Made by a program: the position numbers and the translations under genes. The notes beneath the pieces are model-generated. The model was given only the letters and a program-made list of their open reading frames with translations, did not search any database and was not told the DNA's origin. A stretch of 64,000 nucleotides of DNA from Eublepharis macularius (taxonomy: Eukaryota > Chordata > Lepidosauria > Squamata > Eublepharidae), in NCBI RefSeq assembly GCF_028583425.1, contig NC_072791.1, positions 31,565,368 to 31,629,367 on the forward strand, given 5' to 3'. Positions 1-64,000 of this stretch are shown here, in pieces. The number at the start of each line of letters is the position of its first letter. The first letter of the stretch is position 1.

Positions 1-137
1 ACACTCTCAGGCTAACCTACCTCACAGGATTGTTGTGAGGATGAAATGGAGGCAAGGAGACTAGGAGAGCAGTGTAAGCCACTGTGTATTTCCATTGGGG
101 AGAAAGCTGGGGGATAAATGAAGTAAAGAAATAAATA
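1..137 (+). repeat. CORE-SINE (MIR-like), 3' half
   Basis: It begins inside the element with CCTACCTCACAGGATTGTTG, the core block shared with MIR-like SINEs, and ends GGGGGATAAATGAAGTAAAG plus an A-rich tail. The 5' part lies outside the window. Confidence 0.7.
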
Positions 138-639
138 CGCCCTTGAAGTGACTTTTGACAGTGGCATAAAGCAGCTTGTTGCGGGGGGAGAACTTCAGTG
201 AAGCCAATGATAATGTAGCAGCTTGATCTATATGGCAGTCAGGGAGGATTGGGGGCTATGAATTTATTTTTTAGAGAAGTAGGTTGGCCAGAGAACAGGG
301 TGACTAGCATTAGTAAGAGCTGATGCAGAGGGAAGAGCAAGTATGATCCCTGGAGAGGCAGCATAAAATCCTCTAAATAAAATAAATATGTGGATTGGGA
401 AGTGCAGGGAGAGAAGAGATAAAGGCTGTTGAGGCACAAGTCAGCAATTGTCTCTTTAGTCCTCTGACGAGGTTTGCATTCAACTCATGGACTTGGAGTG
501 GCATCTTCCTGTGTTAGAAATAAAGTGTATCGAAATCACAACAGGGCAAGGAAGGGTAGGCTTGAACAATATTTATTGTGAGTCTGATCACCCATTTCCC
601 AGAAAGAGGTATGGAAAGTGTAAAGTTGTGGTCTTCATG

Positions 640-896
640 TGTAATGGAAACCCGGGCCCAGCGGGACATATTATCATTCCGCCGGGCCTGTAAGACAGAG
701 CTGTTCCACCAGGCGTTTGGTGATTGAAGGGGGCGGTGCCATGTCGGCCTCCCACCTTTGGGGTGGGGAAGGTTCTCCCCACCACTGCACCTTGTTAATT
801 TGTTTTATTATTTGTATATTGATTTTAGTTTTTGTTTTTATCGATTTTAATTGTTCACCGCCCAGAGCCCCTGGGGATGGGCGGTATATAAATTGA

Positions 897-930
<34 letters not shown>
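640..930 (+). repeat. L2-like LINE 3' end with (AAT)n tail
   Basis: One frame near 684-722 reads RACKTELFHQAFG, typical of the C-terminus of L2/CR1-group ORF2. The 3' UTR ends GGGATGGGCGGTATATAAAT followed by (AAT)n at 897-930. 5' truncated and old. Confidence 0.65.
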
Positions 931-2659
931 TCATCGTCAACATTTTCATCATCAAGATGAGTCTCATCTCCCATGGCTCCCTTCTAGAGTAGAAGGGGAA
1001 GGTGTGACTAAATGGTAGAGTACGATACACATTTGGATGCCCCTATTTCAACTCCGGGCAATTCCAATATTGTGTTGGAATATTAAAAAAGCAAAAATAC
1101 AGAGGCTATTTGGTCCATTTGTGGCATGTTTTTGTTCTGATTATAAACATATAATTTTTGTACAGAACTGAAATAAAAGTTGCCCCAAACACCATGGACT
1201 TCCATATCTTAAATACATGATCAACTAGTTCCGTAAGCTGTAATCATTTCCTTGTATTCCTTTCAAAGCATAAATGCCATGAGCAGCAACCCATCTGTGC
1301 ATGCCAGGTCTAGATGCCCTTTTCAGCACTAGTTTTCATCACTAGTTGAATGTGTAGCTAAGATTTCACAGAGTTATAAATGAGGGCTACTACTTTTCTG
1401 GTAGTTCTCATAGTGCATCTTTGGAATTGCATTTTTCATATTTTGATTGGGATTCAACTGGATACAGATGTACATCCTACCCTTGGTGAGGCAAAGAATA
1501 GGTGTTTTAAAAATGTTAAAATATGCACAACTCTTTTCAGTAAATGAGCAGCAAATTGAAGGAAGTTTGATATCCCTCTCAGAGTATACGTACTCTGATT
1601 TTGGTAACCTTCAAGCAAGTCTCTGACCCTTGCTTTCTCATTAAAATTAAAATTCTCATAAAAATTAAAATAAGAAAAGGCCACTTCTTAATATACCAAT
1701 GAAGTAAGAAAAATAGGGGGGAAATAGCTTTGCAAATGCAAACTTTGATCTTGGTTCTGCCGTCAGAATAGGTCTTGAAACAAGGTTGAAGGAAATGGAG
1801 CCATGGAAAAGCAGATCATCTTGGTTTAAACATTTTTATTGCATTCTTCTCTGGAAAGCTGAAATTGGAACTGTTATCATGGAAACTATGGTAGCAAACA
1901 GACTTGAAAGATGACCTCAATCTCAGGAGATCAGATAAATACTGTTGAAAGATTATAGTGCATTCCTGTGACCCTGCTACTGAACTCCTTTCCTGTTACC
2001 ATTCCTAGAACAGTTTCTAAACTCCTTCCTCCCCCCAAAGCTCTTACATTCCGTCAGCAGTTCTCGGGAGCCTACTGTTGAAGAATAAAAGCTATATTTT
2101 TGGCATCGTTCACAATCGGGTTGTGTATAATGGACTTCTTCCTGGACTACTTTGCTGATTATCTCCACCATGAGGAAGTCACTGGGATCTCTGCTGGGAT
2201 CCACAGAGCTTTTCTGGACAATTGTTTCCAGCACAATAATGAATTACTGTAGGAGATCTCGTCTTCTCAAACAGGGCTTCTGTTGTGAGATTATTTCACA
2301 TTCACTGCATTGAAGCTAATGTTTTGCTGCTGCAAAAATGTGATTGTATGGATGCCAGTCATGACAGGTTGGGCAGCCTTCTGTCAGGGGAGGCATGCCC
2401 AGGGAGTTTGGGACATCCAGGACTGAGAAAGAACAGCTGGTTAGAAAGCAAGGCAGTTGGACTTTTTAACCTAGAATAAGGCGGGCCCGTGCCCTAATTA
2501 GGACAGAAAAATATAATGGTGAGAGGAACCAAGTTCCTGTCACTCTACAAGGAGGCTTCAGTACTGTTGCCCTAATTAGAGAAAAACCTTCTGTCCATTT
2601 GTGCAGAACACAAGAATACCCTGGGCCAATTTACTCAGCAGTTGGCTGTTAGACCAGTA

Positions 2660-2745
2660 GTGAATACTGGAGGTGCCGAGAATAATGTTGTAAGCTGCTT
2701 CACTGCTCATCAGGGAGAAAAGTGGGGTATAAATAATGAACTGTC
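2660..2745 (+). repeat. CORE-SINE 3' fragment
   Basis: It contains GTAAGCTGCTTCACTGCTCA and GGAGAAAAGTGGGGTATAAA, the standard end of the CORE-SINEs here. Confidence 0.5.
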
Positions 2746-3404
2746 ATTATATACCAAATGTAGAGACATCCTGTAATACAGGGATTTGCAGCCTATTTAA
2801 TCCTGAAGTGTAACTTCAACTGCAGTTGTTGCCAGTGTTTCTGTACAAGAAATTTGCAAGGTAGCCACATGGGCTTCAGCTTCCTCTTTGGTAAGACACT
2901 ACAGAACAAACACCCTTGCCTCAGCTGGTGCAGCTTGCTGGTTCAGCTTTCGGCTGCAGGGTATTACAACTAGCAGCAAGTTAAATAGCCAGCCATTCAT
3001 TCCCACCTAACATAGGAGAGATTGCTTGTGCACATCCCATCCTAAAATGCCCTCCCCTCAAGAGCAAAAAGGAACACGGAAAGTTCCTTCTACTCAGAAT
3101 GCCCTACCTTGGCTTAAAGGAGAGCACTTATAAAATTGGATTTTCTTTCCTATCTGCCCTGTTTTTTACTATGTTTATCACCTTCCAGTCATTTTCAGAC
3201 TTGTATTTTTGGACCTGGCTGGTTTGTCCTTTTAACACTTTTTTTTCCTAACATTGAGTTGTTTTTTCATGGCTTGGAGAAGCTCACAAACTGAGGAGGA
3301 GGTAGGAAGCTTGAAGTCAAGATTGCCTTGACCAAATGGTGGGAATCACCCATACTAAGATGGCTTTCTGTTCCTCAGAACAGAAGGAACTTGCATGGTA
3401 AGTC

Positions 3405-3560
3405 CTTAGCAGTTAGCATTGGACTGGTACCTGAGATATTTTGGGCCAGTCACATACTCTTGACCTGACCTTCCTTATCGGTTGGTTGTGGGATAAAATG
3501 GCGGAAGATCCATGCATGATTCCCTGAGCACCTTGGAAGAAGAGTGGATAAAAATGCATT
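3405..3560 (+). repeat. Degenerate CORE-SINE
   Basis: The order GGCCAGTCACATACTCTTGA, GGTTGTGGGATAAAATGGCG, then CACCTTGGAAGAAGAGTGGA and ATAAAAATG follows the SINE middle and end, with many differences. Confidence 0.45.
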
Positions 3561-6500
3561 TAGCTGGGTAGCAGCGCTCTCTCTTTTCCTGAGGCTCTGT
3601 AGAGGAGGGGGATTTGCTTTCTGAAGGATGGCCATTTAGTGCTGGCAAATTTGACTATGTCAAACAGATAGAAAATGAGGAAAACTACATCTCTGCAGAG
3701 ACTTGCAGGTGTACTGTGCTAAAGGTCAGATGAAGTAGAAGCTTATGGTCTTGGATTGCACGGAAAAGCACGAAAGCATTTTAAGTTTTCCATGTGCCCA
3801 GACAGGAAACATCTTGTTGAAAAACGTGACACAGAATCGTTTATTAGCTGCATATACTTACCCTCTTTGCTTCAGAAGTCCTTTACAGCCAGATAGCCTT
3901 ACTAAACATGTGGAAGAATTCCCTTAACAGAGCAGCTGTTTTGCTTGAAATGCAGTAAATGACCCTGCAGAGCCTCAAGCCCACATTCTGTGATTTAAAG
4001 TTTCAGAAGGGCTGCTTGAAGCCCATAAAGGGAGGGACTCCAGTCAGAAGTGGCCTCTGGAATCTGTAGGCAAACATTATGATGGAGATAGCATTGTTGC
4101 TTGAGAATGTAACGAAGTAGTACTCTGTTTGAACAGAATTCTGGCTGACATCAAAGCCTAAACAAAGCATTGTTCCTGTTAAAGTGCACAATCCCCATGG
4201 ATGCTGCCCTGAAGAACTATTTGGTGGATGGACCTACAGAGGTGATAAACACAAAAAAGGGCAAACCGTGTTTAAAGACTTGTTTCAATCAATATTCCGG
4301 CAACTACATAGAGGCAACAGGGATATGGTGAAAAGTGAAACGGCAGAAAGCAAAAAATAGTACACCTGTAGTAATGCATACCTGTTCCGTTAAAAATGGC
4401 TGAAATTTCCACTCCCAGATATTAAGGAATATGTAAGGTTAAATAAAACTGATGATCACTATACTGTAATGTTTTCTGAGTTCTTTAAATGAGATTGATT
4501 ATAAGTTAAACCTCAGATGGTATAAAGCTAGCTTTTGGCACCGTTGTTGTTGTTGTACCTTGAAAGATTCTTGAAATGGAGGATCACTGATTTGATATAA
4601 CTTGACATATTTTTAAAGGGGAAAGATAGTGAATGTTCATAAATGTGTGCTTTAATCTGACTATTTCTTTATATCTAAGGAACTAAATTATGTATGTATT
4701 TATTAAAAGGTGTATATCCTGCTCTTTCTCCCTAATTGAAGGACTGCTCATTGTATAGCTGGAGCCATCCTTTCTTCAAGGGAGTCTCCATTTACTTCAG
4801 TGCAAAAGGCAGTTCAGTGTGCTCATATAGAGGCTCATACAAAACACATTGAAGTGAATGGAGAAGCCATGTTTGTATAGCTTGTGACAATACAGAGATT
4901 AAATCATAGCTTTATGTTAGATTGTCTAATGTGTTGGGATTTTTAGCACACTGTTGGTAAGTCAGCTTTAGAGTCTCACCTTTTTCTTTTTATTTCTTTT
5001 GCTAAACCTTGGGTACACATTTGTCATATTAACTTTCCTCCACTCTTGTGTGAATGAAAAGACATACAGCAGTCAGACTGAGCCCCTTGGCCTTCATTTT
5101 AACACTGTTTGATTCAAGAAATTCAACTCCCTCCCTTTAAGTTTCATTCAGAATGTTGTAACAGTAAAATTATTCTGATTATTCCTGACTTCATAGATTG
5201 GAAATATATTACCATGTCCCAAATCCCATTTCAGAGTCTATCAGGAGGACAATGAAGGCTTTAGTTCAGTGCACTGCCGTTGAATTCTGTTCCCTTAATA
5301 GAAATAGAGTAGCATTGATTTGTTATGGATAATGTCTCTCTCAAATACTACACTTTGGTGTTTGGAAGATGCTGCCATTCTTTTATCTTGTAAATAACTT
5401 AAATAATTCAATATGCCCCAACAGAAGCATATTCAGGTAGCACTGAGGGAAGCGGACACATTAGGAATAATTCAATTTCAGGATGGTATTTTAATTTAGT
5501 TACTTGGCTCAGAATAATTACTTCTCTCTCATCCCAACTGCACTGATGCTCTGAACTTTTAAATATCTACCCAGTGGCTGCTTTTATCATACCCAATTCA
5601 GTGATTAACACAGATGTATTGGAGCCTAATAAAACAATCTTAAATTTATAATACTGCAATTACAGAAGAAATGGTCACTTTCGCATAGTTTCAAATGTGG
5701 CTGTGATATGAGTAGCCTCAGTCTACTTCGATTATACCCCATAGGCAGACTTCTGTGTAAGGTCTAGTTTCATAAGCAGTATAACTCTGCCTCATCACAC
5801 CTTCTGTTCCATGGAGTAGACAATCACAAGCTGAGACATTTTCCATTTCACAAAAGAGAAGGGCTGCTCTCAGAAGAATTATCCTGATGTTCTGCTGCAA
5901 CAATGGTAGGCAGTTTCACAGATCAATGATCAGAGTAGTTTTCCATCCATTTTTTTTCTCCTCAGATCTCAAGGGCACCTGGATACCGAAGCTCTTCTGA
6001 AAACCAGGCCCTAAATATCAGTGACATGCAGGGACTGACTCTTTCACTCACCATAGTCGTCATAGCAAGAATTGACACGGACCACCTCATCTCCTTAGTT
6101 ACTTGCTGTGCTGCTGTACTTCAGCCTTTTACTGGGTACGAAAGGCCAGAGGAAAGACTGGCATGGTAGTGGTTGAACAGCGTCAAGATTCTGTTCCCAT
6201 GTGTTCACGTTATCCCTCCCCTTGAAAGCCTGTGAACCCCACCCACCCCTTCACCCTTGGAACAGACAATGCAACAAACTACCAGCAGTGAAGTGTCTTT
6301 GGCAAGGATATGTCTTGTCAGCAAGCTGCAGACATGTTGCCTTCAGCAGATGGGGCAGTTTGACCATATTGAGTAAACAGTGATATGAGGTTGGCATGGC
6401 AAATTGTGCTCCAAAGGAACCTGACCATCTGTATATTGTCTGATTGCGTCACGATTTCTGAAGTACCAGTCATGATAGCTTGCTTGGCAAATCAGGATCT

Positions 6501-9500
6501 GGCATGTAACATGTTATATTACTAGGTCATAAGCAAGAATAAAAGGTAATAATACCAAGGGGTTTTGTCCATGGATGACCTAGTAATCATAATGACATAT
6601 ACTGGCTGCTTAAGATCATCACTGATCTAAGTAAATGTCATGTCTAAAAGGATGTACATTGGCTAACTAGGGGTGTCTGGCTTATTTAGAATTTGTAAAT
6701 TTCTCAAGACTATTTTTTCCTTTTAAAAAGCAGCACTTTATGCTGCAACATTACTTGTCTTCAGGGCTCAGTTCAACTCAGTTTTAAATTATCAGAAGAC
6801 TTTCTGTTAATTTATAGGAATTTGGACTATAAAGTTCTCCAAGTAGAATTTGATCAAAGCGCTCCAATCCTAAAATATTCACTCATAATCCATTAATTTC
6901 CATGACATTTAAGTTGATTGCAGTTTTCAGTTCATTATGTCCATTTGTTTTCCAGTGCTTTGGGCAGTTATCTACAGCAACTGCTGTGCATGTGACCATG
7001 TGTACACTTTTGCCAGGATGTGGTTGTGTTCCCCAGAACTTCTTTTGAATGTGGGAGAGACTTTTTAGCCCCACCCACTTTTCTCAGAGTCCTGTGTAAA
7101 ACATTATGCATTAGCATGGACAGTACTAGTTAAAAGTAAAAATCAGCAATATTTTGTCCATGCTTGGTCTGTGGTTAAATTTTGCCCTGTAACGTTCGTT
7201 GTGTATATCAAAAGCAAGGATGCTTGAACACCCACCAGTTCTGCTCATCATTTGTAAGCAGCTAGGTGATTTTTTTTTGCCAAAAATTTCACCTGTTTGC
7301 AAGCAACTTGGCTCAGTTTAAGTAACACTGTATAGTTCAAACAATACTACTGTGCAGTCTAATTGGTAAGATCTCATGCATACATTTTTGTCACACAGGC
7401 CAATGGTAGTCCTAGTTTCCCTCTTCCCAACAGACCTGTTGTCACTGCTCAGCTGCCAGTAATATAAATTGAGCTAATTTATTGATCAGCTACTGATTAT
7501 ACATTGTTTAAAAACTTTTTTCATTTGATATTTATTATTTTGTGCATGTGCATTTTTGCACAGCCTTGTGAGACTCATAGTGCACACACCCACAATCACA
7601 CACACATGATTTAAGTTCCTGACCCAACTATGTATGTTCCGGGGGGGGGGGGGCGGAGAATCAATTTCACCTGGTGTGCTGTTGCAAAAGCAACTTGCAA
7701 GGGAGAAGGAAATGAAACACGATAGCTACTGTGCAGTTCCAAAGCTATTTTGCAGCTGCTCAAGGCAGACCAGGGCAAGGAAATCAAGGTTTGGCTTGCA
7801 GGTGTCAAACATGGTATGTTTGCTTGCCAGACATGTTTGCTACTAAGTTCGCTGCACTCCTAATCAAAAGGGAGAATGGTGGTGATTGCCACTTTACCTA
7901 GGCCCTTGGGGGGCAGCGTCATGCATTTCTGTACCATTGTGGGCAATGATACAGCAATACCTGCTACATAACAGCATCAGGTGCAACCCCAATACATATG
8001 AGCTTCTGTGTTCTCACGTTCCTTAAGTGGTTTATGTGTCCTCGTGGATGTATTTCTAACACGGTCAATGTAAATGTTTTAAATGTTTATACTCTGCCAT
8101 TGAAAGCAGCAAGTGTCCTTTTAGCACTGGATACCCACATGGAGCCCAAGTTTCTGTTTCAGTTGGGTAGGATCCTGTAACTAAGTCTGTTCTAGAGAGA
8201 GGAGTCTTTTCAGCAGAGTGGATCCTATGGCAGGCAGTGCAAGTGAAAGAGCTTACAGAAGCATATATTACCATTTGCCTAGCAGCCGTCTGTATCTCCT
8301 GAGAGTTGGGAAAACTTTGTGGAAAAAATGCACCATGGTAAGGGGATGCAGTAAAAGTGGAGGACTGAAGTTTACCACCTCTCCCCTTAGAACAGAAAGC
8401 TTCATCCACCATGTGTCCTGCATACAAGGAAAAGGGAGGCTGTTTTCTTGATTTCCCCCTTTTCGTGGCACCCCCCCCCCCATTGTCAGAGTGCAGTTTG
8501 TTTGCAATGGGCCCTGGCCCACAGGATTTTGGGGTGTGCACTGGTGGTAGCTGGTGGTAGGACATGGAAGGGAAGATGCATCTTTTGTAACCTCTTTCTG
8601 CTTGTGATAAAACAATTCAAGTTACGGAGTCCAATTTTATGGTATTTAAGATTTTTAGCTTGTTTGTTTGGTGGCTGGTTACATTTTAAAACCAGCTTGA
8701 TTTCATTCTAATTGAAACATCAGAGGGATGGATAGATAGCCCAGAGCAAAAGCATTGACATTAATACATCGTGGTGCCCTCAGAGCCGCTACTGTGATAC
8801 CAGAGTTGTGGATCAGTGGAGCCTGAATACTGAATAGTCAAAAGGGCAGTGTCTGAAAACAGTGTTTACTTCAGTATATGAAGCACAAGGCAACTGTGTC
8901 TCTGCTTGTCCCTTTATAGTATACGTTTTACCAAAATTGAAGGCTGCAACCGGTTGGGGCCATCTTTTGTGACAGCACTACAAGTTCGCTCATGCAGTAA
9001 GAATGGAGAATTTGGCCTGTTACAGTCATGTTATAATTATGACATTTCAAAGAAATTGAACTCCAGTAGGGAAGCTGTTTGAAAGCAATGACCTAATTTT
9101 TTCTTTTGCTGCAGCAGGCTGTTTGTGTTGCAGGAATGCCTGGCTTTATACAAATACTAATGATGGTTGGCGGACTGTGTCCCCGATTGCTAATGCTGCA
9201 TTCTCGCCTGCCCATTGTTGCCATATTGAAGCTCCTCCCCGTGTTGTGCTTTGAGTTTGCAGTGCCTCTGCCCTTCTGACCCATAATTGTTTCATGTGCA
9301 GCACTTTAGCTCATGCAACACATGTGGTTATTGCCGTATAAGAAATTTAAAGGCTGGTTCTGCCATAACATTTTCCTCTGCAGGAGTGCCTTTGCAATAA
9401 TTTCCAAAGAACAACAGGCATGAAAGGTGAGCTGGAGTTGAAAATCCTCCTGGATTTCTTAGGAAAGCTTCATAGTGGGGTATCTGGCTCCTGTTCATAA

Positions 9501-10454
9501 AAGGATGGCTATAAAGTTCCCAGCCTGTGTAGAATGGAACCAGATTTGGATTTCAGCTGAGAACTTTTTAATCACCTCTCACAGATCTTTCCTGAGAAAC
9601 CACATGGATTTCCAGTTCTACGATAGTGGCCAAGCTCTGGATAAACTGAATCTATTTCCTGAATTTTAAACATGTTTTTCTCCAAGAGCAGTTCTCATAC
9701 CACCTGGCAAATCACTTCTGAAGTGGAGGAGGATTTTGAAAGAAGGCTATGATACAAAGTGGACAGCCATTTAAAGAGAGTGTCAGAAATTCCGCTGGGC
9801 TAGTGCAGGCCCCTTGGGTGGGTCTGAGGAGCTTTTTGGATCCTAGCCAGTGTCTTCTATGTATTCCTTCACTGGAATCTTTCATAAAGGCCTTTAGGAA
9901 AAGTGTTTCACTGGAAGAACGGAAGGACCTAAGCAACGTCTGGATAATGTTGACAATGTTAAGGAGAAAACTCCATTGTAAAGCTATAGCTTTGTACAAG
10001 TAAAACGTTTGGGTTGTCATGAGATGTTGCATTTTTTAAAAAGCTGCTGAAGTCTGTAGTAATTCAATTTTAACACAGCCCATGTCTAGGGGTTGTTTTA
10101 ATGAAAACTGCACACAAGTGGTTGGTGAATGTTGGAGTTGGTGCGGTGCTGGTGGAAGTGCATTTATGTTAATCATGTGCTGTTGTGGCTTGGATCCTCA
10201 GAAGCCTTCTAGGAGACAGAATGTGAATTTCTTGCCTACTGTTACAGTCCCAAATGCTCCCTGTGGGAGTGAGCAGGAGTGAGGAGGTAAGGAAGCCACA
10301 TTCTGCAGGTAGAAATCCTTTGGTCTGTAGAAGCACTCTGGTTGGTCCAAGGCACTGAGTTCAGATGTGCTCACATTTTGTACATGGGCATACACTTTTG
10401 GATGTCGATCTCCTATGCCTTGAGAAATCCCTGTTCTGTTTGATTTTGAGAGAC

Positions 10455-10590
10455 CCAGTTTGATGTAGTGGTTAAGAGTGGCAGGACTCTGGAGAACTGA
10501 GTTTGATGCCAGCTGGGTGACTTTGGGTCAGTCGCAGCTCTCACAGCCCCATCCACCTCACAGGGTGATTGTCATGAGGATGATAATAAC
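10455..10590 (+). repeat. CORE-SINE, 5' half
   Basis: tRNA-like head TGTAGTGGTTAAGAGTGGCA, then GGGTGACTTTGGGTCAGTCG and CCACCTCACAGGGTGATTGT. The 3' tail is lost. Confidence 0.7.
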
Positions 10591-10699
10591 GTTATCTTCA
10601 AACATCAGAATTATTCACAAGTATGGACGCTTGTCTTCATGGATTAAAATTAGGGCTGAGTTTTGCTTTTCACTTTAATTAAAGTTTTAATAGGCTACC

Positions 10700-13250
10700 T
10701 GTCAGCCATCAGTGGATCCTGACGAAGCATAAGTGAAAAACATTGGGAAGTAAAATAATCCAACAACTCAGCATCTAAAACAAGTAAAGCAGGATAAGAT
10801 ATACTCTGGCTGGAGGGGAGGCAAAAGGATAAAATAAAGTCCCATGACAGCCAGCTAGTCAAAAAATGCCAAATACATGGGGAAATAAAAAGGTTTAACC
10901 TAGTACTGGAAAGTAAGGAGGTTGGACATCATGAAGATAACTGGTTGTAAATTATTTCACAAATGAAGAGCCACTACAGAAAAGACCCTCTCTCTGGTGG
11001 CAGTCTATCTTGTTCTGAAGATAGGGGCACACAGAGAAGCCTCCACAGCTGTTCATGGGCAGGTGTATATAGTAGAAGATAGCCCTTTAAGCATCCTGGT
11101 CCGAAACCATTGTGGAGTTTTAAAGATCTAACAGTCAGTTTTGTTTGTGCCCAAAAGTGAATCGATGACTTCTTTAAGAACAGGAGAGAGAAATTTCTGG
11201 TAATTTGTAATTTGCTGTAGTCTAGCAACAATTCTGAAACAGTGGAAGTCTTTAGACTTCAGAGACAGTCCCCTCTTAAGGTGCATTGTGATGATTAATA
11301 AACCTGGGTAAATCCCATTGCTTATGAAATGACTGCAGCTGGTGTACTAGCCAAACCTGGGCCACAGGTGGTACATGCTACAAAGAACACCCCAGTTTCC
11401 GATATAATCCCAGATCTAATAGCACCACCAGGGTACAAACCTGCACTTTCAAGAGAGAATGGATCACCAGGTGAGAGCAGGTTATTTCATTAAATATATC
11501 AGCATTACAATTGACCAGCAATACCTCAGCCTTTTGTCAGGATGGAGCTTCAGTTTGATCCTCATCCAACCCATTAGTGTTCTCCAAACAAAGGTTCGGA
11601 ACTTCCACAGTCTCATCTGATTCAATTGAAAAGGAGTGGTAGAAAGATGTCTTGTCAGTGTACTAGTGACATTTCACCCAGAATCTCAAGATAACCGTTC
11701 CCATTGGCTTCATCCAAATGTTAAACAGCACAAAGGACCATCTAGAACCCTGCAGAACCTTTTATCAGAGACAGTCCTTCAGTGCCATCTTCTGAACTGA
11801 TTGCAAGATAGAAATGGAACCACCAGAGTTTGGTGCGCTAGATAACCATCTCAGTCACCTAGTTCAGGATAATACTGTGGTTTTTATTGAAAGATGAGGT
11901 CTGGAAGAGTAGATAGGAACTTTCATTCATAGAACAACCAAGTCAGTTCAATCCAAAACTAGGTTGGGACCCAAATTGAAATTTATCCAAGGAGTAGCAC
12001 AGCCACCACTTGCTCAAACACTCAAACAATTTGCCCCCCAAAGGGAACGTTAGCTAATGACCAAGAATTGTTCAAATTGTACAGGGGGAAGAGTTCTTCA
12101 GGAAGGACCTCCTGATCACCGCTTTCAGGATGGGTGGTATTGTCAACCATCCACTACTTCCTAAATTTAACTGGGCAGTTTCCTTTGAATTAGCCCAAAT
12201 GGGCATGGGTCAGGCATTAATGTGGTCAGCTGGCCCCGTCTGTCAATCAGTTTGTTCACATTTTTAGGCTGCAGGTACTGAAATTTATCCAAGCAACCTG
12301 TGATCACTCTGATCTCTGTTAACATCTTGATACTGAACCCATAATATGTTCTTACCTATGTTTAGGTCTCTGTCATCTGCTGCATTTTTCCCAGCTCTTC
12401 AGTAAATCAAGGGTCCAAATGAGCTTTGTGGGACAGGAAGAGGATTTGGGAATGATCATATAAACCACTCAAGTCATCTCCAAATATCAAAGATAGACCA
12501 GTGCAATGATAGGATGTTGACTATGTCATTTGGAAACCCTTAGGGCAGTCAGGAATCAATCAAGACCCATCAGCCTCTAGACGCAGATCATTCTAACAAG
12601 TCACCCATTCTTGCAGAGGCTACAAAGGCCCATAAGTTTAAAACTGCCCAAGTAATGATCATTCTATGGCAGTGAGATAGGAGATTTCTCCCATTATCAA
12701 ACCATCTGATTTAATTTACATCAGAGGAACACCAGACCCAGGAGTATGACTTGTACTGTGTGTAATCAATGAAAAGATTTGATACAGCCTTTTGGCCACA
12801 TTCACTGAGGTAGACTCAACAAGAGTGTTCAAGTCCCCTAAGACAAAAAAGGTCAGGGACCTCAACCATCAGTCAAAGGCCGCTTCCAAGATAAGAAGAT
12901 TAGCAGGGGTACACCACAGACTCTCCACTCTGTCCTGTGCTTCCAGCATCTGGTACATGCCCTAAAGATAAGAGCTTTGCTTGGTAAAGTACCTAGTGAG
13001 GGTGATGTTTGCTAGATGAACCACTGCTTGCTTTCTCTGTGCTTATCAAGGCTGATGCAGCACTGAGGAATCTGGTGGACACAACAAGGATAGATTAAGC
13101 ACCCACCACCTTGCTTCATCCAGCTCAAGTCAGTCTTCTCAGTCAGGATTAAGTCCTGAACAATTTGTTTTATTCTGTACTGACCTACCTGCCAACCATT
13201 TTAGACATGATGGCTTACTGACAAAAAAAGGCTGTTAGGGATTTTCTCAG
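10700..13250 (-). repeat. Old L2/CR1-group LINE fragment, minus strand
   Basis: About 2.5 kb reads on the minus strand like the 3' two thirds of a common reptile LINE. A decayed counterpart of the reverse-transcriptase YHQYADD box lies at 11653-11676, and blocks such as CTTCATCCAAATGTTAAACA (11709-) match the usual sequence next to it. There is no long open frame, so it is an old, inactive copy. Outer limits are approximate. Confidence 0.6.
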
Positions 13251-13877
13251 ATAGGAGAAGAATTGGAACGGAGGACAACAATAAATGTCAGTCACAATGA
13301 CCTACCACCACCATCCCATCCCTGAACTGCCTAGTTCCCAACACTGAACATGCTCCTGTCTGTATGTATGACAGTAATTTGGACTCTTCTTTCAGTCCCC
13401 TCCATGTTTGGTACTGAGGCACATGATTTTTTTTTTTTAGAAGGATATAGGTTATGCTGGCTGATTCATACGTAGTTTGTTGAGTTAATGATTGCATAGA
13501 TGGTGGCTTAGGGCTGCTATTTTGACAAATTCCAGGTCTCAAAAGCTGAGTTTCTATTAGCAGTGAATGTAGTCAGTGGCCTAAAGATACTAAAATCCTG
13601 CATCAAGAAAAGCAAAGGGTGACTGTATTAAGTTTAAAAATTCCGTATAACTCAGGTTTTTTCTGCCCATGGGTGAAGGAAGGGGATCTACAGGGTCCTA
13701 ACTGCTGTATGGTCCTGTTCACTACTCCTGAACGTCTAGGACTTCATCAGTTGTTGGATAAGCACTTCCCAGCCATTCTTAACAACCATGAGGTCCAGAA
13801 ATATGAAACTGGTTCTCTGGATGCTGAATACATGTAAGGCAGGAGGCCTTTATATGATCCAGGCTCAAAGTGATCCT

Positions 13878-14103
13878 TGGAGAGCCAGCATGGCATAGTG
13901 GATAGTGCTGAACTAGGATCTTGGGAGAACTCATTTGAATCTCCACCTCTTTCTATTATGGTAGCTCACTTGAGCCTATCAAAAACACTCAGGCTGAACC
14001 GTTTCACAGGGTTATTGTGAGGAAGTGGAGATGGGGAGAATTACGTTCTAAGCTGCTTTGAGTCCTAATTGGAGAGAAAAGCAGGATATAAATAAGTAAA
14101 TAC
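13878..14103 (+). repeat. CORE-SINE, near full length
   Basis: Head GCATGGCATAGTGGATAGTG, middle GGGTTATTGTGAGGAAGTGG, end GAGAGAAAAGCAGGATATAA followed by an AAATA-rich tail; about 225 bp. Confidence 0.75.
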
Positions 14104-14807
14104 AAATGCATGCATTTGTATTTACATTGTCTGTGGCAATGTTTTCAGTCACTAAAACTCGTAATAGGTTAAGAAGTTATTCGGCCTTGTGTCTCTCCAT
14201 ATTTAGATGCCATGATTTAGAGTTTGAGAACTCGACAAGAATGTGGTGTTACTTAGCCTTGTACAAATGCAGATTTTTCTCCTGTTAGCATACAGCTCCA
14301 GCTGCAGTCTTTTTCCAGAGCAACTTTGTAGGTGGTATGATCTAGCAGATGAAAAATTCATTTGGATTGCAGTCACTTTCAAATAAACATTTAGAGCAGT
14401 TGAGAGATTTCTTGTTTGAGTGATATTTCAACAACTGCTATCTTTATCCCTTTTCAGCAAAAGTGATATTTTCATTTTCAGGGTTCTCGGGGATCTTGGG
14501 AGTTCTGATTACATTTGCCTGCGCAGATGATTTTTTTTTAATAACCAGCTTGTACACAATTGTATTGGAATTATGCAGAGAGAGAATCATCATGTGAGAT
14601 TAGATGCAGCATCGTGCCTTTGTGATGAAAATTCATGTGCCTTGTTTAGAAACGTTAATCCGATCTTCAGACATAACTGGAACAAATCTGTCTAGTGCCT
14701 GCTGGTCTCTTATCACACTTGTTCTTCTGATATATTCCCCCTGTAGTAGAAAGGATTTTAGAGCAGCGATTTAGATACAGTTGAATAGTTACCATAGATC
14801 TTTTTCA

Positions 14808-14975
14808 TGCAGAGTCAGTGTGGTGTAATGGTTAGTGTTGGACTAGAATCTAGGACACCAGGGTTCAAATCTGTGTTCCGCCGTGACCTTCACTGGATGA
14901 CTTTGGTCTGCTTGCACACACTCAACCTAATGTTCTTCACAGAGCTGTGGCAAGACTAAAGTGGGGAAGGGAGGA
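14808..14975 (+). repeat. CORE-SINE, 5' two thirds
   Basis: Head CAGTGTGGTGTAATGGTTAG, then GGGTTCAAATC (B-box-like) and CACAGAGCTGTGGCAAGACT. The tail is replaced by T-rich sequence. Confidence 0.65.
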
Positions 14976-15681
14976 CGACATCTTTTTTTTTCTTTGAAGA
15001 CTTTTGACTGCGAGACAGGTAGGCCATGTGCTAGGGACCTGTTCACCACATTGGGGCCTAACTCTAAACCTGAAATTAAAATTGAACACAGTGTAAAGCA
15101 TGTTGGCAGGCTCTCTTTTCGTGATACAGACTAGGTTTGGTCACACTACCCTGGACCAAGAAGTGTGAACAATGTGGGCATATGTCATTATGTCTGAATC
15201 TGATAAAGTTTCTTTCCTTTTCATCATTTTTACATTTCCTTTGAGTGGGCCAGAATTCTTTACAAAGTGTGGGACTGATGTGGCATATTTTAACCAATGT
15301 TAAAAGGCATTACGAAGTTTGATATACCACTGCCCATCCATGGCCTTTGAAACAATGGCCCACAGTTTATCCCTGCAGTGGTTCTTCTTCAGAGAATGAT
15401 GTGAGAGCAGAGCAGCCTATTGTATCTCTTGAGGGGGAAATACTTGAGTAATTCTTCCCAGACGGTAGCGCTGATGCTACTCTGGAATGTTATGAATCAT
15501 GGTTAATCAGAAAGAATAGGAATTTCACCCCCAGAAGAGACTGCCTTTTGGGTAAAATGAGAATTTGCCAGTGCTACTCTGGTCCAGTGAACTCAAGAGA
15601 CAGAACTTCAGGTTGCCCAGTGTAGCCTTGCACAAAGTCACTAAATCATATATTTGGAATCTTCCCCCAAACTTATACTTG

Positions 15682-15750
15682 TGTAGAGTGGCTTTTATTG
15701 TAAGCTGCCTTAGGTTCTACTGTGTGAGAGAAAGGCAGGGTTAAAACACT
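15682..15750 (+). repeat. CORE-SINE tail fragment
   Basis: It reads TTGTAAGCTGCCTTAGGTTC and GAGAGAAAGGCAGGGTTAAA, the usual end of the CORE-SINE. Confidence 0.5.
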
Positions 15751-15786
15751 TCTTAAACACAAAGAAATCCTGGCTTCTCTCCCTGG

Positions 15787-16200
15787 AGGAGAGGCTGTGG
15801 CTCAGTTGAAGAACATGCTTTGTTTGTTTATTTACTTCATTACTACCTTGCTGTACTTCCCAAAACAGTTTACATCGTTCTCCTCTCCTCTATTTTATCC
15901 TCACAACAACCCTGTGAGGTTAAGTTAAGTGGAGAGAGAATGACAGTCTCGAAGAGTGACAGAGTGGTGATTTCAACCTGGAGTCTCCCAGATCCAGGTC
16001 TGACACTCTAACCACCAAACCCTATTTACTTTGCACGATGAAGGCCCCTGGTTCAATCTGTGGCAACTCCAGTTAAAAAGATCAAGTTGCATGTAACGCA
16101 AAAGACCTCTGCCTAAGACACTGGAAAGCCACTCTGAGTAGACAGCAGCGACCTTGATGGACCAGTAGTCTGATTCAGGATAAGGCAGTTTCATGTGTGT
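15787..16200 (+). repeat. tRNA-derived SINE split by a second SINE
   Basis: Head GAGGCTGTGGCTCAGTTGAA (A-box-like) stands at 15790, then the element resumes at about 16030 with AAGGCCCCTGGTTCAATCTG (B-box-like) and runs to GATAAGGCAGTTTCATGTGT. The gap is a reverse-oriented CORE-SINE (15823-16025). Confidence 0.7.
15823..16025 (-). repeat. CORE-SINE inserted in the tRNA-SINE
   Basis: On the + strand it shows ATCCTCACAACAACCCTGTG and ends GACACTCTAACCACCAAACC, the reverse complement of the tRNA-like head. Confidence 0.7.
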
Positions 16201-16252
16201 AAATTCATGTGTAAAATCCTTGACATTTACAGTCAGATAACATGTGTTGGGC

Positions 16253-16455
16253 CCTGATCTGGATAGCCTAGGCAAGCCTGATCTCGTCAGATCACAGAAG
16301 CTAAGCAGGGTTAGCCTTAGTTAGTGATTGGATAGGAGACCTCCAAAGAAGGCCAGGGTTGCAGAGGCTGGCAATGGCAAACCACTTCTGTTAGTCTCTT
16401 GCCCCACCAGGGATCGCCATAAATCAGCTATGACCTGAGGGCACTCTCCAACAAC
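16253..16455 (+). repeat. 5S rRNA-derived SINE with 14-bp target duplication
   Basis: The first 95 bases follow 5S rRNA: GATCTCGTCAGATCACAGAA, GCTAAGCAGGGTTAGCC and GGATAGGAGACC. The rest carries GGCAATGGCAAACCACTTCT and GATCGCCATAAATCAGC, a BovB/RTE-like tail block as in Sauria SINEs. The direct repeat AACATGTGTTGGGC flanks it at 16239-16252 and 16456-16469. It is a retroposed SINE, not a 5S gene. Confidence 0.85.
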
Positions 16456-18180
16456 AACATGTGTTGGGCAAGATACCCAAGACCCTGCAGAGCTGCTGCC
16501 AGTTTGAGAAGACAGTACTGAGCATGAGGGGCTGGCTGATGGCCTGACTGTGTACAAGCCACTGTCTTCATATTCCTAGTCAGCCAGATGTGAATTTTTA
16601 AAAAGCCGACCAAATAATAGACTTTTTGTTTGAGTGAGTGCAGAGGATTATAAGTAATTCTGCGTATGATATCAGATGCACTTGGTCCTCCTCTGTTAAA
16701 AAGCCCTGCTGTTTTCTGTCATGTTTCTGATTTGTACAGTAGCTTAACTTGTCTAGAATGTAATCCCTGTGATGAGGAAAGATGGGACAACTGACTCTGA
16801 AGTCTTGTGTGTTCATAAGCATCTGTGTAAGTCCCTGTTCCCAGTCATGCCTGCCGTAGTGAACTAGTTGGAGGTAGAGTAACAGAAGATGCATGCCATG
16901 TTTAGGCTTAGGATGATAAAAAGCCAGCTGGTTGCAGTGTGTTATGTTAACAATCCAAGCCACAATACAGTTGGCAGTCTTTTAAAACAGACTTGATCAG
17001 CTAGGCTAAGCTGAGAATGGAAAAGTGGCTTCTCTTGCTTTCTCAGGAGATATGGCTGATATATAAGTGGGCTTGTACGGAAATTCTGAAAGCCAGTCAC
17101 TTTTGCAAGCCCTGTTGAATATGTCTAAATAAAATATTTGCATTGCCTTGTTTGCTCTGTATGTGTACGTTGGAGAATTTTGCTAAATAATATGCTGCCT
17201 GATCAGAGTTATACCAGCCCAGACATTTTTTCACTAATAGATTAAACAAATGGGGAACCCACAAGACCCAGCCGGGAAGGCAAATCCTCCCCCTCAATAC
17301 CCATCGCGATTGCAACAGCAACCCAAAATAACACCGAATCTTTGGCAGTTTGTTTTTGACCTCTGCATTTGTCGCTATTATGTTGCTCTAGGTTATTTTT
17401 TCTGAAAACTCTTGAGATTTCCCAGGATTTGCAGAACCTTAGTGGGTAGTCTTGGCTGGCCCCGTTGCCCAGATTTCTCTGTCCACAGGGGAGCCAGCCA
17501 ATACTTGTGGAATTAAGTATAGTAATTACCCTGTCCTTAATAAAATGTTCTCTCTTTTCCAGTCTCTGTCTTTCCCCACAATTGCTATGTCCAGGAGAGC
17601 CTTTTTAAAAGTAGTTCAGAGTCTGCTTTTCCAGTTAGGACCTTATTGCTGAGCTTATGGAAGCAAACACCACAGTGCAGCCCATTTATCTGAATTGTGC
17701 TGGGGAAATCCAGAATACATAGATAACTAAAGTATAGAGATCACTGGTTGTTAAACTTAGGATTTTGAATAACCATTGTCTGACACAATATTTGTGTCCA
17801 AAAAGCATGTGTAATTTTTTTTTAAAAGCTTTCAAAATGTTTGAAACATGACTTGCTAAAGTATAACACTGCTGATAGTAATTGCATTTGACGTAATTCC
17901 AGGAAGCCTTAATTTAAGCTGGGGTGGAGAAGAGCATTTAAAAATAAGTCGAGGCATCATAGATATTTAAGATAATTGTAGCTCACTCTGTTGGCTAAAT
18001 CTAAAACTAAAGCTCATTGCTGAGTGTAATCTCATTAATTCTACTGGTATGACTTCTAGTTGCAAGTACTAGGCCTAGCAACACACTAAACTTGAACTGA
18101 AAAATGTTAAAAGTACTTGGCATACCATGAAGCAAAACTGCTCTTTGAAGGTAAGTTTAATTTAAACTGAATGATGGTTG

Positions 18181-18421
18181 AGAGCTGCTGTAGTGTAGTG
18201 GTTAAGTAGTTGGGATGAGAATCAGTACTCTGCTGGCTTGAACCCGGTATTGCTGTGTACTCACCAGGTGGCCTTTGGTAAGCCACTCCTCTCAGCCCCA
18301 GCTCCCCAGCCACATTGTGGAGATAATAATACTGATGTTGTTCACCACTCTGAGTATGGCACTAATCTGCCCAGAAGGGCGGTATATAAGCACACTGCTG
18401 TAGTTGTTGCTGCTGTTGTTA
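18181..18421 (+). repeat. CORE-SINE, near full length
   Basis: Head GCTGTAGTGTAGTGGTTAAG, B-box-like GGCTTGAACCC, end GCCCAGAAGGGCGGTATATA followed by a (TTG)n-like tail. Confidence 0.7.
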
Positions 18422-18860
18422 TTCTACTATATAAAAGCCAAGCCATATTGGCAACAACTCACTTTTTATCCTGGCACAGGCACACTGAGGGCCCTGTGGG
18501 TGCACCTGCACCAGGATAAATGGTGAGTTGGCGCAGCCCAACACACCATCACGGCCACTGCGGGGCTTGGGAGGGCCACACCAGGCCCCCCTGCCACCTG
18601 CACCAGACCTCTAAGGGGCCATGGAGGCAGTGGGAAGGCATGGCACTGTAGTCTGGTGGCGCGGCCCAGTGTGCAGCCTTTGGAGGGCCACACCGGTACG
18701 GCTGCTGAGGCGGTGGCTGCAGAGGTGATGGGGAAGCCATGCTGGGGGGGGGGCTCCATGGTCACTGTGGGGCCTTGGGAGGGCCTCACTGGTGTGGCCC
18801 TTCCAAGGCCCTGCTGCCAGAGCCTGTTGTATTTTTTCAGACAATGGGCTTTGTTGCTAG
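18422..18860. mobile_element. Possible nonautonomous Helitron, GC-rich
   Basis: It begins near TTCTACTATATAAAAGCC and ends GGGCTTTGTTGCTAG followed by T, as Helitrons do (TC...CTAG, inserted before T). The interior is strongly GC-rich with repeated GGAGGGCCACACC blocks, unlike both flanks. No terminal duplication is seen, as expected for the class. The 5' end is uncertain by a base or two. Confidence 0.4.
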
Positions 18861-19329
18861 TTTTAGATAATGCAGCCCAGAATAAAGTGCTAACTGCAGA
18901 TGGATTATACATTTGGGTTTCTGAAACCTTAAGACATCTATAACAGCACACTGAGGAGCCATAACTCAGTGTTAGTGAGATGGTCCATATTCAGATTGAC
19001 AGTTTCATTTAAAAGGTTTTGGGTAGTAGAGCTGAAAAGGATCTTTGCCAAGGGAGAATTTCCCTTACTGGGCAACATAGATCACCTCTCAATTCTGATG
19101 TAGCAGCACATTATTTGCTACCGAGTCAAATCTGTGTGTGGGCTTGTGATAAAATTTTGCGCCCTGTTCACAGCCACATTGGACTATATGTGTAAGAATT
19201 TGGTTGTCAGATCCTTTTGTAATCTTGCATAAAGGTTTATAACCAAATTCCACCCTGTGGGTGCCTGTGCCAAATTATGTGTTGTGTTTATTCCTGAACA
19301 TTAATGAATAGCGTCCTGCTTCTTTGCAG

Positions 19330-19538
19330 GTTGTGAGGATATTATTGCTGAGAGCATCTCTCTAGACACCTTAGTTGCCATTCTTAAGTGGAGTTCTCAG
19401 CCGTACGGCTCCAAGTGGGTACACCGCCAAGGACTCCATTTCCTCTGTGAGGAGTTTACCCAGGTCATGACTTCAGACGTCTTTTATGAACTCTGCAAAG
19501 ATCACCTGCAAACAGCTATCCAGTCTGACTACTTACAG
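19330..19538 (+). CDS. BTBD7: BTBD7 coding exon: start of BACK-like region
   Basis: The acceptor TTCTTTGCAG ends at 19329 and the donor GTAATT starts at 19539. The exon starts at codon position 2, completing a Gly, and ends in phase 0. It encodes CEDIIAESISLDTLVAILKW and continues to AIQSDYLQ, matching the human BACK-like segment closely. The exon encoding the preceding residues was not found in the first 19.3 kb. Confidence 0.95.
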
Positions 19539-22500
19539 GTAATTTAACTTTCTTCAATACTTAGTCAAAATTGAGATGTATGGATGTCCTGAACCCAAGC
19601 TTTGGCCATCACTTTCTTGTGAAAACAGAAACATGCTGATTTTCAAATCTTAATGGTGGGGTGGGCGATGGAGGGGGGAGGGAGATACAACTCTGCTGGA
19701 ATGAGTGTGTGCAGACTGTGTGCTCTTTCGCTCTTTATACTGGCATATATACACACAACCCTCAAGCAGAGGTAGTGATTAGGCAGAGCTTTCTGCTTCC
19801 CTGGCACATAACCCAACCCAAACTGGCAGTATAAACTATTTCTTGAGAGCCTAATAATAGTCTAGAAGCTGTTGCAAATTATTTTAAGGGAAACTTTTCT
19901 AGGTTTAATTTTTGCCTTGGCCTGTTCAGAAATTTATGGAAATTATATAGTAGCTCTCATGCTAAAATCATGCATCATGGAAGAAAAAGGAAGTCTAGCT
20001 CATCATTTTAAATGTCCTTTTTTTCTTGTGGAACAGTTGTCCCCTTTCTGCCTACATTTTTTTCTGCCATTTTAATGAATGGTGAAAATTCTCTGTTGAT
20101 TTTTCTTACCTCACATCAAAGAAACAGCTACATAGTTATGCATTTCCCAATATATCCTTGTGTTTTTTTCCCCAGATGTACAGCTAGGGGACTGGGAACT
20201 TTTTTCATACAGCTGCTGTATTTTACATTTATGGAAATGTCAAAAGACTTAACTGGGCATTCTTAATCAGAGTTGGATCCCACCAGTCCTTTCCCCTGAA
20301 ATCCTCATGGGGGGTCCACTGGTTCCCCCTTCCCATGGCAGACCTTCAGTTCCCCCCGTGCTGTCTCTGGGGGGATTCATGATGCCCCCCTCCATATGAG
20401 CAATTCAAGGGGGCATTTTGGGCTGAGCAGGAGAGTCAGCCTTTCATGTTGTCCCAGGCTGGACTATAGTGGTAAATAGTACGAGAAATTCCGCTTGCTG
20501 CAGAGTACTTCTGGCCTGCATGTGGGGAAAGAATGATCCCTTCCTTCAGTGTTCTGTGCCTGCTGAAGGGCTAAGGGAGCAACGGGTCATTATTTCTCTC
20601 TTTTGCACTCAAGCTAGTATTAAGCAAAATCCACACACACACCCCATTTTTTTTACAGTGCATCATGAACTTAGAGAGGGAAAGGGTCTCTTGCTTTGTG
20701 TTTGTTCAGTAATTCAGACATCAGAAAGCAATGCTTTTATTTCTAACAGCAATCATGTTTTGTGTAACTCTGAATTCAGATGAGCTAGCTAGAAGATAAA
20801 TTGGTAGAAATTCCCTCGCCCAGTCTTTTGCATTTGGAGCAAGAGCTCATACAAGACTGGCCTGTGGGGACTGATATTTTGTTGATCCCCTTCTTGTACC
20901 AGTTCCCTGACCAAATCCTGCACCATTCCTGAGGGTTGCCCTGAGTTTTAAAAGTCATGGGAGGTGGGGTACAGGAAACTGCAATGGGCAGAGGCGCAGA
21001 TTTGCTCCCCGAAATTCACTCTGGGATGCTCAAGCTCCAACCCAGTATGTACCAACTAGGTCTCTTTTCTCTCTATAAAACTTTCATGACTGGATTTTTC
21101 GTTCTTGTAACATTAAATACTATATCTTTTTTTAAAAAGAGAGAGAGAATACAAATAGTAGATTTTATAATAAAAGATGAGGTCATTAGCGTTCTGCATT
21201 GATCACACCAGTTAATGGGACCAGCCGTTGGAATCTAGGATTCCCCTGTTTGAGGGGAAACACTAAAAACTATGTGGATCAGGTTAAGTTTTCTGTGGGA
21301 AGAATGTAGTCAATAGCTCGAGACTGAAAACTTTCTTTGTCACATCTTAAAGTTCTTTCAAAACCTGTATAATTAATTGTTCTTGACAGCATTGTTCTGT
21401 ATTGCTGAGGCAGCTGACTATTTAGATGAATGTTAAGAAAATGTGTAAAATGATGATAGATTAGATTGGTTGAAAGATGGCAGGGAGAGACTAAAAGCAT
21501 AATGTAAATTATGGAAAATACACCTCTGTGCTATAAGAATGTTCCTTTAAATAAACTATGATAGGATTAAACATCTTGAGACTTTCTGCTAGTTTTTCCA
21601 GGGTTCAGAAAGGCTGGGATACTGTAAGAATAGTAAATTCAGTGCTGTTTGCACAAGGGAACTTAATTGACTGTAACTTAGTGTTGGTCTGCGAACTGTG
21701 TGTGCACTGTGATCACTGTGTATTGCCCTGAACTGAGCCGACTCTATCACTGGCTTGCATGCTTCTCTGGTAGGCAAGCGAACAAGATGTCCTGAAGTAC
21801 CTTGTTAAATGGGGAGAGCATCAGTTGATGAAAAGAATAGCAGACCGAGGTAAGTATGTCTTAACAGGCATATTTAATTTAAGCTTTAGTGCATAAACTA
21901 CTACTCTGGATCCTCCACTGCGAAGTTATGTTTCATAGGAAGCTGCTGTCTACATGCCATCTAGGACGATATTGTAGGTTGTATCTGGCAGAGCCAAAAA
22001 TAGAGGTCTGATTCCCAATATGGTTTCAAAACGAAACTGGAGATGCCAAGGACCGATCTTGAGCCCTTTTGCATCTGCTTTGCTACTGAGCTGCGTCTCC
22101 AGTGTGCTGAGCACAAGCCATGCTGGCTGTTCATTTTTTAGCATTTCTTTCTTCATTTAAACAGATGGGCCATGCATCAGCACCATACTTCTTGACATCC
22201 TTCTGGCACCCTGGGCCTGAACGTGTGCCCTGATTTGGCAATTCCTAGCAGAAATGAGAGTACCAGCGTGTTCACACAGGACTGCCCTGCTCTTAAGAGC
22301 TTCTCAGTTTGCCTTCATAAATGACAGAGCTCCGTGCCCTCAGAGGGACACTGTGGAAGCTGACTGCCTGTTCTACTCGAGTTAATGAGGAAGCATATTT
22401 TAGAAGTATATCCCTGAGACTGAAAAACTGGATATTTTTGTGACATGTCCTGAAAGGCTTGTATTTCAGAGTAATTGATTGTGTCACTAGAAGCCTCCAG

Positions 22501-25500
22501 GTGACTGTTAACACCAGCCACAACTTTGACAAGCAGCTAAATGTGCTTAACATGAATTACGGCTTTTGAATGTGAATGTTCAGCTGGGGACACCCAAGCA
22601 GTTGTTTATTATTGTGTTTGTAATCAGCTTAATATTTAAATGCAACCCACATTCTTGACTGGAGCAGCATAGAGCAAATGGTTGACTTCTTTGAGGCCAA
22701 AGTGACTCCTTGCCCGTTCCTGTCTGCTTTTCTAAGCACCCAGTATGCTTTTCATCCTAGAAAATAGTCCTCTGTTTTTCTTTCAAAGGAGATGAAAGGA
22801 CTGCAGAGCTGCCTAGATCATAGGGTTTCCTTGTGGCTTCAGGAACGATGTGTCAGATAAAGGAATAGATTTGGGATAGATGCTTTTTCTGTGAAATTTT
22901 GGGTGGTGGCTTTTTCAGACATGGGTAGACCGGGTAGCTTTACTACAGTCTCCTGATTATTAACAATTGAGTCTATTATTATTATTTTGAAACACTTGGA
23001 TGAAACAAGTTATGTTTCTGACAGAGCCTAACTTGCTGAGCGGCACAGCTCACAGTGTGAACAAGCGAGGCGTCAAGAGGCGGGACCTCGATATAGAAGA
23101 GCTCAAAGAGATTCTGTCCCCTCTTCTGCCCTTTGTCCGCATTGAACATATTTTGCCCATGAACAGTGAAGTGCTGACTGATTCGGTAAGTCTCAGTTTA
23201 TTCAGAGCATTGCCCATCTTTACCTTTTCAAATCGTGTAAGGAGCCAGTCTGTGGTAACATTATGAATCTCTTGTTTATTTTTTAAGTTGTTAACAGGGT
23301 TTTTTTATTGCATTAATCTAATGTGGAGGTGTTAAAACCTAACCTAGGTACTAGTAATTTGGACTGGGCTTTACTGCTTTGCCTTGCAGTGAGGTTACAG
23401 TCCACCTGCCTATCTCTGTTGTGCATTGCTTGCATCTTGCCTGGTGTGTGCAAAAATGTTCTCCTTTTCCCCCCTCAAAGATGAAAAGAGGCCTCATTAG
23501 TACTCCTCCTTCGGATATGTTGCCAACAGCAGAGGGTGGAAAGTCCAACGCATGGCTGCGACAAAAGAGTGCGGGAATTTATGTGAGGCCGCGGCTGTTC
23601 TCACCTTATGTGGAGGAAGCCAAGGTAATGCCGAGGACTTTGTGCTTTGGACAGTGGTTGTGTTAACTAACATGATGCCTACCAAGGAGCTCTGTTTTCA
23701 GAAGGGTGTTCTAAAGAGTGAAACACTTTCTGCTTAATGCAGTTTCAAAACCCAGATCTGACTTAATAATCGTTATACAGATGAGAACAGATATTGAGTG
23801 TTTCCCTCTTTGTCACGCTTATTTGTAGACTTAGCACTTGTCTGTAGAGAAGGGACATCTGGCCAAATACAGTGAACAAAGGTTCAGCTGCTGTAACAGA
23901 AGTTGGCACCCTTTTTGACCCAAGTGCCCAGGGGATGTCACCTGGCATGATGACTGTTTGGCACACATGGTGGACATTGCTTCTCCCTGCTCCGACTGTA
24001 ACTCGGTGATATCTCTGTTCTGATGTTCTCAGCAGGAAAGGGCTTCAGCTGTGTCGTCTCCACGTCCGTAATTCTGCTTCTTTTACACACAGCAAAGGGC
24101 TTATTTGCTGTTCCCTCTCCTCTTGAGTTTTTCTTGACTCTTCTGTTCCTTCCCCAACCTCCGGTTTGTCTTCTAACGAAGGGCTTACTGCCCTGGTTCC
24201 TGTTGTTTGCAAAGAAGGTTCAGGCAGAACACAAATGTGGGCACAATGTTGGGGGTTAGGTACGCTCTTCAAGCACAACTTCCTTTGTGTGCTCTGCTCT
24301 TCCCACAGATAGTTTATTCAGAAGTACAGGTTAAATGTGATTTAACATGTGGACCAGCATCGAGCATGCGTCCTCTCTTTCTTCACACAGACAGATATTA
24401 AAATGCCTTTTAAAAAAAGAAGAAAGTCAGCTGCTATCAGCAGTCAGTGGCTTGGATCCTGCCAGTGAGGCCCGTGCACCTGAGACAGCCTCTGCTGCAG
24501 AGAATGATTCCTCTTCCCCTAAAACTTCCATTTGTGCAAAGTCAGTCTTTTTTAGTGGGAGAGGAAGTGCGCTCGCCCAGCAGAGACTATCCTAGGACAC
24601 ACAGAACTCATTCATAGGATCCACACCCTGTATACTTAAGATTTCAGGTATACACAGGTGGCCCTCCAGGAACATTCTGTTGTGAGATTGAGGCTTGAAC
24701 TACTTGGATGGTTCTGGGGCATCAAAATGGATAGTTTAAATTATTTTAAATACAAATACAAAATTGGTGGATCAGAAGTTACATCGTGATCTGATCAGGT
24801 TATAAGGAAGGGGTCTGTCCCTATATCTCATGTTTTTATCCCACCCTTCCTCCAGAGCACTCAGGCAGCATACACACACCTCCCCTTCTCCATTTTATTT
24901 TCACAGCAACCCTACGAGGTGAGTTAGACTAAAAGAAAGGTCACCTACCTGGCGATCCTATGCAGAATTATTCCAGTCTAAGCCCATTGAAATCAATAGG
25001 CTTAGACTAGGGTAACTGCGTAGGGTTGCCAGTGAGCTTCATGGCAAAGGATCTGAATCTTCCAATTCTTAGTCTGACCACATTGGCTCCCTTTCAGTTA
25101 TGATGGTTGATTGCAGAAGAATACAATTCCTGAACAACAACAAAAAATATGCTAACACATCTTGACAGTCTAGTCTGGTGACGGCAGGCAGCTTAGTTGT
25201 TCTTTTTTGTGTGCTTGATGCCTGAGAAAGAGAGAGAACATCTGTGTTACTGCTGATGATGTTGATAATTCTTGTGTCAGCAAACTTTTAGTCATTTTTC
25301 GTTGAATTATCCAATTGTTTCAGTCGGTTCTAGATGAGATGATGGTGGAACAGACAGACCTGGTTCGTTTACGGATGGTTAGAATGTCCAATGTACCGGA
25401 TACCCTCTACATGGTAAACAATGCAGTTCCGCAGTGCTGTCACATGATAAGTCACCAGCAAATAAGCAGTAACCAATCCAGTCCTCCTTCAGTTGTAGCC

Positions 25501-28500
25501 AATGAAATCCCAGGTAAAATTATAAGCTCCTCTGCAATTAATTGCATTCTCTTCACAGTGTTAAAATATGTTAATTACAAGAATCTTGGGATCTGTTTGA
25601 TTGCAATTTCATTTCAGGGAGCAGGAGGGTCTTCTATAGAATCCCCAAAACCCGAACATCTCTAAAATAAAATTTCCAGCCCTCATGATTCCAAAGAATG
25701 AACCTAAGCATTATTGGATGTTTGTAATGTAGGTTTAGAAACCAGTTTAGAGATTTCTGTTAGCAACGTTGGCCCTCCGAGCATGGAGCCTGACTCGTAT
25801 TTTATTTCTGGCTTTTCCAGGAAAACAATTCCATTTTGTGTTTGTTTGAAGAGGTGGGCACAAAATAAGCTTTGTATGTATCCAAACATCCTTTTAAAAA
25901 TGGATGAGTCCAGTGGCACCTTAGAGACCAACAAGATTTTCAGAGTATAAGTTTTCAAGACTCAAAGCTCCCTTCTTCAGATACAGGGAGGAGTGGAGAT
26001 CCCTAACAGTGAGATCCTAAGCAGAGTTACTCCAGTCTAAGCCCATTGAAATCAATGGGCTAAGACATGAGTAACTCTGCTTAGGATTTCAGTGCAAGCC
26101 TTTATATCCCAGTCAGGAGGTGCGGGGGGCGGGGAGGAGTGAAGAAAAGAATGAAGTCAGGATGTAAAGATAACAGTGCAGCTTGATAGGAGCACATTTT
26201 TAAAAAAATGATCACATGCATAAAATGCGTATTTCTAATTGTGTTTATAACAATTTGTTGATGGCTGCTTTTTTTACATTCAAAATGTGTGTATTTTGGA
26301 AGAATATTATTGTAGAATAAAAATTAGACAAAAAACAAAGCATGCATCCCCTCATTCTTGTGCTAGTAAAGGTGGGGAAGAGCCACTTCAGAGAACTCCT
26401 TCCTTTTGCACGCATTTGGATCCAGCTCTTACAATTGGAGCCACAGGCAATAAAATAAACCAGGCTTGTTTTCTCTGATTGGGTTGGTGGGTAGAGTTCA
26501 AGAGTTCCAGCAGCGCCGGAACTTCGTAGCCTTCATTTGAATCCAAAATAGAGCAAGGCCCAAAACACTCCAACCAGATGTTGAGACCTCATCAGGGCAG
26601 AAGGGCAGGATGAAAACGTTGTAAAATTAATATATTTTTTGTCCAACTAGGCTTTAAGGAACTGTCAGGCAGGACAGAAGGACACAAACCCTTGACTGTT
26701 GCTCCTCGCGCTCGAGGAGTTGTTTCTGTGTCCACCAATATTCAGAGCCAATATGCATGCAGGTATTGGGTATTCTTCTGGCCCCTCAGGAACACACTTC
26801 TGCCAGGAAAGGAGGTGGTTTGCCAGCTTTGAAGAATGCAGAAAGGCTGCTTTCTACAATATATATTCCTTTTGACACAGAGAAATTATTGGAGTTACAC
26901 TCTGTATAACGAACAGATTGTATCAAGGTTTTGTCCTAGTGCCGGAGTCCGTTCCAAAAGTGCAGAAGGCAAACTATGATGGACCGCTTGGAGAAACAAA
27001 TAGCATTCTCCGTGTTTTCCCATTACTTTAACTAACTGACTTCCAGATCGTGCAGGGACCCTGCATCTAGGTTCATTGGGACACCTGGCTGAGGGTAATG
27101 GATATGCGGTCAGGAAGTTCCACACATGACAGCCTACCTCTTACAAACATTGAGAGCAAGCTTGCCAAATGATAAAAGGTTTATATTAGATTCTTAGTAA
27201 TGATCAACTCGTTGTCTGCTGTATAATTGACTTTTAAAACATTTTTAAAAACCCTCCTTGTATGAGCTGTGCAGCTGTGAACGAACCTGTCATTGTTTGG
27301 ATACATTTTTTTTGCCTTTTGTCTAAAGGAGGCGTGGCATTTAAACAAAAGGGGAGGGTGGAATATTACAGAGATATGTTTCCAGTTCCAGTTGGGGATA
27401 GTTCTGGGTGATCACAGCCAATACAGCCTTGACACTAGGCTTTTGTAACAGGCCACATGGGCAGCTGTCCTTGATAAATGCCTGAAGGCTTCACCTGGTG
27501 TACAACATTCAGCCTCCAATCCAAGAGCGCTCCAGTGAATCTCGCTATCTGATCTGGCTTCCCCTTATCTTTTGAGCCTGCAAAGCCTAGAGGTTACCAG
27601 CTCCCCTAAGTTTTGTAAGTAGGAGTCTGCCCTCTTTATCACACTACCCATGAGTGGTGAAGGGGTTCAAAAGTCTGACCTTTCATAGAATCATAGAATC
27701 ATAGAGTTGGAAGGGGCCATACAGACTGTCTAGTCCAACCCCCTGCCCAGTGCAGGATCAGCCTAAAGCATCTCTGACAAGTATTCATCCAGCCTCTTCT
27801 TGAAAACTGCCAGTGAGGGGGAGCTCACCACCTCCCTAGGCAGCTGATTCCACTTTTGAACTACTCTGACGGTGAAAAGGTTTTTCCTAATATCCAGCCG
27901 GTACCTTTGTGCATGTAGTTTTAGCCCATTGCTTCGCATCCTATCCTCTGCTGCCAACTGGAACAGCTCCCTGCCCTCCTCCAAATGACAGCCTTTCAAA
28001 TATTTAAAGAGAGCAATCATGTCCCCCCTCAACCTCCTCCAAACTAAACATTCCCAAGGCCCTCAGCCTTTCCTCGTAGGGCTCAGTCTCCAGACCCCTG
28101 ATCGTCCTCGTCTCTCAGTCTCTTTCAGCCTTTTTTCCCACTGATGTCAGTAGCTCCTTATCTCCAGGCAGGAAGTTAAGTTTGGGTCCTCCTGCCTTGC
28201 TTCTGCAGGGCCCCAGAGCATTTCCTCATTACTGCACTTGCCCTCGCTGACATATACCCTTGCAGAGAGGCTAGTCTGGCATTAAGGAGTGTGTAAAAAC
28301 TTTGGTTGTGTTGGCCACTGGCATCATTACAAGGGAATTATTTTAATGTGGATTGTTCTTTTTTTGTTTTGTTTTCTTTGACAGTTCCTCGTCTCTCAGT
28401 TGTTAAAGACATGGTCAAACGACTGCAGGAACTCCGCCATATGGAGCAGGTGCAGAGGGCTTACGCTCTTAACTGTGGAGAAGGTGCCACTGTCAGTTAC

Positions 28501-31500
28501 GAGATTCAAATCCGTGTATTGAGAGAATTTGGGCTTTCTGATTCTGCTGCTGAACTCTTGCAGGTATGGAGCACTGACAGTTAAGCTGTCTGCCAGTACT
28601 TAACTGTCCCCCAAATGACTGGCTTTTATTCCTCCCCAACATAATTGAAAATGGGCGTGTATGTACATCTGTGTAAGAGTAAGTAGTGAACGAATAGCCA
28701 GAGGAAGCTTTGCTGCGATTGCAAAGGAGCTTTATAGCAGTCTTCTATACAGCCAAGGCAAGCAAGGTTGTATAGTATGAGAAAGACTTGTCAGATTTGC
28801 TTGCGTAACTAACTGAAGTCCAGGAAATTATTCACAGTACAGCTTTTTACTGCTTGATTCTGAATGCTCCTGATAAGTTGAACTATAAAAGTAAGCCCAC
28901 TCCTAAATATACACTTAAAGAATAATGTATAATATATAGAAAGGTCCGTGGCTCAGCGGTAGATTGTGTGCAAAAGGTCCCAGGTTCAGGCCCCAGCATC
29001 TCCAGAAGTTGGTGATGTGAAAGCCCTCATCTTGAGTTCCTGAAAAGCCACCGCCAGTCAGAGTAGACAGGACTAGGGGTTTGCGATTCAGGAAAGTGCC
29101 CAAATGTGACCCGACTCGCAATGATTCGGGATTTCCGAATCAGTGCTTCCCGAAGTGATTCGTATTGCTTTGGAAAGCTTTGGGTCAAGGGGTTTAAATG
29201 CCCCTTTCGTGCCACTGCAAAGCTGCCGCAGCAGTGAACAAAGTGGAGGAGGCCCTTCCTCACCCTCAAATGGCCGCCGTGATGGCCATTTGAGGAGCAG
29301 GAAAGGCCAGAGGAGGCAGCTGGAGCCTTCCCCACCAGCCAGCTAGCTGCTGTGGGCCCTGCAGGTGGCAGCATAGCAGAGGAGGAGGAGGCTACAGGCC
29401 ATCCCAGCCTTACGAGGGCTGCCGGAGCTGCTGCTACAGTGGCAGCGGCACCCTCCCACCGCCCAGCTGATTGGCCTCCCCTCTCCCTCCCGGCCAGGTA
29501 AGTGGGGGGTGAGTTTGCCCCTGGGGGGTGGGGATGGGGGGGTTTGCTCCCCCTCACTTCAGTATGCTCCAAATCTTTACGGAGCATACCAAAGCGAGCT
29601 AAATACCAGAATCCCGAAGTGGCTTGCCTCTTCGGGATTCTGGTAATTCAAGAATTTTTTCCTGCTTTGGGTAAACCTGAAGTGGGAAACCCAAATCTTT
29701 TGGGGGTGCACACCCCTAGACAGGACTGAACTTGAGAGATCAATGGTCTGAGTCAGCATAGCATAATTTCATGTTCATAGCAACTTTCTAAAACTTTTGA
29801 ACTGAAGGTCCACATGAGCAAATCCTGCATAAGTAACCTAACTAGGGATGTGTGATTTGGTATTCCCAATTCTAATACTCCTGGCTGTCTGCAAACTATG
29901 CAAAACTGCATTATTCAAGGTGACTTTTAACTTTGCTATACTGCAAAGTTGTTGTTTCAAAGAGATGCATAAAGGGATAGGGACTACAGATTTTACTGTT
30001 GTGTACTGTCTGTTGCTGTCTGTTCCTACTGGGTAGTTTCTATATGGTTTAATATGCTGGTGTTAGAAATCCTTATGCTCTGTTTCAACATATCTTCAAC
30101 TCTGTATTGGACTTTTGCTGGTTTTAAATCTTGAAATTTGTATTTATATACCCTATTACATTGTTTATTGAGATGTCTATGAAATTGCTTGTTCTGATTC
30201 ACAGTGTGTGATCTGCCTTGAGTCTCAATGAGAAGGACTATAAACAGTATAAATAAATAAATAAATCTCTCTTATTTGGATAAATCGGTATTTATATTCC
30301 TGAATAATTCAGATATATCTGGGAATCTTGCAGGCTTTCCAGGCAAGAGGAGGGAGGGAGGCAGCATTGCTGTGTCTGTGTTCATGTTGCTTGCTTGCCA
30401 TAGGCCGTTGCCAGGTCTGGCTGTTGCCTTAGGATTCTCTGGCTTGATGTTGGTACTGTTCGGCTTGCAATGGCCTGGCATCTTTGGCCTGGTTCTGCCT
30501 GGCATCTTTCGGCTTGCAATGGCCTGGCATCTTTGAGGAACATTGGTTCTGTTGGACTTGTAACAGTGTCCCTTGCTTCAGTTTGGTTCTGCTTGGATTC
30601 TCTGGTTCGATATTGGTTCTGTTGGGCTTTTTTGATTCTGTTTGTATTGGAAGGCTTTTGGTCATTGGTTGCTGTTATGTTTGATTAAGGTTTCTTGTGT
30701 AGTAGAGAAAACCTTGGATTTTCTCTCCATAGGAAGCAATGGAGAGTAGCTGAAGGAAGGCTGTTTAGGGGCATGTAGAATTGGGGCCTCTGGTCCAATT
30801 CACTTAAAACTTCGGGGTGGGGGGAGGTCTTTAGTGGACAGGCAAGGCTAGGTCCCCTGCAATTTTGCTTGAAAAATGCCCCCCTCTATCCCCCTGGATT
30901 TTTCCATATGGAATAATGGAGCCAGATATATTCAGAATCCCAAATAATACCCAAGTCCAAATACTATATTGGTATTTTTGGACCCGAATATTGGGAATAC
31001 CAAATATATATAGTATTCTGGATACACGAATCAAAATACCAATCTTTTTTTAATTGAATACTTCTAATCCTAACTACTTTCCAGTATCAACTCCATATTC
31101 TTCAAGTTGCTTTTATGTTTATTTTAAATAACACCATCAACATGCTCACCAGTTTCAGAGTTCAGGAACAGAGGTCCCTGCTTCGAGGAAGCTTACAAAC
31201 GAACAGTTCAGTGGTAGGCAGAGTTGTATTGTCGAAGGCTTTCACGGCCGGAGAACGATGGTTGTTGGGGGTTTTCCGGGCTGTATTGCCGTGGTCTTGG
31301 CATTGTAGTTCCTGACGTTTCGCCAGCAGCTGTGGCTGGCATCTTCAGAGGTGTAGCACCAAAAGACAGAGATCTCTCAGTGTCACAGTGTGGAAAAGAT
31401 GTAGGTCATTTGTATCTACTCAGGAGGGGTGGGGTTGAGCTGAGTCATTCTGTAAGAGTTTCCCAGGGTGTGGAATGCTAATGGCGGGAGGCTTCACTGA

Positions 31501-34500
31501 ATCCTGAGGAGGTTCTTTTGCATATGGATTGGTGCTTGATGTGCTAATCTTCTCTGCAGGGCTATTGTCGGGTGTGGAGTGTTTTGTTGGCCTGGTGTTT
31601 TTCAGAACTGGAGCCCATGCTCTGTTCATTCTTAAGGTTTCTTCTTTCCTGTTGAAGTTTTGCTTATGCTTGTGAATTTCAATGGCTTCCCTGTGCAGTC
31701 TGACAAAGTAGTTGGAAGTGTTGTCCAGTATTTTGGTGTCCTGGAATAAGATACTGTGCCCTGTTTGAGTTAGGCTATGTTCAGCCACTGCTGATTTTTC
31801 AGGCTGTCCAAGTCTGCAGTGTCTTTCAGTGTCTTTCAAGAACATGAAAGACACTGCAGACTTGGACAGCCTGAAAAATCAGCAGTGGCTGAACATAGCC
31901 TAACTCAAACAGGGCACAGTATCTTATTCCAGGACACCAAAATACTGGACAACACTTCCAACTACTTTGTCAGACTGCACAGGGAAGCCATTGAAATTCA
32001 CAAGCATAAGCAAAACTTCAACAGGAAAGAAGAAACCTTAAGAATGAACAGAGCATGGGCTCCAGTTCTGAAAAACACCAGGCCAACAAAACACTCCACA
32101 CCCGACAATAGCCCTGCAGAGAAGATTAGCACATCAAGCACCAATCCATATGCAAAAGAACCTCCTCAGGATTCAGTGAAGCCTCCCGCCATTAGCATTC
32201 CACACCCTGGGAAACTCTTACAGAATGACTCAGCTCAACCCCACCCCTCCTGAGTAGATGCAAATGACCTACATCTTTTCCACACTGTGACACTGAGAGA
32301 TCTCTGTCTTTTGGTGCTACACCTCTGAAGATGCCAGCCACAGCTGCTGGCGAAACGTCAGGAACTACAATGCCAAGACCACGGCAATACAGCCCGGAAA
32401 ACCCCCAACAACCATCGTAGGCAGAGTTGCACCTTGTAAGCCCATTGACTTCAGTGGATTTAGAAGGGTATAATCCTGGTTACCGTGGCACTGTGAAATA
32501 CCTCACTTTAGCAAAGAGAAAGGTATGGTTTTGAAGGAAAGAACAAAACCTCTAGTTTGACTTTTTCCAGGCCCTAAATCAAGGGAATGTACTTTAACCA
32601 GAAGTGCTTTATAAAATGATACTTTTTTGTTTCACAGAGGGAGCCACCCAGTGGTGGCCTGTAACATACAGCTTTTTTTTTTTAAGTAAAGTTTTAGGTT
32701 GCTTTGAGCAAACAAGGACATCACAACAGAATCTACATTTTGCCCTTTCAGGCTGTTTAGACAGATTCATTTAACGCCATATGTGTGTATTCCGTTTGTG
32801 ATTCATAATTTCCATTCTTGTATCTGATTGTCAACAGGAAAAACATAGCTAAGATTTTAGTTATATGACCTGACATGTTCTGATTTTTAGAATGCCTCAA
32901 TAAACTATTTTTACTGCTGAAATACTAATGTAGATTCTTCGATCACTTACAATTTGTTTTTCCATTGCAGAATCCTCACAAGTTCTTTCCCGAGGAGCAT
33001 TTTGGCGATGAAAGCCCACTGTTGAACCTGAGGCAGTCGGGGCGATGCCGTGTGAACAGCACGCCTGCTGCAGAAACCCTGTTTACAGAACTCGACTCCT
33101 TTGTGGCCTTCCATCCGCCACTGCCCCCTCCCCCCCCACCTTACCATCCACCAGCTACTCCAATTCACAACCAGTTCAAAGTGGGGTGGAAGCAAAGGGC
33201 ACAGAGCCAGCAGCATCCCTCAAGGTCCTTTTCATACCCCTGCAACCATTCCTTGTTCCACTCCAGGACAGCACCCAAAGTTGCCCCACCCATCTACTTG
33301 TCTGGGGTCAAAGCTACGCCTCCCGATTGCACTAACACAACAGGACTGGGAAGACAGACTGTGGCTGCAGCAGCAGCTGTCATGGTGGCTGAAAAGCAAG
33401 TGGTAAGTGTGCCAGATACAAGTGTGACATCCTCCCTTCCCCTGGACACGTGTGAACGATAAACTGTCATGGTTCATTGTCCTGGTGCAGTAAGCAAAGT
33501 GCCTACAAGAAGAGTTTGGAATTTAGCAATATCAAACCAGGTACCTGTTAGCCTAATTACAGACTGAGTATTCTCTGGCAGCCGAGCACTGGATCATTCC
33601 AGTGAGGTTTTGTATGACAGGCATGTAGCATCTCTTCTGTCTTGGGTATAACAACGCAATTGTGCTAGATCAGACTAATAGTCCACCCAGCCTGTTTCAA
33701 CGTTGGCCAACCATATCCCCTCAGGAAGCCCATCAGCAGGTCATGGAGGCCAAAGTCTTCTCCTCTTGTTCCCAGCACCTAGTATTCAGGTCAGTATCTT
33801 TCAATGTCTCAGCCCAAGCCTTGCGGATGAGCATATTTTTTTTGGCAGCAGCTTACCCTAAATAATTTGACAGATTTCTTTATTCAGGGTGGCAGGGAGC
33901 ATCATGTATACAGAATAAACACTTCTGTGCGGGTGCACATGCAAAGCAATCCATTGTTTAAATGGGCTGGGTGGGAGGATGCAACAGCATCTTAGAGCGG
34001 CAGCAAAACAACTCCCTTCTCTCCATTAACACTTTTAGAATATCCCCTTAGTTGGGTGCCGGGGTGTGTATGTATGCATGCAGATGACAGAGCAGCACAA
34101 GTGGATTTAGTGGAGGTGGATTTTTGCTCTTACTGTCATTATTGAGTGTTCAGTTACTAAAGCGTTTGGAAGAAGTGCATAGATAGCATTGGAAGCTTTA
34201 AGCTGTTGTCCCAAGGTTATACTTTTAAATCGGATTGTGTTCAGCTGAATAATTCATGACAAGGTGTTAAGAGATGAAATCAGCACAGAGGAGAACACGT
34301 GGCTTAATGTTTTGATGCAGAAAGCATTTATGTCTCAGGCCAAAGGAACTGAACTGCTGCTTTGAAAGGAAGAAAAAAACAGGGTCCAGTATAAACCTGT
34401 CTTGTTCTCTAGTTATATTAAACACACAGTAGACAACTATGAAGGCTAGCCTGAAACAAATTAGGAAGAACTTGGTTCGTTTTTGTGGCTTCTGTGCAGT

Positions 34501-37500
34501 TCCATATTGAGACTGCGCACACGCAGGCCAGCCACAGAGATTTCCAGAGCTTTCTAGAAGACTAGGAGTGCCCCTCCTCCCTTCAGCACTTTCCTGCCAA
34601 AATCATCACATGACCAGAATGAGGGGCGCTATTCTCTGTGCTCTTTTTGCCACTGCAAAGAAGGGCTCTCCATTGCTATTCACCACTAAATGAACAGCCA
34701 GACGTGTGAAGCTCCTCTTCCTTTTTGAAAGACACTCGTTTTATAAAAACTTCTCTCTTGTGTAAATCACACTGCACAATTCAGCACAGCAATTACTTTT
34801 TATAATCTGATCACCTGTTTATCTTGTTTAATGAGTTCAAAATGTTACAGGGCATGCAGGTCAATCAGCACAGCAAGTTTGCATATAGGGAAACCATTCT
34901 CCCTAATACTGTTGGGTGACACCTGGCTTTGCAGTGTATGTGGACCAGGGTTCCTGCGAACATGAGTTCCTGCGCTACAGCGCAGGAATTGTCACAACTC
35001 AGCGCAGAGCTGAGAAGCCCCAGCGCACAGAAGGCGCTGGAGGAGGAGCCGCGGCTCTGTGGGAAGAGCTGCAGCAGACGCCGGTGTAGCCTTTCCCTCG
35101 CTGGGCTCCGGAGGAGGCACCGCAGCAGCCGCCCGCACGGCCTTTCTCCAGCCCCTCGCAGCAGGCACCCAGGCAGCCTTTCCCCCGGGCTCTGGAGGAG
35201 GCACTGCAGCAGGCGCCCGTGTAGCCTTTCCCCAGCCCCTTGCCAAAGCTCAGGGGAAAGAGCTGTGGGAGGTGCCCGCGCGTGGCCTTTCCCCAGCCCC
35301 TCGCCAGGCTCGGGGGGGGGGAGAAGAGCCGTGGCAGGTGCCCATGCGGCCTTTCCCTAGCCCATCGCTGGGCTCTGGAAGAGGATCCGCGGCAGGCGCC
35401 TGCACAGCCTTTTCCCAGCCCATCGCCGGGCTCTGTGGGAAGAGCTGCGGCAGGCGCCGGTGTGGCCTTTCCCCAGCCCCTCGCTGGGCTCTAGAGGAGG
35501 CACCACAGCAGCCGCCCGCACAGCCTTTCGCCGGCCCCCCACCAGGCTGGGGGGGGGGGAGAGCCGCAGCAGGCACCCAGGCAGCCTTTCCCCCGGGCTC
35601 TGGAGGAGGCACTGCAGCAGGCGCCCGCACGGCCTTTCCCCAGCCCCACGCCAGGCACAGGGGAAAGAGTCATGGCAGGTGCCCGCGCGGCCTTTCCCTA
35701 GCCCCTTGTTGGGCTCTAGGGGAAGAGCCGAGGCAGGCGCCCACGCAGCCTTTCCCAGGCCCCTCGTTGGGCTCTGGAGGAGGCGCTGCGGCAGCCACCC
35801 ACATGGCCTTTCCCCGGCCCCTCAGAGGAAAGAGTTGCGGCAGGCATCCCCAAGGCCTTTCGCCAGCCCGCCAAGCATCCTCTCTGGCCCAGTGCTGGAG
35901 GAAAAGGCGGTGGCGGCAGGCACCCATGCTATTTCTCACCAGCCCACCGAGCAGCCTCTCTGGCCCAGCGCGGGTGCTGGAGGAGGAGGAGGAGATGGCG
36001 GTGGTGTTTCACACTCCTAGGGTTGCCAGCTCCAGGTAGGGAAATACTCTTTTTTGTGTGTGTGTAAATTCATGACTAAGGAAATCTATTTTACATGCAC
36101 ACAAAAAATTGACTTCCTAGTCACAAAGACTTGCATGGCAAGGAAAATTCATGACAGAGCTAGGGTCTGAATCTGGAAATTTTACCCGGGCTGGTAAGAC
36201 AGCCTGTCCTCTAGTTAAATTACTCCATGGGGAGTGGGGAGCTGCGGCCTCAGTTTTACCAGTATTTTTGTACATCAATGGCATTCTGCTTATATCTTCA
36301 GGGGAGAATAGATCATTGCAATACAGTGTAATAAAACAGAATGGCAAGCAAGGAGAAGGCAGGACTTCAATGCTGACTTTATGCTTTATGACTTGATTTC
36401 ATTTCAAAGATTCCATGGCCATAACTCACAAAGAGAAAAGGAAAGAGTTTTAAAGCCATGAAGCCTCTAGGATGACTAAAGGCCAGTTCTAGGTTGTTCC
36501 AAATGAGCCGCTCTCAGCTGGAAGCTAAATAGGTGCTCCCCCTGCAACTTCAGCCAGCTTCCTTCTTCTTTCTGCAAACCTGGCCACAGAAGAGACAGGA
36601 AATGCCAGTCGACAGAGCAGAGGTAGAGGGAGGGATGACTGCACATCACATTCTGTTTAGGATTTGCTTGTGGGCAAAGAGGAACCCTTACTGAAGCTCA
36701 TCTGCCTGATGTTGCCCAAAATGCAAAGAGAACTCGGCAATACACTGATGCCTGTGGAAAGAAATGGTGTCTGAGCCATTTGCAGGCATGCTTCACAACA
36801 CCTTTTTATATAAAACATAGAAGGGAATAGCCAGAGAGTGAGTGCATTGCGGGGCTGGATGATGCACAATTCTTCTTCTCTGTAGATCCAGAGGAGTTAG
36901 CCGTGTTAGTCTGTAGTTGCAAAATAGTAAAGAGTCCAGGAGCATCTTTAAGACTAACCAACTTTATTGAGGCATAAGCTTTTGAGAACCACATGCCTAA
37001 GTGGGTGTCATCAACATATTGATGGCACCCAATACCAATGCCTCAGACAGCCTAAATCAAAAGTCTTTTAATCAAATGGATTCTGGTTTTCGAAAAGGCG
37101 CGCTCACAACTTGCAAGTTGCTGCTCACAAATTGGATTTCTGGCTCACAACACTGCACCGCTTAGAGGGAACATTGAGTGGACTTATGTATTGGCAAGTC
37201 CAGTTGCAAAGGTATTGCAATACAATTTAGTGCAGCTCACTTCAGAGGTAACTTCATTTAAGGTGATTGCCTCCACTGATTGTCTCTAGAGTTGTTTACA
37301 TCATTTTTTGCCTACCTGCTTTGGTAATAAAGTTTTAATTGATTTTGGAAGCTTATTCTGGGTACTTGTTTTACAATGCAAACCTAAGAAGAGTTACTCC
37401 AGTCTAAACCCATTGATTTCAGTGGGCTTAGACTGGAGTAACTCTTCTTAGGATTGCACTGTGTTAGAAAATGTATATGCCACGTGTACGTGCTTGAGGC

Positions 37501-38600
37501 AGTTCATAGATCTGCTCATTTTAAGTACTGACTATTACACTCTTGCCATTTTGTTTTAATTCAGCAGCAAACTCCTTTTGGAGCTGGAGGAATAGAGTGT
37601 AGAACATTGTAATAGACAAAATTTTGGAGCTGAGAGTCCAGACTCTTAAGGGTAGCCTGTAGTAAGCTTGGCCTTCTGCAGGCTGAAGTAGTTCTGGAAG
37701 GGGGGCAGTAATAGACCTGCTTGTTTATAGCTAGAACACAAGGGAGGGAAATAACACAAGTGAAATGAATGTTCTTTTTTCCAGGGTACGCAACCTGTGC
37801 TCAATGAGCTGATGCCAGATATTGCAATGGGTGTGTCGACAATGTCTCTTAAGGACAGGAGGCTGCCTGAGCTCACTGTTGACACAGAACTAAGCCAGCC
37901 TGTTTTGGAGATCGGACCAGGACCACCCCAGCACATTTCATGCATTCAGACAAGGCACATGCACAGTTCCCGGAAGAAACACTCGGTTGAGCAAAAGCTG
38001 GATACGAGAGACAATCCACAGGAATATCCTGATTTCTACGATTTCTCCAATGCCGCATGCAAACCTTCTACTCCAGCGGCTGGCAGGCATACACCTTCAC
38101 CTTCCCAAGGCATCTATTTTGGCCCAGATTTGTATAGCCACAGTAAAGCATCACCTAGTGGCTTAAAACCCACTCACCTGTCTAATCATCTCTCCCCTAA
38201 AAAACTAGAGGACCCAAGGAGAGAGTACTCGCTTTCTCAAGATGGACATCCACACAGACAAAAGAATGAACCGATACACCTAGATGTCTTAGAGCAGCCA
38301 CCCCAGCGGTTGGATTTGGCATTGGCTGCCCAAGAGAACACTGGGAATGGCCCAGTTCACACAAGAGGACGATCAAAAATGGAAACAGACTTGACTTACG
38401 GGCTGACTGCTAGCCGGCCTTCTCTGCCTACGTACAGTTTAGAGACCCACGAAGAGCAATCCAGCCGGAGGTTGGTGGACATGGAGCCTCTTGAGCATGA
38501 AGCACAGAGGAATGCAGATTTTGAAAGGGAAGAGGCAGTAAGCAGAGGAAGGCGGTCTCCAAGCAAAGCAGACTTCCTGTACAAAAAATCTGCCCTCTGA
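19330..38600 (+). CDS. BTBD7: BTBD7 (BTB/POZ domain-containing protein 7), 3' part of gene, eight coding exons
   Basis: Joining 19330-19538, 21774-21849, 23025-23185, 23481-23624, 25324-25513, 28385-28563, 32971-33402 and 37785-38600 gives one open frame of 734 residues plus a split first codon and a TGA stop. All joins have AG/GT borders and matching phases. The protein reads as the C-terminal two thirds of BTBD7, which in human is about 1130 residues. In this part the first four exons form the BACK-like region after the two BTB domains, whose exons lie upstream of the window. The rest is low-complexity, with a proline run PPLPPPPPPYHPP and an end of DFLYKKSAL as in mammals. BTBD7 is known as a regulator of epithelial branching that lowers E-cadherin and promotes cleft formation. 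The alanine/threonine tract before EKQV is much shorter than in human. The identification is very strong; exon borders are read by eye. Confidence 0.95.
19539..21773 (+). other. BTBD7: BTBD7 intron (2.2 kb)
   Basis: GT...AG intron. A C/G-rich block at about 20275-20420 with repeated GGGGG/CCCCC stretches may be an unclassified repeat. Otherwise nothing is recognised. Confidence 0.6.
21774..21849 (+). CDS. BTBD7: BTBD7 coding exon (76 bp)
   Basis: It follows the acceptor TCTGGTAG and is closed by the strong donor GTAAGT at 21850. It encodes ASEQDVLKYLVKWGEHQLMK to RIADR and ends one base into a Glu codon. This continues the BACK-like helical region. Confidence 0.95.
21928..22112 (-). repeat. 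tRNA-derived SINE, minus strand
   Basis: On the + strand it shows GAAGCTGCTGTCTACATG, then CTGGAGATGCCAAGGACCGA and GCATCTGCTTTGCTACTGAG, the reverse complement of the tRNA-like SINE head. Diverged. Confidence 0.6.
22113..23024 (+). other. BTBD7: BTBD7 intron remainder
   Basis: Intronic sequence between the SINE and the next exon; nothing recognised. Confidence 0.5.
23025..23185 (+). CDS. BTBD7: BTBD7 coding exon (161 bp)
   Basis: The acceptor TTTCTGACAG ends at 23024 and the donor GTAAGT starts at 23186. It completes the Glu codon and encodes PNLLSGTAHSVNKRGVKRRD through LPMNSEVLTDS, ending in phase 0. The segment NKRGVKRRDLD is near identical to human. Confidence 0.95.
23481..23624 (+). 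CDS. BTBD7: BTBD7 coding exon (144 bp, 48 codons)
   Basis: The acceptor is CCCCCTCAAAG, a pyrimidine tract with AG, and the donor GTAATG starts at 23625. It encodes MKRGLISTPPSDMLPTAEGG through RPRLFSPYVEEAK in phase 0 at both ends, so skipping it would keep the frame. The intron before it is only 295 bp. Confidence 0.95.
24832..24930 (-). repeat. CORE-SINE 3' part, minus strand
   Basis: TATCCCACCCTTCCTCCAGA and CACAGCAACCCTACGAGGTG are the reverse complement of the SINE tail and core. Confidence 0.65.
24952..25030. repeat. Hairpin repeat (MITE-like), copy 1
   Basis: A palindromic unit of about 80 bp centred on AAGCCCATTGAAATCAATAG, with arms CCAGTCTAAGCC and GGCTTAGACTAGG. Same family as 26011-26095 and 37374-37463. 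Confidence 0.6.
25324..25513 (+). CDS. BTBD7: BTBD7 coding exon (190 bp)
   Basis: It follows the acceptor ATTGTTTCAG and is followed by GTAAAA. It encodes SVLDEMMVEQTDLVRLRMVR through PPSVVANEIP and ends one base into a Val codon. The segment VPDTLYMVNNAVPQCCHMIS is essentially unchanged from human. Confidence 0.95.
25886..25985 (-). repeat. Hammerhead-like short repeat, copy A
   Basis: The minus strand reads CTGAAGAAGGGAGCTTTGAG then TCTTGAAAACTTATACTC and GTTGGTCTCTAAGGTGCCAC. It contains the CTGANGA and GAAA core pieces. The 3' part is truncated. Confidence 0.55.
26011..26095. repeat. Hairpin repeat (MITE-like), copy 2
   Basis: Arms GATCCTAAGCAGAGTTACTC and GAGTAACTCTGCTTAGGATT are near-perfect inverted repeats around CCCATTGAAATCAATGGG. 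Confidence 0.75.
26096..28384 (+). other. BTBD7: BTBD7 intron around the CR1 end
   Basis: Besides the CR1 fragment, 26096-27682 holds nothing I can name. Confidence 0.5.
27683..28112 (-). repeat. CR1 LINE 3' end, minus strand
   Basis: The 3' end carries the CR1 octamer repeat, seen on + as TCATAGAATCATAGAATCAT, then GTTGGAAGGGGCCATA. The minus frame 28032-27763 reads DMIALFKYLKGCHLEEGREL and SLAVFKKRLDEYL, a CR1 ORF2 C-terminus that is open over 89 codons, so the copy is only moderately old. It is 5' truncated. Confidence 0.9.
28385..28563 (+). CDS. BTBD7: BTBD7 coding exon (179 bp)
   Basis: The acceptor is TTCTTTGACAG and the donor GTATGG starts at 28564. It encodes PRLSVVKDMVKRLQELRHME through SDSAAELLQ and ends in phase 0. 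The segment QRAYALNCGEGATVSYEIQI is conserved. A CR1 LINE end lies 270 bp upstream. Confidence 0.95.
28940..29780 (+). repeat. tRNA-derived SINE split by a hAT-like element
   Basis: Head GGTCCGTGGCTCAGCGGTAG (A-box-like) and AGGTCCCAGGTTCAGGCCCC (B-box-like). The body runs to GAGTAGACAGGAC (29073) and resumes at 29727 with TGAACTTGAGAGATCAATGG, ending AATTTCATGTTC. The gap is the element at 29074-29718. Confidence 0.75.
29074..29718. mobile_element. Nonautonomous hAT-like DNA transposon (645 bp)
   Basis: The ends are TAGGGGTTTGC and, inverted, TAGGGGTGTGC. The 8-bp duplication GACAGGAC lies at 29066-29073 and 29719-29726, the length expected for hAT. The inside has AT-rich ends with repeated TTCGGGATT-type motifs and a GC-rich centre (29200-29540) with (CCG)-type codon runs and no transposase. 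Confidence 0.75.
29845..31068. mobile_element. Second hAT-like element with a LINE end inside
   Basis: It starts with GGGATGTGTGATTTGGTATT, related to the 29074 element. ATTTGGTATTCCC (29856-) recurs inverted as GGGAATACCAAAT near 30993. The 8-mer CCTAACTA lies at 29837-29844 and 31069-31076 and may be the target duplication, though the outer ends match poorly. An L2-like LINE tail sits inside. Near 30455-30535 a unit with CGGCTTGCAATGGCCTGGCA is duplicated. Confidence 0.4.
30085..30270 (+). repeat. L2/CR1-like LINE 3' tail
   Basis: It has TTCAACTCTGTATTGGACTT and ends GATCTGCCTTGAGTCTCAAT, GAGAAGGACTATAAACAG, then (AAAT)n. The same family occurs at 54418-54650 and 60545-60718. Confidence 0.65.
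31314..31348 (-). ncRNA. Hammerhead ribozyme core, left arm
   Basis: Minus strand: CTGAAGA, a stem II hairpin GCCAGC/GCTGGC with loop CACAGCT, then GAAAC and GTC. The loopless ACGT stem III is like the minimal hammerheads described in Penelope-like elements. Activity is not shown. Confidence 0.65.
31420..31827 (-). pseudogene. Penelope-like GIY-YIG-type C-terminal fragment, left arm
   Basis: On the minus strand the arm encodes HCRLGQPEKSAVAEHSLTQT, then REAIEIHKHKQNFNRKEETL and RMNRAWAPVL. The pattern AVAEH...TGH...REAIEI.KH..NFNR....L.RAW.PVL is that of the linker and C-terminal endonuclease region of Penelope-like elements. Only this C-terminal piece is present. Confidence 0.75.
31846..32253 (+). 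pseudogene. Penelope-like GIY-YIG-type C-terminal fragment, right arm
   Basis: Mirror copy of the left-arm fragment, encoding the same residues on the + strand. The two reading directions diverge from the centre. A truncated fossil end, not a host gene. Confidence 0.75.
32325..32359 (+). ncRNA. Hammerhead ribozyme core, right arm
   Basis: Mirror copy of the left-arm motif: CTGAAGA, GCCAGC/GCTGGC, GAAACGTC, identical base for base. Confidence 0.65.
32430..32970 (+). other. BTBD7: BTBD7 intron after the Penelope insertion
   Basis: It starts with a degenerate hairpin-repeat copy (CCTTGTAAGCCCATTGACTT at about 32434) into which the Penelope element seems to have inserted. The rest is AT-rich and unremarkable. 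Confidence 0.5.
32971..33402 (+). CDS. BTBD7: BTBD7 coding exon (432 bp), proline-rich segment
   Basis: The acceptor TTTTCCATTGCAG ends at 32970 and the donor GTAAGT starts at 33403. It gives 144 codons, from NPHKFFPEEHFGDESPLLNL through the proline run to TVAAAAAVMVAEKQV. The Ala/Thr-rich expansion remembered from human just before EKQV is reduced here to a few alanines. It is predicted disordered from composition. Confidence 0.95.
33640..33800 (+). repeat. Unclassified dispersed reptile repeat
   Basis: GCTAGATCAGACTAATAGTC, CACCCAGCCTGTTTCAACGT and CAGGAAGCCCATCAGCAGGT follow a repeat I recall from many reptile genomes. Family unknown to me. Confidence 0.4.
34967..34988. repeat. Short perfect inverted repeat
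   Basis: TTCCTGCGC TACA GCGCAGGAA: nine-base arms with a four-base loop, just before the minisatellite. Confidence 0.6.
35085..36010. repeat. GC-rich minisatellite, unit about 58 bp, about 16 copies
   Basis: GCCTTTCCCCAGCCCC recurs with starts near 35087, 35225, 35350, 35407, 35465, 35523, 35632, 35690, 35748 and 35806, mostly 58 bases apart with some shorter units. Copies carry blocks such as GGGCTCTGGAGGAGGC and GGCAGGCGCCCGC. Long stop-free frames on both strands are a by-product of the composition. It lies inside a BTBD7 intron. Confidence 0.85.
36888..37025 (-). repeat. Hammerhead-like short repeat, copy B
   Basis: The + strand starts GGAGTTAGCCGTGTTAGTCT and passes through GACTAACCAACTTTATTGAG. 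The minus strand has CAAAAGCTTATGCCTCAATA. Stem arms are at 36905-36912 and 36951-36958. Confidence 0.6.
37374..37463. repeat. Hairpin repeat (MITE-like), copy 3
   Basis: Arms CCTAAGAAGAGTTACTCCAG and CTGGAGTAACTCTTCTTAGG are perfectly complementary and extend inward with few mismatches around ACCCATTGATTTCAGTGGG. Confidence 0.8.
37785..38600 (+). CDS. BTBD7: BTBD7 last coding exon
   Basis: The acceptor is TTTTTTCCAG at 37775-37784. It encodes 271 residues, from GTQPVLNELMPDIAMGVSTM to RSPSKADFLYKKSAL, then TGA at 38598-38600. It is rich in Ser, Pro, His and charged residues and looks disordered, with blocks such as NPQEYPDFYDFSNAAC conserved with mammals. Confidence 0.96.
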   Translation, partial: GTQPVLNELMPDIAMGVSTMSLKDRRLPELTVDTELSQPVLEIGPGPPQHISCIQTRHMHSSRKKHSVEQKLDTRDNPQEYPDFYDFSNAACKPSTPAAGRHTPSPSQGIYFGPDLYSHSKASPSGLKPTHLSNHLSPKKLEDPRREYSLSQDGHPHRQKNEPIHLDVLEQPPQRLDLALAAQENTGNGPVHTRGRSKMETDLTYGLTASRPSLPTYSLETHEEQSSRRLVDMEPLEHEAQRNADFEREEAVSRGRRSPSKADFLYKKSAL

Positions 38601-41429
38601 AAACCACCTCCACTTCTTCTCTGTGCCTAAGAATCATGATGTACCCAATTATTTGCAACCTTCCGCCTGACATTGTTGGGCAGGTTCATAAATGCCAGCC
38701 GCTAAAATCAGTTCCCCCCCCCACCCCTTTCTTTGTATATACTTGGCTTCCTTAGAAATGGCATGCTATCAGTTTATTTGGAATGCTGCTTTGTGTGTTG
38801 AACAAATTTTTGTTAAGCTTCTTTAAAAAAATATATTTTAGCTGGTACCTTTTTATAAAAAGGGGGGTAGCTGTTTGCACCTGTACATTAATTTTTGTAC
38901 TAGTTATGTTAATTTTTTTGACTCATTCTAAAGGACTCTGTTCATAATCTTCCTGCTTTTTTATATATCTGTCTTTCAGCTCCCAGTTTTCTGTGTGCAT
39001 TAGGACGCACATTATTGAAATGTATTTTCTAATAATATGGTGAGAATGTCTGTCTTCATTTTTGAATGACTATAGGAATTCCAAAGAACAGCACATCTAA
39101 GTAACTACGCTGGTTAGGTCTGAAACCTTCTTGGTTTACCACTCATGCAAGAATCCAGCCTAATATTTATCTTTTGTTTACCGAGTCCATGGCAGCTGGC
39201 CTTCCGTCTTTATGTAGCAAGCCCTCACTAATGCTTGCGGCTGGAATTTTCTGTGGAAAGTGAGGAGTACAACTCCCCTTTAGGATTTCGTGAAACCTTC
39301 CTTTCTTTTTTTAACCTCAAAAAGCACTTACTTAACTTCCTGTGGTTTATTTAAACCACAATAAAAATAGTTAGAATATATTAAGAACAGTTTGAATCCT
39401 GCAGATTTACGATATGTTAATTTTTTCTTTTTGGTAAAGATATGCAGAGATGGGAAGGTTCCATACCAAGTGCAGAAAGCTGGGAGGGTTCAGCTTAACA
39501 TCTGAAATAGATGTTAATTGCTTTGTCTCATCAGAGGGCTGCCTCTCTAAATAGAGGTGCTAAGAGGAATGCTCACTGCCTTCTTTGCTCTGCCTCTACT
39601 TAAAAAACCAAGGGCTTCAGTCTTAGTGGTGGTGTTCAGCACGCCTTCACACAACTGCTTTCTTGGTGGACGGAAATCAGATTGAAGAGTCAACTGTTCT
39701 AGCCTCATGAGCTATAAGCAGTTTTAGCACTTAAAACCCTTCATCCCCAGTCTCTTGAATGTGCATTGTTTGTTGTTGCTGAAGACACTGGGAACTCTGG
39801 TTTTATAGACACAAAGTTGAGTCATAGGGTTGATAGGTAGAGATGCTCATTGACACCAACGATGGCCATCTCAGAAGTCAAGTATACACCACCACTCTCT
39901 GTTGCAAATACTAGAAAAGGTTCAGACACCACTGCTTGGAAACAATTAACAAAGGCCTAAGTTGATACCTTGGTCAAATCTAGTGAAGCTCTTCCATCAC
40001 CTGAAGACCTCAGAATATTAACAAAATGCTAATTCTTATCTTAAGACTGACACTATTTTTGGATACTTAACACAGTTTAAATGTAAACTTTCACTGTTGA
40101 ATCACTCCTTTGTTGTGGGCTCTGAGAAAGGAGCTACAGCTCCTGCTGTTTTGTTCTCTCTTCCTGGCTTCTTTAGGGGAAGAATTTTTTGTTGTTATTG
40201 TTAAAACAAATCTTGAGTTTTACTTTTGTTTGTGAAAGAGGGAGAGGCGTCTTGACAAAAATTTTCATGTTGCTTGGCATTGTCATTATATAGAGTAAAG
40301 CCTCTCATACCACACTTTTCAAAACATGAGTATATTCAGTGGGTGGCTGAACAATACAGCACAATTGCTGTTTTGGTGGGTTAAGTATGTAACTCAGTGC
40401 CATTTTGTCATGCAAGACAAGTTTCCATAGCCTTGCTGACAGGGTGCATTTTAAATCAATTCACAGGGCTATTCATCAGTTGGTTCCGGTGCAAGACGAT
40501 GGCTGTGTGGACTGGCCTTTTCTAAAAAAACACATCTATTTTGGTCAGAATAGTATCCATTGGATTATTCTCAGTATGCCATTTTGTCCAGTTTTTTTTA
40601 AGCTTTTTTCAGTTTGGTAATAATTACTGAGGCTGAATTTGATTTTGATTTGGTTTACAGCTCTTTTTCTCTGTGTATTCTCACACACAGACTTTTAACT
40701 CTCTTTTCCAAGGAAGTACTCACTGAAATGACTGTGTCTGGATTTTAGATGTTCTGTTCATTTCATGTGAACTCATTTTACACATCCTTAACATAAACCC
40801 AAAATGCTTTAGCATATTGGTAGTATAATCTGGCAGGCTTCATGTATGATAGGGTTTGAGGCCACAGCATCTTAGAACTGATAGCATTGCCTGAGATTAT
40901 TTGTGGGATTTAGTTTACACTTGGTTTTTACTGTGGAGTAATTTGCATAAGAATCTGTTTAATACATATTGGCCCCCTGAAAACAAAACTGCAGTTTGTC
41001 AAGCACATTATAGGAGAGCACTGTAGGTGAAACCAAATCTTGAAAAGGAGTGGAATTTTGTGTGCTAGGGCCCTTAGAACAATTGGGCCACTTATACAAT
41101 CTAAAGTTGAATTAAACTGGAAAAGGGGATGCAGAAATTCTTAAAGACACTTATTCGAGGTTTTGTTTTTTCTGTCACAAAGAATCGTTTGACATTGTTC
41201 CTCCCATGCTTCTGTAACCGCTGCAGTGCTCGTTTCCTCTGCCTCTAGCGCTGCTGTATGCGTCTTTGAAAAATCATTGATTTTGCGCACACAGAAGAGC
41301 TAGCAGGAAAGGAAGTGAGCACCACAGCAGAGGAAAGCCTCCATGGCAGCTGGAGAGAAGTGCAAGAGAAACCAAGTCGTAGGATCCAGAGCCTTACTGT
41401 GTTGGTAGCATATTCATCCCCACTGCAGT

Positions 41430-41512
41430 CCTTTGGATCACTATCCACCCTGAGCCTGCTTGCGGGGAGGGCGGAATATAAATACGATAAAATAAAAAAA
41501 TAATAAATATAC
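41430..41512 (+). repeat. L2-like LINE tail in the BTBD7 3' UTR
   Basis: CACTATCCACCCTGAGCCTG, GGGGAGGGCGGAATATAAAT and an AAAATA-rich tail. It marks an insertion into the UTR. Confidence 0.65.
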
Positions 41513-43096
41513 TTACTGCATCTCCCAAGTAGCTGTGCGTGTTGGATCTGATTAAAGGAGTGTTGACAGGACTTCTGGATAGCTCTTTTACCAGTGTGCA
41601 TGACATATTCCTAGTGTGCTTCTTTTCAAAAAGAACTTTACATTGTCCTATCTATTTGTCAACAGAATACAAATAAAAGATTTTGACCCACTGGAGCCAG
41701 GTTACAGCTGTTAAGGGCTTGATTTGGCCCACGAATAAATTGATCAGACATGCCTATTTGTGCCATAAATCGATCTCTTTCATATTCTGCTGGCCAGATG
41801 ACTCCATCGAACTACTTATTCAGTCCCTTTGTCCTTCAAGGACACATGAAACCAAATTTCAAGTACTGAGTGTTGCAGTAATCAACAGCAATGCCATGTG
41901 CTTGGCACTTTCCATGCACAGAACAGTTTTAGCAGTTTAAAGAAATAATCTTTTGTTTGCATGAAGCACTTTTGAGTAAATGGCTGGAAATTCCAAGTAT
42001 TTAGTAAATGTACAGCTGTTGCTTTGAAAGTGAAATAATTTCTTACTGAACAATTAGTATATAAAGAAAGTATAAAAACTTCAACAATCTTGGCTAATTT
42101 TCCTTCAGAATGCTGCAGAATCTTGTCCAAAACTAATCTGGCATACATACTTCTAGGGGAAATGTCTTTGTTCTATTCAATGACCAATATCCTGAGAGCT
42201 ATGTTGCATGAGTGCATGTGTATACAAAGCACTTGTCCACACATGTGGCGTATGTTGTGTGATTGCTTCCAACCGCATGGATAGCTGTCACAACAGGTCC
42301 TGCTTGGAAGTGGCCCCTGATCTGAGGTGAAGGAGCCGCTTTGAGAGGAAATCCAAAAAAGCCTCCGTGCACATATGCCACACTGGATCCTGGCCAACGC
42401 ATTTACAAATAAATCTAAGGAGATTCTGTTAAGAGTTATTTCTTAAATTTTCCTCATCTTGTAAGGTCACAGTAACTATCTCAGTGACTGTTCAGTAGGT
42501 TTCAGGTTTTACTTCCTGTCTCTTCCTTAATGTTAATTGGCCCTTTCCTGTTTTTGTTCCCTCATCTCTTATGTAACTTATTTTGAAATGGGCTGCAGGT
42601 GGCACTGTTCCAACAATGATATGTTTATAGGGTGAAGTGTTATGTGTGAAATGCTGGGTGAAGCTGAAAAAGAAAAACTAATTTGGTATTTCTGTGCTTA
42701 TATGTATTCCCGGAAGGTGTTAAGTGTCCATGATGTTACATTGTTCTTGTGCTGTTACTGGTATAAAGTCAAGTGCCTTCAATGCTAAAGGCTCAGAAAT
42801 TTTCTTAAACCAACTCCATGTCCTATGCAAGTGTTTTTTCTACAACCTGCATAACCAGTACTTTGTAAAACTTGTTTACGCTTCAACTGTACATACTGGT
42901 TTTTTAAGAAAATATAGTATTTTTATTTAGGTACCTCTAGAATTGAATTCTAGTCTTGTGTGATGCATTGTAAAACAATACATTTCTCTTTTGAGTACCA
43001 TTACAGTTGTAAAAAGGTTTTCACTGGTTCTATTTTTCTACTGTTGCTGAGAAGCATGTTAACACTGACTTTATCCTACATATAGTTGGCATTTCA

Positions 43097-43102
43097 AATA
43101 AA
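43097..43102 (+). promoter_or_regulatory. BTBD7: Probable distal BTBD7 poly(A) signal
   Basis: A canonical AATAAA hexamer stands at the end of the repeat-poor 3' UTR and is followed by a TTGT-containing stretch. It is the last + strand hexamer before the gap that precedes the UBR7 3' end. Earlier hexamers may give shorter transcripts. Confidence 0.5.
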
Positions 43103-43120
43103 TGGCTTGTCTAGAAAAAT

Positions 43121-43740
43121 GAATGTGAAATTGTTCTGATTTAGTCACCACAAAGGACAATAATGTTCTACTTCTGTGCAGTGCTAAATTTTAAAAGTTA
43201 CATTTCATAATTATTGTGCATTTTGCTAAGCCTTATCACTTGAAGGAAATTTATCTACACAGTACAGTATTCCATAGTTCAATATTCATAGTTTCTCTAT
43301 TATATTGATACTAAAGCCATATATATGTATTGCAGTAAATGGTATTTTTCTCTAGCAATCTCAGCATCAATATATCCGATTCTCAATATGGCCCCACTGT
43401 GGCTGGAGACTGGGTCAATGAACGGACAAGCCAGATCTTTCTTACAACCCTGAGAAAAGCTCCAGGTTTGCAGAAAGGTCAGAAATCCGAGGGAAGGGGA
43501 GATTGGGAGAGGGTGTTTTTTTTAAAAAAAAAATAGAAGCAGTGTCTATAGCTTTAAGAAATGAATGCCTTCTCATTGGTCATTTTGGGGTTGTCAGTAA
43601 AAGACAGGAGGAGTGGGTAGGCCTTTTCCATGGCTATTTTTGGCTTTTGAGTGTTCACTCACTGGGGCTACCACCACACAAATCTGAGCAAGCTCTTGCA
43701 CAGACATGCAGTTAAATTTCACAGACTAAAACAATTACAC
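43121..43740. other. Gap between convergent BTBD7 and UBR7 ends
   Basis: About 0.6 kb of AT-rich sequence between the outermost poly(A) signals, with no ORF or repeat recognised. A run of T then A stands at 43516-43531. Confidence 0.5.
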
Positions 43741-43758
43741 CTTCCAACAGAGACAATC

Positions 43759-43764
43759 TTTATT
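43759..43764 (-). promoter_or_regulatory. UBR7: Candidate distal UBR7 poly(A) signal
   Basis: The + strand reads TTTATT, so the - strand reads AATAAA. A second candidate lies at 44603-44608. With the BTBD7 signal at 43097 this leaves about 0.65 kb between the two convergent 3' ends. Confidence 0.4.
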
Positions 43765-44037
43765 GGCTTGTAATACACTCTAGCTGTTTTCACTTCCAGT
43801 TCCATACATAAAATAAACTATACCTGTGTTCCCCTAGCCTTAAGATACTTTTCAAACAAACTCATTTCCTCTCTCTTATAGGAAAGATGCATTATTCTAA
43901 TATCAAGCACTGAAGAGTTGAGCTTCTTGCCAATACAAATGTGGCTGAGCGATATACTCCCTCAGGTTCATTGCTGAACAGTTAAGATGTTTCATTTAAG
44001 ATTCTGAACTAATTAGAATGCAAGTTACTGGAACAGT

Positions 44038-44064
44038 TTGTGTCTGTGTGTGTGTGTGTGTGTG
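44038..44064. repeat. (GT)n microsatellite
   Basis: Near-pure TG dinucleotides within the UBR7 3' UTR. Confidence 0.9.
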
Positions 44065-45287
44065 GATCCTTTGAGCATACAGCTCCCATCACTTACCAAA
44101 TCACAAAATACATTAAGTGGTGTTTGCATGATATTTACATTTGCCTGTCAGGCTGGCACCACAACAACATACAAGATCTCTCTCAAACCTGGCTAGGTAT
44201 AGACAGGTTCCAGAATCATGCTGTTTTGGCATGAGTAAGTTCATACAGCCTCTCTCGTTCAAAGTCAAGTGTTCAGATTGACACTGACATTGCTGCTATA
44301 TTGCAAGTACACAGTCCCTCCCAACTACAGTTGAGAGAGCCACAAATTTTGTTATGTACAGGCTGTGCCTGCTTAAGCAACGATTGTCTTGATCTGTGAA
44401 CAGTTAAGAACTGATCTGATTAAGTTAGTTACCGGTCTTTGTAGTATGCTTGATAAGTTTCTCTTAAATAGACTTGTAGGTTATCCCTCTTAAACGTTTA
44501 CAAACTAATACAACTGTGTTATTTTCCAAAACTTGAGACCCCCTCTTCAGTCTAAAAACAGCAAAGGCTTTCCACCTAATAGAACCAGCCTGCAGCAGAT
44601 ATTTTATTTACATTCTGTAGGGCAGGAAAGAAAAATAATAGTAATCCTATACAGTAAAAGTGATTTTTCCCAGCAAGGAATTATTGTCTGGAATAAGTAC
44701 CCATGTCAAAGGTGTAGCCTTATTCTTTTATAATAAGTTATAAATCTTACTTCAAAAACAGCTCATGAATTTCCATTTTGACATGGGTAGCTTTTAAGAA
44801 GCAAAAGCCAATAGACCAGACTACACACCAGAAACCAATATGGATATACACATAACTGAGTAGATACAAACCCTTGTGTTAAAGATGGAGGTCTGTATCA
44901 GATGGGGCACCTTGATCCTAAACATTAATCTGCCAAGCACACTGATCTAACTTTTAAAAATGACACACATGAAAAATAGTTCACCTATAGCAGTTCAGGA
45001 GAACAGTTGTTCCTTTTCTAAGCATGTACCTTTGACACTAAATAGAAGCCCAAGGGATATCGAGGATCAAAGTTCAAGTAACTCTTATCAAATAACACCC
45101 CCCTCCCCCCCCCCCACAAAAAACACATTCTAAAAATCATGATCCTGTGTTTCTTTTTAGTACAGCTGCTCTCACATTAGAGCGCATGTCTAGGCGGTAA
45201 GAAAGTACATTAAAGCAGAGGGGGGGAGAGGAGTGGAAAGCTAGTAGAGTTGCCTGAAAAAGCTTGTTCTTTGACTTCCAAGCCAAT

Positions 45288-45380
45288 CTAGCTGCAATAA
45301 TACTGCATCCGGTCTGTCCTCCTCCTCTTTCGAGACTGAAATTCTTCAAAGAATTGCTGAATGTCCTCTCTCTTAACAAC
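45288..45380 (-). CDS. UBR7: UBR7 coding exon 11 (stop codon)
   Basis: It encodes VVKREDIQQFFEEFQSRKRR then RTDRMQYYCS and TAG at 45290-45288. The acceptor is TTTCCCAACAG. The basic run RKRRR may be a nuclear localisation signal. The MQYYCS end is invariant in the family. Confidence 0.95.
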   Translation of the reverse strand, partial: VVKREDIQQFFEEFQSRKRRRTDRMQYYCS

Positions 45381-48300
45381 CTGTTGGGAAATAAAGTCAG
45401 AAAGAATATTGAAACTGACAAAGTCAACACTCGACAATGAATGTTGGGTAACAAACAAAACATGCTCAATATGTGGAGCAAGCCTGAAACTTTGGACTGC
45501 AATCACGAGTCTTAACATGAAATTGTACTGAAGACAGGCAAAATCTAGTCTGGCAACTGAGCTGCTGCAAAACAAACAAAAAAGGCCACTTCTTCCCATG
45601 AGTGTTACCGTTTATAGGTTACCTCACTCCACCGTTTCAAATTTGCTTGATAGGAAACTATAGCTTACTAGGAAACAAGCTGCTCCTTATGCAGCAGCAA
45701 AAAGCAAGCTACTCACAGCACAGGTACATGATGGATTCTCCAGAATGAATTTGTAAATTACAGGTTAATTTATAAAGTCATTTTACATGGAAAAAACAAA
45801 ACCAGCATGGCAATGGATTATGCAATAGGACAACACAATGTTATGAGCAGCTGAGAGTCAAAGGACAAGGATGGGTAGTAAGCTTGCAGCCCCTGAGAAC
45901 TTATGGAATGACTGAAGGGTGGGATTTTCAATTTGCCCCCTTCCCAATTCTTCACAGCCCCATCCCCACTTGAGTATATCAGTCACAAGTCTCGGTCTAT
46001 TAAAAATGACAGATTTACATGCAACTGACTTTGCTACTGTACCAATTAAATTGACTTCAACAGCTCCAAACAGCACTGGTATTTCTTGACAACACTTTCC
46101 TGCTTCCATGGCACCAAGAAAAGGTGGTATATGGGACAGGAGACAGTGTCACAGGAACCTCATAAATAAGATGCCATCTAGTACAGTGGCTGCAGCAAGG
46201 GAAAACTGGGTGAAACTGCCCCCACTTTCCTTGTTAAGGTGGCACAAGAGCTTCTCTTGGCAGAGGCAGGAGAGTATCCAGTCCTATGTCTTTAAAAAAC
46301 TGAAAATCTGGTGGGAAGAAAACCTTGGGCAAATTAATTTGCTACTCATAATGGTAATTTTATAACCATAAGCAGGTAAGAATTGAGGCTTTTTATTCAA
46401 ACAGTTTGACATACCCAGAATTTCTCCCCGTTCTCAGATAAAATAAGCCTCATGTTCCAGTTGCAAATTAATCAGCAAGGGATGTCTTTCCTTCACAACA
46501 GAGCTTTACAAATGATTTCTAGTTAACACTCAAGATAATAACTATATTTTTCAGTTGTCCAAATATATCCCAGCAATATCAATAAAACATGAAGTCAAAC
46601 ATACTTACAGTCCCTTCATCTGCAAATCGTCTCAGATAGTCTGTTAACTCTGTTTTCAGGTCATTGTATTCTAGACAGGGTAAAAAACAGTTTTTAAGTT
46701 GTGGAACTTTTTCCTTAGAAATGGCATCTCCACCTCCATTTTTACCTACTGCCAAAGGTATGAGGCAGTATTTTTGCCACACTGCCTCTCAACTTCCCAC
46801 TCATTTTTATATGTGCCCAGCAGTTAGTGTGGATCACAAAGAAACAAGTTCTAAACCAGTTTCAATTCTAGAATGCCCCCAATCCCTACATCATTTAAAA
46901 GTCAGTCCAAACAAACAGGCAAAAGGTGAATCAAAGCAAAAAAGCGATGCCAGTGGTGGATGAGATTCTATCTTCTCAACAGACTTGGGTTTTTCTGTTA
47001 CTTTCTAAGCAGACTTAAGTGTAGTCTCTAGAAAGTTACATATAGCAGACTTTGTATCATCTAGAACAATACACACCTCAGAAAGAAAATGTTACATTTT
47101 GTAAAATACTGCCAGCAGCCTCTTGGTGGACAAGCAAATACAAATGACGTATAGCTTTAATATGCCTAAATATGGGTGAAATCCAGGCCATTTCTTACAC
47201 ACAGGTCAATGTTCTATTCATCACTAGTCAAACTTAGTAAAATCTCATTCACCCAATACTCATTGGCAATGCCACATTCCTACAGAGTACAAATAGCAAC
47301 AGAATGAGTTAATGGGTACTACAGTCATCTTCCCAGAGTTAAAACTTTTTTTAGAAAACAGGGCCCCACTTTGCTATAGAGCCCAAATGTTAGTAAAGAT
47401 ATGCTTGAAAAATCATAAGTTAGAATTGCTAAACAAAATTTCCAGTATTTAGATGGCAGGGCTTCAGTGTGCTATCAACTCCATGGGCCTCCTCATGATT
47501 AGCAGCAGAATATCTGATACAAAATAAGCATTCACGCAAGTCTGCATATTTTCTTAGCACAAAGTACACAAGCACTTCCATTGCCTTTGTTGCCTGAAGT
47601 ACACTTAAGAAGCAGAACAGACTGTGCTGCAATAGTAAAGGTAAACAGAGAGGAGGAGGAGAAGTAAGAGGAACCAAAGTAGTTGTCAATGAAGTCTCTG
47701 CAGGAGCAGCGTAGTTCTGGATCTGAGCTTGGGTATTCTCAAGGGTATCATATTAAAGATCAACGTAAGCTTAAGGACATTTGTAACTTGAGAAAATTAG
47801 CTGGTGCTAGAAATCAATGCTAGGTTAAATAATAAAGTGCCATTCCTTGCCCTAATATACGCCTGTGAAAGGATGTTTTGAAAATTTAACTGTTAACTAC
47901 ACAATGAAGCTACTTACCACAGATGAGCTCTACCTGCTGGACTCTATTCATGCTGCTAAGTGTGTCCATAAGAGGATCTCTCCTGTCTGCTTCCTGGTCA
48001 CTTGTCCCTTTATTTTCATAGGCCAAGACTGTATCACATTCATCTGTTAGAAATGAAACTTCCAGATCCAAGTACATTTTCTAAAAAAACAAAATAGAAC
48101 TCTTGGAGCACTTTAAACACTCATGATTTCATTGTGGCATGAGCTTGCTTCATCAAACACATCTGACCCCAAACAACTCAAGTCATTAGTCTTTAAGTAT
48201 CGTAAGAGTCCTTGTTTTTGTTTTGCTGCAGCAGACTCTTAGGGAATTTCAATGATATCAATTTTTCACTGCAAAACTTGTGCATTAGGCTCAGCATCTT

Positions 48301-51300
48301 TCATCCAAAAGATGTGCATTTCATTCACCCTTTGAAAACACATTCATTTTGAAGCATGATTACTTTATACAGAAATGTATTTGCCTGGAATATTTTCAAA
48401 TGTAGTAAAGGAAGCCACACGGATGTACAGTTGAAGCTTCTACGTTTGAACCCAAGAAGAATTACTCCAAAGAGAAACTGAGCCAGGCAAGGAAGCCTAT
48501 AGCCACGGGGTCACTGCGCTTGCCTCCAGAGGAACATGGATCTCCATCGTTCAGGCCAAGAATTGCAATGGCAAAATGGAAGGTCTGTCAAAGGGCAGCC
48601 TACTGAGACAGCACATCCCTCCCCTCAAAATGCCCACAGATTTGTTTAGCCTTTCCTGGTAACTTCACATGCTAACGGATCCTACAGGTTGCAGACAAAC
48701 AATATTTCTTTAGTATTACTATTTCTTTATTTTTTATATGTCTTAAGACAACTTAAAATAAGCAAATACTTCCCAATGTTCCATTTCTATTCATTCAACG
48801 ACCGTTTTATAAATAAGTTCCATTCTGGATACTTCTACAAACTTCAGTCATGGACTCAAAAACTACATACCACACATTCTTTGCAAGTGCACAATTTGCT
48901 CCGCCAGTTGTGAGGCCAAAACGTGGCTGTGTTGTTCTTTAGGTGCTGCTTGGCTTGAAGTTCTTGCAGCTTGCAGGTGGAGGTTTCATTCTTAACCATC
49001 TGTAATAAAATTAAAAACCACTTGTCACTTCAATTTCCATTTCTAGATGTAAACAAGATAGTTCACTTCTGACCCCAAATTGTGACAGCAGTATGGGGAA
49101 GATAGTGAAGCCAGAAATTAATGGGCAAGACAAAGGCCTTGTGCAGAAATATAACCTACCCTTATTTGCGCTTAGAGCCACCTTTGATTTTCAAAGGGTA
49201 TCATTCTCCATTCACCACTCCCAATTTTTTTTAACATGGCACTGATAAAAACCTCATCCTAACAAATCTTTCATGCAAAGAATGTAAAGAACACCATCCC
49301 AGGAGATAAAGCATGCCTTGGTTATTCCCAACTCCAAAGGCACCTTTAGCATGCTACATTCTGCTCCTTTCCAGTCACTGCTTGTCCAAAGCTACAGAAG
49401 CTGTACTACTAGGGGGGCAGGCTTAGAAACTGGGTTGCATTCAGCACAAGATTTGTTTGCCTTAGAGCTCTTGTACAAGCAGAAATGTAAGACAAAGACA
49501 GTAGTAGCCATTTGTACCAAGGCAATTTTATTGTAACCCCCACTCCCTTGCATTTCCACTTATACAAGATCTTCTGCAACCAATTTCTGGGTACTATAAT
49601 ATATAGGAAGGAAAATGCTAGGTGTTGCACAAGATCTCACACAAGCAGAATTGTGTACGTCCATCTTTCCACTTGGGCATTGCTGGATCCATGTCCATTA
49701 TTCTTGATTGTGAGAGTGCTGCCCACCAGGATTCCCCAACTCATTGGAAGCTGCTTATTTTTTAAAAAGTGATCACATGATTTGAAAAATTCCCTAAACC
49801 ACTAGTGAACATCCTTCATCTAGAAGGATGAAAACTGTCAAACCACAAGGGCTCGTGCATTTCATACAAGAAGCTAAATGCTCACGCTGTCGGATATCCC
49901 ACAGGCAACCCTCCATCAGGAAGACCACAGGGTCAAGAAGAGGATGCCATAGAACAGCAGCTGAGGAGGTGGCAGCAGCAGACCCAGATTACTAAGTGAA
50001 CACCCACACCCATGTTCTGTCTGTCCCAGACTTCTAGTGGCAGACACCTGGGAAAAGCCATGCTTTTTCAGAAGGCTGCATACATTGCCTGGACAAGCCC
50101 CACTTTACCTTCCTAGCTGTCTCTTAGACTGCTGACACAGGAATAATATGGATGGACCACCCTTGGCCAGCAAGAGTTAAGTAAACCTTCACCAGGCACT
50201 CCTGAAAATGCCCTAACATCACCGATTTCTCTGCTGTTAACTGTTAATTTTCACAGATTTTTTTAAAAAAATACAAAATGGTATTATTAAATTTAAACAG
50301 AATTTAAGAGCTTTCTTCCATTCATGTATATCAAAGACAGAACTTGGAGCCTTAACCTGCAAAAGAAGGAACACCGGACTTACACCTGAACCTTCGGAGC
50401 TAGAGCTGGTGGATGGCTCATTACTCGGTGCTACTTTCTCTTCTTCGGTTTTTACTTGGCAGTCTGCACCATTTTCCTTTTTAATTTCTTCACGTTCTTC
50501 AACATTCAGCACAGTGCCATCTTCAGCAGCCGGGGTAACTTTGGTCACAGTGGGAACTACAAAATACAAGCATTGACACCAAGTTATCAGTGTGTCTGTG
50601 GAACACACTTATTTCCTGAAGCATGTGTAATTAGTTCTTAATAAGACAACCTTCCAAAAGAATAGTTTCATTCACCTTAATAAAACTAAAATGCTTAAGT
50701 ATTTTCCTTGAAGTAGATTAAGAGGCTGCTATAACACACCAGCTCCTCTTATTTTTCTTACCTGCTAACTGAGAGGCATAAGTCCATAGGAATGGGCAGC
50801 GATCCATGCATGCCTGACACACCATTTCATGGAAGTCCCCACTATCTGGAGGAATAGCACCAAGATGCTAGGAGGCAGGAAAGAAACAGGAAAACGTGTA
50901 ATGCTTTACTACGTAATTATTTTTGTGTCTTTATTTCAACTAAGTAACATGGGGTTTTGAATACATGTTAACCATGGTTAAAAATGCAGGCCTCTAAAAA
51001 CAAGAGGGAGGGGGCTGGATGAGTGAGTGAAGTGTGTTGCGACAGGATAGTAGCTATACCCTAGGGGCAGAGTGAGCTGCAGGATAGCCAGAGTGGATGT
51101 GAGGGAAGAGTCCAGTCAGTTGGTTTCTGTGTGCGTGAAAGAGTTATTCTGTAAGTGAAGAAGTCTGTGTGTTTGACTTCATGAATGAAATGAGCCTAAG
51201 TGGCAACTGGGGAAAAAGAAGTCTTTGTGACCAAGACCTTTTATAAATTTTGGAAGATCTGTCTTGAAACCATCATGCTTATGAAATATTCTGAAACCAT

Positions 51301-54300
51301 TTCACCTATGTACTTATAAATAAATCCTGTTTCTGGTTAAGTATAAAGGATCCCCATTATCTCACAGCCACCCTCCATGGGCTGACTGCCCTGTCATTCT
51401 ACAATTGTTAACTAAGCCTTCCTATATTATAAGTCAAACTGAGAGTGAATGAAGGCAAGAGCCTTTGGTGACTGCGAAAATCTAAGGAAACACTAAAAAA
51501 GGCAAGAAGGCAGTATAATATAGGTCTCATAGGTAAAGATAGTCCCCTGTGCAAGCACCGAGTCATTACTGACCCATGGGGGACGCCGCATCACGTTTTC
51601 TTGGCAGACTCTTTGTTACGGGGTGGTTTGCCATTGCCTTCCCCAGTCATCTACACTTTACCCCCAGGAAACTAGATACTCATTTTACCGACCTTAGAAG
51701 GATGGAAGGCTGAGTCAACCTTGAGCTGAAACCAGCATCTGCCAGAATCGAACTCAGGTCGTGAGCAGAGCTTGGGATGCAGTACTGCAGCTTACCACTC
51801 TGCGCCACAGGGTTCTTTAAAGGGGGCAAAATGCCACACATGACAACACTGTTCCAGGAAACAGTGGTTCATCAGCAAAATGGGAAAGCATAAGGATCTA
51901 TAAACCCAGTATCAGGACTTCTATCTTTTCTTCTCATTTTCTTCATCTCTAATGCATTCAGGATTAGCCAGCTAGCCAGAATTGACTCTCAAAACTTTCA
52001 TCATAACTAGAAGCTCAAATTCCTAAACTCAAATTATTCAAACAATACACGTTCCAGCAAGACAGAGATTCAAAAACCCAAATGTGAATAAAATAAAATA
52101 TCTAGGTTTGGAACTGGAGCTTAATTGTTCCAGAACAGAGCTTAGGGGATTTGTGTGGCTGTTTTAAAAATTAAGCAGCCTCAGAATTGCAAAGATTTTT
52201 ACAAGCTAGAAAAATCTGGTCTGGCAGCTTACATTTATCGCTTTTACATTTCAATCCCTTCGGTTTAATGAAGTGACGTTATTAGATGTACTCACCCTTC
52301 CATGAAACCAGTCTTCACAAATTATGCACTGGATCATTTCATCTGGAATCTAATTCAGAGCCACAGTATTAAAAAAAAATACTAATCCTTCAAGTCTCCC
52401 ATTATGAAATCTAGGGAAATAAAACTTCCTCCTCTCTTCTGGACAGGCACTTGCAGGTCACCCAACATGCCTGTCATCTTAACAAAGCAGCAAGCATTCA
52501 AGACACAAGAGTGATTTTTTTAACTACAATGCTGACACTTTCGGGAAATTAGTTTAGCTACATTATTTCACTTACTTGTCTTAGCAAAGTAGCAGATTTA
52601 GTATCTTATGACTAGGATACCTCAGACAATACAATGCAACACACTGCGCAAAAAAAATTCTGCTGGCTTCTGTAATCCATGCAAAACAGCAGCACATAAT
52701 GCTGATCATCTTCCCAGCTCTGTGCATTAAACGTCTTTCTTCATTTTAATGCAGATGATAAAATAAAACACAGTAAATTTGTTAATCAAATAATGAAGAA
52801 CTGGATAAAGAATATCCACATCTTCTGAAAAATGCTGTAAGAAGCTGTGCATGTCTTACCTCGTCTTCTGGATCTGGGTAAGGTCTTTTACAAACACAAT
52901 ATAATCCATAGAAATTATCATTATACTTATTTGTTGGATTCAGCTTTGCCTTTTCCTAGAAATAAGTGACATGTGTCTTAAAAACAGAAGATTGAGGCGG
53001 GGGAATGTAAAGAGGAAAGCACTTTAACTGGTTAATTAACCGCTCTACGAAGAGCTTCCCATTAACATCATGGCATATTGAATACATATCAAGCACCTAC
53101 TCTTGAATCTCTCTTCAGGCCTTTGATGTATGAAATAATTTGTGACTCCGTGAGAGAAGCACTAGCTAATCAGAACAAAGATGAATTGATTTCACATTGA
53201 GAGCAACTTGAAAACAAAAAAAATTAACTTCAGTAACCACTGGATGACTGGTATCCACTTTAGAGAAATCTTTGGATTTAGATCACGTTATCACTTTTGG
53301 CAACTTTGACCAAATTAGTATGTTTCTTAAAATCCCACCAAATTATTTCAGCTCAGTAGATAAATGGAAAGCATATTAATGCTACATTTATAGCTAGCAG
53401 CACTCACCGTCACACAATTTCACCAAGGGAAATGTGTGCACCAAGGCATGCATCCAATCCATACGAGAACATACGTCTGGATGAGCTCCATACATACAGT
53501 ACAGTACTTATCTAGTCCTCACTATGCTGGTTAGATTATTCTTTGAAGTAGGCAGATGTAGGGACACACATTCAGGTCCACTGGTATTTGTGGGCATCTA
53601 AGACCAACTTCACAAACCTTAGCAAGTTTTAACCATACTTCTGAAATGCTCATATACAAGCATATTTATAAAAAGAGGAATGGCAGGCAATAGTTCATAT
53701 TCATTTGTTTACTTATCTCAAATATTCACATACCACCTCCCTACATTCATACCCAAAAAGATTCAGTGTAACAAAAAAGATTAATAAAACAACTTTTAAA
53801 AATCCGAAATCAATCCTAAAACCACCTACACACAAATTAAGAAGAGCAGCAACAAAAAGAAGAAGAGACTGAGCAACAAAACATCAGCTTTTGATGGGGG
53901 GGGGAGCAATCAAAAGAGAAGCCATTGCCTGAGAAGGCCCTGTCCTTTGTGGCCACTTCTGCTGGGGATACACAACATGAAGCACTGCCTGTGAAGACAA
54001 ATGCAATGTCCAGGCAGGAATATATGGGAACAAGCAGCCCTTCAAATATCCTGACCCCAAACTTTAAAAGTTAAAACCGGCAACTTGAGCTGGGGATGGA
54101 AATGAACAGACAGCCAGTGAACGTAAGTTGCCCAATAGCAGTCTCACTGCTGCATTCTGGATTAGTTGCTGAGCCATATCCAAGGACTGCTCGACATTCT
54201 GTATACCAGAGTATCTAACCTACTCTGGAGGCAATGAGAGAGTGTATACATGTGGCCAAATCTCTCTAGTTGAACAACCAGAGCTGGTTACAGGAGCTAC

Positions 54301-57300
54301 GTACTACAGCTGAAATCTGGGCATCCAACTGTAGATTTTGATCTCAAAGCATCCCCAGTCTACAAACTTGATCCATGCAGGGTGGAAGGAGTACAACCCC
54401 ATTTGAAGCAGGTAACTCCACAATCAGCATTTCAGCATTTCTTCAACTCTGTATTGGATCCTTGCTAACGCTATGTCTTTGTAAACTTGTATTTATTTAC
54501 CCTACGGCATTGTTTATGAAAATGTCCTATACACTATGGAAATGTTCTTTATACTGTATGGAAATGTCCTTGATACTAATCTCACACTATGTAATCCTCC
54601 TTGAGTTTCAGTGAGAAAGGTGGACTATAAATGACACAAATAAATACCACCAATTTACTGGCCCTCATCAATCCCATTATAAGGTGAGATGAGAAATTAG
54701 TATCATCTGAATACTGATGATATCCAAATTCATGCCTCCAGATCATCTCTTCCAGTAACTTCATCTGAATGCCCAACGTAAGAGAGTAGAGAACTGAGCT
54801 TACTGCCATGGAGCCAAACAACACATCACCAGCACAACCTTCCAGAAAAAATTCAGATTCTACCTGGCTGATATGATAGGCTACCAAGAGGTCCAAAAGA
54901 ATTAACAGGGATGCTCTCCCCCTCTTCCATTCTAACAAAGGTCACTTACTAGGATGACCAAAGTAATTTTCATCCCCAGGCTAAGCCTGTAACACAGTTG
55001 AAATGGGTCTAGATAATCACTTTTGTCCAAGATTACTTGGAAGTAGATAGTTACCATTCATTTGAGTGCACTGTCCAAAAATGGAATATTAGCAACTAGA
55101 CTTTAGCTCTTGATTCCAGGATCTGGTGAAGGTTTTTTTTCCTTTTTAATAAAAGGCCAAATGCTGGTAAAACAATAGTCTGAATACCACTTCGTTTTTT
55201 TCAAAAGTGCGTATGTATGTTTATACTCACAGGAAGTAGCTTGCACTGCAGATTTTTGAATTTACTGTTCCCACAATCACAGCGGAAGTTTCTGGAAGAA
55301 ACAAAATGTTCTTATGAGGTTTTAGTTTTGTTAATGTCTAATACAGTTCTGCCAAATCTGAAGCAAATAGACCACAAACCATATTTCTATTTGGCTGGGA
55401 AATCTATATGGACAAATAGTTATGTAGCAAAATCTATACTTCTGATTTATGACCTAGTATTATTCAATCCTACTGTGCTGAAATTCAGATACAAGTAACC
55501 AAACACACTGTTATGAACAAAGCTTTGAAGCGGGCTTTCCATTCTTTTTCAGCTTAAAGCCTTTATGATTTTGGATTATTTCTCATCGCAGACTCACACT
55601 CCATAAAGTTGCAGCAAACCAAAGACATTTGCTTGGACTGATACCAATTTCATGGGGGTTTTTTCCCTCTATTTAAAGCCCAGGTTCTTAGAAAATTTCT
55701 TAACAGAGGCTTCTGTTTTTTATTTATTAACATACATGATATAAAAGTTTGTACATCCTCTTAACACCTCATCAGCAACTTTCCTCTCAACAAATGAAAG
55801 ATTTTCAAGAACATTTACTAGACAATTCTTTGTGTGCAAACAAATAAAACGGCAACATAGTTAAAATGTACTGCTTTACATGTTCTTTCGAAAAAATGGT
55901 TACCAGTTCTTTTATACCAGTCAATATTACCTTTTTGTATACAGTTCAAATAGCTTGTGAGTTCCATGGCATTCATAACTGCATGCTAAACAGATCCCTG
56001 CTGGTTCTTCTCCTGATGGTGTACATGTACTGCATGCATACAAGGCTTGCCTCTTTACAGCTCCCTGAAAAGACAACAGTGAAACAAAAAAGGAGATACA
56101 GAAAATAATGTCATACCGACAAATTCAGTGATATAATGAAATACCAAAGACATCAATTTGAATCACATAAACCACATCCAGCTTTCAGCCGTACAGAGGA
56201 TTCTAATGACTTCTATCTTTTGATCTGACAAAGGGAGCTCTGACTCTAAAAGCTCATATGCCTGAAATCTAGTTGGTCTTTAAGGTGTTACTGGACCCAA
56301 ATCTTGCTCTTCTGTATTCTTAGCTACATGGCACAAACGTACATCTTTAATTCCTGATCCAACCAGATATAAAATTGCCACACCACAATTTGTATTTGCA
56401 TGGGTAACTGCACACAAAAGGTATAAAGGTATAAATTAACAGAATAATGAATGCTGCATACACACTGCCAGGGCTTATTTCTGAACAAGCAGCACCAAAA
56501 AGCCAGAGACGTTTGTTAAAATCCTTATTAACCAAAACATTGTTTGTGAACATTTAATACCTGCAGAGAATGTGCATTGTATGATGGTAATGAAATGAGA
56601 TACAGTTCAATTCATCTAAAACTCTGATTACCTAGATACCACACTCTTGACTTGAGAAAAGGCACAGACAGATTTCATCGCCAAGCCCTTAAAAAAAAAG
56701 GCAACACTCAGCAAATAGGAATCAAAACTAACATCAAGGAGTTGGCTGATGGCCATCAGGCACAAGGATGTGATTGAATGTATCCCTGAGACCGGAGTAC
56801 CATATTCCTATATCATGAATATACCTGCTGGGAAGGCCACCTCCCTTCCTCCTAATTCTGAGCACTGATCACAGCCACTTCAGCAATCAGGCAGGTGGGA
56901 TGCATTCCCATTTGTTTGTGAACCTGCAAACTCTACCTTTTCCAAAGGCCAGACTTTCCAGTGTCAGGGTTTGTTTATAGAGTGTACCCTTGCACAAGTC
57001 ATGAATTCTAGACTCAGCTTAAATAAAAGATACGTTTATTACTTCAAGGAGTGTTTACAAAAAGCATGAAGCACTCTTACAAAGGCAACAAACATTAGAA
57101 TAAGAAAACCTCACTGCTGCTACATAAAATCTTCCTATCTAAAAACTTTCAAGTGGGCAGTTAGACATCCATTTGTTGCTTATGTCTCCCATCCATTAGA
57201 AAACAAGCCCTGTCCCATGCCTATCTGGTTCAGCATAGGGACATGCTGAGGTGATGAATAGCATGCAGCTTTCAGCTCCTCTCTGGCATACTTGCATCAT

Positions 57301-59395
57301 TGTCTGAGCTTGGTTGAAGAAACCTAGCTCAAAGAAGAATGGAATGGGACTGGGCGGGCTGAGAAGCCATCTTCAGGACTCAGTTCATCACCTGACAACT
57401 CAAAAGTCAATCAGGGCCAAGCTGTTAATTAGTGTTTCAGCTGTGTGAAAATAAACATAGAGCCTATCTGAGAATAGCCTCCCAAGGATGAATCAATGAG
57501 GAATGCAGCAACTACTTCCACAGGTGTTATTAATCAGTCCAGCCACCACATATCTAGCTAGGCCAGAGCCTGACAACACTTACAATCCTGAACTTGAGTT
57601 CAGCCATTTTTACCAAAAACACGGCTTTGAGTTGTCAATTTCCTTACAATACCATATAAAGTTGCCTTCTCTCTTATTATGGAATGGCTTGAAGATGCTC
57701 TTCTACTTTATTACTATACTGGCAGGTAACTCCAAATTGGAAACTAGAAACAGAAGGCCTGTAAACAATATGGAACCTATCCTGCTCTGAATATATGCCT
57801 GAAGCCATAAGCAGACAAAGCGAGAGAAAAGGGGAAGAAGAGCTGCACCTAAGACTACAAGCTTAAGATGCAACTCAAGAAATCCCTTTTCCAACCTCAC
57901 TGCTGCCATTCATTCACTAGACAGCCCAGTGCTCTCAGCCCTCCAATCTACACTAAAGGGAAATAATACTGACTCACCTCACAGAGCTGCTGTAAAGATT
58001 ACAAGACATAAATGCAAAACTGCTTTGAACACACTAGAGTGCTACATAAATACCAAATATTATCATTCAGAAATCTGTAGCCTTATTAGCCATTCAGAAG
58101 ACAACAGCCATTTAGTATTTATATAAGTCCATCCTACTAGTTCTGGAAACATTCATTTCTAAAAATGATACTGAGGCTGGCTGTGATGGGGCAATATGGA
58201 ACAAAACATAAACCCAGAACAAAGAAATGTGCTAAGGCCACCTTACATTCTTTTACTTAATATATTTCTGAATCATTTTCCAGTGCATACTCCTATAGTA
58301 GCATACAGCAAGTGAAGGCAACAAAATCAAAACATTTATAAAAAATTAGCTCAATCAGCAGGCAGACAAAACAAAACATCCAAAGAGAACCATCTTAATC
58401 AGCCACTGAAAAAATGATGGTTGCATTGAAGAGATCTATGCTGGATCTGAGATCAGGTGATGTTTGGTTACTACTACTATCTGACGAAGGAAGCTTTGGC
58501 TCTCAAAAACTCATGTGTTGGAAATCTAGTTGGTCTTTAAAGTGCTATTAAACCTGGATTTTACTATTTGACTTGACCAACAAAATTCAATTTTTTTTAA
58601 CTACTATTGTATTTTTATGGTTTATTCTGCCTCAGCATCCTTCTGCTCTTATAGCTTTTGTACTGCCATTTTTTATTTCAAATATACTGGCTTATTTATC
58701 TTTGCATCCCCTGTCTCAAGTACAGAGCTCTATATTTTGAATACATATACACTTATATACAAAGATGCACACATATACAGATATTTCTGTGAACATGTGT
58801 GCGTGCATATACATACACACACACTCACACATAGAGAGAGAGCATGTTGGTGCATTTCTAAGTTGTTCCTTGTTTCAGGTGGGTTGCTCTGTTGTTCTGT
58901 AGCAGAAAAGCAAGATTCTGGCCCAGTTGTACCTTAAAGATCAACTAGATTTCCAAAGTATAAGCTTTCGAGTGTTGGTCTTTAAGGTGCTGCTGGACCC
59001 AAATTGTTCCTATGCTGTAACTTCATTGGAGATCTATTACCCGCCTAGAAATTGAGAGCGGAGTGTCAATAAAAGCGGGATATAAACTTCTTTAAAAGAA
59101 AAATAAGTAATAAAAGAAAGCTATCATTGGGGGGCTTCCTTACTGCGCCGTGGCAGACCCCGGGAAAAGGGGAGCGTTCCCTCTGTCACGAAACAACGCC
59201 CCCCCCCAACACGCCCAACCACACGCCCCTCACCTGAGAGTAACTGCAGCGTTCGTGGTCGCTCCCGCCCAGGACAGCGCGCGCCTCTTTCTCCAGCTCC
59301 TCGTTCTCGGCCAGCACTTCGGCCAGCGACACCACCGGCTCCTCACTGTTCCTGTCCCCTTCGCCAGCAATGGACTCGGGCGCCTCTTTTTCCAT
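45288..59395 (-). CDS. UBR7: UBR7 (putative E3 ubiquitin-protein ligase, N-recognin 7), complete coding region, eleven exons
   Basis: Exons in order of transcription are 59395-59234, 56064-55931, 55291-55231, 52955-52860, 52349-52296, 50867-50762, 50556-50384, 48999-48871, 48080-47918, 46670-46609 and 45380-45288. They join in frame to 410 residues plus a TAG stop (human about 425). A UBR box covers roughly residues 50-120, with Cys/His ligands in ACSTC, CLACSYECHG and FRCDCG. A PHD-like finger covers about 139-193 (YCVCKRPYPD, QCIICEDWFHG, MVCQACMDRC). An acidic linker follows (205-262), then a conserved C-terminal domain ending RMQYYCS. The family is reported to act as a histone H2B ubiquitin ligase and histone-binding factor in the nucleus. 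The shorter length comes mainly from the linker. The promoter is shared with GON7; the 3' end faces BTBD7. Confidence 0.96.
46609..46670 (-). CDS. UBR7: UBR7 coding exon 10 (62 bp)
   Basis: It encodes YNDLKTELTDYLRRFADEGT after the split Glu, with acceptor CTGTCTAG and donor GTAAGT. Human has YNDLKTELKDYLKRFADEGT. Confidence 0.94.
47918..48080 (-). CDS. UBR7: UBR7 coding exon 9
   Basis: It encodes KMYLDLEVSFLTDECDTVLA through SSMNRVQQVELIC plus one base of a Glu codon. The acceptor is TTTTTTTAG and the donor GTAAGT. The block DPLMDTLSSMNRVQQVELIC is identical to the human sequence as I recall it. Confidence 0.94.
48085..48175 (-). repeat. Hammerhead-like short repeat, degenerate copy next to UBR7 exon 9
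   Basis: + strand: AGAACTCTTGGAGCACTTTA and TTTCATTGTGGCATGAGCTT, with CTTCATCAAACACATCTGA. It resembles the family in reverse and begins within a few bases of the exon 9 acceptor. Confidence 0.4.
48871..48999 (-). CDS. UBR7: UBR7 coding exon 8
   Basis: It has 43 codons from MVKNETSTCKLQELQAKQHL to NWRSKLCTCKECV, matching human CKLQELKAKQ and NWRSKLCTCQDC. The acceptor is ATTACAG and the donor GTATGT. It opens the conserved C-terminal domain. Confidence 0.94.
50384..50556 (-). CDS. UBR7: UBR7 coding exon 7 (acidic linker)
   Basis: It encodes VPTVTKVTPAAEDGTVLNVE through NEPSTSSSSEGSG. I chose the donor GTAAGT after GGT rather than the GTGTAA three bases earlier in the read, because only the former keeps the frame open into exon 8. 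The segment is poorly conserved, rich in Glu, Lys and Ser and probably disordered. Confidence 0.88.
50762..50867 (-). CDS. UBR7: UBR7 coding exon 6 (end of PHD-like finger)
   Basis: It encodes HLGAIPPDSGDFHEMVCQAC then MDRCPFLWTYASQLA plus one base of a Val codon. The acceptor is GCCTCCTAG and the donor GTAAG. The last Cys ligands (CQAC, RC) are present. Confidence 0.94.
50868..52295 (-). other. UBR7: UBR7 intron 5
   Basis: It holds the Sauria SINE (51531-51815). At about 51290-51370 a stretch with AATAAATCCTGTTTCTGG resembles an LTR R-U5 border, but no ends were found. Confidence 0.5.
51531..51815 (-). repeat. Sauria SINE (tRNA head, BovB/RTE-like tail)
   Basis: On the minus strand: CCTGTGGCGCAGAGTGGTAA (A-box region), GACCTGAGTTCGATTCTGGC (B-box), CAGCCTTCCATCCTTCTAAG, GGGGAAGGCAATGGCAAACC and ATGGGTCAGTAATGACTCGG. 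This is the layout of Sauria SINEs, which are known from squamates, and is the best taxonomic marker in the window. Confidence 0.85.
52296..52349 (-). CDS. UBR7: UBR7 coding exon 5 (54 bp)
   Basis: It encodes IPDEMIQCIICEDWFHGR with acceptor GAATTAG and donor GTGAGT, in phase 0 at both ends. CIICEDWFHGR is the characteristic centre of the PHD-like finger. It is too short to show up as an ORF. Confidence 0.93.
52860..52955 (-). CDS. UBR7: UBR7 coding exon 4 (start of PHD-like finger)
   Basis: It has 32 codons, EKAKLNPTNKYNDNFYGLYC then VCKRPYPDPEDE, with acceptor TTTCTAG and donor GTAAGA. The first zinc ligands of the PHD-like finger are in YCVCKRP. Confidence 0.94.
53700..54960 (-). repeat. 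L2-like LINE with reverse-transcriptase fragment, interrupted
   Basis: The minus frame 54938-54582 reads IWRHEFGYHQYSDDTNF, a YADD-type reverse-transcriptase box of the L2/CR1 group. The 3' side continues to about 53700, with AACTTGAGCTGGGGATGGAA and GCAGTCTCACTGCTGCATTC on +. It is interrupted by a + strand LINE tail (54418-54650). Old and inactive. Confidence 0.7.
54418..54650 (+). repeat. L2/CR1-like LINE tail inserted in the older LINE
   Basis: TTCTTCAACTCTGTATTGGA, ATCCTCCTTGAGTTTCAGTG, GAGAAAGGTGGACTATAAAT then (AAAT)n, in opposite orientation to its host. Confidence 0.7.
55231..55291 (-). CDS. UBR7: UBR7 coding exon 3 (UBR box, second part)
   Basis: A 61-bp exon with acceptor TTTCTTCCAG and donor GTGAGT. 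It completes the Arg codon and encodes NFRCDCGNSKFKNLQCKLLP. The FRCDCGN motif is the typical end of a UBR box. Confidence 0.94.
55931..56064 (-). CDS. UBR7: UBR7 coding exon 2 (UBR box, first part)
   Basis: It encodes GAVKRQALYACSTCTPSGEE through HKLFELYTK plus two bases of an Arg codon. The acceptor is CTTTTCAG and the donor GTAATA. Cys and His residues spaced as in other UBR boxes are all present. Confidence 0.94.
56215..56335 (+). repeat. Hammerhead-like short repeat, copy C
   Basis: CTGACAAAGGGAGCTCTGAC, CTAAAAGCTCATATGCCTGA, AATCTAGTTGGTCTTTAAGG, then CTGGACCCAAATCTTGCTCT. In UBR7 intron 1. Confidence 0.6.
56962..57575 (-). mobile_element. Possible solo LTR (fossil)
   Basis: A 614-bp block starts TGTCAGG and ends CCTGACA (TG...CA with a 7-bp inverted repeat). 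In minus orientation an AATAAA lies near the 3' side, as in an LTR. No clear target duplication and no internal region were seen, so it is tentative and probably old. Confidence 0.35.
58480..58565 (+). repeat. Hammerhead-like short repeat, copy D
   Basis: CTGACGAAGGAAGCTTTGGC, then TCTCAAAAACTCATGTGTTG and ATCTAGTTGGTCTTTAAAGT. It keeps an exact CTGACGA core. Confidence 0.6.
58885..59015 (-). repeat. Hammerhead-like short repeat, copy F (two pieces)
   Basis: The minus strand has CGAAAGCTTATACTTTGGAA and ATCTAGTTGATCTTTAAGG. On the + strand it abuts GTTGGTCTTTAAGGTGCTGC, part of the same family in the other orientation, so two pieces meet head on. Confidence 0.5.
59234..59395 (-). CDS. UBR7: UBR7 coding exon 1 (start codon)
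   Basis: The ATG at 59395-59393 sits in a GAGATGG context with a purine at -3. It encodes 54 residues, MEKEAPESIAGEGDRNSEEP to HERCSYSQ, and ends in phase 0 at the donor GTGAGG. The block VVSLAEVLAENEELEKEA corresponds to VVSLVDVLEEDEELENEA in human. It lies in a CpG-rich island. Confidence 0.95.
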
Positions 59396-59843
59396 CTCAC
59401 ACCACAGCCCCCTCGGAGACCCCCGTCGCGTCGAAAAGGAGTGGGAAAAGGCGGGAAAGCTGTAAAACCGCCACCAGGAGGCGCCAAAGCCGGAAGCGGA
59501 AACCGGCTATCGCGCCATAACCAAGAAAAAAAAAGGAACGCTTAGTGGGAAACGGAGAAGAGGCTTCGCGCAGAACAAAAGGCCAAGGGCACGTGACTCG
59601 CGCGAAGGGGCACGTGAGCTGCCAGAGCCAATCATGGGAAGAAAGGGACTGTTGAGGGCGGAATGCACGTGAGCGTGGCCTAAAGGGGCGGGGTTATGGA
59701 GGGCGAAGTGCGGGGCGGAGTCAAAAGGACCGTTGCTGTCCTAGCGGAAACTTCGCCTCAGGTTAGCCTAATGCTCTTCCGGGTCAGCGGGAGTGTGGCT
59801 GTTAGTCGGCCTCCGATAGGTTGTTTGTTTTCAACGAGGGAAA
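59396..59843. promoter_or_regulatory. Bidirectional CpG-rich promoter of UBR7 and GON7
   Basis: The start codons of UBR7 (-) and GON7 (+) are 448 bp apart and diverge. The interval and both first exons are CpG-rich, unlike the surrounding AT-rich introns. It holds three CACGTG E-boxes (59590-59595, 59611-59616, 59666-59671), a CCAAT box near 59627-59631, and GC boxes at 59685-59693 and near 59711. No TATA box is clear. CACGTG is the site class of USF, MYC/MAX and TFEB-type factors; which one binds cannot be told. The shared promoter also exists in human, as I recall. Confidence 0.8.
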
Positions 59844-60045
59844 ATGGAGCTCCGGGCAGAACTGACGAGCCGGGACGGGGTGAAGAGCCCGCTGCGAGTT
59901 TCTTGCCAGCCTCAAGGAAACCTGCGGGGCCTGCTGAACGGCCTGGTCCGGCTGAGAGAACAGGTGTCGGCGTTGCTCGATCCTTTGGTGCAACAGGAGA
60001 GCAGCGGCGCTGCTGCCGCCATCGGTGACCAGAGTCGGGCTGGAG
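59844..60045 (+). CDS. GON7: GON7 coding exon 1
   Basis: The ATG is in the context AAAATGG with A at -3. It gives 67 codons plus one base, MELRAELTSRDGVKSPLRVS to GDQSRAG, and ends at the donor GTGAGG (60046). GC-rich. Confidence 0.93.
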
Positions 60046-61205
60046 GTGAGGGAGAAAGAGGTGACTTCCACAGTTGGGCTTTGGTTCTCGAAAGCTCACA
60101 CCCTGGAAATCTAGTTGGTTTCTAAGGAGCTACTGGACCCGAATCTTACTCTTCTCCTACAGACCAACATGGTAATCCACCTGAAACTATCTAGCTGAGC
60201 CCGTGTTGCGATTTTTAAATATACATATATGAATCTATAGAGACGTTATAAAAGACGGCAGTACAAAGCCTTATAATTTAAATCAATAATAGAACTTTGA
60301 TAAACAAAACAAAAACCATTAGTTTATGTGCCTCCTCCTCAAGCCAATAGTTTGCAGCTATTTGGACAAATAAACCAATAACACTTTTGTCTGCTATGAT
60401 ACATTGGCTGCCTGATGGAGGAATGAATCTTCATCTCCAACAAATTTTATTGTGGGCTCAGATAGAGAGTCTCACTGTGCATAGAATCCAGGTATCTATA
60501 CTGGCTATCTCAGCAGTTTAGAGGCCTCTTAATATGGAGGTTCCATTGCTCTGTTTCTGCTTTTTTCATTTCTGCATTGGTTTCCTGTTAATTTTAAACC
60601 TTTGTAAATTTGAATGTATATACCTATTTATTGAAATTGACTGTACAAACTCTCAGCTGTGTAAACCACTTTAAGTCTCAGAAAGTTGGACTGTAATAAT
60701 ATAAATGAATAAATTTAGCTAACACGTACTAGTAAATCTGTTTTCTGTTAGTTTTTCTAGTCCTTTTAAAAAAGCATTCTGTTAGCAGCCATCACATTGT
60801 TTTATATAAGCGTTACACTTTTATAAAACAAGGTGTTTATAAATGCGCATCTTGCAAAGTCTGCTCTTCTATCACAGGTTTGCCATGGTAATTTTGACTT
60901 CCATGTTCTTCCTTAAACTAGAGAGCTTGTGAATTACCACATAACAGCACTGGCCACTGTAGGGCTTGTGAGGGAAGAATAAATGTTAAAATATTAGACT
61001 AGAATAATAACTTCACTGTGGGATGGTACTTTTGGGGTAGCTATACATGAAGAAAGGATTCTTATATATAAATTGCTAATACATGACTTTTTTTTAAGAT
61101 GAGGAGGATATAGATGAAGAGGATGAAGATGAGGAAGAAAATCATATTAATGCCAAAGCACGTCCTGACGGGCCACCATTAAAACGGACAAAAACTCACT
61201 CCTGA
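59844..61205 (+). CDS. GON7: GON7 (KEOPS complex subunit, formerly C14orf142), complete, two exons
   Basis: Exon 1 (59844-60045) joins exon 2 (61099-61205) to give 102 residues and TGA at 61203-61205. Human GON7 is about 100 residues. The N-terminal part has LRVSCQPQGNLRGLLNGLVR and LLDPLV, matching human LRVSC...FQGLLSGV...LFDPLV. The C-terminal part is an acidic run (EEDIDEEDEDEEEN) followed by GPPLKRTKTHS, like human GPSAKRPKTPS. GON7 is a small, largely disordered subunit that stabilises LAGE3/OSGEP in the KEOPS complex, which makes N6-threonylcarbamoyl-adenosine at tRNA position 37. A second ATG at 59696 opens a different overlapping frame and would act as an upstream ORF if transcription starts that far up. 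Confidence 0.93.
60072..60190 (+). repeat. Hammerhead-like short repeat, copy E
   Basis: TTCTCGAAAGCTCACACCCT, ATCTAGTTGGTTTCTAAGGA, then TACAGACCAACATGGTAATC. The 5' core piece is missing. It lies just inside the GON7 intron. Confidence 0.6.
60545..60718 (+). repeat. L2/CR1-like LINE tail
   Basis: TTTCTGCATTGGTTTCCTGT, TGTAAACCACTTTAAGTCTC, AGAAAGTTGGACTGTAATAA then an AAATGAAT tail. Confidence 0.55.
61099..61205 (+). CDS. GON7: GON7 coding exon 2 (acidic tail)
   Basis: The acceptor is TTTTTTTTAAG. It completes an Asp codon and encodes EEDIDEEDEDEEENHINAKA then RPDGPPLKRTKTHS and the stop. The following 3' UTR has no AATAAA close by; ATTAAA near 61738 is a possible signal. Confidence 0.93.
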
Positions 61206-61737
61206 TAAGAACTGTACATGGAATTTGCTAAGAATCGCTGGAATACTTCTGTACTATTTTGATAACTAGAAAAAAGTCCTTTTAATATTTACTATTAACA
61301 AAATTCTCACATATATTATGTGCTTATACAGTGTAATATGATTTGAAATGTGTAAATAACTAAAATGTTATGTATGCAAGAGTGGACATGCAGTTTCAGA
61401 TGTTAAATATGTCGGCATATTTAACAAAAAATAATAGTTTTAAACACTTCTCAGCTTTAGGGTTTTGTAATAAGCACCTCAAGTGAACTCTTAACAAGTA
61501 ATTGCGGTGAAGTAATGGATACAAAAATTAACCTCTTTGCTTAAATGCAGTTGTTTCCATCTGGAGTTTGTTACATGTACGCAGAGGCTTGTGTGTGTAT
61601 AATGAAGCTTTCTTTGTTACTTTCCCAGCCCTATATTTTTAATTTAACAGCTACAGAGAGTGTAAACCCCCCCTTTTTTGTACTGTGGTATGAGTCACAA
61701 AATCTTACTGCGGATAAAAATCTGGAATTTGCCATTT

Positions 61738-61870
61738 ATTAAATCATTTTTATCCAACCTTTCTTGCTATACATAGCAAACTCAAGGCAGCTTACAAATC
61801 AACTAAAACTGGCAGACGAAGTGATTCAAAACCATCAACTTCACACAGCGAAAACTGTCACCAACAAGCC
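61738..61870 (-). repeat. LINE/SINE tail, minus strand, degenerate
   Basis: TTTTTATCCAACCTTTCTTG and CTCAAGGCAGCTTACAAATC are the reverse complement of the common tail. Confidence 0.4.
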
Positions 61871-62103
61871 AACGTTTTCCTTGACCAACTTAATCAATTG
61901 CTTCTTCAGACAAAGAACTGGGACTGGTTGCAAAATGGACTCTGGCTTAGTTAACAAGAGAATTGCCTGAACAGTATTGTTGGTGAAAGGCATTTATACC
62001 AATGTCTAAATCATGTTTGCATTCTTGTGTTCCATTAAGCTCAGAGGAACAAGTATAAGATTGTCCCTGTTTATTGCTAGAACCCTGTATGTTACACAAG
62101 GTC

Positions 62104-62195
62104 ACAGTCCTGTACAGCTCTATGTGGAAGTAAGTCCCATGTTAATCAATAGGTCTTACTCCCAGGAAAGTGTCCTTAGGATTGTAACCTCAGTG
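62104..62195. repeat. Hairpin repeat, related variant
   Basis: GGAAGTAAGTCCCATGTTAA and TCAATAGGTCTTACTCCCAG are imperfect inverted arms around the same central motif, followed by CCTTAGGATTGTAACC. Confidence 0.5.
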
Positions 62196-62294
62196 GCCTC
62201 TCTTTTTAAGTAAACGTTGAAGTTTATCACTTCTAATTGTACCATGTATGTATAAAACGTATCAAAGTAAAACTTCAAAGCTAAGTTAATTTTA

Positions 62295-62512
62295 TTATAA
62301 AAAGTGTGCTTATATACCACCCTTCTAGACAGATCAGTGCCCACTTAGGATGGTGAACAGAGTCAGTGTTATTCTTATCCCCACACTACAGCTGGGCAGC
62401 TGTGGCTGATAGGAGTGGATTATTCAAGGCCACCTTCTGAGTTCATGGCAGTGGGATTTGAGCCAGCAGTGCTGATTCACAACCCAACCACTATGCTACA
62501 TCATTTTGACAC
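62295..62512 (-). repeat. CORE-SINE, near full length, minus strand
   Basis: + strand: GTGCTTATATACCACCCTTC at the tail side and CACAACCCAACCACTATGCT at the head side. Confidence 0.7.
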
Positions 62513-62859
62513 TTGTGTTCCGAGCAGTATCAGGTTTCTTCCCCTACACTGTTGAAAAGAGATACATGTTTATTTTACGAACCTACAGGCACAACCTCTT
62601 CATTTTTTCTAAGTATTAAATCTTACTGCATTCAACAAGGCTTTGTTCTGGCTAAGCGATTACAGAAGTAAAGCCCTAGTCATGCTTCTAATTTGTCAAT
62701 TCATTCTGCTTATAGACAGAATTTTAGCTTAGGTTGTGAGAGATTTGTCATTATGGTACCTTTCAAAGTGTGTGTGTTTGGCAGGAGAGTCTAACCACTC
62801 ACACAGTAATACTTTCACATGTGCCTAGGATTTAAAGTAACCATTTCATTTAGCTCAGA

Positions 62860-62985
62860 TGAGTTAGCCGTGTTAGTCTGTAGTCAAAAATAGTAGAGTC
62901 CAGTAGCACCTTTAAGACTAACCAACTTTATTGTAGCGTAAGCTTTTGATAACCACAGTTCTCTTCATAAGATGCTTTAATGAAA
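62860..62985 (-). repeat. Hammerhead-like short repeat, copy G
   Basis: + strand: GAGTTAGCCGTGTTAGTCTG, CAGTAGCACCTTTAAGACTA, ACCAACTTTATTGTAGCGTA, AGCTTTTGATAACCACAG. Stem arms are at 62872-62879 and 62915-62922. Confidence 0.65.
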
Positions 62986-63339
62986 TGTATTTCATTAGTG
63001 CATTATCTTCATTTAGCCAGGCAATGATACTTCATTGACCGATCTGGCCTGTGACCATAAGCTCCTTACAACTCTGAAAACTTTCCAAAATCAACCAGAC
63101 TAAAGGGGCAATTTTCACCAATTCTTCCTTCCTGCTGCAGACCCTTTCCATAGCATTCCTCAGAGTCTCTTGTCCCTCAATAACAGCATTTAATAGAGCT
63201 CATCTGGCTGCCATGGGAAAAGGCAAGAAAGTTCTATTCTGCTGATGGAAAATTTAGTCTAGATCCAACCCAATAAAGCTAGCATAAATGACCAGTGGAG
63301 AGCTAGCTGTGGGGCTTTAGACTGAACATACAAAGCTAG

Positions 63340-63512
63340 CAAAGAACAGTGGTCCATCAAAGTCAGTATGGTCTTATGAGATTGGCAGCAGCTCTCCAGG
63401 CTATTATGTAAAGGTCTGTCACATCACTTCGTACCTGAGGATTCAACCTGGAACCTTTGGCATGTCAAGCAGATGCTCTACCACTGAGTTGTAGCTCCTC
63501 CCTCATAGGGAA
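63340..63512 (-). repeat. tRNA-derived SINE, minus strand
   Basis: + strand: GTGGTCCATCAAAGTCAGTA, then GAGGATTCAACCTGGAACCT (B-box complement) and GCTCTACCACTGAGTTGTAG (A-box complement). Confidence 0.75.
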
Positions 63513-63908
63513 TTCAGTTGTTTTCCTATTGAAATAAAGCAAGTCCTTACCCTGCTGGTGAAACAAAAATAAATTCTATAAAAGTTCTTATATGTGAAAC
63601 AAGTTTTTCATCATTTCAGAGGAACTGGGAACAAAAGTTAAATCAGCAGCCCTTGAATTAGCATTTTTGTATCAATTACATTTTGATTGGACAATGACAG
63701 TTATCTAGGCATTTAAGAGCCTTTAGAATGATCAGTTTCTGTCTGTACTTGTAAAAGATGCAATGCAATCCTGCAATCCTGCAGAATCCTGCAATGTTGG
63801 TGTGCATGTTTGTGGGGTTTACTGCACAGTACAGTGTCAATGCTTGGATCACAAGCCCTGCTTTCTTGTGCTGTTTTTCATAGCAGATGGACCTGCAATG
63901 CTAGGAGC

Positions 63909-63919
63909 CTCCCCCCCCC

Positions 63920-63954
<35 letters not shown>
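63909..63954. repeat. Compound microsatellite (C)n(TC)n(AC)n
   Basis: A C run to about 63920, then TC, then AC dinucleotides. Confidence 0.9.
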
Positions 63955-63956
<2 letters not shown>

Positions 63957-64000
63957 CACCTCATACCAGAGAAAAGCATTGCACGACAGCAAACCACAGA

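Follow-up and report, generated by a model that had tools for sequence, protein, structure and literature searches.

In LINE-1 twin priming, both 3' ends of the target prime cDNA synthesis and an inverted structure results; the second primer is extended on an internal stretch of the RNA, so that the inversion joins different regions of the element. Among Penelope-like elements (PLEs), the description of Poseidon from Anolis carolinensis (PAc) includes a protein that cuts and extends both strands, a tail flanked by a pair of adjacent internal start sites, the distal one at nucleotides (nt) 111-118 of the open reading frame (ORF), and an enzyme that in vitro treats top and bottom strands alike in start site; the same account presents the later steps of PLE integration as yet to be validated (PMC11167929). 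For Penelope of Adineta vaga, self-priming on an antisense template has been proposed, and the cited passages leave the origin of the head-to-head copies undecided (PMC3846280). Polymerase-theta-mediated end joining is described as using short microhomologies and leaving short inserts whose template lies next to the junction (PMC4912351).

The palindrome analyzed here, in a 64,000-nt stretch of the Eublepharis macularius genome (referred to as the window), is ordinary and of a known kind, and the family around it amounts to a natural experiment. The genome holds thousands of PLE copies with intact ends that allow the arms, the junctions and the target duplications to be read, and the family makes the question of PLE integration testable.

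Identity of the element and anatomy of the palindrome

The palindrome is built from a Poseidon/Penelope-type retroelement, a PLE, as the preliminary description had recognized. A reverse transcriptase domain is present in the 709-amino-acid frame of a related copy at locus L014 (RVT_1, E = 9.4e-13), while a Pfam search with the window's own 152-amino-acid fragment returned no match. For a putative C-terminal endonuclease region, a weak match (E = 0.0077; 17.2 bits, under the cutoff of 20) was obtained to T5orf172, which we take to be a GIY-YIG-like family. Tandem units with pLTRs are spaced 2669 bp apart, with one step of 2668 bp (three exact 2669-bp steps in one listing and two in another), and at L043 the reading frame continues into the next unit. 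Inspection identified a hammerhead-like motif with a predicted cut 26 nt past the ATG; an Rfam search found no hammerhead match to it. All 17 Rfam matches over the palindrome itself fell under the gathering score and were dismissed, almost all being microRNA models fitted to a long hairpin. Compared by description, PAc has the same predicted hammerhead cut position and also forms tandem units (PMC11167929).

Base-by-base comparison of 31255-31827 with 31846-32418 showed 573-bp reverse complements with no indels and one mismatch (at 31413, T in the left arm and C in the right arm when both are given on one strand), separated by an 18-bp center, AGTGTCTTTCAAGAACAT. The near-perfect palindrome reported earlier was thus confirmed, and chance origin of such a repeat is excluded by a wide margin. 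The borders of the arms were refined by comparison with other genomic copies, which placed the tailed (main) arm on the minus strand at 31225-31828 (element positions +31 to -573) and the tailless (partner) arm on the plus strand at 31838-32418 (element positions -580 to +1). Both arms are, as had been claimed, 5'-truncated 3' ends that face outward. The tailed arm contains the end of the ORF, the 3' untranslated region, the hammerhead-like motif and the opening codons of the ORF in the next unit; by inspection, the motif lies at 31314-31348 on the minus strand in this arm, where it overlaps the ATG (the CAT has its end at 31342), and at 32325-32359 on the plus strand in the tailless arm, with its ATG at 32331. 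The nine letters of the junction that separates the arms (31829-31837, plus strand) can be matched to the tailless arm in reverse complement and also to the letters with which the tailed arm begins.

The sequence GTAGGCAGAGTTG starts in the window at 31214 and 32417 and nowhere else, and its two plus-strand copies (31214-31226 and 32417-32429) enclose the whole palindrome, in line with the direct repeat first described at the outer borders. The final two letters of the left copy (TG) and one or two letters on the right may equally belong to the element; because these border letters can be read either way, the strict target duplication is approximately 10-13 bp. With an ungapped identity of 26.5%, the two 200-bp flanks do not form an inverted repeat, a point that had been raised against a fold-back assembly error. 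That an assembly artefact had folded back one copy is highly improbable, given these flanks, the target duplications, the distinction of the arms by tail and by one base, and the recurrence of the architecture elsewhere with other lengths and other target letters; no evidence in favor of such an artefact was found. Near-identity of the arms alone does not prove a single event, because at least 39 other genomic places match the arm at 100% over all 573 bp (among the best 40 of 738 candidates scored; 41 matches at 100% when the window's own two arms are included).

The 31-bp tail (31225-31255, minus strand) corresponds to ORF nt 88-118 and is confined to one end of the pair, the start point being ORF nt 118 in the tailed arm and nt 87 in the tailless arm. 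The asymmetric ~28 bp at the left border, taken in the preliminary description as a possible mark of the priming side, is the known PLE tail as described for Anolis Poseidon, with two start sites and a distal one at nt 111-118 in PAc and at nt 118 here (PMC11167929). Because these bases make up the tail, which lies between two start sites of reverse transcription, they do not mark one priming side; both sides resemble priming sides.

Head-to-head pairs across the genome

Exact copies of the tailed end of the element number 11,787 genome-wide. A search for other inverted pairs, as had been suggested, found many of similar architecture: a head-to-head partner was found at 35 of the 39 loci examined, the 38 fetched loci having been chosen by exact match to one arm, and no partner arm was found at L009, L013 and L023. 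Among the first 100 end-motif copies listed, 34 pairs were head to head and one was tail to tail. The head-to-head pair is the usual insertion product of this very abundant PLE in this genome and not the exceptional product it was initially taken for. Four symmetric pairs at C1:1342380-1361150 resemble a segmental duplication and may represent just two independent events.

Of the 36 tabulated pairs, 33 have a partner arm that ends between -3 and +1, and 33 carry 12-15 common letters at both outer ends. In 21 pairs scored for the exact tail, it was present in one copy in 17, in neither in 3 and in both in 1. Head-to-head inverted pLTRs with a 31-bp tail on one, short target duplications and palindromes at the inverted junction are likewise described for A. 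vaga Penelope (PMC3846280). It is exceedingly improbable that two independent neighboring insertions in opposite orientation produced the arms, as a single pair of target duplications encloses both, at the window locus and in those 33 tabulated pairs; no evidence supporting two neighboring insertions was found. The pair tabulated for L015 (86/77) is a neighboring insertion, other than the matched copy; the 35-pair statistics given below include it and exclude L043.

Integration of an RNA dimer had also been suggested. Short pairs repeat certain end-to-end distances (209 three times, 235 and 63 twice each), and tandem units 2669 bp apart occur, as might be expected if a transcript already palindromic or dimeric had been reinserted. 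A premade dimer or inverted RNA is not favored, because none of the 36 tabulated junctions agreed with another in both arm endpoints, and such an origin is very unlikely. Reinsertion of a palindromic transcript was set aside on these grounds, as were the assembly artefact and the neighboring insertions.

Arm lengths, source variants and the route of integration

The palindrome probably represents one insertion by two-ended target-primed reverse transcription, followed by end joining of the cDNAs. The element protein would cut both target strands approximately 12-14 nt apart, as judged from the duplications, leaving 3' overhangs, each of which would prime an antisense cDNA, with RNA from one source as template for both. 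The observed endpoints suggest that the tailed arm would start from the distal of the two sites (ORF nt 118) and the tailless arm from the proximal one (ORF nt 87), and both cDNAs would mostly end short of one full unit, as is seen in the copies. Their 3' ends would then be united head to head by polymerase theta-type end joining, microhomology-based or templated, for which the joints carry scars. What appears to be the anatomy of two-ended priming, fixed starts at both ends plus a target duplication, is present. The Anolis protein, which acts on both strands and starts at a site on either side of the tail, supports this reading (PMC11167929). The difference in start site between the genomic arms, one site per arm, runs contrary to this reading, as the Anolis enzyme is described as making no such strand distinction in vitro (PMC11167929). 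LINE-1 twin priming likewise uses both target 3' ends as primers with an inverted result, but both arms in the window family hold the same 3' region.

Microhomology of 1-6 nt was found at the joints of 11 of the 35 pairs. Fourteen joints held inserts of 4-60 nt; five of these were templated past 95% of shuffles, and the remaining nine were without significance. The short microhomologies and templated inserts resemble those described for polymerase theta (PMC4912351), although the ends joined here would be retroelement cDNAs, with the enzyme a candidate suggested by the scars.

In 9 of 35 pairs the tailless arm was the longer by over 20 nt, with the tail on the other arm; in 12 the tailed arm was the longer one. 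One of the nine, L041, has an additional element piece in its center and is ambiguous (eight without it). These pairs bear on self-priming with an antisense template (or the snap-back of one cDNA), in which one arm folds back and templates the other and the second arm is expected to be contained in the first. As the longer arm in these pairs is tailless while the tail is on the opposite arm, neither arm was wholly copied from the other, and self-priming as the sole mechanism is disfavored. It is improbable overall, even with the near-equal arms, pair-private variants and possible fold-back letters described below on its side. A. vaga Penelope is described at low copy number (PMC3846280), whereas here many pairs oppose self-priming alone and fit priming at both target ends.

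Near-equal arms, with ends no more than 20 nt apart, were found in 14 of 35 pairs, the window pair included (expected, 1.57; highest value in 100,000 permutations, 8), or in 12 of 33 without L015 and L042. L042 carries a 544-letter insert in its center. In the near-equal class, a cDNA end would most probably have folded back, copied itself and annealed to the other cDNA, primed beforehand. L024 and L025, both near-equal pairs, each carry private variants that occur exactly twice genome-wide, once in each arm; together with the near equality of the arms, this suggests fold-back copying. Possible fold-back letters also occur at the joints of the window pair and L034, and the template switch to the second strand raised in the preliminary description is plausible for the window locus. 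Alternatively, priming at both ends may have been followed by run-off of both cDNAs at the 5' end of a single broken RNA and by their end joining without any fold-back. The offsets in this class lie on both sides of zero (-12 to +20), source variants are common to both arms, and a transcription error in a single RNA would also yield a variant present only twice. Run-off demands that the same RNA molecule be copied twice to its end, and inner ends are spread along the element while some joints have short inserts resembling fold-back synthesis; as an account of the palindrome it is rather unlikely. Within the near-equal class, the pair data do not distinguish fold-back from run-off.

A more speculative extension, which we consider possible but would not yet favor, is that the two-ended Poseidon reaction is obligate: a protein dimer, each subunit with its own RNA loop on one source RNA (perhaps often one molecule), would give one tailed and one tailless arm, with near-palindromes arising by coupled termination or fold-back repair. 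If so, head-to-head pairing would be the normal product of this PLE and no aberration.

Variants within the arms indicate that the two arms of a pair usually come from one source. The -1029T variant is carried by 106 of 3,124 copies, and 27 T-T pairs were found among 100 listed. Two of the 42 single -1029T copies were checked on C1, with no G copy within 6 kb; at L018, L019, L037 and L040 the copy is single where the other arm is too short to reach the site. Among the fetched informative pairs, the alleles of the arms agreed in 9 of 9, and -1260A is confined to three pairs genome-wide. For -720A, L019 was scored as single, its partner being shorter than the whole pattern. A common source is not universal, because the -549 allele was mixed in 3 of 23 pairs, which also speaks against self-priming, and L031 and L042 look mixed. 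Main-arm variants within -573 to 0 are lacking through the selection of loci and were left out of the evidence. One-arm variants at L017, L026 and L035 were set aside as signs of two templates, as they are possibly later mutations. At L018, a 185-letter "insert" resembles a stretch read in L043, to which it has no exact match; it is probably element sequence lying past the reference copy, which would give this locus a main arm of approximately 2.48 kb.

The palindrome and the element it is built from

The arms at 31255-31827 and 31846-32418, which flank an 18-bp centre, are 573-bp reverse complements that differ at a single base, without indels. The sequence GTAGGCAGAGTTG borders the palindrome at positions 31214 and 32417, with no third site in the window. 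Arms, centre and borders are thus as the preliminary description gave them, and the flanks were likewise found not to be inverted copies of each other (200 bp compared, 26.5% identical). A long hairpin RNA would form from the centre of the palindrome (31764-31909); its microRNA model scores were below the gathering scores.

Both arms are 5'-truncated 3' ends, one tailed (31225-31828, minus strand) and one tailless (31838-32418, plus strand), of an element that we take from its sequence to be of Poseidon/Penelope type. In the copy at locus L014, the upstream continuation is a frame of 709 aa in which an RVT_1 domain was recognized (E 9.4e-13). By sequence, the frame's best match among solved structures is an RNA-directed DNA polymerase (E 6.6e-5), and its C-terminal part gave a weak T5orf172 match, below the cut-off. 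A hammerhead-like motif at the arm end, for which an Rfam search returned no hammerhead match, overlaps the ATG, with a cut expected 26 nt past this codon; an equal ATG-to-cut distance of 26 nt is described for the Poseidon of Anolis (PMC11167929). Tandem units also occur, with copies 2669 bp apart in three cases among 100 listed copies carrying T at -1029 (positions are counted from the proximal start, ORF nt 87 = 0). Among the first 100 listed end-motif copies, two or three steps were of 2669 bp and one was of 2668 bp. At L043 (G000:C1:102230650-102237000), the frame passes the arm's end and enters the next unit. This locus is a head-to-head pair of tandem units (unit, 2669 bp) tailed on both sides, an architecture that suggests cDNA from a multi-unit RNA.

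Elsewhere in the window, a GC-rich minisatellite (35187-35823; period of approximately 58 or 116) has a long open frame running through it, for which Pfam gave no match. A 278-aa open frame (37764-38600, plus strand), also without a Pfam match, could be a cellular-gene exon.

Head-to-head pairs across the genome

In the genome of the window (2.24 Gb, 72 contigs), scoring of the best 40 of 738 candidates gave at least 41 full-length matches of the left arm at a printed identity of 100%, including the window's own two arms. The exact 41-letter tailed end was present in 11,787 copies (5,887 + 5,900), and its reversed control in none. The 39 other matches were fetched as 38 loci, one holding two matches (20 of 9.9 kb, 17 of approximately 3.5 kb and one of 6.35 kb). 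Including the window, the matched copy was an arm of a head-to-head pair in 35 of 39 loci, the tandem and more complex L043 being counted among the 35; the exceptions were L009, L013, L023 and the matched copy of L015. A sample drawn with less selection came from an 18-letter end motif with 8,896 exact copies; among the first 100 of these there were 34 head-to-head pairs within 6 kb versus one tail-to-tail pair. The palindrome, previously regarded as a striking product, is thus the usual form of this element family.

L013 and L023 are single-arm copies in which a partner was not detected; L023, with approximately 10 letters common to both ends, is perhaps a one-ended insertion. Among the 34 pairs, on contig G000:C1, is a cluster of short ones with end distances of 172 to 274, including exactly repeated values (209 three times, 235 twice), which either a preferred stop or else a short derivative may explain.

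In 33 of the 36 pairs tabulated, the end of the tailless arm lay between -3 and +1, the outliers being L019 (-39), L032 (whose fetched stretch stopped short of the end) and L043 (tailed on both arms). Tailed arms, preselected to extend to at least +26, had their ends between +28 and +31. In the less selected list, exactly one exact tail was present in 17 of 21 pairs, none in three and two in one. The 28 bp at 31227-31254 seen earlier on one side only are this tail of the element rather than the mark of a single priming side. In vitro, the Anolis enzyme is described as starting at two adjacent internal sites that delimit the tail, for the most part at ORF nt 111-118 (PMC11167929), and the distal start of the window's element is ORF nt 118. 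A simple match is opposed, however, by the account in the same source of strands without a start-site difference in vitro, whereas the pairs here have one site per arm. In the predicted fold, each start would lie on the 3' edge of one of two neighbouring loops, and 6 of 200 shuffles fold equally well.

The outer ends had 12 to 15 letters in common in 33 of the 36 pairs (median, 13); L042 had 18, L043 had 4 and L032 was not read on both sides. A few of these letters may be element sequence, and the duplications would fit a staggered cut with 3' overhangs.

Common source and priming of the two arms

At -1029, 106 copies carry T and 3,018 carry G. Among the 100 T copies listed were at least 27 T-T head-to-head pairs, three tandem steps, 42 singles and no tail-to-tail T-T pair; even if all 42 singles had G partners, 27 of 69 would still be T-T, far above 3.4%. 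Alleles agreed in all nine informative fetched pairs, seven near-equal (inner arm ends within 20 nt) and two unequal. The six -1260A copies form three pairs within 6 kb, the 18 -1005T copies include four pairs and 10 singles, and the 19 -720A copies include six pairs, one tandem and six singles. At -549 (A, 4,448; G, 2,774), 23 pairs comprised 13 A-A, seven G-G and three mixed, with 10.7 mixed expected, a deficit that could stem partly from bursts of different age; fetched loci L031 and L042 are seemingly mixed too. A single source for both arms is thus usual, not universal. Four -549A pairs at G000:C1:1342380-1361150 have mirror-symmetric spacing (934, 1673, 1673, 934), an apparent inverted segmental duplication.

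Head-to-head inverted pLTRs, one with a 31-bp tail, have already been described (PMC3846280), and self-priming on an antisense template, as set out there, would make the second arm from the first. An arm copied from the other could have neither greater inner length nor extra outer sequence. Across 35 pairs (L043 excluded, the pair neighbouring the matched copy of L015 included), the tailless arm exceeded the tailed one by more than 20 nt in nine, and the tailed arm was the longer by that margin in 12. In the nine, the tailless arm has extra sequence inside and the tailed arm outside, so neither was wholly copied from the other; one of these, L041, is ambiguous owing to a further element piece in its centre. 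This argues against self-priming as the whole mechanism and for two primings. It also agrees with the cutting and extension of both strands described for Anolis Poseidon, whose two start sites, like the extension on both strands, have been established in vitro (PMC11167929). No genome-scale test of self-priming versus two-ended priming was found in the titles and abstract openings of the papers listed, a scope outside which most subscription literature lies; the window's element family makes this open question on insertion testable.

Near-equal arms and joints

The inner ends lay within 20 nt of each other in the remaining 14 of the 35 pairs (permutation mean 1.57, maximum 8 in 100,000), including the window's palindrome (-580 and -573). 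Near-equal pairs L024 and L025 each carry a variant occurring exactly twice genome-wide, once per arm; in a third locus, L016, the variant in both arms is common to two other pairs. The window's nine centre letters can be read as the reverse complement of the adjacent tailless arm and just as well as the opening letters of the tailed arm, and thus fit fold-back synthesis or slippage. In the near-equal class, one cDNA end probably folded back, copied itself and annealed to the other cDNA; the main alternative is that both cDNAs ran off one broken RNA.

Of the 35 joints, 11 had microhomology of 1 to 6 nt, two were blunt and 22 had inserts, with that of L018 resembling element sequence and those of L019, L041 and L042 being long extra pieces. 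Five of the 14 inserts of 4 to 60 nt were templated beyond 95% of shuffles and nine were not. Judged by their sequences, the joints appear to resemble polymerase-theta end joining (PMC4912351 and others).
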